A stretch of 34,790 bases of DNA from an uncultured Burkholderiales bacterium. GTDB taxonomy: Bacteria > Pseudomonadota > Gammaproteobacteria > Burkholderiales > Burkholderiaceae_C. The stretch lies in NCBI GenBank assembly GCA_903864315.1, contig CAIPFK010000061.1, forward strand, positions 1 through 34,790. Direction: 5' to 3'. Numbering within the stretch: position 1 is the stretch's first letter; each line of letters starts with the position of its first letter. The position numbers and the translations under genes are program-made. Shown piece by piece: positions 1-34,790 of this stretch. Below the pieces are notes generated by a model, which was not told where the DNA came from, made no database searches, and saw nothing but the letters and a program-made list of their open reading frames with translations.

Positions 1-1155
1 CAGTCCGACCCACACGCCGACTTGGATGGCCAAATTGTAAGAGCCAAGGGCGTCATAAATGAGTCCACCTCCCAGTGCGCCCACAAAACTGCCCATCTGG
101 TGGCTCATGAACGCGATGCCACTGAGCATGGCTTGCCAGCGCAGTCCAAAGGCAATACTGAGCCAGCCCGTGACCAAGGGTGCAACCCCAAGCCACAAAA
201 ATCCCATGAATGCGGCAAAGACCAAAGTCGTGTTCGGTGTCGGGTCGAGGTAAAAATATAAACCCAGGCCAATGGAGCGAAGAATATAGATCAAGCCCAA
301 GACGAATAACTTATTGCTTCGATCTCCCAACCAACCAAAGAACAAACTACCCAGCGCGTTGAAGCCGCCGATGGTGCCCAATGCCTTTGCACTGAGCATC
401 GGGTCAAGGCCGCAGATCTCGAGATACGTGGGCAAGTGTGTTGTCAAAAACACCAGTTGCATGCCGCAAACAAAATAAGCAATTGTCATCACCAAAAAGG
501 GTGGATGCTTGAGTGCATGCTTGGCAACCGCCGCCGCATTCTTGTTGTCAAAACCTGGGTTTGGGGGAATCGGTAGCTGATCAACTTTCGAGCCAAACCA
601 TGTGGCTGGAACCATGCAAAGCCCCATGGCAATGAATCCCATCACGCCAATTCTCCATCCGTCCCCCTGTGAGAGCGTTTGACCAATGGGGGCCGCGATG
701 AGTGCGCCAATCGATCCTGCTGCTGATACAACACCCAAAATGGTGCTGCGCATGTTCGCTGATACACACCGCGTTGCCACGGCCATGGCCATGGCCGAGC
801 CTGTGCATGACAAAGACAAGCCGATCAAGACCCCTGCGCCAATCAAGACCATTAGAAAACTGTGTGCCATGGCAAGCATGGTCAATCCGGCAACGTAGAG
901 CAACGAGCCCGACATCAACAAATACCGATAGCCGTGTTTGCCAGCCCACGCACCCACCCATGGTTGTAAAAATCCCCAAGTTAAATTTTGAATTGCAATG
1001 GCCAATGTGAATTCGGAAATTGAAATGCCGGTGTCTTTGGTGAGGGCAAGCATGAACACCCCCAAGCTTTGTCGCATCCCCATGCTCAGTGTGAGCATGA
1101 GCGAGATGCCAATCAAGATGGGCAAGTTGGCTTTGATCAATTTATCAATGGTCAT
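1..1155 (-). CDS. MFS transporter, 3' end cut by window edge
   Basis: The minus strand reads open for 385 codons from an ATG at 1155 to the first base of the window, so the C-terminus is missing. It begins MTIDKLIKANLPILIGI and shows repeated hydrophobic helices with the glycine-rich turns of a major facilitator protein, for example a loop containing GWLGDRSNK between the sixth and eighth helices. The N-terminal stretch with MGMRQSLGVFM followed by WGFLQPWVGAWAGKHGYR resembles MFS carriers of the oxalate/formate or monocarboxylate type; this is inferred from pattern only. It is divergent from the Bug receptor at 1308, with about 150 bases between them. Such pairs usually move organic acids into the cell for catabolism. 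The substrate cannot be read from the sequence. The family call is firm and the substrate unknown. Confidence 0.88.
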   Translation of the reverse strand, partial: MTIDKLIKANLPILIGISLMLTLSMGMRQSLGVFMLALTKDTGISISEFTLAIAIQNLTWGFLQPWVGAWAGKHGYRYLLMSGSLLYVAGLTMLAMAHSFLMVLIGAGVLIGLSLSCTGSAMAMAVATRCVSANMRSTILGVVSAAGSIGALIAAPIGQTLSQGDGWRIGVMGFIAMGLCMVPATWFGSKVDQLPIPPNPGFDNKNAAAVAKHALKHPPFLVMTIAYFVCGMQLVFLTTHLPTYLEICGLDPMLSAKALGTIGGFNALGSLFFGWLGDRSNKLFVLGLIYILRSIGLGLYFYLDPTPNTTLVFAAFMGFLWLGVAPLVTGWLSIAFGLRWQAMLSGIAFMSHQMGSFVGALGGGLIYDALGSYNLAIQVGVWVGL

Positions 1156-1307
1156 GGGTCAGATTTTAAAGGTTTAGAACAGCATTGCCCTTGGTGTTGT
1201 CCATGACCCCAAGCCGGCAATCCAAGCAAGCGTAAACCCTAGCAGTGAAGTGCTTTGTTTCTATTAACCTAGACCCATCAATTCCCTTTTTTCAATTGGA
1301 GAATGTC

Positions 1308-2288
1308 ATGACACGTAAAGCCCAACTGTTGGGGACTTTGATCACCGGCGTTGTTGCCTTGGTTTCTTTGCAAGCCAGCATTGCTCAGGATAAATACCCG
1401 AGTCGACCCGTCACTTTTTTAGTGCCTCAAGCGGCTGGGGGGGCCAATGATGCCATTGCACGTGTCATTGCTCAAAAGCTCACCGAGACCAGTGGTCAAA
1501 CTTTCTTGGTGGACAACCATCCAGGCGCTGGCGGCAATGTCGGGACGGCACTCGTTGCAAAATCAAAACCCGATGGTTACACCTTGTTGGTGACGGCCGA
1601 TAGTGCCCAAGTCATCAATCCAGCTTTGTATCAAAAAACTGGGTTTGACCCGGTCAAGGATTTTGATGCGGTGACCCCCCTTGCCAAGGCGGGTTATGTC
1701 GTGGTTGCCAATCCCGCATTCCCACCCAACACCATGGCCGAGCTCATTGCCTACGCCAAGGCGCAACCTGGGCAGGTGCCTTATGCATCGGCTGGCAACG
1801 GCACGATGAATCACCTGATAGGTGAGATGCTGCAAAAAGCAGCTGACATCAAGTTGCAGCATATTCCCTACAAAGGCGCAGCCGGTGCGGCCACCGATGT
1901 GGTGAGTGGTCAAGTGCCCTTGTCGGTTCAAAGCACGCCTTCTTCGCTGGCCTTCATCCGTGCGGGCAAGCTCAAAGTCATTGGTGTGGTCAACGAAAAA
2001 AGGCTGGCCTCTTTGCCCGATTCACCCACCATTGGAGAAACCATCAAAGGCTTTGGTGCCACGCCTTGGTACGCCATGTTTGCTCCCGCTGGCACACCCA
2101 AGGCGATCACGGCATGGCTGCAAGTGGAGGTCAACAAAGTGTTGGACGACCATGACGCCATTGCAAAACTCGCCACGTTGGGTTGTGAGCCTTACAAGGG
2201 AAGCCAAGAGTCACTCAATCAATTGGTGCATTTTGATTTGGTGCGCTGGGCCAAAATCGTCAAGGATTCAGGCGCAACAATCGATTGA
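1308..2288 (+). CDS. Bug-family (TctC-like) periplasmic solute receptor
   Basis: This 326-residue protein is a tripartite-tricarboxylate-type extracytoplasmic receptor. I place the start at the ATG at 1308, preceded by TTGGAGA, because the protein then opens with a clean signal peptide (MTRKAQLL, a hydrophobic core, then ASIAQ) ahead of the mature YPSRPVTFLVP. A start at 1245 would add 21 residues that spoil the signal. Bug hallmarks visible in order are the PQAAGGANDAIARVIAQKL segment, VDNHPGAGGNVGT, the SKPDGYTLL strand and the HIPYKGAAGAATDVVSGQV loop, all of which line the carboxylate-binding cleft in the family. No TctA or TctB membrane partner is present in the window, so it is an orphan receptor, which is typical of Burkholderiales. 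It faces the MFS gene divergently and the second Bug gene convergently. The ligand is unknown, probably a carboxylated organic acid. Confidence 0.92.
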   Translation: MTRKAQLLGTLITGVVALVSLQASIAQDKYPSRPVTFLVPQAAGGANDAIARVIAQKLTETSGQTFLVDNHPGAGGNVGTALVAKSKPDGYTLLVTADSAQVINPALYQKTGFDPVKDFDAVTPLAKAGYVVVANPAFPPNTMAELIAYAKAQPGQVPYASAGNGTMNHLIGEMLQKAADIKLQHIPYKGAAGAATDVVSGQVPLSVQSTPSSLAFIRAGKLKVIGVVNEKRLASLPDSPTIGETIKGFGATPWYAMFAPAGTPKAITAWLQVEVNKVLDDHDAIAKLATLGCEPYKGSQESLNQLVHFDLVRWAKIVKDSGATID

Positions 2289-2323
2289 TCCGAATCCTCA
2301 TGGATCAGGACGTGTCTTGGGGA

Positions 2324-3313
2324 CTATTCCGCCTTGAGCCCAACTTCTTGAACCAGTCGGGTCATGAGAATTTTATCGGCCAAAAAGACCTTTTCAAATT
2401 CTTCTGCATTTTCACGCGCGGGCTCAATTCCTTGGGAGATGAGCCGTTGACGAACTGCCTCTTGTGAGATGGCCTGGTTCAATGCGGTGTTGATGCGTTG
2501 TACGACGGCTTTGGGGGTGCCACTGGTCGCCAAAAAGCCAAACCATGACTCAAAATAAAAGTCCTTGAGTCCAGACTCGTCAATGGTGGGGATTTGTGGT
2601 CGAAGGCTCGCGCGGCGTCGAGACGTGATCGCCAACGCTTTGATACGCGGGTCTGCCAAGTAGACGCCCACACCCGCTGTAGGGATGATCACCGCTTGGG
2701 AGCGTCCTGCCAATACATCGTTGGCAGCCTCTTGCGTGCCCTTGTAAGGGATGTGCAATAGATCAATGCCAGCTTGTTTGCAAAAATAGGCCATCGCCAA
2801 ATGGGTTGAGCTGCCAATTCCTGCGGAGTTGTAATTCATCTCGCCAGGATGTTTTTTTGCATACGCAATGAAGTCTGCTATGGTGTTGAAGGGCAGTTTG
2901 GCATTGACCAGCAAGACGTAGCTTTGGGTTCCTATGTTGCCCACGGGCACAAAATCTTTGATCGGATCGTAATGCGGCTTTGCACCCAAGGCCGCCGTTA
3001 CAAAATGACTGGAGGCGGCCATCAAAAGAGTCTTTCCATCAGGGTCCGACTTGGCAACAAACACCGTCCCAATGGCCCCGCCTGCTCCTTGGTGTGATTC
3101 AATGATCCAGTGCTCACCCAGGGCCTGGGCCATTTCTTGATAGACTGCACGCGCTGGCATTTCTCGTGCTCCACCGGGCGCAAAAGGCACGATGATTCGG
3201 CCAATGGTATTGCTCGCGGTCTGGGCGATGGACGACAGGTGCACGGTTAGAACACTCGCCCATGTCAATAGTGCAAGAAGAAAGAGTCTTTTTTGAGCGG
3301 TGTTGGAATGCAT
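2324..3313 (-). CDS. Bug-family periplasmic solute receptor (second copy)
   Basis: A second TctC-like receptor of 329 residues. The start is taken at the ATG at 3313 (MHSNTAQKRLFLLALL), which gives a signal peptide ending near SSIAQ; an in-frame GTG at 3361 would add 16 residues in front of it. The mature part carries the family motifs FAPGGAREMPARAVYQEMA, HQGAGGAIGTVFVAKSDPDG, the YNSAGIGSSTHLAM segment and HIPYKGTQEAANDVLAGRS. It is clearly diverged from the first Bug protein, so the two are unlikely to be a recent duplication. It follows the 4,5-dihydroxyphthalate-decarboxylase-like gene by about 70 bases in the same direction and may be the last gene of the minus-strand run that starts at 6276. 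It ends 35 bases from the convergent first Bug gene. The likely role is capture of an aromatic or tricarboxylic acid in the periplasm; the ligand is unknown. Confidence 0.9.
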   Translation of the reverse strand: MHSNTAQKRLFLLALLTWASVLTVHLSSIAQTASNTIGRIIVPFAPGGAREMPARAVYQEMAQALGEHWIIESHQGAGGAIGTVFVAKSDPDGKTLLMAASSHFVTAALGAKPHYDPIKDFVPVGNIGTQSYVLLVNAKLPFNTIADFIAYAKKHPGEMNYNSAGIGSSTHLAMAYFCKQAGIDLLHIPYKGTQEAANDVLAGRSQAVIIPTAGVGVYLADPRIKALAITSRRRASLRPQIPTIDESGLKDFYFESWFGFLATSGTPKAVVQRINTALNQAISQEAVRQRLISQGIEPARENAEEFEKVFLADKILMTRLVQEVGLKAE

Positions 3314-3382
3314 GGGTTTGATTGGTGCTGGCGGTTTAAGGGTGTTGAAACTTTGAACCACGGCTTGGGTCCAGTCAACGTT

Positions 3383-4282
3383 TTATGCAGGCAGCTCAAG
3401 GTCACCAAAGAGCTCTTTCATGGTGTAGGCTTTGGGGATGAGGCCTTGCTGAGTCGAATATTTCAAAAGCAATTCAAGAGCCGCTCGGTTCGCTTCCACA
3501 CCAAAGGGTGTGAGATCTTTCTTTGGGCTTTCTTTCTTGTGCGAATCAGCAATGGCCTTACTTTGTCTGAGCAATTGATAGGCTTGTTGCACCATGTCAG
3601 GGTGAGCCTTGGCGATGGATTTCTTGACCATCATCATGTGGTTGATGGGCACCAATTGGTGACGCTCTCCCCAAGCCTGGGCCGCCTCGTGGGGGTCAGG
3701 GATCACGGGCTGCAAGCGTGGATCATCGGGCAAATCAGTGCCAATGATGGCTGCATCGAGCTCACCGCTCAGCAACATTTGAACCATGTTTTGTTCAGGC
3801 TTTGCCCGCACCACACCCTTGGGGTCAGGAAATTCGGCCAAGTGCCCATGCTCAAAGGTGATCCAATGAATGCCTCGCAAATCCACGCCATACTCGTTCA
3901 TCAAAATACCCCTGACCCATGTCACGGTGGTTTGAGCGTGGGCTCGAATGCCGATGCGTTTGCCCTTGAGTTGCGAGACACCGAGCTTGCCTCTTTCTTG
4001 GTTATAGACCAAGCAGTGGTGTTGAAAGCGGCCAGCGCCCACGACCGCGGGGAGCATGATCAGGGGTTTGTTGTAGGCTTTGGCCTGAAAGGCGGTGACC
4101 AAGGCGAGTTCGGCCAAATCAAATTCCAAATCTCTCACCACGCGTTTGAACAAGCGGTTGGGCACGGGTGCGTGAACAAATTCAAAGGCAATGGGTTGGG
4201 CGTGAACTTGACCGCTCTTGAGGGCCAATGTGTTGGGGTAGTCACCCAATAGCGTGTTGAAGGTGAAGGGGGAAGGGTTCAT
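3383..4282 (-). CDS. 4,5-dihydroxyphthalate decarboxylase-like protein (periplasmic-binding fold)
   Basis: A 299-residue protein with the layout of the 4,5-dihydroxyphthalate decarboxylase/NMT1-like family. It opens with a short strand (TFNTLLGDYPNTLALKSGQV), has FDLAELALVTAFQAKAYNKP in the first lobe, the QLKGKRIGIRAHAQTTVTW segment that starts the second lobe, and the LLSGELDAAIIGTDLPDDPR strand-turn. No signal peptide is visible, which supports an intracellular enzyme over a transporter receptor. The family is named for phthalate catabolism, but many members are unproven, so the reaction here is inferred. It lies 22 bases downstream of the amidohydrolase gene in the same direction. Together with the dehydrogenase and amidohydrolase upstream it looks like part of one operon for an aromatic dicarboxylate or a similar substrate. 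An uncharacterised ligand-binding protein is the main alternative. Confidence 0.75.
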   Translation of the reverse strand: MNPSPFTFNTLLGDYPNTLALKSGQVHAQPIAFEFVHAPVPNRLFKRVVRDLEFDLAELALVTAFQAKAYNKPLIMLPAVVGAGRFQHHCLVYNQERGKLGVSQLKGKRIGIRAHAQTTVTWVRGILMNEYGVDLRGIHWITFEHGHLAEFPDPKGVVRAKPEQNMVQMLLSGELDAAIIGTDLPDDPRLQPVIPDPHEAAQAWGERHQLVPINHMMMVKKSIAKAHPDMVQQAYQLLRQSKAIADSHKKESPKKDLTPFGVEANRAALELLLKYSTQQGLIPKAYTMKELFGDLELPA

Positions 4283-4304
4283 TGTTCGTTTGCTGAAATC
4301 GGTT

Positions 4305-5186
4305 TTAGACGACGCCTGTCACCTGGTTCAAAGAGGGGTACAAAGCATGGGCGGTTTTGGAGTAGATCCAGTCTTGGTCTGATGGGCTCAGGGCCTGGGT
4401 GGCCGCCAAGGACTCTTGCAGTTGTTCGCCCAAGGTGCCAGAGCAAGCTGGGAAATTGGAGCCCCAGGCTATGCGAGAAGGTCCAAAGACGTCGATCACG
4501 CGCTTGATAAAAGACCCTGGCGTGGCCAATCCAAGCTTGGCATCGCGAATATTGTGGGTGGTGAGCTTGAAGTGAAGGCCATCAAATTTGGCCAAGTCAA
4601 ATAGACCTTGAGCTGCTGCGTAAGGCGCGCCGTCTTCAAGTTCGGGCCTGGCGAAATGATCCAACAGCACGGTGAGTTTTGGGTGGCGCTTGAGCACAGT
4701 GGCCAGGGCCGCAAGGCCAAAAGAGCGCAATTGCACGCAAATGGGAATGCCGTGAGACGACACGTACTCCCACAAGGCATCCGCACGTGGGTCATCGATT
4801 TGTAGGGTTTGGTCCTGGGCGGTGTGCCCCGCAATGAAGACCCGAACGCCAGACAAGCCTTGCTCCATCCAGTGAGCGATTTGTTCGACCGATTGAGGGC
4901 TCACCAAATCCACTGAGAACACCCCTGCAAATGCCTCGGGGTGATGGGCCACGCTTTGAGCAACATAGCGGTTGTCGTGACCATAACAGGTGGAGGCTTG
5001 GACCAACACTGATTTGCTGACCCCTCCAGCTTTCATGGCCGCCGTCATGCCCGAGTCGCTCACGGGGCGCTCTTTGGACCAATCGGACTGTTTGCCTCCC
5101 ATGGGGGTGGTGATGGGAAAAAGCGTGTTGTCGCTAGAGATGACATGGCAATGGGTGTCAACGACATGGGCGGGAATGGCGTGCAT
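4305..5186 (-). CDS. LigI-like amidohydrolase (2-pyrone-4,6-dicarboxylate lactonase family)
   Basis: A 293-residue amidohydrolase-2 protein. I start it at the ATG at 5186, giving MHAIPAHVVDTHCHV, because the upstream in-frame ATG at 5273 lies inside the preceding dehydrogenase gene. The metal and substrate motif DTHCH comes first, followed by a TIM-barrel pattern with KSVLVQASTCYGHDNRYV, GLSGVRVFIAG, VLLDHFARPE and IAWGSNFP near the C-terminus, where the conserved Asp of many relatives is replaced by Asn. The family hydrolyses lactones such as 2-pyrone-4,6-dicarboxylate in protocatechuate and syringate breakdown. Only 13 bases separate it from the dehydrogenase stop, so the two are almost certainly co-transcribed. 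The exact lactone is not known. Confidence 0.85.
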   Translation of the reverse strand: MHAIPAHVVDTHCHVISSDNTLFPITTPMGGKQSDWSKERPVSDSGMTAAMKAGGVSKSVLVQASTCYGHDNRYVAQSVAHHPEAFAGVFSVDLVSPQSVEQIAHWMEQGLSGVRVFIAGHTAQDQTLQIDDPRADALWEYVSSHGIPICVQLRSFGLAALATVLKRHPKLTVLLDHFARPELEDGAPYAAAQGLFDLAKFDGLHFKLTTHNIRDAKLGLATPGSFIKRVIDVFGPSRIAWGSNFPACSGTLGEQLQESLAATQALSPSDQDWIYSKTAHALYPSLNQVTGVV

Positions 5187-5199
5187 GAATGGGTGGCTT

Positions 5200-6276
5200 T
5201 CAGTGTTGTGTGGCCAAGAGGTGCTTGACCAAGGCTTGGGCTGTTGTGTCGGTTTTGAGATGTCCGCCCACATCGGGTGTGACTTGTCCGGTTTGCATCA
5301 AGTACAGGGCCGAGTCCTCAATCGCTTTGGCGGCGGCCAAGAACTTGGGCTGGCTGGTTTTTTGGCCATGCCACGTGAGCAGCATCGCCCCTGAGATGAT
5401 TTGCGACAAAGGGTTGGCAATGTTTTGTCCCGCAATATCGGGAGCAGAGCCGTGAGCTGCTTGGCCCATGGCGTACTCGGTGCCCGCGTTCAAGGTTCCA
5501 GCCAGACCCAAGCTGCCAGACAGCTCGGAGGTGAGGTCCGACAAAATGTCGCCAAACATATTGGTCGTGACAATCACGTCAAACCGCTCTGGCGCTCTCA
5601 CCACATGGGCCATCATGGCGTCCACGATGAAATCGTCAACCGAGACGTCGGGGTAGTTTTTTGCGGTGGCGTGACAGATGTCAATGAACATGCCGTCACC
5701 AATTTTGAGCACGTTGGCCTTGTGGACAATGGTCACGTGTTTTTTTCGGTGCTGTGCCAGTTCAAACGCACTTTTGGCGATGCGCTCACAGCACAGTCGC
5801 GTGATGCGCCTCAAAGAAATCACCACGTCGGGGGTGATGAGCATTTCACTGCCCCCCGACTCCACATTGCGATCGGCGTAAAAGCCTTCGGTGTTTTCAC
5901 GAACCACGATCAAATCGAAATCTTGTGGCACACGCTTGGCGAGGCCAGGATAGGTTTTGGAGGGCCTGATATTGGCAAATAGATCGAGTTTTTTTCGGAA
6001 AAACATCGACGGATTGATCTCGCCCTTGGACTCGTCCTTGAACTCATAGGTTGACATGGGGCCTAGCATCAAACCATCGCGGGACTTGACCTTGTCAAGG
6101 AGCTCTTGGGTGACCGTCGCACCGCGTTTTTTGAGGCTTTCGTGACCGGCAATTTCGTGTTCGAGCTCCAAACCCAGTTCAAAGCGTTTTGAAGCAGCCA
6201 TCATCACTTCATCGCACGCGGCCATGGTTTCAGGTCCAATACCATCACCAGGAATCACTACAATTTTCATCGTCAT
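5200..6276 (-). CDS. Isocitrate/isopropylmalate dehydrogenase family protein
   Basis: A 358-residue NAD(P)-dependent beta-decarboxylating dehydrogenase. It opens with the nucleotide-binding strand KIVVIPGDGIGPE. Substrate arginines sit in FFRKKLDLFANIRP and VVRENTEGFY, the catalytic Lys in IVHKANVLKIGDG, and the metal-binding Asp pair in TTNMFGDILSDLTSELSG. HGSAPDIAGQNIANP closes the active site. The start is ambiguous between ATG at 6276 and ATG at 6270; both give the same fold. It is first in a minus-strand run with the LigI-like gene 13 bases downstream. The setting, away from leucine synthesis genes, favours a catabolic relative (tartrate-, homoisocitrate- or other 2-hydroxyacid-type) over true LeuB. 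It is divergent from a second LigI-like gene at 6518. Confidence 0.85.
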   Translation of the reverse strand: MTMKIVVIPGDGIGPETMAACDEVMMAASKRFELGLELEHEIAGHESLKKRGATVTQELLDKVKSRDGLMLGPMSTYEFKDESKGEINPSMFFRKKLDLFANIRPSKTYPGLAKRVPQDFDLIVVRENTEGFYADRNVESGGSEMLITPDVVISLRRITRLCCERIAKSAFELAQHRKKHVTIVHKANVLKIGDGMFIDICHATAKNYPDVSVDDFIVDAMMAHVVRAPERFDVIVTTNMFGDILSDLTSELSGSLGLAGTLNAGTEYAMGQAAHGSAPDIAGQNIANPLSQIISGAMLLTWHGQKTSQPKFLAAAKAIEDSALYLMQTGQVTPDVGGHLKTDTTAQALVKHLLATQH

Positions 6277-6451
6277 CTCGATTCAATTCAAACAAAGACC
6301 TCCATCATAGCAAGCCCAGTGCCTTGTTTTTTCCATTGGATGTAAAAATCCCATGTTCAATGATTGCAAGGGCGCGGTCTTTCACGAGGTCAAAGATTCA
6401 GTATGAGGCGTGAGACGCAGTAAGATATTGCGTTGTCGCAAGGTTTTGCGA

Positions 6452-6482
6452 TTGAAAAGTCAACTTCTAATTTGGTTACACT
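6452..6482 (+). promoter_or_regulatory. Candidate promoter for the 6518 amidohydrolase
   Basis: A TTGAAA box at 6452-6457 is followed about 18-19 bases later by TTACACT at 6476-6482, in the 241-base divergent region between the dehydrogenase and amidohydrolase genes. Both boxes are partial sigma-70 matches, so this is a weak call based on position. Confidence 0.3.
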
Positions 6483-6517
6483 TTGTTCACTTGTTTTTGA
6501 AACTCAACGGTATTGAA

Positions 6518-7423
6518 ATGAACCCAACTTTTTCTGTTTTAGGTGTTGAGCACACCGCTCTAGACTTCACCATGCCCAAAGGGGCGTGTGATTGTCACAC
6601 CCATGTTTTTGGCCCTCACGATGAGTTCGCACTATCGAAGAACCGAAAATACACCCCACCGCAAGCGCTGCTCTTGGACTTGGTGGCGTTGCACGATGGG
6701 CTTGGCATTGACCGCGTGGTGATCGTTCATCCTTCCCCCTATGGAAGTGACAACTCTTGCACATTGCGCGCTTTGCACGCTCTCAAGGGCAGAGGTCGAG
6801 GCGTGGTGGTGATTGATAAAACGGTCTCCAAGGCCGAGCTCAAGCGCATGCATGACCTGGGTGTGCGGGGGGTGAGGATCAATTTGCAGACTGAAGGGAT
6901 CCATGATTTGTCTCTCGCGCAAGCACAAATCGATTGGACTGCCAAGATGATCGAGGATTTGGGGTGGCATATTCAACTCTTCACCCAGGTCGACGTGATC
7001 GCCAGGCTTGAAGGTGTTTTTAACCACTACAGCACTGAATTTGTGGTCGATCATTTTGGACTCATCAATCCCGATCTTGGTCTTGATCAAGCAGATTTGA
7101 AGATCCTCTTGAACATGATTGCAAACGGCAAGGTTTGGATCAAATTGTCTGCGCCGCACAGAATTTCATCCGTGCCTGATGGTGAGGCTGTGACGCAGTT
7201 GGCGCAAGCGCTCATCAAGTGCAATCCTGAGCGAATGGTCTGGGGCAGTGACTGGCCTCATCCTGGGGGGCACATGAGTGGGCCTCGCAACATTGAGCAA
7301 AGCGAGCCCTTCAACCCCATCGACGATGGGGCGGCCTTGAATCGATTGAAACGGTGGGCGCAAACCCCAGAGATGCTAGAAAGGATATTGGTCACCAATC
7401 CCAGTGTCTTGTACAACTTCTGA
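6518..7423 (+). CDS. LigI-like amidohydrolase (second copy)
   Basis: A 301-residue amidohydrolase-2 protein related to 2-pyrone-4,6-dicarboxylate lactonase. The start is placed at the ATG at 6518 because upstream in-frame codons give a hydrophobic, low-quality extension. The metal motif CDCHTHVFGP lies near residue 25. It is followed by the barrel strands VDRVVIVHPSPYG-like, GVRGVRINLQTEG, FVVDHFGLINP and the closing RMVWGSDWPHPGGH, which carries the conserved Asp that its neighbour at 4305 lacks. The region around VWIKLSAPHRISS is also typical. It is divergent from the dehydrogenase gene across 241 bases, so both may share one control region. Two related enzymes flanking one dehydrogenase suggests two lactone or keto-acid steps of one pathway, an inference only. 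Confidence 0.87.
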   Translation: MNPTFSVLGVEHTALDFTMPKGACDCHTHVFGPHDEFALSKNRKYTPPQALLLDLVALHDGLGIDRVVIVHPSPYGSDNSCTLRALHALKGRGRGVVVIDKTVSKAELKRMHDLGVRGVRINLQTEGIHDLSLAQAQIDWTAKMIEDLGWHIQLFTQVDVIARLEGVFNHYSTEFVVDHFGLINPDLGLDQADLKILLNMIANGKVWIKLSAPHRISSVPDGEAVTQLAQALIKCNPERMVWGSDWPHPGGHMSGPRNIEQSEPFNPIDDGAALNRLKRWAQTPEMLERILVTNPSVLYNF

Positions 7424-7497
7424 AGTCGGGACCCAAGCCATCCTTTGTCATTTGGCTTGTGAAGCGCTCCAAAGCACTGCAAGCCTTCACTGCAAGC

Positions 7498-8295
7498 TCA
7501 AGAGTCGTATCTTGGATACGTTGAGTGCGCGCTCTCGGCTTCGAGTCGACGAATCAAAGACGGCCATTCGAGAACGCCATAGGGTCTGCGGGTGCCAGGT
7601 TGGTACAGGTGGGCTGTTTTTTCAAGCACATCTTGGCCTGGTAGCACCATGTCAGTTTTGGCGGCCATCACATCGACTTGAGCCCTGCAAGACAATTCCA
7701 ATTGGTACATGGTGTTGAAGGCTTGTTGCACTGTTGCTCCGCAAGTGAGCAGCCCATGATTGCGAAGCACCATGGCGTCATGGGCCCCCAAGTCATGGAC
7801 CAAACTCTCACGCTCTTTCAAGTCAATGGCCGGTCCTTGAAAATCGTGGTAGCCCATGTGGCCAACAAATCGCATTGACGTTTGTGTCATGGGCAACAAC
7901 CCGCACGCCATACTCGAGACCGCCATCCCAGCACGGGTGTGGGTGTGAATCACACTGTTGACGTCGCTGCGAGCTTGGTGGATGGCGCCGTGGATGACAT
8001 AGCCCGATTTATTGATACCGTAATCGGTATCAGGCTTGGAGAGGATGTTGCCATCGATGTCTATTTTGGCAAGACTTGAAGCGGTGATTTCTTTGTAAAG
8101 GAGTCCATACAAATTGATCAACAAGTGTTCAGTACCGGGTATTTTTAACGTGATGTGGTTGTAGATCAAGTCAGACATATCGTACAAATCTACCAAGCGA
8201 TAGCACGCCGCAAGTTCAACCCTTGCTTGCCACTCTTCTGGGCTGACTTGGGACTGAACCGATTTGAATTGGGTGTCTAGTTTGAGTGTGCTCAT
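7498..8295 (-). CDS. Class II aldolase/adducin family protein
   Basis: A 265-residue class II aldolase-fold protein. The zinc ligands are visible as HTHTRAG in the middle and NHGLLTCG further on, and the N-terminal IYNHITLKIPG strand matches the phosphate- or carboxylate-binding part of the family. Members act as fuculose-phosphate-type aldolases or as decarboxylases of aromatic dicarboxylates, for example 3,4-dihydroxyphthalate decarboxylase; the catabolic setting makes the second type plausible, but the sequence does not decide. The ATG at 8295 has no strong ribosome-binding site. It is convergent with the amidohydrolase ending at 7423 and divergent from the solute-binding protein at 8540, so it is probably transcribed alone. 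Confidence 0.88.
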   Translation of the reverse strand: MSTLKLDTQFKSVQSQVSPEEWQARVELAACYRLVDLYDMSDLIYNHITLKIPGTEHLLINLYGLLYKEITASSLAKIDIDGNILSKPDTDYGINKSGYVIHGAIHQARSDVNSVIHTHTRAGMAVSSMACGLLPMTQTSMRFVGHMGYHDFQGPAIDLKERESLVHDLGAHDAMVLRNHGLLTCGATVQQAFNTMYQLELSCRAQVDVMAAKTDMVLPGQDVLEKTAHLYQPGTRRPYGVLEWPSLIRRLEAESAHSTYPRYDS

Positions 8296-8446
8296 GGTGT
8301 GCTCGATTTGATTTTTTCGGGGTAGAGCAGGCGATGCTCTTGACCCCTATATCTTAATACTCTTCGCCCAGGTGGACAAACCGAGTTGACCCTAGGATTG
8401 ACTGGACGTGGTTTTGATCATTGCAAGAGTTGAGCTCAAATTGATT

Positions 8447-8474
8447 GGGACCCATTAGGGTTAGGTCCCTTTTT
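8447..8474 (+). terminator. Hairpin plus T-tract in the leader of the solute-binding protein gene
   Basis: GGGACC at 8447-8452 pairs with GGTCCC at 8464-8469 and is followed directly by five T residues. This has the form of a short intrinsic terminator on the plus strand. It sits about 65 bases upstream of the ATG at 8540 and has no plus-strand gene close in front of it, so it could be a leader attenuator or a chance fold. The stem is only six pairs. Confidence 0.4.
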
Positions 8475-8539
8475 GAAAGGCCTGGGCGGTGATACATTTT
8501 TTGAAGAGTCTTTTACTCCAAAGACCATAAGGGGGCTTT

Positions 8540-9343
8540 ATGCATTCAGCGCTGAGAAATTCGTTGTTGGTTTACATGTCATTCTTTGCTTTTGCAAATG
8601 GTTTTGCCCAGTCCGAGTCCGCCAATATGGCTCAATTGATGGCACCTCACGCCAATGGTCAATTGCGTGCCTCGATCAATTTGGGAAATCCGATTTTGGC
8701 CAACAAGGATCCAGCGACAGGACTCCCCGTGGGTGTTTCGGTGGACTTGGCCCGTGCCTTGGCGCAAAAACTTCATCTGAAGTTGGAATTGGTGGTTTTT
8801 GATTCGGCTGGCAAGTCGGTTCAAGCCGTTCAAGAAGACAAGGCCGATATCGGTTTTTTTGCCATCGATCCCAAACGAGGTGAGGGCATCAACTTCACCA
8901 AACCCTATGTCTCCATCGAGGGCAGTTACTTGGTGAGAGACGATTCTCCTTTGCGCAGCAATGATGAAGTGGATCAAGCGCACAACCGGGTGGTTGTGGG
9001 TCAGGGTTCGGCCTATGATTTATTTTTGACCCGTGAGATTAAAAAGGCATTGATTGTGCGCGCTCCAACGTCTCCCACCGTGGTGGATGTATTTGTCAAT
9101 CGAGGCTTTGAAGTGGCCGCAGGTGTTACTCAACAGTTGCAAGCTGATTTGAAGCGGTTTGATCATTTGAGGCTGTTGCCTGGTCGCTTCATGGTGATTG
9201 AGCAAGCCATGGGACTGCCCAAGTCAAGAGACACCAAAGCACATGCCTACTTGATGGAGTTTGTGCAAGACATGAAGAGGTCTGGCCAAGTGGCCACTTC
9301 ACTCGCTGCACACAAAATAGAAGGTGCACAGGTTGCACCTTGA
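8540..9343 (+). CDS. Orphan periplasmic solute-binding protein (amino-acid ABC type)
   Basis: A 267-residue SBP_bac_3-type receptor. The start at 8540 has AAGGGGG upstream and gives a signal peptide (LRNSLLVYMSFFAFANGFAQ). The mature lobe opens with RASINLGNPILANKDPATG and continues with GVSVDLARALAQKLHLKLE, then VQAVQEDKADIGFFAIDPKR and GINFTKPYVSIEGSYLV, the standard order for glutamine/lysine-type receptors. FALSE-positive risk is low because these motifs are consecutive. No permease or ATPase is adjacent, so it either serves a transporter elsewhere or acts as a sensor input. It is convergent with pgi, eight bases away, and a palindrome covers its last codons. Ligand unknown. Confidence 0.88.
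   Translation: MHSALRNSLLVYMSFFAFANGFAQSESANMAQLMAPHANGQLRASINLGNPILANKDPATGLPVGVSVDLARALAQKLHLKLELVVFDSAGKSVQAVQEDKADIGFFAIDPKRGEGINFTKPYVSIEGSYLVRDDSPLRSNDEVDQAHNRVVVGQGSAYDLFLTREIKKALIVRAPTSPTVVDVFVNRGFEVAAGVTQQLQADLKRFDHLRLLPGRFMVIEQAMGLPKSRDTKAHAYLMEFVQDMKRSGQVATSLAAHKIEGAQVAP
9321..9341. terminator. Possible bidirectional hairpin at convergent gene ends
   Basis: AAGGTGCA at 9321-9328 pairs perfectly with TGCACCTT at 9334-9341 around a five-base loop, ending on the stop codon of the solute-binding protein and eleven bases from the pgi stop. No T-tract follows on either side, so termination activity is uncertain. Confidence 0.35.
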
Positions 9344-9351
9344 AGGCGCTG

Positions 9352-10989
9352 TCAAGGTTTGAGCGGCATGGCGAGTTGGTTGGCCATCGTTTTTCCCAAC
9401 TCCACTCCCCATTGATCAAAGGGGTTGATGCCCCAAATGGTGGCTTGAACAAAGGTTTTGTGCTCATAAAGCGCCATGAGCATTCCTAAGCTGAACGCAT
9501 CCAACTCTTCTAGCCATAGACTGGAGCTAGGCGTATTGCCCTTGAACGACCGGTGGGGAGCGAGCGCGTCAATGGCCTCACCGTTGAGTCCATTCGATTG
9601 CATCTCTTGGCGTGTATGCAGTTCATCTCGCCCTACAGCCATTGCATGGGCTTGTGCCATCATGCTCAGATGCAAGCACTGCATGTGCTCCTTTGCCAAG
9701 GGCAGTGGGCAGGAGGGGTCTTGTCTCACACCGATGAAATCGACAGCCAGCAAATGCTCACCTTGGTGGATCAATTGAAAGTAGGCGTGTTGGCCATCAA
9801 TTCCCAGACCGCCCCAAACAATGGGGGCGGTTTGCACTTGAACTGGGCTGCCATTCACGTGCGTGCCTTTTCCGTTGGACTCCATGTCGAGTTGTTGGAT
9901 ATAGGGGGTGAGTCCCCGCAAGCGATAGGCGTAAGTGGCGATGTGGTGAGTTGGTGCTTGTAAGAAATTGCGATTCCATACCCCCAAGAGCCCCATCAAG
10001 ATCGGGATGTTTTGTAAGATGGGTGCACTGACAAAGTGCTCATCCATGGCCCGAGCGCCAGCGAGCAAGCGTTTGAAATTCTCATTGCCGACAGCCAACG
10101 CAACAGGCAGTCCTATTGCCGACCAGACCGAGTAGCGTCCCCCAACCCAGTCCCAAAAGTGAAACGTTTGATCTGGCAAAAAGCCTTGTGTCAAGGCCAA
10201 GTCCGCGCGAGCAGTGACGGCCACCATGTGCAGTGGCAGCGACTCCAAAGGGCAGCCATGGTCCTGGAGCCAGCGTTGGGCCGATTGCGCCAACAGCGTT
10301 GTTTCTTGCGTGGTGAAGGTCTTGCTTTGAACGATGAAGAGGGTTGTGCGAGGGTTCAGGCTTTTGAGGGTTTGCCACAAACTCCAAGCGTCCACGTTGG
10401 ACACAAAATGAACCCGGGCACGTTGCGCCTTGGCCAATGAGTCTTGATTGAACCCCTCCAGTGCTTGTACACACGTGAGCGGGCCCAGTGCTGAACCCCC
10501 AATGCCCAGGTTCACGACATCGGTGAATGGCTCACCGCCGAACCCCAACAGTTGGTCGGACTCGAAGCGGGTCACGAAATTGCAAATGCGCTCGAGCTCT
10601 GTGGCCACTTGCAATTGGATGGCTTCGCCCCAAGGAGGATTTTGAATGCCTTGGCCACGAAGCGCCACGTGAAGGGCAGCTCGCTGCTCGGTGACGTTGA
10701 CCCGCTCACCGCCAAAGAGACTGTGGATGTGCAGGTTCAAATTGGAGGCCTGCCCCAATTCGGCCAAGGCCGAGAGCACCTCAGGCGTTACTCGTTGGTG
10801 CGAAAAGTCCAATTCCAATCCATGAAGTTTGGCGCTCATGGCCTGAGATCTTTGCGAGTCGGTCAAGAGCTCCCGCAAGTGTTCTACAGCGCCAGGCAGC
10901 GCCAAGCGTTCGAGCTTCTCCCACGCCTGCAATGCACGAGGAGAGGTAAAGCTCTTGCTCGGCGCTGGTGGCGATTTGGACAACGTCAT
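9352..10989 (-). CDS. pgi: Glucose-6-phosphate isomerase
   Basis: A 545-residue full-length phosphoglucose isomerase, interconverting glucose 6-phosphate and fructose 6-phosphate in the cytoplasm. The phosphate-binding VNLGIGGSALGP lies in the first domain, the family signature DWVGGRYSVWSAIGL follows, and the C-terminal signature is recognisable as FDQWGVELGKTMA. Length and motif order are normal. It starts 17 bases after the tcuB stop in the same direction, so it may be read through from the tcu genes, an unusual partner for a central glycolytic enzyme. No independent promoter is obvious in the 17-base gap, although one could lie inside tcuB. The identification is secure; co-transcription is inferred from spacing. 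Confidence 0.97.
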   Translation of the reverse strand: MTLSKSPPAPSKSFTSPRALQAWEKLERLALPGAVEHLRELLTDSQRSQAMSAKLHGLELDFSHQRVTPEVLSALAELGQASNLNLHIHSLFGGERVNVTEQRAALHVALRGQGIQNPPWGEAIQLQVATELERICNFVTRFESDQLLGFGGEPFTDVVNLGIGGSALGPLTCVQALEGFNQDSLAKAQRARVHFVSNVDAWSLWQTLKSLNPRTTLFIVQSKTFTTQETTLLAQSAQRWLQDHGCPLESLPLHMVAVTARADLALTQGFLPDQTFHFWDWVGGRYSVWSAIGLPVALAVGNENFKRLLAGARAMDEHFVSAPILQNIPILMGLLGVWNRNFLQAPTHHIATYAYRLRGLTPYIQQLDMESNGKGTHVNGSPVQVQTAPIVWGGLGIDGQHAYFQLIHQGEHLLAVDFIGVRQDPSCPLPLAKEHMQCLHLSMMAQAHAMAVGRDELHTRQEMQSNGLNGEAIDALAPHRSFKGNTPSSSLWLEELDAFSLGMLMALYEHKTFVQATIWGINPFDQWGVELGKTMANQLAMPLKP

Positions 10990-11006
10990 GGTTTGGTTCT
11001 GGTGGT

Positions 11007-12164
11007 TTAGTTTTCTTTGAGGACCAATCCAGTGGGTTGGCGTTTCTCCACTGAAAAACGAATCAATGCCGCGCTTCGATAAATGCCATGGGCAAATTTA
11101 CCGTAGGGCAAGGTCAAAAAGAGTGCCATGATGCTCGCCAAATGTGTCGCCAGCATGACGGGCAAGTACGAACTGCCATGGCTGAGCCACAGCAGTAGCC
11201 CAGTTGCGGCACACAACGCTAAAAGAGCAATGAAACCCAAATCCATGGGTTTTTGTTTCAAGTCGCCGTGCCATGGGTGGCGTTTTAAGTTGAGCCAGCC
11301 TAGTCCAAGAGTACCCACCAAAAGGCTGAGCCCTCCCATCACTCCCAAGACCTTGGGCAAGGTCCCCCAAGCGTAGGGCGCGTGTTCGCCCAAGAGGTAG
11401 TGATAAAGCGTTGCAACGCTGGTGGAGGCAAAGCACAGCAAAAAGCCATAAAACGTGAAGTGGTGCATGCGCTGGCGCCAAAGGGTAAAGGCGTCGTCTT
11501 CGTTGTTGCAGCCTTCGTGGTGACCGCCATCCAAATACTTCAAGCTCATGATGTTGTGCGTGGCCTCCAAGGCGGCTGGCGTGGTCACTGCCGCGCCTGA
11601 AGTGGCCGGGGTGATGTTGCTCATGAAGCGGTATACACCGATGCCCAGCGCCAACACGTCAAAGAGAAAGACCGGTGCAAACCACGACACCATGGTGTCG
11701 TGGCTCATGAGGCCATAAAAGTTGCTCGCCTCTTGGGTGGGGGATGGCAACAGGAGTGAGATGAACAGTGCCAAACTGGCAAACAAACACAAGGCCACCC
11801 ACAGGCCGTTTTTGGCGTAGGTTGCTCCCATGAAAGCGGGCCAAGCATAGGTTTCATAAGTTTTAACCCTCACTTGTGCCATGGAGCGTGGAATGTTCAC
11901 GGCAAAATCATGCGGTTCGGCATACTGGCACGCATGCAAACACGAGCCACAGTTGTGGCAAAGATTGGCCATGTAGTGGATGTCATTTTGCGCAAAACTC
12001 AATCGGCGCGTCATGGCCGGGAATACGGCACAAAAGCTCTCGCAATAGCGACAAGCATTGCAAATTTGGAGTTGTCTGGCCACCTCACGTTCACTGTCGG
12101 CCAAAACCAAGGAGGGGCGGGAGAGGTCTTGGGCCTCTTTGACCAATTGCTCAAGCACTTGCAT
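11007..12164 (-). CDS. tcuB: TcuB-like iron-sulfur membrane protein (tricarballylate/citrate utilisation)
   Basis: A 385-residue membrane electron-transfer protein. Its N-terminal half holds two cysteine clusters, CNACRYCESFCAVFP and CHNCGSCLHACQY, consistent with two iron-sulfur clusters. The C-terminal half has several hydrophobic helices with histidines of a b-type haem or quinone site. In Salmonella, TcuB reoxidises the flavin of TcuA and passes electrons to the membrane. The ATG at 12164 gives MQVLEQLVKEAQ; the upstream in-frame start would extend it into tcuA. The gene overlaps the tcuA stop by 14 bases, so translation is probably coupled, and an AAGAAGAA stretch serves as ribosome-binding site. 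The family call is strong; the substrate of the pair could be tricarballylate, citrate or a related acid. Confidence 0.92.
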   Translation of the reverse strand: MQVLEQLVKEAQDLSRPSLVLADSEREVARQLQICNACRYCESFCAVFPAMTRRLSFAQNDIHYMANLCHNCGSCLHACQYAEPHDFAVNIPRSMAQVRVKTYETYAWPAFMGATYAKNGLWVALCLFASLALFISLLLPSPTQEASNFYGLMSHDTMVSWFAPVFLFDVLALGIGVYRFMSNITPATSGAAVTTPAALEATHNIMSLKYLDGGHHEGCNNEDDAFTLWRQRMHHFTFYGFLLCFASTSVATLYHYLLGEHAPYAWGTLPKVLGVMGGLSLLVGTLGLGWLNLKRHPWHGDLKQKPMDLGFIALLALCAATGLLLWLSHGSSYLPVMLATHLASIMALFLTLPYGKFAHGIYRSAALIRFSVEKRQPTGLVLKEN

Positions 12165-13647
12165 GTTCTTCTTTCGATGAGGAGAGATTGTCGATTTCTG
12201 GACCACGATGTTGACCAGTTTGTGACTTGACGCTCAAGGCGGCAGAGGTGCCGGCAATGCGGCCAAACGCTGTGCCGATGGTCATGCCCACGCCGGCCGT
12301 GTAGCCTTTGCCAAGCACATTGCCTGACATCATTTCGCCCGCCACAAAGAGATTTTGGCTGGCTCGTCCAGCGAAATGAACGGCTGTCGTTTTATCGGTT
12401 TTGAGGCCCAAATAGGTGAACGTGATGCCCGGTTTGACCGGGTAGGCGTAAAAGGGTGGCGTGTTGATTGGCAAAGCCCAGTGGCTCTTGACTGGGGTGA
12501 TGCCCTCTGTGTGACAGTCATCGAGTGCGGTGTGATCGAAGTGCCCCACCTGACAGGCTTGGTTGTACTCGTTGAGTGTTTGCATGAAGGTGTGGGTATC
12601 GAGCCCCAAGGTTGCTGCCAACTCTTCCAAGGTGTTGCACACCGTCCCATCGAAGACTGGGGGCATGAAGCGACCCACGGCTTTGGCGTCCGTGATGGAG
12701 TAGGCAATTTGACCGGGTTGCAGTGCCACCAAACGGCCCCAAATGGCGTATCGTTTGGGCCAAAAGTCTTCGCCTTCGTCATAAAAGCGCTTGGCCAATT
12801 TGTTGACCACCACGCCCAGGGACACGCAATCAATGCGGGTGCAAATGCCACCATCGTACAGGGGGGCTCGTGCGTCAATGGCCACCATGTGAGCCTGGGT
12901 GGCATCGCCAATCATGTCTGCGCCCAGATCTCTCAAGACATCGATCAGCACACCGTGGTTGTAGCGGGTGCCGCGAACAAGAAAGTTCTCCGCCGTCCAC
13001 TCGCCCCATTCGTTTTGGCCCCAAGCCGCCTTGAGCTTTTCCAAGTTGGACTCAAAACCACCGCAGGCCAATACACAACTCTTGGCCTGAATCCGTTCTT
13101 CACGTTGGCTGCCATCGGGCAACTGATGAATGGCCTTGGCGGCTTGAAATTGTCCGTCTTTCACTTCAAGGTCGACCACGGTGCAGTCATAGTCAATGGC
13201 AATGCCCAGCTCTTGAGCACTTCTAAAGTAAGCATTGATCAAGGCTTTGCCGCCACCCATGAAAAACGCATTGGTGCGTGCCGTGTGCAAAGCGCCTGAG
13301 AGTGAGGGTTGAAAGCGCACGCCGTGTTTGTACATCCAGGGTCGGCAAGTGGCGGAATGACGAATCGCAAGACGCGCCATCTCTTCATTGGTAAGACCAC
13401 CGGTGACTTTGAGCAAGTCTTGCCAAAACTCCTCCTCAGGGTAGGCCTCGACCAAAACGTCTTGGGGGGCATCGTGCATGCATCGCAAGTTCCTGGTATG
13501 TGTGGAGTTGCCGCCACGCCAAAGCTTGGGCGCGGATTCGAGGATTCGAACGCTGCAGCCGGCCTCACGCGCCATGAGGGCTGCGCAAAGAGCGGCATTG
13601 CCGCCTCCAACGACCAAAACGTCCAGCTTGGGTTGTGATGAAGTCAA
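12151..13647 (-). CDS. tcuA: TcuA-like FAD-dependent tricarballylate dehydrogenase
   Basis: A 498-residue flavoprotein of the fumarate reductase/succinate dehydrogenase type. The dinucleotide-binding motif is DVLVVGGGNAALCAALMA near the N-terminus, followed by a second FAD contact at SCVLACGGFESN and the C-terminal FVAGEMMSGNVLGKGYTAG typical of the family. I choose a TTG start at 13647 because AGGAG lies six bases upstream; the longer reading from 13695 also starts at TTG and has no such site. In known systems TcuA oxidises tricarballylate to cis-aconitate and hands electrons to TcuB, encoded next and overlapping. A class II aldolase gene lies 67 bases upstream in the same direction. No LysR-type tcuR or tcuC transporter is adjacent. 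Confidence 0.92.
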   Translation of the reverse strand: MTSSQPKLDVLVVGGGNAALCAALMAREAGCSVRILESAPKLWRGGNSTHTRNLRCMHDAPQDVLVEAYPEEEFWQDLLKVTGGLTNEEMARLAIRHSATCRPWMYKHGVRFQPSLSGALHTARTNAFFMGGGKALINAYFRSAQELGIAIDYDCTVVDLEVKDGQFQAAKAIHQLPDGSQREERIQAKSCVLACGGFESNLEKLKAAWGQNEWGEWTAENFLVRGTRYNHGVLIDVLRDLGADMIGDATQAHMVAIDARAPLYDGGICTRIDCVSLGVVVNKLAKRFYDEGEDFWPKRYAIWGRLVALQPGQIAYSITDAKAVGRFMPPVFDGTVCNTLEELAATLGLDTHTFMQTLNEYNQACQVGHFDHTALDDCHTEGITPVKSHWALPINTPPFYAYPVKPGITFTYLGLKTDKTTAVHFAGRASQNLFVAGEMMSGNVLGKGYTAGVGMTIGTAFGRIAGTSAALSVKSQTGQHRGPEIDNLSSSKEEHASA

Positions 13648-13714
13648 TGAATACTCCTGTGATTTTGAAAGGGTGATTGAGGCCGCCTGGGGCAAGTGCG
13701 CCCAAGCGATTGGG

Positions 13715-14443
13715 CTATAGAAGTTGCGGTGTTTGGAGGGCTTTTTGTTTCCAAAGTTCCCACGGTCTCTTGAGATGTTGGTCGTTCATCAATGCGGTGG
13801 CTTGGGCCTCGCCCTCAGTCAAAAACTCAATGCTGCCAATTTTCATCGACTCGAGTTGAAGCTTGGCATTGAGCTCGGTGTAAATGGCTCGGTAAACCAC
13901 TTGGGGGATGCTCACCCCAACGGCTACACTGCCGTGGCCACGCATCAAGGCGACTGTGTGCGAACCCAAGGACTGTGCAAGCGAGCGGCCCAAGGCTTGG
14001 CTGGTGATGAGTAAATCGGACGTCTCACCGATGGTTTGACGGATTTCGTAGATGGGAGTTTGTGAGCCCAAAAATCCACTCATGTGGCAAATGGGTCTGA
14101 GGCGTTGTGAGGTGACGCCAAATGGAATCACCGATGAAGAATGAGAGTGGACGACGGCATGAACGTCGGGGCGGGCACGATAGATTTCACTGTGAATGAA
14201 GCGCTCGACATAGCAAGTTCTGTTTTGTGGATCATGCACCACACCGTCAAGGTCGCACTGCAAAATGTCTTGCGGCGTGACCAAAGCGGGCGCCATGCTT
14301 TTGGCAATCCAAAACCGTGTCGGATCCACTGCATCTCTTGCACTGATGTGGCCAAACCCGTCAACGACACCTTCAAGGTACAAAATTCGATTGGCAATGC
14401 TCAAGTCTTCAATCAATTGATGGTTTTCTGGTGTCATGTTCAT
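13715..14443 (-). CDS. Class II aldolase/adducin family protein (second copy)
   Basis: A 242-residue class II aldolase-fold protein, distinct from the one at 7498. Zinc ligands appear as VVHSHSSSVIPFG and the later RGHGSVAVG, and the GFGHISARD strand near residue 30 matches the family. Some relatives are sugar-phosphate aldolases, others decarboxylate hydroxyaromatic acids. It is the first gene of the minus-strand run leading into tcuA, tcuB and pgi, 67 bases upstream of tcuA. A TATAAT box and a palindrome sit about 65 bases before its ATG. The start could also be the second ATG at 14437, two codons in. The substrate cannot be told; position suggests a step linked to the tricarboxylate pathway. 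Confidence 0.87.
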   Translation of the reverse strand: MNMTPENHQLIEDLSIANRILYLEGVVDGFGHISARDAVDPTRFWIAKSMAPALVTPQDILQCDLDGVVHDPQNRTCYVERFIHSEIYRARPDVHAVVHSHSSSVIPFGVTSQRLRPICHMSGFLGSQTPIYEIRQTIGETSDLLITSQALGRSLAQSLGSHTVALMRGHGSVAVGVSIPQVVYRAIYTELNAKLQLESMKIGSIEFLTEGEAQATALMNDQHLKRPWELWKQKALQTPQLL

Positions 14444-14803
14444 GCTCGAGCCTAGGATAAAAAAGCAAATGATAACGTTTCAAGGCCTTGACTTGAGTGC
14501 AACAAGTTGCATTATAGATCCTTTAGTACTAAGTTGATGGATGCTCTCTCTTGCCTAATCAAATTCTCGACTTTAAAATGCATTGCATTGATTGAAGTTA
14601 ATACTTTTAAATTAAATTAAGGGTTGTGGATCGTCCCGACCTTTAGCTTGTCTGTTCTGTGTCGATAAAAACTCAAGTCGTGACCACCATGTCAGGGGTA
14701 TGTGTTGCTGAATTGGTTTGAAATTTGCTTGTGCAATATGTCTTGCACACCGCGTGTTCATGGTGTATTTCAACAGGTAAAGGGTTGATGGGTTTGAGTC
14801 AAC
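14444..14803. other. AT-rich divergent intergenic region (360 bases)
   Basis: No convincing gene lies here. It separates the minus-strand tcu run from the plus-strand zinc-ribbon group and is visibly richer in A and T than its flanks around 14560-14640. It holds the palindrome and promoter boxes at 14488-14518 and, at 14788-14811, a seven-codon reading frame whose stop overlaps the start of the next gene. No terminator was seen. Confidence 0.6.
14498..14516 (-). promoter_or_regulatory. Promoter -10 box with overlapping palindromic operator
   Basis: Reading the minus strand, a perfect TATAAT occupies 14516-14511 and is followed at once by a palindrome with arms TGCAAC and GTTGCA around two bases (14511-14498). 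A repressor dimer there would cover the transcription start of the aldolase-tcuAB-pgi run. The -35 region is poor. On the plus strand a TTGACT/TATAGA pair with a 19-base spacer surrounds the same palindrome, so it could serve both directions. Confidence 0.5.
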
Positions 14804-14811
14804 ATGTTTAA
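14788..14811 (+). promoter_or_regulatory. Seven-codon leader frame overlapping the next start
   Basis: AAAGGG at 14779-14784 is followed closely by an ATG at 14788, which opens seven codons ending in TAA at 14809-14811, overlapping the ATG at 14804. Translation of this leader could deliver ribosomes to the membrane-protein start, which lacks a well-spaced site of its own. The spacing of only three bases makes it tentative. Confidence 0.3.
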
Positions 14812-15511
14812 AAACAAAAGAATTTTGGGTCTGGCGTTGGCTTGTGTTTTGATGGTGTTGAGCTTGGTGCTTTACATCTATAGCCTTGGTGCGATCTCAT
14901 CGAGCAGCGAACCCGTCCAAGGTCAAGAGTTGGCCAAAGAGCTTGATCCCGAGCCAGAGAAGGTCATGGAAAAAGAATCTGGCAAGGAGGCTGAGACGGG
15001 GAATGCTCACGAGGCTCATGCCGATGGTGGTGTAAGCCATTCGAGTAAGGAAGAGACATCCAAAGTGCCTGTGGCTGAGCAGTCGCCCGATGCGCAAGGC
15101 AAAGAGATAGCCCATGATGCGCGTGCTCCAAAAGACGCACGCAAAGGGGCTGAGCAAGGGGTGGAGCAAAACGCTGGAAAACACGCTGAGCTTGTTGACA
15201 AAGGTCATGAGAGCAAGGCGCATGAAGAGCTTGTCGAGGTGGACAAAAAAAGCGAAGAATTCGGGACCAAATACCGCCCTCGCATCATCGGTCGATGCAA
15301 GGTGCTGTTTACCCAATTCAGTTTGCAAAAGATCGAACCCAGTCAGTTTCATGCGTTTGCGTATAGTTTTGATGGGAAAAGTGGATATTGCGCTGACTCG
15401 GGTGCTCAGAGTTCGTTAAAGTTGGCCCAAGAAGTAGCGCTCAAAGATTGTGAAAAGAACAAATTAAATGTGGATGGTTATGCACCCTGTTTTATCTATT
15501 CCAATAACTAG
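14804..15511 (+). CDS. Single-pass membrane protein with charged linker and Cys-rich C-terminal domain
   Basis: A 235-residue protein not recognised as a named family. Residues 8-27 form one membrane helix after a short basic N-terminus (MFKNKR), so the rest should lie in the periplasm. Residues 35-160 are a low-complexity stretch rich in Glu, Lys, Ala and His, probably disordered. The last 75 residues are a compact domain with four cysteines, in RCKVLF, GYCADSG, KDCEKN and APCFIY, that could form disulfides; the pattern of an Ala-rich helix followed by a Cys and a final Cys-aromatic strand is reminiscent of DUF4189-like domains, a weak resemblance. It is the first of three tightly spaced plus-strand genes, 14 bases before the zinc-ribbon coiled-coil gene. 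Function unknown. Confidence 0.8.
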   Translation: MFKNKRILGLALACVLMVLSLVLYIYSLGAISSSSEPVQGQELAKELDPEPEKVMEKESGKEAETGNAHEAHADGGVSHSSKEETSKVPVAEQSPDAQGKEIAHDARAPKDARKGAEQGVEQNAGKHAELVDKGHESKAHEELVEVDKKSEEFGTKYRPRIIGRCKVLFTQFSLQKIEPSQFHAFAYSFDGKSGYCADSGAQSSLKLAQEVALKDCEKNKLNVDGYAPCFIYSNN

Positions 15512-15525
15512 TCAAAGGTCAGAAA

Positions 15526-17154
15526 ATGAACTGCGATAAATGTGGAAAGTCCAATTCAGCTCAAGCCAAATTTTGTGGCAAATGTGGCTTCACGCTCAAA
15601 GCGTTGGTCGCTGAAGATCAGTCCTTGGTGGCACAAGAGTCTGCCGAATTGAAGTCTGAGCCGGTTCAGGCCATGGAGAGTGAGTCCAAACTCACCAAAG
15701 AATCCACTCGCCAAGAAGAAACCGTCGGTGCAGCGGTGGGTGAGCAGTCTTATGCCCGAAGCTCTGCGTCAAGCGATACAGTTGAGGCTTCAAGCGCCAG
15801 TCACAAAGCATCCCCATTCAACACTGGCCGTGAAGACATGCAAGATCCCCCGCCACCAACCAGCAGTCCGGCACCAAGCTTGCCAACACCTGCGGTGCAA
15901 ATGGCTTTGGTCAACACCAATGAATCAAAAATGAATTTGGGAGACGGCTCTGCCGTCTCGCCCGACGAGTTGAAGTCATTGATCAACAGTCAGTTCAACA
16001 ACAATTACTCCAATCAAGCGGCGATTAAAAAGTACCTCGATGCACACACTGAGCAGTTGAAGTCCATCACCTTTCAGCTCGAGAGTATCAAAAACTTTCA
16101 AGCCACCATCAATTATGAGTTGATCATCAATGAGATCAACGACAAGTACAACGCCATCACACAAAGCATCAACGAGAAGTTTTTCTCGCCCAATTTCAAA
16201 CCCTCAGAGGAGATGGATTCCTTGCTGAGTGATGTGGACGACAAAACCCATTTCTTGTTTGAGAAAATCAATTCACTGCTGCTGTCGCACAACCAGCAAT
16301 TGATGAATAATTTCCAGTCGGTGATACACAACATCGATCATCAAAATGCCTCCGTTTATGAATTGGTTCAAGATCAATTTAGCCATAAAAACGAAGAGTT
16401 GGCACAGACCCTCAAATCCGTGCTCACCCAGTTTGAGTCCACCGATGTGGTTCAAAATATCAATTTTGAGTCTCGTTTGTTGGACCACATCACCGAGGTC
16501 AAGCAACAAAATCTCGATGCCAATCGCGTCACGCAAGAGAGAATTCAAGCCCTTGAGATATCCTTGCAAGGCGTGGGTCAACTCTCTTCTGCAGAGACCT
16601 CAACCCAAACCGTGGACTTGATCGCCAAGCATATCAAATCCCAAGCACTCACCGGGGTGGAGAAAATCTCTACCCTCATGTCCAACAACAACAAGACCAT
16701 GGCCAATGTGGTGACTGCTGAGATTGGTCAATTGTTGGATCAAAAACTCCAAGCCCTGAAGTCTGATTTGCAGGGCAATTTGTTGGATTTTGAAACCCAA
16801 GTGAAGTTGGATCAAGAAAAACTCTCTAGCTTATTGAACCAGTCGGGCAAGATTGACCAACTCCTCAAGCTCAAAGTGTCTTCGTCCGCCAAAGCGTCCA
16901 GTTCTACCGAGGCGAGTGACCCATTGGGTGCTGCTGATGTTGAGAAAAACACCATCATTACCTTTGCGACAGGTTTGCTATGTGGCTTTACATTCCTACT
17001 GGGTGGAATGGCGATTTATAACCTTGCATTCAAGGACGATTTTGCTGTTCACAGCGCTCATCAAGTGTCTGAAACCAAAAACATAAAACACGAGTCAGCT
17101 CATAACTCTACTGAAAAGGCCTCGGGTAAATCTGTCGAGAAAGCCGCAGAATAA
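15526..17154 (+). CDS. Zinc-ribbon, coiled-coil, tail-anchored membrane protein
   Basis: A 542-residue protein of unknown function. A zinc ribbon opens it, with Cys3, Cys6, Cys17 and Cys20 in CDKCGKSN and FCGKCGF. Residues 25-140 are Ser/Glu/Pro-rich and probably disordered, including a PPPPTSSPAPS stretch. Residues 150-450 are long helices with many Gln, Asn, Glu and Leu at heptad-like spacing, predicted coiled coil. One membrane helix lies at about 476-502 (FATGLLCGFTFLLGGMAIY), leaving a charged 40-residue tail. The zinc ribbon and coiled coil should therefore be cytoplasmic and the tail periplasmic. AAAGGT precedes the ATG. It is the middle gene of the group, 14 bases from the first and 10 from the third. 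The architecture suggests a membrane-tethered scaffold or partner-binding protein. Confidence 0.85.
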   Translation: MNCDKCGKSNSAQAKFCGKCGFTLKALVAEDQSLVAQESAELKSEPVQAMESESKLTKESTRQEETVGAAVGEQSYARSSASSDTVEASSASHKASPFNTGREDMQDPPPPTSSPAPSLPTPAVQMALVNTNESKMNLGDGSAVSPDELKSLINSQFNNNYSNQAAIKKYLDAHTEQLKSITFQLESIKNFQATINYELIINEINDKYNAITQSINEKFFSPNFKPSEEMDSLLSDVDDKTHFLFEKINSLLLSHNQQLMNNFQSVIHNIDHQNASVYELVQDQFSHKNEELAQTLKSVLTQFESTDVVQNINFESRLLDHITEVKQQNLDANRVTQERIQALEISLQGVGQLSSAETSTQTVDLIAKHIKSQALTGVEKISTLMSNNNKTMANVVTAEIGQLLDQKLQALKSDLQGNLLDFETQVKLDQEKLSSLLNQSGKIDQLLKLKVSSSAKASSSTEASDPLGAADVEKNTIITFATGLLCGFTFLLGGMAIYNLAFKDDFAVHSAHQVSETKNIKHESAHNSTEKASGKSVEKAAE

Positions 17155-17164
17155 CGAGACAACG

Positions 17165-17827
17165 ATGAGCGATAAACCTTGTTTGTCTTGTGGCGTCTTG
17201 AACCCCAGTGATCACCTCTTTTGTGAGGGATGTGGCTTTAACTTGTCAGATTCCGATATTGCTCCGGTTTATATCAACACCTTAAAGCACGACAGTGTCC
17301 TCATCACCATTGATTTGTTTTACCGACGGATCTTTTATTTTGTATTGGCAACTTTACTGGGCGTAGGGGCTGAATGGATTTGGCATGATCACCAAATCAC
17401 CGCCGGTGTTTTGGCGCTGGCCTGGTTTGTCGCTTGGTATATTCCGCACGCTTTTCACCAGGCCATCACCCAGCCCATCCCCACAGAGATTCTTTCCAAA
17501 AATATCATTGCCTATGGGCCCGCTAGCAAATCAGGGCTGTTCATCGTTTCTTTTGGCATGTTTTACTTTCTTGACGATGGATTTTTCTTTAAATCCTATT
17601 CTTTTTTGGGACATGCTTATTTCCTGTTCATCGAAAAATCCAATATCGATTCGGTCTCAGGGTTAGAACAACTCCCTTTGGCACAATCCTCCTCCAAAAT
17701 ATGCATCACCCTCAAAGGAGGTGTTGAGCACCGCTTGAGCGTTTATAAACGCACCCAGTGGCTCATGTTGATGTACAGCCACGGCATCGATGTGCTCATT
17801 GAAGGCCTGCGGTTCACCAAGTCTTGA
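17165..17827 (+). CDS. Zinc-ribbon multi-pass membrane protein
   Basis: A 220-residue protein, not assigned to a named family. The N-terminal zinc ribbon uses Cys6, Cys9, Cys20 and Cys23 (PCLSCGVLN and FCEGCGF) and resembles that of the gene before it. Membrane helices are likely at about 56-73, 78-97 and 122-138. The C-terminal 70 residues alternate hydrophobic and polar residues (SSKICITLKGGVEHRLSVY then RTQWLMLMYSHG), a pattern like small bacterial PH-type domains; this is a weak structural guess. It starts ten bases after the upstream stop and ends the group. A shared zinc-ribbon start in adjacent proteins suggests the two act in one complex at the inner membrane. No terminator was found after it. 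Confidence 0.8.
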   Translation: MSDKPCLSCGVLNPSDHLFCEGCGFNLSDSDIAPVYINTLKHDSVLITIDLFYRRIFYFVLATLLGVGAEWIWHDHQITAGVLALAWFVAWYIPHAFHQAITQPIPTEILSKNIIAYGPASKSGLFIVSFGMFYFLDDGFFFKSYSFLGHAYFLFIEKSNIDSVSGLEQLPLAQSSSKICITLKGGVEHRLSVYKRTQWLMLMYSHGIDVLIEGLRFTKS

Positions 17828-18034
17828 GCCGTTCGAACGCTTTGTCCTCAATTCACCGTGTTTTAAAGTCAACTCACAGGTTGCCAATTGCGCTGGAAAG
17901 CACTTATATTAAATACTAAGTACTCATATTTTGCGGTTTGAGCTGGGTTGAAAAAATAAATTGTAAAAAAATCAACTGTCTGTAAACCTGCCCAAGGCTT
18001 GGGGCGTTAAAGAATGACAATAAGAGGCATTCAC

Positions 18035-18226
18035 ATGAAAAAGTCATCCTTTTTAGCTCAATCCACCCGCACGGTCATGGAAAGAGGCTGTCATTACGTG
18101 AGCTCCGAGCGCACCAATATCAAAGAGACCTTTGATCGCATTCGAGCTGAGATGGCACAAGAAGCAGAACAAAAGACCCGTCCTGTGGCCAGAATCTATT
18201 CTGGATTTAGAGCCATCAAGGCTTGA
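18035..18226 (+). CDS. Small basic protein of unknown function
   Basis: A 63-residue protein starting at the ATG at 18035, chosen because AAGAGG lies seven bases upstream; an ATG at 18014 would add seven residues without a site. It begins MKKSSFLAQSTRTVMERG, has a helical middle (TNIKETFDRIRAEMAQEAE) and ends in a basic aromatic tail (RIYSGFRAIKA). There is no membrane helix or signal peptide and one cysteine. It lies in an AT-rich stretch about 200 bases after the zinc-ribbon group and 411 before the dioxygenase-rhodanese gene, so it is likely transcribed alone. The codon pattern and ribosome-binding site support a real gene, but the product is not recognised. Confidence 0.6.
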   Translation: MKKSSFLAQSTRTVMERGCHYVSSERTNIKETFDRIRAEMAQEAEQKTRPVARIYSGFRAIKA

Positions 18227-18637
18227 TCCATGTTTGAATAGGATCTCGTTGTCTTTCGGGCAACTGAGCATTCTTCCTGTGTTGGCGTGACTGCATTTCC
18301 ACGCCCTTGAGCTTGGATTCAATTCCTATCCTTCTTGTGGCAAGTCGGACTTTGCGCTCTTGAATTGCCACCGATTTGTCGCCCTACCTTCCCAATACGC
18401 CCAAGACGTCCTGCCTGTCTCTGAGGAAACCTTTTTTTGCGCCAAGAACTCTTGGCGCCTTCCACCTGAATTGGATTTTTAGGTGACAATAGTGGCCTTG
18501 CCACTGATCAATTGTTCAGACCTCTTTTCCCCTCAGGGCCTCAGACTTGGGCTTTGTGCAAGGGCAGAGGATTGACATGAGCGGTGGGAGCTCTTTGAGC
18601 ACTTTTTTGAGCCAGAACCACTCAACCAATACACAGG
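18227..18637. other. Intergenic region of 411 bases with inverted repeats
   Basis: No convincing gene was found. It contains a strong inverted repeat at 18439-18458, a weaker one pairing GGCGTG at 18284-18289 with CACGCC at 18300-18305, and a TTGACA box at 18572-18577 without a good -10 partner. It should hold the control region of the dioxygenase-rhodanese gene that follows. Confidence 0.5.
18439..18458. repeat. Perfect inverted repeat upstream of the dioxygenase-rhodanese gene
   Basis: GCGCCAAG at 18439-18446 pairs with CTTGGCGC at 18451-18458 around AACT. A run of seven T lies on the left side of the stem, which is the wrong side for a plus-strand terminator and the wrong base for a minus-strand one. 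An operator or RNA leader structure is possible. Confidence 0.5.
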
Positions 18638-21541
18638 ATGCAAGAGATCAATACGCAGAGACTCGAGAATTTTGTAGCACGTTTTACACGCCTCATTGAA
18701 TCTCAACCCAAAGAAGCAACGCTGTTGAGTCAAGGGCGTGAGCTTTTACATGAGTTGGTCAAACAAGATGACTGGCTCGATTTACCTTTGCGTGAGCCCC
18801 ATGCCGTTCATTATCAGCAGTATTTGTTGTACCTTGACCCCAAAGAGCGCTTTAGTGTGGTGAGTTTTGTGTGGGGTCCTGGTCAATCCACCCCCATTCA
18901 CGACCACACCGTTTGGGGTCTCATTGGTATGCTGGTGGGGTCTGAGAAGTGTCAACCCTACTCACGCATGTCCGATGGCAGGTGGGTGCCAGCGGGACTG
19001 CAGTTGGATTTGTTGCCTGGAGACGTTGAGCTCATCTCCCCGAGGTTGGGTGATGTGCACAAAGTTTGGAATGCTTTTTTGGACCAAAGCTCCATCAGCA
19101 TCCATGTGTATGGTGGCAATATCGGACGCATTTCAAGACATGTCTATCAACTTGATGGACAGATGAAAGACTTCATCTCCGGCTACAGCCCTGTCCCACG
19201 TTTTGTGGCCCAACCAGCAACTGCCCAGAGCCCTCCTCAAGGCGGCTTTCCCAACCGTGGGTCGGGCATCGCAAACCCACCGATTGATTCGCCGCCAAGC
19301 TCGATGGCGCATCTTGAGGCTGCAACTTCTCCACAACACCCAGTTGCCCCACCCAGTGCAGTGAAGTCTTGGATGTCCAAGAAAGCAATCGATCAAGTCA
19401 GTGCGCTGGCCCCCAAAGCGAGTGCGCAAGGTAAAAGTCTGCCCCAAGAATCGCTGTTGGGCTTGGCTCCTGTGCTCACGACACCTCCAGTGGCAGTGGC
19501 CTCAAACCCGACGAGCAATCCACTGATCCATGGTTCATCAGAGCCCAATTCGGCGATGGGGACACCTGCAAATCAGCCCAACACCACCAACACGGCTTTG
19601 AGCTCCAACAGTGTTCGCCCTTCTCAAACTGCATTCGCATCCAATGGCTCGGGACTGTCGATTCGTTCTCGGCCCAATTCGGTCAATCCTGCGAGTACCA
19701 CACCCACAACTGCACCCTCCATTGCGCCCTCATTTGCGCCCCAGCAAAGGCCACCAACCCTACAAAACGCGCCACTCGATCAAAGTGCAAGCACAAACCC
19801 CTCGCGCAGTGCTGTTCAAGAGCATGCTTGTGTTGTTGCGCCGCGTGAGGTTCACGCATTGACCGCGAATGTGGCCATGCATGTTTCAGCAGTGGTGTCT
19901 CCAAATGGTCCTGCTGTTTCAAGCGGGGATCCATCCCATTCTTTGACCAATCCCTCCTCCAAGACTGCTCTTTGGGTGCGCGAGCGATTGCTGGCTCGGC
20001 AAGAAGTGGCACTCATTGACTTGCGCGAAGAGGATCCCTTTGCCCGAGGGCATCCCTTGTTTGCGGCTCAAATGTCGATCTCACGTGTCGAGATCGACGC
20101 TTATCGACGTTTACCGTGTTTGGAGTCTCCCATAGTCCTGTACCACGATGATGTCGAGGTTGCCAAACGGGTTCAAGCGATTTTGCTGGAAATGGGCTAC
20201 AAGGCTGTTTATCTTTTGGATCAAGGTCTGAGGGGCTGGCATCAAGCGGGTCAAGAAATGTTCATCGATGTCAATGTGCCCAGTAAAGCATTTGGTGAAT
20301 TGGTGGCTGCGCAAAAACACACCCCCCACGTGAGTGCCACGCAACTGAAGTTTTGGCTGGACCAAAATGCAGACTTGGTGGTGCTCGATGCCCGACGCTT
20401 TGAAGAATACCAAACCATGTCCATTCCCAAGGCCACCAGTGTTCCGGGTGCCGAGTTGGTCCTTCGGGCACGGGCTCTTGCTCCACGGGTGACCACACGC
20501 ATTGTGGTCAATTGCGCAGGACGCACTCGCAGCAGCATTGGAGCGCAGTCCTTGCTCAATGCGGGGATTCCCAATCCAGTTTGTGCGCTTGAGAATGGAA
20601 CCATTGGATGGGTGTTGGCGGGTCAAGCGCTTGAAACTGGGTGTGATCGCACCTTTGGTGCTGTCAATGATGCGGACTTGACGAAAGCCAAGATGAGCGC
20701 TTTGGCCTTGGCCATTCGCAGTGGAGTCAAACGCATTGATTTGCAAGAGTTTCAGGCCATGAGCGCGGAGGTCTCTCGCACGACGTATTTGTTTGATGTG
20801 CGCAGTTTGCAAGAATTTGAAGAAGGTCATCTCCCCAAAGCAGTCCATGCACCAGGTGGTCAATTGGTCCAAGAAACGGATCATTTTGCGCCTGTGAGGG
20901 GCGCGCGTGTTGTGCTCTACGACACGGAAGGGGTGAGGGCCATGATGAGCGCATCTTGGCTGGCACAAATGGCCTGGGAGGTTTATGTGATCAAGGACGT
21001 TCGTTTGGGTGACTTGACCCGCAAAGACACACGCTACTTGAGTCCACCCCCCGCCAGCGGTGAATGCACAGAGGTGACACCTGAAGTGCTCAAAGAGTGG
21101 TTGGGCCAGCGCAACAACTTGACCATGGTGATCGATGTCTGTTCAAGCGCGCATTATGTGAAGCGGCATATTCCTGGCGCATGGTGGTTGTTGCGCTCTC
21201 AGATGAAGCAAGACTTCAATCGCGTACACAAAGCCAACCGTTACGTGCTCACGAGTGAAGATGGATTGAGTGCTCGCTACGCTTGGCAGGAGTTGAGATC
21301 TTGTGTGAAGGCCAATGTGGAGGTGTTTGTGCTGGTGGGTGGTACACAGGCTTGGAGCGATTTGGGGTTTTCACTTCAGCAAGGAGAGTCCTATCTTGCC
21401 AGTCCACGAATTGACCGTTATCAACGACCTTATGAAGGCGTGGAAAATTCTCAACAGGCAATGCAAGCTTATTTAGACTGGGAATTTGGCTTGGTCGAGC
21501 AGTTGCGAAAAGATGGCTCCCACCACTTCAGGGTCGTGTGA
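18638..21541 (+). CDS. Thiol dioxygenase fused to four rhodanese domains
   Basis: A 967-residue fusion. Residues 1-184 are a cysteine dioxygenase-type cupin with the iron ligands His88, His90 (PIHDHTVWG) and His141 (GDVHKVW) and the Ser154-His156-Tyr158 set. Gln61 stands where mammalian cysteine dioxygenase has Arg, which hints at 3-mercaptopropionate or a similar thiol as substrate. Residues 185-440 are a Pro/Ser/Thr/Asn-rich linker, probably disordered. Four rhodanese-like domains follow at about 444-550, 564-665, 700-800 and 813-912. Only the second keeps the catalytic Cys (Cys626 in CAGRTRS); the others have YHDDVEV, Asp762 and Ser873 at that place. The likely role is thiol oxidation to a sulfinate coupled to sulfur transfer or sulfite handling in the cytoplasm. 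Dioxygenase-rhodanese fusions exist; four repeats and such a linker look unusual. Confidence 0.9.
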   Translation: MQEINTQRLENFVARFTRLIESQPKEATLLSQGRELLHELVKQDDWLDLPLREPHAVHYQQYLLYLDPKERFSVVSFVWGPGQSTPIHDHTVWGLIGMLVGSEKCQPYSRMSDGRWVPAGLQLDLLPGDVELISPRLGDVHKVWNAFLDQSSISIHVYGGNIGRISRHVYQLDGQMKDFISGYSPVPRFVAQPATAQSPPQGGFPNRGSGIANPPIDSPPSSMAHLEAATSPQHPVAPPSAVKSWMSKKAIDQVSALAPKASAQGKSLPQESLLGLAPVLTTPPVAVASNPTSNPLIHGSSEPNSAMGTPANQPNTTNTALSSNSVRPSQTAFASNGSGLSIRSRPNSVNPASTTPTTAPSIAPSFAPQQRPPTLQNAPLDQSASTNPSRSAVQEHACVVAPREVHALTANVAMHVSAVVSPNGPAVSSGDPSHSLTNPSSKTALWVRERLLARQEVALIDLREEDPFARGHPLFAAQMSISRVEIDAYRRLPCLESPIVLYHDDVEVAKRVQAILLEMGYKAVYLLDQGLRGWHQAGQEMFIDVNVPSKAFGELVAAQKHTPHVSATQLKFWLDQNADLVVLDARRFEEYQTMSIPKATSVPGAELVLRARALAPRVTTRIVVNCAGRTRSSIGAQSLLNAGIPNPVCALENGTIGWVLAGQALETGCDRTFGAVNDADLTKAKMSALALAIRSGVKRIDLQEFQAMSAEVSRTTYLFDVRSLQEFEEGHLPKAVHAPGGQLVQETDHFAPVRGARVVLYDTEGVRAMMSASWLAQMAWEVYVIKDVRLGDLTRKDTRYLSPPPASGECTEVTPEVLKEWLGQRNNLTMVIDVCSSAHYVKRHIPGAWWLLRSQMKQDFNRVHKANRYVLTSEDGLSARYAWQELRSCVKANVEVFVLVGGTQAWSDLGFSLQQGESYLASPRIDRYQRPYEGVENSQQAMQAYLDWEFGLVEQLRKDGSHHFRVV

Positions 21542-21562
21542 CTCAAGCCAGCAATATGCGCT

Positions 21563-22084
21563 CTACATTTGAGCCCAGCTGAACACAGAGTTGGGGCCTC
21601 TGGGGGAGGTATTGTGGGGCAAGGGTTTGAGCTTGAAGCGGTTTGCTTGCATGGCCGGTCGGAACTCTTGGGTGTTGGGTTGGGCTTGGCTCATTTTCAC
21701 CGCCTCTTGAAGCGACATCTCGCTCAATAAGACCTCTGAGGCGTGCTGAAACTGATCAAAAATCAACTCAGGGGACAATTTTTCAGGATGATCCTTGCTC
21801 CCCAATGTGATTTTCTCATTCAAGGTGGCTTCACGCTCAAACGGCTTTGCTATGGACCACAAGGCGGTGTTGGCCAAAGGGGAACGGGTGACGTAACCAC
21901 CACCGGGTCCCTTGTAAGAGTCGATCAGCTCACAGGACTTGAGGGTTGAGAAAATCTGCTCTAAGCACGAAATAGATACACCCATGGCGTCGCTGATTTT
22001 TTGCAGACTCACGGGACCAGTGGCTTGCAGTACCCCAAGCCAGACCAAAGCATTGATGGCATTGACTGATTTTTTTGACAACAT
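21563..22084 (-). CDS. Rrf2-family transcriptional regulator without cluster cysteines
   Basis: A 173-residue Rrf2-type protein. The winged helix-turn-helix spans about residues 1-65 (SLQKISDAMGVSISCLEQIFSTLK then KGPGGGYVTRSP), matching IscR-like proteins. The three cysteines that hold the iron-sulfur cluster in IscR, expected around residues 90-105, are absent; the only cysteines are in the DNA-binding domain (ISCLEQ and SCEL). The C-terminal 70 residues are not conserved with IscR. It is convergent with the dioxygenase-rhodanese gene, 21 bases away, and divergent from the MerR-type gene. Rrf2 proteins often govern sulfur or redox genes, so control of the adjacent thiol gene is plausible but unproven. 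A 22-base palindrome about 30 bases upstream of its ATG may be its own operator. Confidence 0.85.
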   Translation of the reverse strand: MLSKKSVNAINALVWLGVLQATGPVSLQKISDAMGVSISCLEQIFSTLKSCELIDSYKGPGGGYVTRSPLANTALWSIAKPFEREATLNEKITLGSKDHPEKLSPELIFDQFQHASEVLLSEMSLQEAVKMSQAQPNTQEFRPAMQANRFKLKPLPHNTSPRGPNSVFSWAQM

Positions 22085-22112
22085 AATGGGTATTCAATAG
22101 AGGGTTTTAAAG

Positions 22113-22134
22113 TAGATATATATATTATTATCTA
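22113..22134. promoter_or_regulatory. AT-rich palindrome between divergent regulators
   Basis: TAGATA at 22113-22118 and TATCTA at 22129-22134 form inverted arms about a ten-base AT centre, 29 bases upstream of the Rrf2-type ATG and about 117 upstream of the MerR-type ATG. Its position suits an autoregulatory operator; the low complexity makes chance possible. Confidence 0.4.
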
Positions 22135-22250
22135 AACATGATCAGTAAATCTACAAATAATCATCTTTTTTATTGAAATAGCAATAAATACCTAAACAAA
22201 ACCTATACAATGAAGCCTTTATAGAGTTCAGTACTTCAAATAGGACGTGT

Positions 22251-23294
22251 ATGGTGCAAGATTTCATGAATGCCTCACAGGGGCAATACCGAATTGGGGC
22301 TGTTGCGAAGATGACGGGTATCGCAGTGGCCACCTTGAGGGTGTGGCAAATCCGGCATCATGTGGTGAAGCCTGTGATGAGTCAAGGCGGTCAGCGTTTG
22401 TACAGCGACCAAGAGGTTAAAAAATTGGCCTTGATCAAGGGTCTGAACCAAGCGGGACACTCGATTGGTTTGATCTCAGGGTTGAGCTTGGAGCAACTCC
22501 AAGAATTGGCCTTCAAACACCAGCAATTGGGCACGACACCCACGTTGAGTGCGACCCCCACGCCCGAGTCAATGCACGCCTCGCAAGACGCATGGTCCGG
22601 TGCTCAAGCCAAGACCATTTGCTTGGTGGGAGGTGGGCTCATGGCTCGCATGAATGCGCTGCGCTACTCCTTTGGTTTGGCACACATCAATCTTGAGCTC
22701 CAGCAAGAAAGCAGCCTTTCGCAATTGCTCCAAACGCTTGAGCGTGATGCACACCTTGCTCGCAGTGAGCCCGATTGCTATCTCATTAAACTCAACTCCA
22801 CCTCGAGTGATAGCCTGAGAGAGCTTCAGGCGCTTCGAGCGCATTTGCCAAGTTCTCGCATAGCGGTGCTTTATCATTATGCGCTAGCACAGGAACTTCA
22901 AAGCATGCGTGATTTGGGTGTTGAGCTAAAGAGGGAGATTTTATCGAGCGAGGAAATGCTCGCTTGGGTCAAAGATCTTTTGCGAGGTGGTCCACCATCC
23001 AAGGGCCAACCGCTCCATCCTTATAGCGCCACAAAGCGACTGTTCTCCAATGAAGCCTTGGCCCATTTTGCCCAACTTGACAACCCGTTGCTATGCGAGT
23101 GTCCAAAACATTTGGCGCAAATCGTTGAGCAACTTGCCAGTTTTGAGCAGTACAGTTTGCACTGTTTGAACAAGAGCCCTCAAGATGAAGCACTGCATCG
23201 TTCCTTGCACCAGGTCTCCTCCACTTGCCGCGCCATGTTTGAGCAATCTTTGCTCCAAGTGGTCAAGCATGAGGGACTGGATTCACCAGTTTAA
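22251..23294 (+). CDS. MerR-family regulator with degenerate B12-domain-like C-terminus
   Basis: A 347-residue regulator. Residues 12-80 are a MerR helix-turn-helix (YRIGAVAKMTGIAVATLRVW, then GGQRLYSDQEVKKLALIKGL) of the CarH/LitR kind. A central Rossmann-like part begins at AKTICLVGGGLMARMNALRY. It lacks the DxHxxG cobalamin motif, so B12 binding is not supported. The last 90 residues are helical and carry CECPKHLAQIVEQLASFEQY, with two cysteines that could bind a metal or sense redox; a similar tail is, from memory, common in betaproteobacterial MerR proteins. The ATG at 22251 follows AGGA by five bases; an ATG at 22266 is possible. It is divergent from the Rrf2-type gene. Together with the adjacent thiol dioxygenase this points to a sulfur or redox signal, by inference. 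Confidence 0.82.
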   Translation: MVQDFMNASQGQYRIGAVAKMTGIAVATLRVWQIRHHVVKPVMSQGGQRLYSDQEVKKLALIKGLNQAGHSIGLISGLSLEQLQELAFKHQQLGTTPTLSATPTPESMHASQDAWSGAQAKTICLVGGGLMARMNALRYSFGLAHINLELQQESSLSQLLQTLERDAHLARSEPDCYLIKLNSTSSDSLRELQALRAHLPSSRIAVLYHYALAQELQSMRDLGVELKREILSSEEMLAWVKDLLRGGPPSKGQPLHPYSATKRLFSNEALAHFAQLDNPLLCECPKHLAQIVEQLASFEQYSLHCLNKSPQDEALHRSLHQVSSTCRAMFEQSLLQVVKHEGLDSPV

Positions 23295-23413
23295 TTTCCC
23301 GCCATGTTCGGCCAGACAAATTCTCGATTTTGAAGTGGTTTGTCGTTCTCTTGAACTCCAAGCTTGAATCGAGCTCAATCGGATTGTGAAGCATCGTGCA
23401 CCTTGTGCATCGA

Positions 23414-24031
23414 TTATTCCTCTAGCCACTTCGTGATGGGTTCCCACTGCTGGAGATCGCGCTCAACCCGTTGGGGGCTCATGTCAAAGAGAGAAAACCC
23501 ATGCGCCGCCATTTGGATGTAGTACTGCGTGTCTCTGATAAAGCCCACCACTGGAATGTCCAAGGCGTCCATGAATTCTTTGAGCTTGGCCGCAGCAATG
23601 GTGCGCTCATCCACACGCATGCCAATGATGCCCAATGAAATATTTTTCAATTGTTTGTAGCTTTTGAGTTGATTCAAAAACTCGCGAGATGCAAAGATGT
23701 CAAATATGCTGGGTTGAATGGGGATCAAAATTTTGTCACTCATCTCCAACACGGTTCTCAGGCGCCAGCCGTGTAAGCCAGCTGGCGTGTCCATCACTGC
23801 GTGGGTCACGTGTTTGGGCGAAGCCGTGATGTGATCAAAATTGATGGGCCAACTCTCAATCTTTGACAAGTTGCTGGGTCTCAATCCCAACCAAAGTTGA
23901 GAGGATTGTTGGCGGTCGATGTCACCCAATGCCACGCGTTGTCCTTGAGCTGCAAAATAGCCCGCCATATTGGTGGCGAGTGTGGACTTGCCAACACCTC
24001 CTTTGATATTTGCCACTGCAATGACGGTCAT
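23414..24031 (-). CDS. Orphan ParA/MinD-type ATPase
   Basis: A 205-residue deviant-Walker ATPase. KGGVGKST near the N-terminus is the Walker A motif with the signature Lys, DIDRQQSSQLWL is the switch I region, and AVMDTPAGLHG is the Walker B strand. There is no N-terminal DNA-binding extension, so it is of the short ParA class, the type that positions plasmids, chemoreceptor clusters or carboxysomes. No ParB or other partner gene is adjacent and no parS-like repeat was seen. It is convergent with the MerR-type gene and divergent from the glycine-zipper gene. It may place a cellular cargo encoded elsewhere. The family is certain and the cargo unknown. Confidence 0.9.
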   Translation of the reverse strand: MTVIAVANIKGGVGKSTLATNMAGYFAAQGQRVALGDIDRQQSSQLWLGLRPSNLSKIESWPINFDHITASPKHVTHAVMDTPAGLHGWRLRTVLEMSDKILIPIQPSIFDIFASREFLNQLKSYKQLKNISLGIIGMRVDERTIAAAKLKEFMDALDIPVVGFIRDTQYYIQMAAHGFSLFDMSPQRVERDLQQWEPITKWLEE

Positions 24032-24488
24032 GGTCTGTTCGTGAAAAGTGATGTTTTGCGTTTGAACTGCATTGTGCTCGCAAGCGTTTGAGCGCCAAGG
24101 TATAGGACAGCTTTTGCAAGTTTTTGGCCCTTCAAGGAGCCCACCTTCAGGACCATCCTTGATGGAGGTTCAAGAAACTCTCAAACGCGCTCGGGCAAGT
24201 GCAAAGATTAGTTTAGAAATTGATTTTAACTTCTTTAAGGAATGTTGTCGGTTTTCTTATTGAGATGATATTTTTTGGAATCCGTTTTCACGAATTGTTT
24301 CCAGTTTCACCCCTTATCAGTCAGTGGCTCAAGTCATGTAGTGTATTTTGAATACTTTGGAACTCTTTTGGGTGTGCATCGGATTGGGGGAGTTTAAAAT
24401 TCTTTACTCCCAAGCCACTAAAATTGATGCCCTTGATCGGCAAAGCCAAGGATAATCATTTCAATTATTTCCATCACGAGAAAAAAAT
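24032..24488. other. Intergenic region of 457 bases
   Basis: This divergent stretch between parA-like and glycine-zipper genes holds no gene I can support; a short plus-strand reading frame near 24072-24263 has no good start site or family features. An inverted repeat, GGGAGT at 24388-24393 with ACTCCC at 24406-24411, lies about 80 bases before the glycine-zipper ATG. No clear promoter was identified. Confidence 0.5.
24388..24411. repeat. Inverted repeat upstream of the glycine-zipper gene
   Basis: GGGAGT and ACTCCC pair perfectly about a 12-base AT-rich loop. The flanking TT and AA extend the stem if two G residues bulge. It could be an operator or the end of an upstream transcript; no T-tract follows. 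Confidence 0.35.
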
Positions 24489-25223
24489 ATGAAACACCAT
24501 CCCTTGAAAACTTTGAGTGTGATTTTTTTCACAGGACTTGCCAACGCATCTTGGGCGCTTGAGCAAGCCAAAGTGGTCTCAAGCACACCCGTGGTGCAAC
24601 AAGTCAATGTTCCCCAACGTGTGTGTAACAACGTCCCAGTCGCGGTACAAGAGCCCAAAACAGGCGCTGGCGCAGTGATGGGGGCGATTGCGGGCGGGGT
24701 CATTGGCAATGCCATTGGGCAAGGGGCTGGCAACGCTGCGGCCACTGCACTTGGCGTGATGGGTGGCGCAATGCTTGGAGACCGCATTGAGGGCAATGCC
24801 ACGAGCGTCGGCACGGCACAACAATGCAGTATTCAGTACACCCTGAGCAGCCAAGTCACCCACTACAACGTGGTCTATGAATACGCTGGCAAGCAGTACA
24901 GCGTACAAATGGCAAAAGACCCTGGTCCAACATTGAGTGTAGACATCTCTCCCGTGTCGGCCACCATGCCTGCCATCCCACCTTCTTCGCTGGGTGCGGG
25001 TGTGCCTCCTGGGCCCATCGAGGGCGTCAACACGGCTCAAAGTGTTGCTCCTGCCCCTCATTACCTGCAAGCACCCACAGCGGTGTATTCTGCTCAGCCC
25101 GTCTACGTCAACCCTTACCCCTACGGGGCTTACTATGGCCCAGCATACAACCCCTATCCTGTGTCGGTGGGGATTGGCTTTGGCTTTGGTGGGTATTATG
25201 GTGGAAGAGGGCGCTGGCGTTGA
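24489..25223 (+). CDS. Glycine-zipper 2TM envelope protein
   Basis: A 244-residue exported protein. A signal peptide (MKHHPLKTLSVIFFTGLANASWA) leads to a mature N-terminus with one cysteine-containing segment (PQRVCNNVPVA). The glycine-zipper region at about residues 57-100 (GAVMGAIAGGVIGNAIGQGA, then ALGVMGGAMLGDRIEG) packs as paired membrane or outer-membrane helices in this family, known from Rick_17kDa-like proteins. A second cysteine (QQCSIQYTL) could form a disulfide with the first. The C-terminal third is Pro/Tyr/Gly-rich (YPYGAYYGPAYNPYP and GFGFGGYYGGRG), low complexity. The ATG follows GAGAAAAAAA. It stands alone, divergent from the ParA-type gene and convergent with livF. The likely role is outer-membrane or cell-envelope structure; no lipobox is seen. 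Confidence 0.85.
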   Translation: MKHHPLKTLSVIFFTGLANASWALEQAKVVSSTPVVQQVNVPQRVCNNVPVAVQEPKTGAGAVMGAIAGGVIGNAIGQGAGNAAATALGVMGGAMLGDRIEGNATSVGTAQQCSIQYTLSSQVTHYNVVYEYAGKQYSVQMAKDPGPTLSVDISPVSATMPAIPPSSLGAGVPPGPIEGVNTAQSVAPAPHYLQAPTAVYSAQPVYVNPYPYGAYYGPAYNPYPVSVGIGFGFGGYYGGRGRWR

Positions 25224-25383
25224 TGCGCTTGGGGGTCAAGCCGCCTTCTTTGCACTCTTCGAGCGAGAATTCCCACTTGAGTGTGCAAGGCGTATCGAAC
25301 GCTTAGGCATTGCCGCTGAATTGGTCAGAGCAGGCGGGTTTATTACCAACGGTTGATGCGCAACACTTGAATGCAAGCCAGTT

Positions 25384-26112
25384 CTAGTGGGAGCTCGCTC
25401 CACCCAAATAAGACGCCACCACGGCCGGATCGTTTTTGAGTTGTTGGGCTGGCCCATGAACGGAGATCCGTCCATTTTCTAAGACATAGCCGTAGTCGGC
25501 CACGTTCAGTGCTGCCGCAGCAAATTGTTCCACCAGCAGCATGGTCATGCCCTCTTGTTTGAGTCTGGCAATGATTTTAAAGACCTCTTCGACCAAAATA
25601 GGAGCCAAGCCCATGGAGGGCTCATCGAGCAAGATGACATCGGGGTTGAGCATCACGGCCCGTGCCATGGCCAACATTTGTTGCTCTCCACCCGAAAGAG
25701 TGCCTGCCAATTGTTGACGTCTTTCTTTGAGTCGAGGGAAAAGCTCCATGGCTTTTTCCAAATCCGCACTGACGTCCCCCTTGGGTCTCGCGCCAGTCAA
25801 TCGAGGAAAAGCGCCCAAGAGTAGATTGTCCGTCACGCTCATGGTGGCAAAGACGCGTCGACCTTCAGGCGAATGTGCAATTCCAAGCCTGGCGATTTGG
25901 TTGGACTCCATGCCGTGGATGGCGCGGCCATTGAGTGTGATTTCGCCTGAGGACGGTTTGATCATCCCACAAATGGATCGCATGGTCGTGGTTTTGCCCG
26001 CACCATTGGATCCAATCAAGGTGACCACTTGGCCTTTGGGGACATGCAAGGAGATGCTGTGCAACACATGAACTTTGCCGTAACCTGCTTCGAGTTGATG
26101 GATTTTTAACAT
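25384..26112 (-). CDS. livF: Branched-chain amino acid ABC transporter ATPase LivF
   Basis: A 242-residue ABC ATPase. Walker A is GSNGAGKTTTMR near residue 37, the signature is LSGGEQQMLAMARA and Walker B is DVILLDEPSMGLAPILVEE, the form typical of LivF. It energises import through the LivH and LivM permeases. It is the last gene of the minus-strand run, 42 bases after the fused livMG gene. No strong ribosome-binding site is visible before the ATG at 26112. The substrate may be a branched amino acid, a short amide, urea or an aromatic acid; in Burkholderiales many such systems carry aromatic catabolites, and the catabolic genes nearby make that possible. Confidence 0.93.
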   Translation of the reverse strand: MLKIHQLEAGYGKVHVLHSISLHVPKGQVVTLIGSNGAGKTTTMRSICGMIKPSSGEITLNGRAIHGMESNQIARLGIAHSPEGRRVFATMSVTDNLLLGAFPRLTGARPKGDVSADLEKAMELFPRLKERRQQLAGTLSGGEQQMLAMARAVMLNPDVILLDEPSMGLAPILVEEVFKIIARLKQEGMTMLLVEQFAAAALNVADYGYVLENGRISVHGPAQQLKNDPAVVASYLGGASSH

Positions 26113-26154
26113 GATTTTCTTTTGCGAAGTGTGATCGTGATGTTGGTGGCCAAG

Positions 26155-28125
26155 TTATACAGTGATGGTCGAACCACCCAAGTAGGCGGTGATCACTTTC
26201 TCGTCGGCTTGAACCTGTGCAGGCTTGCCTTCTGCGATTTTTTGACCAAAATCAAGCACAGACACGGTGTCACATATTCCCATCACCACATCCATGTGGT
26301 GTTCGATCAAAATCACAGTGACTCCACTGTCTCTGATTTTTCGAATATAGCTGATGAGCTCTTTGATATCTGGAGCGGTGAGGCCGGCAGCAGGCTCATC
26401 GAGCAGCAGCAACTCAGGATTCAACGCCAAGGCCCTGGCAATTTCCAATAAACGCTGTTTGCCGTAGGGCAAGTTGTGGGCAAGTTCGTCCGACAAGGCA
26501 TCAAGGCCCACGAATTCCAGCAAGGCGTGAGCCCGTGCGTTGGCCTGTGACTCCTCGCGCAAGTAGGACGACGCGTGCAGGGCCACATTCCACAAGGGGC
26601 TCGCAAAAGTGTGGTGCAGGCCAACCAACACGTTTTGCAGCACCGTCATGTCACCAAAGAGCTGCACGTTTTGAAAAGTCCGCGCAATCCCAGACAAGGC
26701 AATATCAGAGCTGGTGCGGCCCACCACTGTTTTGCCGTTGAATTCGATGTGTCCAGCTGTTGGTTGGTAGATGCCGGTGAGCACATTCATCATGGTGCTT
26801 TTGCCAGAACCGTTGGGACCAATGAGTCCATGGATTTCACCACGCTTGATCACCAAATTCACATCGTTGATGGCCTTCAAACCACCAAACTGCATCAAGA
26901 CAGATTGAGCACTCAAAATCACCGGGCTCGAAGCCCCAAGAGGCATCGCCTGCGGGTCATTGCCGCCAAGCGCATTCGAGGCAGTGGTTGTGCTTTGCTG
27001 GCTCGCGGGTGAAGTCAATGCAGACGATTGAGCTCCATCGGTGTCTCCCAAGTGACTCAACTTGGAGAGGAAACCCACAATGCCGTCTTGCAAGTAATAC
27101 ACCACGAATAAAATCATCAGCCCAAAAATACTCAAACGCCAGTCGGTCATGTTCTGGAGTTGGTAGGAGAAGGCGGCCAAGGTCAAGGTGCCCACCACCG
27201 GGATGACCACGGCTTTGGGCGTGGTCCACTGTTTTCTAAGGCCAATGACTGCACCTGCAGCAATCACCACTGCCGCTGTGGTGGCCACCCAGCGAAAGAG
27301 TTCAATGTCATCCAAGAGCTTGGGGAGCATCACGATGATCGAGGCTCCAATGATGGCGCCACTTCTGGTTTTGCGCCCACCCATGATGATGGCCAGCAAA
27401 AAGAGCACGGTGAGCTCAAAGTTATAGGTGTTGGGCGAGATGTACTGCTCAGAGTAGGCATACAAACTGCCCGCCAAACCAGCCAAACCTGCACTCACCA
27501 CGAATGCATAAACTTTGTAGCGATACACCGACACCCCCATGCAGTCGGAAGCGACTGGGGAGCCCTTGAGTGCTTCAAATGCCCGCCCTAGATGAGAGCG
27601 CAAAACGCGGTGCACAAAAATCAAGGCCAGCCCCAGCATCACGCAGACCACCCAATAGAATTCTCGCTCTGAGAGTTTCTCGCCAAACAAGATGGGTTTG
27701 GAGATTTTGATGCCCAAAGGACCTTCGGTTAAAAAAGTCATCTCATTGATCAAGATCTGAATGATCGTGCCAAAGGCGAGCGTCACCATGGCCAAGTAAG
27801 GGCCCGAGACACGCAAGGCTGGCAAGGCCAAAATAGCACCAAACACGGCGGTCACAGCAATGGAACATGGCAAGACCAACCACACGCTGGCCGAGAGCTT
27901 CATGAACATCACACCGGCGGTGTATGCGCCGATGCCAAAGAGCCCTGCATGGCCCAATGAGACTTGTCCGGTATACCCCACCACAATGTCAAGACCAAAG
28001 AGCAAGATCGAATAGATCATGATGGTTTCGACCAAGTGAATGTAATACGGGTTATGAATGGCCAGTGGAATTGATACGGCCAAGACCCAGACCAATGCAG
28101 CCCAAGTAGAAGAGTGTTGACGCAT
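26155..28125 (-). CDS. livMG: Fused LivM permease and LivG ATPase
   Basis: A 656-residue fusion. Residues 1-350 are a LivM-type permease with about ten hydrophobic helices, including GYTGQVSLGHAGLFGIGAYT, the family's cytoplasmic-loop motif. A Ser/Thr/Ala-rich linker covers about 355-395. Residues 398-656 are a LivG ATPase with Walker A GPNGSGKST at 436-444, the LivG-type signature LPYGKQRLLEIARAL and Walker B ELLLLDEPAAGL. The reading frame is continuous, so the two subunits are made as one chain. It starts two bases after the livH stop, so translation is coupled. Permease-ATPase fusions of this pair occur in some Burkholderiales; it fixes the ratio of the two subunits. The gene symbol is descriptive. 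Confidence 0.93.
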   Translation of the reverse strand: MRQHSSTWAALVWVLAVSIPLAIHNPYYIHLVETIMIYSILLFGLDIVVGYTGQVSLGHAGLFGIGAYTAGVMFMKLSASVWLVLPCSIAVTAVFGAILALPALRVSGPYLAMVTLAFGTIIQILINEMTFLTEGPLGIKISKPILFGEKLSEREFYWVVCVMLGLALIFVHRVLRSHLGRAFEALKGSPVASDCMGVSVYRYKVYAFVVSAGLAGLAGSLYAYSEQYISPNTYNFELTVLFLLAIIMGGRKTRSGAIIGASIIVMLPKLLDDIELFRWVATTAAVVIAAGAVIGLRKQWTTPKAVVIPVVGTLTLAAFSYQLQNMTDWRLSIFGLMILFVVYYLQDGIVGFLSKLSHLGDTDGAQSSALTSPASQQSTTTASNALGGNDPQAMPLGASSPVILSAQSVLMQFGGLKAINDVNLVIKRGEIHGLIGPNGSGKSTMMNVLTGIYQPTAGHIEFNGKTVVGRTSSDIALSGIARTFQNVQLFGDMTVLQNVLVGLHHTFASPLWNVALHASSYLREESQANARAHALLEFVGLDALSDELAHNLPYGKQRLLEIARALALNPELLLLDEPAAGLTAPDIKELISYIRKIRDSGVTVILIEHHMDVVMGICDTVSVLDFGQKIAEGKPAQVQADEKVITAYLGGSTITV

Positions 28126-28127
28126 GG

Positions 28128-29006
28128 TTATACTTTTTTAATCGCTGATTTACCAAACAAGCCAGCCGGTCTGACCGCCAGCACCAATAAGAGCAGGACC
28201 AAACCCGGGACGTCCTTGTAGCCGGTTGAAATATAAAAACCGGTGGTGGTCTCCGCCACACCCAAGAGAATGCCGCCCACCACAATCCCGAGCCCACTCG
28301 TGAGTCCACCAATGATGGCCACGGCAAAGGCTTTGAGTCCGAGCACCGAGCCCATGGTGGCCCCTGTGAGAGTGAGGGGTGCGACCAAGATCCCCGCAAA
28401 TGCAGCGGTCATGGATGACAAGGCGTAGGAAAATGTGATCACAATCGAGGTGTTGATGCCCATGAGTCTTGCAGCTTCGCGATCATTGAACGTGGCCACG
28501 ACCGCTTTGCCGAAAATGGTTTTTCTATTGAAGAATTCGATGAGCACCATCATGAGCAAAGCCCCACCAATCACCAAGAGCTCCATGGGCAACACGTTGG
28601 CACCAAAGAGTTTGATGGGAGACTCGTCCAAAGGCGAGGGGAAGCGCAAGTCGTCACGGCCCCAAATGTTTTCAGCGACATTTTTAAAAATAATGCCCAG
28701 TGCAATGGTGGACATGATCCAGCCAAATTCACTTTTAAGCTTGATGGCGGGTCTGACTCCCACGCGCTCGACCAAAGCGCCTTGGAACAATCCAAAAACA
28801 CCCACGAGCGGGATGGCCAGCCAATAATTCATTCCACCGGTATCGACCAAAGACAGTCCGACCAATGCACCGAGCATCAACGCCTCACCTTGACCAAAGT
28901 TCAATGTGTCGGAGGTGGCGAAAGTCAATTGGTAACCAAACGCAATGACGGCATAGATCATGCCCAACGCAATACCGCTATAAACGAGTTGTAGAAGAAT
29001 TTCCAT
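28128..29006 (-). CDS. livH: Branched-chain amino acid ABC transporter permease LivH
   Basis: A 292-residue inner-membrane permease with eight or so hydrophobic helices. Family features are the N-terminal LVYSGIALGMIYAVIAFGYQ, then LNFGQGEALMLGALVG, and the loop with FNDREAARLMGINTS and the helix GLKAFAVAIIGGLTSGLGIV. It pairs with the LivM half of the next protein to form the channel. The gene begins 114 bases after the livK stop, beyond a strong terminator, so its expression depends on read-through or on its own promoter in that gap, and is probably lower than that of livK. It ends two bases before livMG. Confidence 0.94.
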   Translation of the reverse strand: MEILLQLVYSGIALGMIYAVIAFGYQLTFATSDTLNFGQGEALMLGALVGLSLVDTGGMNYWLAIPLVGVFGLFQGALVERVGVRPAIKLKSEFGWIMSTIALGIIFKNVAENIWGRDDLRFPSPLDESPIKLFGANVLPMELLVIGGALLMMVLIEFFNRKTIFGKAVVATFNDREAARLMGINTSIVITFSYALSSMTAAFAGILVAPLTLTGATMGSVLGLKAFAVAIIGGLTSGLGIVVGGILLGVAETTTGFYISTGYKDVPGLVLLLLVLAVRPAGLFGKSAIKKV

Positions 29007-29064
29007 AAGTGGTCTGTTGTTAAGCTTTTGTGCTTGAAGGGGTCTTGGTTATTGTAGATCTTAT

Positions 29065-29100
29065 AAAAAAAAACACCGTGCTGGTGTTGGCAGCACGGTG
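29065..29100 (-). terminator. Intrinsic terminator between livK and livH
   Basis: On the minus strand CACCGTGCTG (29100-29091) pairs perfectly with CAGCACGGTG (29083-29074) about a seven-base loop and is followed by nine T residues. This is a textbook intrinsic terminator placed 20 bases after the livK stop. Partial read-through would give the usual excess of binding protein over permease. Confidence 0.92.
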
Positions 29101-29120
29101 GGCAAAGTCTGCGAACGGCC

Positions 29121-30350
29121 TTACTTGGCTTTGGCTCCAGATTTGCCGTCTTTCAATCGAAGGTCGGCACCTTTTTGACGATCTTCCTCATAGGCATAGA
29201 CCACCCGGCCTGACTTGACTTCGCCAAAGACTGGAATGTTGGCCGTGATGGCTTCGTGGTCATCTTTGGTGAAGGGGTGATCATAGACGGTCACCACGCC
29301 TTCAACCTTGGCTTGGAGGTTTTCTAGCGCTTCACGAATTTTGACGCCATCGGTCGATCCAGCTTGTTTGATGGCGGCAGCCAAAATGTAGACCGAGTCA
29401 TAGGCCTGAGCCGCAGAGACGGGCGAGTCAATGCGATTGTTTTTGGGCTTGAAGGCTTTGATATAAGCATCAATGAATGTTTTTCTCTTGACCGTGTTGG
29501 GCTCTTGGATGAACGTTTGTGGCATGCGCGCGCCTTGACCGCCTTGTCCTGCGTTGTCAATGAAATTGGCCATGGAGAGGGTCCAACTTCCAATCATGGG
29601 CACTTTCCAGCCTAGCTTGGTCATGCCGTTGGCGATTTGTGCCAACTCTGGACCAATGCCATAGGTCAAAATCACCTCAGCACCAGCCTCTTTTGCTTTG
29701 AGCAACTGGGCCGTCATGTCAATGTCTTTGATGTTGAATTTTTCAGTGGCCACGGCCTTGAGGTTTTTGGCAGCCAGGGCTTTTTCCAAATCAGCCAGTC
29801 CCAACTGACCATAGTTGGTGGAGTCGGCCAAAATGGCAACTTTCTTGAAGCCTCGGCGTACCACGGCTTCTTCCACAATCATGGGCGCTTGAATGCTGTC
29901 GTTGGCTGCATTTCTGAAAATGTAATTTTCGGTGAACTCGGGGGCCAAGAACTGCTTGGTCAAAATCGAGCCAGTGGCAACGTTGTTGAAGACTGGAATT
30001 TTCGCTTCTTGATAAAAGCGTTGTGACGCTTGGGCAACGCCCGTGTTGATGAATCCCAAGTTGGCCACGACGTGCTCTTTGTTGATGAGTTCCTGGGCAA
30101 TTTGTACGCCACGCTCATTCTTGGCTTCATCATCGCGCTCAATGAGTTCGAATTTTTTACCCAAAACGCCGCCTGCTTTGTTGATCTCCTCTGCGGCCAA
30201 ACGCACGCCGTCGCGCATGCTCACGCCCATGGAGGACGAGCCGCCGGTGAAGGGCCCGCTCACGCCAATTTTGATGGTCTCTTGCGACCATGCCATGCCA
30301 GCACCTGAGATGAGGGCGGCCAACAGTGTTAATTTGAAAATGGGTTTCAT
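29121..30350 (-). CDS. livK: Branched-chain amino acid-type ABC substrate-binding protein LivK
   Basis: A 409-residue periplasmic receptor of the Peripla_BP_6 type. The ATG at 30350 is preceded by AAGGAAG and gives a signal peptide (MKPIFKLTLLAALISGAGMAWS); the longer reading adds nine residues. The mature part opens ETIKIGVSGPFTGGSSSMG, the ligand-loop pattern of the family, with GVRLAAEEINKAGG and later VAILADSTNYGQLG and PMIGSWTLSMANF. The C-terminal YAYEEDRQKGADLRLKDG is longer than in the classic LivK. It heads the transporter run and is followed by a strong terminator. The related receptors in Burkholderiales bind amino acids, amides or aromatic acids; the ligand here is open. Confidence 0.92.
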   Translation of the reverse strand: MKPIFKLTLLAALISGAGMAWSQETIKIGVSGPFTGGSSSMGVSMRDGVRLAAEEINKAGGVLGKKFELIERDDEAKNERGVQIAQELINKEHVVANLGFINTGVAQASQRFYQEAKIPVFNNVATGSILTKQFLAPEFTENYIFRNAANDSIQAPMIVEEAVVRRGFKKVAILADSTNYGQLGLADLEKALAAKNLKAVATEKFNIKDIDMTAQLLKAKEAGAEVILTYGIGPELAQIANGMTKLGWKVPMIGSWTLSMANFIDNAGQGGQGARMPQTFIQEPNTVKRKTFIDAYIKAFKPKNNRIDSPVSAAQAYDSVYILAAAIKQAGSTDGVKIREALENLQAKVEGVVTVYDHPFTKDDHEAITANIPVFGEVKSGRVVYAYEEDRQKGADLRLKDGKSGAKAK

Positions 30351-30718
30351 GTCATTTCTTCCTTGGTTTTTTTGCAAAATACTTTGATGTTATTCGTGAA
30401 TTTTGATGACAACAGTCTGCGATCGATCGTCATGCTAATGGCATGGTTTTGAAGGCCAACCTGATGTGTACCAAATTCAACGTTTTGACATCTTAATTAA
30501 AAAATTTCAAAATCATCATTTTTTTGAAATTAAAGGTTGTTTTTTGTCAAAGCAATTTGGTTTTGTCCCGAGGCGCATGAATTACTTCGTAAACTGAGGG
30601 TTTTGCCTTTAGAGTAAACACCAGTCGTTGTCGCCTCATAAATAGACAATCCCGTCAAAAGCGTGTGCCATCAAATTCCAAAATTTTCATGGCCATGAGA
30701 TCTCTGGACTTGAAGAAA
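30351..30718. other. AT-rich intergenic region of 368 bases upstream of livK
   Basis: No gene was found. It should carry the livK promoter and the end of the Bug receptor transcript that stops at 30719. It contains a perfect ten-pair AT-rich inverted repeat at 30503-30531 and a smaller CGATCGATCG palindrome near 30421. No convincing -35/-10 pair or terminator was assigned. Confidence 0.5.
30503..30531. repeat. AT-rich inverted repeat upstream of livK
   Basis: AATTTCAAAA at 30503-30512 pairs perfectly with TTTTGAAATT at 30522-30531 about a nine-base centre, roughly 155 bases before the livK ATG. It could be a regulator site or an upstream promoter element; its base composition raises the chance of coincidence. 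Confidence 0.45.
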
Positions 30719-31705
30719 CTAATCCGCAGTGATGTGTGCATCGGCAATGGTTTTTTTCCAACGAGCCGTGTCGTTGGCAACCAGTTGTGCGAGTTGCTCT
30801 GGGGTGCTCAGTTGCACCGTGAGGCCTTGTGCGCCCAGTTGCTCTTTGACGTCAGGCATGTTGACGACAGCGGTCAGATCTTTGATCAATTTATTGATGA
30901 TCTCAGGCGACGTTTTGGGGGGGGCAAACATGGCATACCAAGCGTCGACTGCATCCATGAAGTCCACCCCTTGCTCTTTGAAGGTGCCCACATTCGGTAA
31001 GAGAGCCCAACGAGTCGCACCTGTCACAGCAATCATTTTGAGTTTGCCCGCTTTGACATGGGGCAGCATGGAGTGCACACTGGCAAACATCAATTGAACT
31101 TGTCCACCCAGCAAATCGGTGGTGGCTCCACTGATGCCTTTGTAGGGCACGTGCAGCATCTCAAGGCCGAGTTGCATTTTCATGAGTTCCATGGCCAAGT
31201 GGTGGGGTGTGCCGTTTCCTGGGGATCCATAGTTGTATTGATCGGGGTGGGCTTTGAGCCACTGAATCAGGCTTTTTAAATCACTGGGCGCGAGCACTGG
31301 ATTGGTCACGATGGCAAAGTTGGCCACCGTCAACTTCATCACGGGTGAAAAGTCAGTGACCGGATCAAAGCCTGGCTTTTTGTACAAATTGGGCGCCATG
31401 GTGATGGTGTTGATGGCCATGAGCAAATTGTGTCCATCGGCTGGCGCCTTGGCCACATAATCGGCGCCAATGTTGCCGCTGGCGCCTGGGCGATTGTCCA
31501 CAATCACCGCTTGCTGCCACCGCTCAGCCAGTTTTGGACTGATGATGCGAGCCAAAATATCACTGCCTGATCCTGCGGTGAAAGGCACCACCAAGGTGAC
31601 CACGCGGTCCGGATAAGCCGCCCAAGTGGTGGAGGTGAGGGCGCTGCTCCAGAGGGCAACACCCATCAGTGCTGCAGCAAAAAAACGGGGTGTGCAAATC
31701 TTCAT
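30719..31705 (-). CDS. Bug-family periplasmic solute receptor (third copy)
   Basis: A 328-residue TctC-like receptor. The ATG at 31705 gives a signal peptide (MKICTPRFFAAALMGVALWS, ending near TTWA) before AYPDRVVTLVVPF; a longer frame upstream runs into the amidohydrolase gene and is rejected. Family motifs in order are TAGSGSDILARIISPKLAE, VDNRPGASGNIGADYVAK, the YGSPGNGTPHHLAMELM segment and HVPYKGISGATTDLLGGQV. It follows the ACMSD-type amidohydrolase by 49 bases on the same strand and probably shares its transcript, which points to uptake of that enzyme's substrate, by inference. No TctA or TctB gene is present. Ligand unknown, probably an aromatic or tricarboxylic acid. Confidence 0.91.
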   Translation of the reverse strand: MKICTPRFFAAALMGVALWSSALTSTTWAAYPDRVVTLVVPFTAGSGSDILARIISPKLAERWQQAVIVDNRPGASGNIGADYVAKAPADGHNLLMAINTITMAPNLYKKPGFDPVTDFSPVMKLTVANFAIVTNPVLAPSDLKSLIQWLKAHPDQYNYGSPGNGTPHHLAMELMKMQLGLEMLHVPYKGISGATTDLLGGQVQLMFASVHSMLPHVKAGKLKMIAVTGATRWALLPNVGTFKEQGVDFMDAVDAWYAMFAPPKTSPEIINKLIKDLTAVVNMPDVKEQLGAQGLTVQLSTPEQLAQLVANDTARWKKTIADAHITAD

Positions 31706-31754
31706 CGCGTAGGCCAATCTGTATAGATGTTTGGGGGTGATGGCGTTTTGGCTC

Positions 31755-32798
31755 TTATTGGGGCTGCTCTTTTTTGGCGTCTTCGTCCCAACGAAGGAGT
31801 TTAAAGGCGTTGCCAAAGTAAATGCGCCTGGCATCTTCAGCGCCGAGGTTGAGCGTTTCAATGGAGCGAATGCCTTCGCGTATGAACATGGGGCCTTCCT
31901 CGGGGTCAAAAGGACAGTCGCTGGCAAAGACCACGTGCTCAGGGCCAAAGAAATCCAAGCCACACCGCAGTGCCGATGAGGATCCCCCAAGGACCGTATC
32001 ACCGTAGAACATTTTGAAATATTCCATGGGTTTCTTTTTTAAACTGGCCAAGACATGGTCTTCGCTGCCATCGGCACTCCGAGAACCCAACTGGGCCCAC
32101 AAAGTCTCAGCTCGCCCTTCAAAATAGGGCAACATGCCACCACAGTGGTGTGTGATCAGTTTGAGCTCAGGCAAGCGATCAAAAAGACCTGAGAACACCA
32201 TGCGCGACATGGCAACGCTGGTCTCAAAGGGCCAGCCCAAAACTTGCCAAATCTCGTATTTGGAGCGGTCTTCGGTGTCGTAGTCGGGCTTGTGGCCTGG
32301 GCGAGTGGGGTGCATCCAAACGGGCAAATGGTGGTGGTTGGTGATGCGCTCAAAGATGGGGAAAATCTCTGGGTGGTCCAGCGCTTTTCCGCTGGCATGC
32401 GAGAGCACTTGGATGCCTTTGGCACCGAGCACATCAATGGCGTAGTCCATCTCGATCAGTGCTGCCTTGGGGTTGTTCATGGGCAACGAGGCCACAAAGG
32501 TGGGGAACTGCTTGGGCCACTCACGGCAAATGGCCGCCATGCCTTCGTTGGCAACGCGGGCATAGGCAGGAGACTCGTCGGGTGTGCCCATCATTTCAGG
32601 CGAAGGAACGGCCAGGGAAATGATTTGTTGAACGTCTGGGAATTGTTTGAGCATTTCCACGCGAGCGGGCATGTCCCAGAGCATGCGCAAATTGCTCATG
32701 CGTTTGATCATGCCGGGGTCGCGACCGTGTTTTTTGACAAGCTCAACATAACTGGGTGGCATGACGTGGTTGTAGATATCAATTTTTGGGGTGTTCAA
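31755..32798 (-). CDS. ACMSD/gamma-resorcylate decarboxylase-type amidohydrolase
   Basis: A 347-residue amidohydrolase-2 protein. The family usually decarboxylates aromatic or muconic acids by a metal-dependent, non-oxidative route. Visible motifs are MHPTRPGHKPDYDTEDRSK in the middle, the metal histidine region LITHHCGGMLPYFEG, and VVFASDCPFDPEEGP near the end with the catalytic Asp. The N-terminal motif reads KIDIYNHVMPP, so Tyr stands where the first His of the HxH pair is normal; this may be a subfamily trait with a changed metal site. It is divergent from the intradiol dioxygenase across 284 bases and is followed by the third Bug gene. A decarboxylation that feeds the ring-cleaving enzyme is a sensible guess. 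Confidence 0.87.
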   Translation of the reverse strand: MNTPKIDIYNHVMPPSYVELVKKHGRDPGMIKRMSNLRMLWDMPARVEMLKQFPDVQQIISLAVPSPEMMGTPDESPAYARVANEGMAAICREWPKQFPTFVASLPMNNPKAALIEMDYAIDVLGAKGIQVLSHASGKALDHPEIFPIFERITNHHHLPVWMHPTRPGHKPDYDTEDRSKYEIWQVLGWPFETSVAMSRMVFSGLFDRLPELKLITHHCGGMLPYFEGRAETLWAQLGSRSADGSEDHVLASLKKKPMEYFKMFYGDTVLGGSSSALRCGLDFFGPEHVVFASDCPFDPEEGPMFIREGIRSIETLNLGAEDARRIYFGNAFKLLRWDEDAKKEQPQ

Positions 32799-33082
32799 AA
32801 TTCAAGCTTTCTATGCGTGGCCAATACAGTGAAATGGGCGGATGGAGTGCTGGCCTTGATCATTGGCCGTTGACAGTCGAGCAAGTCGACGGTTTCAACC
32901 ATGGCGTGATCAATGGACCAAGCGAGCACTCACCGTTCAACTTGAAATCATCGCATAAATTGCACCTAGGTAAAACCCTCAGATACCCTAATGCCCTTGG
33001 TCACGTGAAGACTGGCTTGATCCCCAAAAACAGTGCACACTCCGTGTTGGAATTTTTTTTATTCGAGCGAAGGAACACGCAC

Positions 33083-33991
33083 ATGTTTTTGAATAACCCG
33101 ACAGAACTCACGCGCTATGTGTTGGAGCAAATGGACAAGACCGAGGATCCCCGAACCCGCCAGGTGATGGTGGGACTGGTCAAGCATTTGCACGCGTTTG
33201 TGACCGACGTGGGACTCACCGAGGCGGAATTTCATCAAGCTTGTGGACTCATTGCGAAACTGGGCCAACAAAGCAACGCCTCACACAATGAGGTGACGTT
33301 GATGGCTGGCTCACTGGGCGTTTCTGCTTTGGTGTGCCTGAGCAACAATGGCCAAGGCGGCACACGTTCAACCACCGCCAATTTGATGGGGCCGTTTTGG
33401 CGCCAAGACTCACCAATCACCCGCAGTGGTGACTCCATCGTGAGGTCGCCAACGCCAGGTGAGACTGTGTATGTGAATGCTTGGGTCAAAGACATGCAAG
33501 GGCAAGCGGTGAGCAACGCTCGGGTGGATGTGTGGCACTCGTCGAGCAAGGGCTTTTACGAAAACCAAGATGCCTCGCAAGCCGAGATGAATTTACGGGG
33601 CCGCTTTGAGACCGATATCAAGGGTCATATTGCATTCAAGACGATCAAACCCGCAGGTTACCCCATTCCCATCAACGGTTTGGTGGGAGAGGTGCTGGCT
33701 AAACTCGGACGGCACCATATGCGCCCTGCGCATTTGCATTTTTTGATTTTCAAAGAAGGCTATAAAACCCAGTTCTCCCAGGTCTACTCGAGTGATGATC
33801 CTTATTTGGAAACCGATGTTCAGTTTGGGGTGACACAGGCTTTGATTGGCCAATACGTGTTGCACCAAGGCGAGAAAGACCCCAGCGGGGTTGAAGGGAG
33901 CAATTGGTGGAGTTTGGACTTTGTCTTTGAAGTTGAAGCGGGCACGGCCTATTTGCCCAAGCCCCCGATCAGTGCCAAAGTCCTGGCTTGA
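33083..33991 (+). CDS. Intradiol ring-cleavage dioxygenase (catechol/hydroxyquinol type)
   Basis: A 302-residue non-haem Fe(III) dioxygenase that opens catechol-type rings between the two hydroxyls to give a muconate or maleylacetate precursor. The start at 33083 follows AAGGA by eight bases; a frame open from 32786 is rejected. Residues 1-100 are the helical dimer-forming domain. The iron ligands are Tyr159 (GFYENQD), Tyr193 (AGYPIP), His217 and His219 (RPAHLHF), with spacing like catechol 1,2- and hydroxyquinol 1,2-dioxygenases. DVWHSSSKG precedes the first Tyr as in this group. It is convergent with the SDR gene, 12 bases away, and divergent from the amidohydrolase. The hydroxyquinol assignment is favoured by resemblance but not proven. 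Confidence 0.92.
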   Translation: MFLNNPTELTRYVLEQMDKTEDPRTRQVMVGLVKHLHAFVTDVGLTEAEFHQACGLIAKLGQQSNASHNEVTLMAGSLGVSALVCLSNNGQGGTRSTTANLMGPFWRQDSPITRSGDSIVRSPTPGETVYVNAWVKDMQGQAVSNARVDVWHSSSKGFYENQDASQAEMNLRGRFETDIKGHIAFKTIKPAGYPIPINGLVGEVLAKLGRHHMRPAHLHFLIFKEGYKTQFSQVYSSDDPYLETDVQFGVTQALIGQYVLHQGEKDPSGVEGSNWWSLDFVFEVEAGTAYLPKPPISAKVLA

Positions 33992-34003
33992 GGGGGTCGT
34001 GGT

Positions 34004-34780
34004 TTATTGCAATGCGCGTGACATCCCGCCATCCACCACGATGGAGGTCCCCGTGATGAAGCCCGCTTGCATGGAGGCCAAAAAAGTCACGACACCCGCA
34101 ATCTCTTCTTGTGTTCCCATGCGCGCGAGAGGTGTGAGTTTGAGCCGGGCGTTGGTCTGCTCCTGGGTATAAGCCGCCGAGCCTTGGCGGTGAGAGTTGT
34201 CAATCAAGGCTGGTGCCACACAGTTGGCCGTGATGCCGTGGATGCCCACCTCGTTGGCCAAGTGTTTGATGTAAGCCGTCACGCCCGCGCGAAAGACGGT
34301 TGACAAACTGTGGTGGGCCATGGGCTCCTTCACCGATGCAGAGGTGATGGCAATGATCCTTCCCCAGCCACGGTTGAGCATCAATGGCAAGACGGCTTTG
34401 CACATTTGTATGGCACTCCAGAGCTGATTTTCATAAGCTTGGTGCCAACGTGCATCCTCGTTTTCGTCAAGCGTGGCCCACAGCGGGTTGGGGGCTCTTG
34501 GGGTATTGAGGACAAAAATATCGAGCAAACCAAAGCGCTCTTTCACGGCAAGACCGAGTCGCTCAACGTCCTCTTTGAGCCGCATATCTCCAGCGACCGC
34601 TAGCACGGTGATGCCAAAGCGCGACTCCAGATCCTTTGCCAATGCGTCAAGCGCGTCGCTCGAGCGTGCAAATAGCACGAGGTTCACCCCCTCAGCGGCC
34701 AGTGCACAGGCGATACTGCGTCCCATGCCAGCGCTGGAGGCGCTCACCAAGGCAACTTTGCCTTTGATACCAAGTTCCAT
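34004..34780 (-). CDS. SDR-family protein with altered catalytic residues
   Basis: A 258-residue short-chain dehydrogenase/reductase fold. The N-terminal nucleotide motif reads VSASSAGMGRSIACALA, a variant of TGxxxGxG, and NAG is replaced by NTPRAPNP. At the catalytic place, SASVKEPMAHHSLSTVFRAG has Ser and Arg where YxxxK is normal. The C-terminus TGTSIVVDGG is typical. From memory this matches a known beta-ketoacyl-ACP-reductase-like subgroup that lacks a perfect NAD motif and catalytic tetrad, so it may use a different chemistry or bind without reducing. It ends 12 bases from the dioxygenase stop and starts ten bases from the window end, so its promoter and upstream neighbour are not visible. 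Likely role: a hydroxyacid or aromatic intermediate step. Confidence 0.88.
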   Translation of the reverse strand: MELGIKGKVALVSASSAGMGRSIACALAAEGVNLVLFARSSDALDALAKDLESRFGITVLAVAGDMRLKEDVERLGLAVKERFGLLDIFVLNTPRAPNPLWATLDENEDARWHQAYENQLWSAIQMCKAVLPLMLNRGWGRIIAITSASVKEPMAHHSLSTVFRAGVTAYIKHLANEVGIHGITANCVAPALIDNSHRQGSAAYTQEQTNARLKLTPLARMGTQEEIAGVVTFLASMQAGFITGTSIVVDGGMSRALQ

Positions 34781-34790
34781 GAGTTCAGTC

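Follow-up and report, generated by a model that had tools for sequence, protein, structure and literature searches.

Persulfide dioxygenase-rhodanese fusions of the CstB/ETHE1 type carry a dioxygenase of the metallo-beta-lactamase fold. In bacteria which degrade 3-MPA, the steps after 3-sulfinopropionate release sulfite. The solved chain 1YT8 from Pseudomonas aeruginosa, which we take to be PA2603, was released in 2005, and its name "thiosulfate sulfurtransferase" is that of the depositors.

In Pseudomonas protegens CHA0, the genes 3mdo and tst are adjacent and apparently form one transcription unit (PMC12947264, 2026). In the available part of that study, deletion of 3mdo raised 3-MPA, and deletion of tst had no significant effect. 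A gene cluster from Advenella mimigardefordensis has the order msdo, cystathionine beta-lyase, rhodanese, and a cluster resembling it is described for Variovorax paradoxus B4; sulfinosuccinate, the product of mercaptosuccinate dioxygenase (MSDO), is converted to succinate and sulfite (accessible sections of PMC5373536). According to an excerpt of PMC10215317, sulfite and sulfane sulfur can be joined to thiosulfate by rhodanese.

The window analysed here is a stretch of 34,790 nucleotides from an uncultured Burkholderiales bacterium (contig CAIPFK010000061.1). One of its ORFs, which is uninterrupted and has an ATG start, codes for a protein of 967 residues (Table 1). It is very likely that this ORF is an in-frame fusion of the known 3mdo-tst pair. 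Both halves and their pairing are already known, and only the fusion appears to be new. The initial annotation had considered the complete architecture to be new. This holds insofar as our literature search, with most subscription journals outside its coverage, retrieved no paper in which a thiol dioxygenase and four rhodaneses appeared to share one chain. It does not hold for the four repeats, which are known from 1YT8 and are often encoded beside a 3-mercaptopropionate dioxygenase (3MDO) as two genes, and within the genus the fusion is the rule.

Table 1. Features of the fused protein in the window. Coordinates refer to the window; residues are numbered from the ATG start.
Feature	Coordinates	Strand	Evidence
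Fused 3MDO - linker - four-rhodanese protein, 967 aa	18638..21541	+	ORF, Pfam, PDB matches, AlphaFold2 model
3MDO cupin, residues 1-185; H88/H90/H141, S154/H156/Y158, R167, G94	18638..19192	+	PDB alignment, residue positions, model, Foldseek
Disordered linker rich in Ser/Pro/Ala/Thr/Asn, residues ~186-443; short low-confidence helix 248-256	19193..19966	+	Composition, pLDDT, dN/dS in relatives
Rhodanese repeat 1; H503 at the catalytic-Cys position (no Cys)	19973..20245	+	Pfam PF00581, model, alignment
Rhodanese repeat 2; catalytic Cys C626 in loop CAGRTR, codon 20513-20515; sole repeat with Cys	20336..20614	+	Pfam PF00581, model, alignment
Rhodanese repeat 3; D762 at the catalytic-Cys position	20744..20995	+	Pfam PF00581, model, alignment
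Rhodanese repeat 4; S873 at the catalytic-Cys position	21077..21361	+	Pfam PF00581, model, alignment

Domains and catalytic residues

The initial annotation had recognized a complete cupin thiol dioxygenase with His88, His90, and His141, and this was confirmed. Residues 6-184 align without gaps with the 3MDO from P. aeruginosa (3uss/4tlf; E 4.4e-65), and 4wvz as well as 6xb9 from A. vinelandii also match the cupin residues in the PDB sequence comparison. The three histidines align with chain positions 89, 91, and 142 of the P. aeruginosa enzyme, which we take to be its iron ligands. Ser154, His156, Tyr158, and Arg167 are present as well. Arg167 aligns with Arg168 of P. aeruginosa MDO, which is described as the substrate-binding arginine in the available part of PMC8503633, where the Ser-His-Tyr motif is also assigned a role. 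The residue numbering could be checked because the engineered cysteine of the G95C variant 4wvz aligns with Gly94. Type I cysteine dioxygenase from mammals is marked by the substrate residue Arg60 and a Cys93-Tyr157 crosslink.

When applied to the 967-residue protein, the Pfam family CDO_I reached 16.1 bits, which is below its cutoff of 23 bits, so that the identity of the cupin rests on the PDB match. The cupin shows 54-57% sequence identity to the solved bacterial 3MDO-type structures, compared to 15-19% for the mammalian cysteine dioxygenase (CDO) structures listed. From these sequence comparisons, the N-terminal domain is assigned as a 3MDO, with its substrate preference being predicted. 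Annotated plasmid records, in which dioxygenase and sulfurtransferase genes are adjacent with overlaps of 4 nt (Paraburkholderia), 8 nt (Sodalis), and 4 nt (Comamonadaceae bacterium), point in part to an ordinary cysteine dioxygenase instead: the separate gene carries this name in two of the three annotated records, and is called 3-mercaptopropionate dioxygenase in the third. The far higher identity to the bacterial 3MDO-type structures and the correspondence of Arg167 to the substrate arginine of 3MDO argue against this assignment, which we consider unlikely.

The description of four rhodanese-like repeats behind the cupin, all within one 967-residue chain, also proved correct. Pfam Rhodanese (PF00581) matches in four stretches (whole-protein E 3e-45), and residues 446-967, which cover the four repeats, align with 1YT8 from one end to the other (E 1.9e-180). 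The initial annotation had proposed a structure prediction as a check. In the AlphaFold2 model of the complete protein (45 rows; mean pLDDT 75, pTM 0.60), the cupin is confident, four rhodanese folds are present and mostly confident, and the linker has block means of ca. 30-46 pLDDT. A Foldseek search with this model returned 1yt8 (target TM 0.95 over 529 columns) and, also among the best matches, bacterial 3MDO-type structures with target TM values of 0.85-0.90 (4wvz_A/3uss_A: 0.89 over 180 columns).

In the model, the strands which enter the active loops comprise residues 499-502, 621-625, 757-761, and 868-872, and the residues which follow are His503, Cys626, Asp762, and Ser873. Three of the four repeats lack a nucleophile, since the position of the catalytic cysteine is occupied by His, Asp, or Ser outside repeat 2. 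These positions were compared in 188 distinct aligned rows (five named duplicates omitted; L122 and L142 dropped for having fewer than 470 aligned residues). With a 3MDO-type cupin there are 34 fused and 76 separate rows, with an MSDO-type cupin 5 fused and 21 separate rows, and for 52 rows no cupin was found. All 188 rows have Cys in repeat 2 and Asp in repeat 3, and none has Cys in repeat 1, where Asp is present in 154. As only repeat 2 keeps its cysteine across all rows, the alignment predicts one conserved active site, not four. In repeat 4, Cys is found in 28/34 fused and 74/76 separate rows of the 3MDO type, in 0/26 of the MSDO type, and in 10/52 without a cupin; it is replaced by Ser in the window and its close clade (L001-L006). 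This clade has lost a cysteine that most 3MDO-linked relatives keep, and its chemistry may therefore differ.

According to the initial annotation, the four repeats would couple thiol oxidation to a sulfur relay in one chain, in which sulfur would be handed from repeat to repeat. The four rhodanese folds required for this are present. However, the nucleophile is confined to repeat 2, with an invariant Asp in repeat 3, no Cys in repeat 1 of any row, and Ser in repeat 4 of the window clade. The four-step relay was thus rejected, and we assign it a very low probability.

The six-residue active loop of repeat 2, CAGRTR, ends in an arginine which is found in 187 of the 188 distinct rows. It shares this terminal arginine with the loop CAKGVR of yeast RDL2, where sulfur uptake from thiosulfate depends on it, as stated in the available part of PMC8533005. 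By analogy, the loop appears compatible with sulfane-sulfur transfer. A search for the rhodanese half in phages gave no match.

The linker had been given as ca. 250 residues, in agreement with its assignment to residues ~186-443. Within the genus, linkers vary from 12 to 262 aa. The first-branching members have linkers of 12-19 aa, eight genus loci being fused with such short linkers, and long ones (194-262 aa) are confined to the window's clade and L007/L009, for which reason the linker has probably grown after the fusion. dN/dS was computed for four pairs. In the two that were aligned over the whole linker, the linker values are 0.58 (L003/L004) and 0.30 (L005/L006), as expected for a sequence that is translated; the pair L001/L003 gave 0.56, the linker of L001/L002 gave no ratio, and the domains have values of 0.01-0.08.

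A linker that is long, disordered, and fast-evolving might be cleaved or might contain an internal start, so that two separate proteins result as in other bacteria. In-frame start codons do occur in the linker, and a TTG at residue 408 (position 19859) is closely preceded by GAGG. However, none of the in-frame ATG codons of the linker has AGGA, GGAG, or GAGG 5-16 nt upstream, and there is little room for a second start in the linkers of 12-19 aa of the eight genus loci or in that of about ten residues from Burkholderia sp. lig30. Two separate products are thus considered quite unlikely.

Occurrence of the fusion and of separate genes

Both halves are encoded in one open frame in 30 of the 37 sampled genomes of the genus, which include that of the window. 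Among these 30, the last ~90 residues are in another frame in G025, and the cupin of G035 starts at a contig edge. In G022, the cupin and the first repeat share one frame at a contig edge. The other genomes have contig-edge fragments only (G001, G026), a weak match to a single rhodanese only (G007, G012), or none (G002, G028). An intact separate 3mdo/tst pair was not seen among the 37 genomes. The fused form is the usual one in the genus, and it occurs elsewhere too. Because it recurs in the genomes of the genus, an assembly error is unlikely, and an artefact of this kind was rejected as the source of the fusion. ORFs were read from stop to stop, and N-termini in high-GC sequence (e.g. for ORFs of 899, 857, and 920 aa) are given without start correction.

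Upstream of the fused gene in the window are three ORFs without a family above the cutoff and a class II aldolase gene. Downstream are genes for a convergently oriented Rrf2-family regulator and a MerR-family regulator, and a ParA-like gene. By Pfam, no sulfur operon is apparent among these neighbours. The Rrf2 gene stays beside the fused gene in L002-L006. For other members of the genus, the neighbours are mixed (10 proteins). The genome to which the window belongs has five matches to TauE and one to PF00174, the latter not necessarily a sulfite oxidase, and these matches speak neither for nor against the role of sulfite.

A total of 33 fused rows, from the genus and from named relatives, form one clade together with a contig-edge fragment (SH-aLRT 99). 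This tree was computed in quick mode, omitting five named duplicates, rows below 470 aligned residues, and six further rows, and the rows with a separate 3MDO were thinned to one in three from L155 upward. The named members of the clade include a Limnohabitans MAG and Comamonadaceae MAGs, so that the window probably stems from a relative of Limnohabitans. A second fusion to 3MDO, with about ten residues between the domains, is found in Burkholderia sp. lig30 (L193); it groups with the unfused L035 and L209 (SH-aLRT 99), and this group is nested in a larger branch whose genes are separate, away from the genus of the window.

Outside the 3MDO branch, a cupin of another kind is fused to four rhodaneses in seven loci (L048-L050, L061, L143, L244, L252). 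The cupin of L049 matches the mercaptosuccinate dioxygenase 8VNI (E 1.3e-31), with no 3MDO within the threshold; the MSDO-like assignment was made by PDB search for L049 and by profile for the other loci. On a 95-row tree (quick mode; 30 chosen rows from the 3MDO side, with the other rows from that side, rows below 470, and eleven listed loci dropped), the state changes between fused and unfused at least five times. Gain and loss are indistinguishable, and one of these changes rests on the fused L244, which is among three rows flagged as long. In a single genome (L253), a cystathionine-lyase-like PLP domain takes the place of the cupin in the fusion with the four rhodaneses.

When named genomes were scanned, at least 598 stretches matched the pattern, of which 595 encode a relative. 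Among the best 80 of these 595, a separate 3MDO gene on the same strand lies no more than 303 nt upstream in 64 cases and 991-4194 nt upstream in 3; 10 are fused, and 3 have no cupin in the flanks covered. Being the best-scoring ones, these 80 loci are biased toward the 3MDO branch. Samples from the order and the class outside the genus yielded 83 distinct loci. A separate cupin gene lies within 310 nt in 21 of them (3MDO type in 6, MSDO type in 15) and farther off in 7, and 5 are fused, all to an MSDO-type cupin. The other 50 have no such cupin in the flanks covered, which are ~1.5-3 kb for most loci, so that cupins farther away would escape detection. Judged by these flanks, an association with thiol dioxygenases is thus not a general trait of the sulfurtransferase family. 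The cupin is ~1300 nt upstream in five MSDO-associated loci, and the intervening gene from L115, the one that was scanned, is cystathionine-lyase-like. One neighbour from each of ten four-rhodanese loci was analysed by Pfam, and the families are mixed, with no single function: Bac_luciferase, TctC, a cation ATPase, GntR/FCD, a Cys/Met PLP enzyme, alpha/beta hydrolase (twice), acyl-CoA dehydrogenase, TauE, and one without a family.

Proposed function

As the best explanation, in which we have reasonable confidence, the protein would be a bifunctional enzyme that originated by in-frame fusion of the widespread 3mdo-tst pair, with the rhodanese acting in downstream sulfur handling. The fusion reading is supported by the match of both halves to solved 3MDO and 1YT8 over their full length. 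Both domains are likely to be active as named; a role of the rhodanese half in sulfite, persulfide, and thiosulfate metabolism is put forward more tentatively. The N-terminal 3MDO would convert 3-mercaptopropionate and O2 at its three-His iron site to 3-sulfinopropionate. On its flexible tether, the C-terminal sulfurtransferase would form a persulfide at Cys626, and the other three repeats may serve as structural or binding domains. Thiosulfate could then be formed from the persulfide sulfur and from sulfite that is set free by desulfination of 3-sulfinopropionate, or the reverse reaction could occur. The fusion would keep both activities close together and in a fixed ratio.

Because the family also adjoins, or is fused to, MSDO-like cupins, whose product yields sulfite, downstream sulfite may be the common denominator. 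With a single-site rhodanese located beside two sulfite-yielding enzymes, transfer between persulfide, sulfite, and thiosulfate is the most economical assumption. A role after 3-MPA oxidation also fits the deletion phenotypes from P. protegens in the available part of PMC12947264. However, the non-significant effect of the tst deletion equally fits with no role in the 3-MPA pathway. The gene neighbours in the window and the 50 of 83 wider loci without a nearby cupin also speak against the proposed explanation.

Alternatively, the rhodanese might act upstream, stripping sulfane sulfur from 3-MPA persulfide or from other thiol persulfides and thus providing free thiol to the tethered dioxygenase. 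The active loop is compatible with this, and the cystathionine-lyase-like genes, found beside the family in some loci such as L115 and as a fusion in L253, could make persulfides. Against this, the accessible text of the P. protegens study (PMC12947264) reports no significant change of 3-MPA upon tst deletion and does not report a persulfide. We consider an upstream role possible but doubtful, and continue to prefer downstream sulfur handling.

More generally, the four-rhodanese protein might be a partner of bacterial thiol dioxygenases that has been overlooked so far: pairs and repeated fusions occur with 3MDO and MSDO-like cupins, and in one genome the family is fused to a cystathionine-lyase-like domain. 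In that case, thiol catabolism would include a sulfane-sulfur transfer via one cysteine that has gone unrecognised, and the fusion would couple this transfer and the dioxygenase step on one chain. Because the majority of the wider loci lack a nearby cupin, we rate this general reading as speculative and rather doubtful. When two enzymes are fused in one protein, this is good evidence for a shared pathway, and recurrent fusion to two families of thiol dioxygenases points to shared chemistry, which could conveniently be tested with the fused enzyme as a single-chain reagent.

Comparison with known systems

The 3MDO from P. aeruginosa (PA2602; 3USS/4TLF/4WVZ) and 6XB9 from A. vinelandii have the same three-His site, Ser-His-Tyr triad, substrate arginine, and Gly95 position as the cupin from the window, which, unlike the solved enzymes, forms the N-terminal part of a longer protein. 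P. aeruginosa thiosulfate sulfurtransferase 1YT8 has the same four repeats in the same order, with a single active loop CAGRTRS, but the solved chain is unfused, and the position in repeat 4 is Cys there and Ser in the window protein. CstB/ETHE1-type fusions likewise combine a sulfur-oxidising dioxygenase with a rhodanese. Assignment to this type was rejected: there is no Pfam match to metallo-beta-lactamase, and the dioxygenase from the window is a cupin.

The Advenella cluster, as described in the accessible sections of PMC5373536, likewise has a thiol dioxygenase near a rhodanese-related sulfurtransferase, but the dioxygenase is from another family and the genes are separate. Its gene order matches that of L115 (cupin, lyase-like gene, four-rhodanese gene). 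In P. protegens CHA0, the same two functions as in the fused protein are encoded, but by two genes, 3mdo and tst; the likeness drawn here is one of function.

Linker and repeat 4 of the fused protein

Within the close clade of the window (loci L001-L006), the linker between the 3-mercaptopropionate dioxygenase (3MDO) cupin and the first rhodanese repeat is divergent except for a conserved KSWM-like motif, in which a helix is predicted at residues 248-256, with low confidence in that part of the structure. This is possibly a binding motif. In the same six loci, the catalytic-Cys position of repeat 4 is occupied by Ser; Cys is found there in most 3MDO-linked relatives.

Coordinates of features in the window and at locus L253
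Feature	Location	Strand	Remark
Three successive ORFs	window 14804-17827	+	no family above its cutoff
KSWM-like linker motif	window 19361-19405		residues ~242-256
S873 codon, repeat 4	window 21254-21256		
Rrf2-family regulator	window 21563-22084	-	convergent with fused gene
Four rhodaneses, then Cys/Met-metabolism PLP enzyme	L253:3067-5856		single frame

Flanking genes

The Rrf2-family regulator is retained next to the fused gene in L002-L006; for L007-L030, where the flanking sequence covered was short, mostly ~1.5 kb on either side of the fused gene or less, tblastn revealed no Rrf2-family gene. The three-ORF run, one member of which shows a weak zinc ribbon match, is also retained in L145.

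Related architectures

Outside the window's class, the relatives L245-L248 (family f256) have open frames of 429-442 aa matching only about the first three repeats, and no cupin was found in the stretch of sequence covered at these loci. At L253, a gene for a mercaptosuccinate dioxygenase (MSDO)-like cupin lies near the rhodanese-PLP fusion on the same strand. In other genera, an MSDO-like cupin and four rhodaneses are joined in one protein (L048, L049, L050, L061, L143, L244, L252), and the fusions at these seven loci are an architecture parallel to that of the window.
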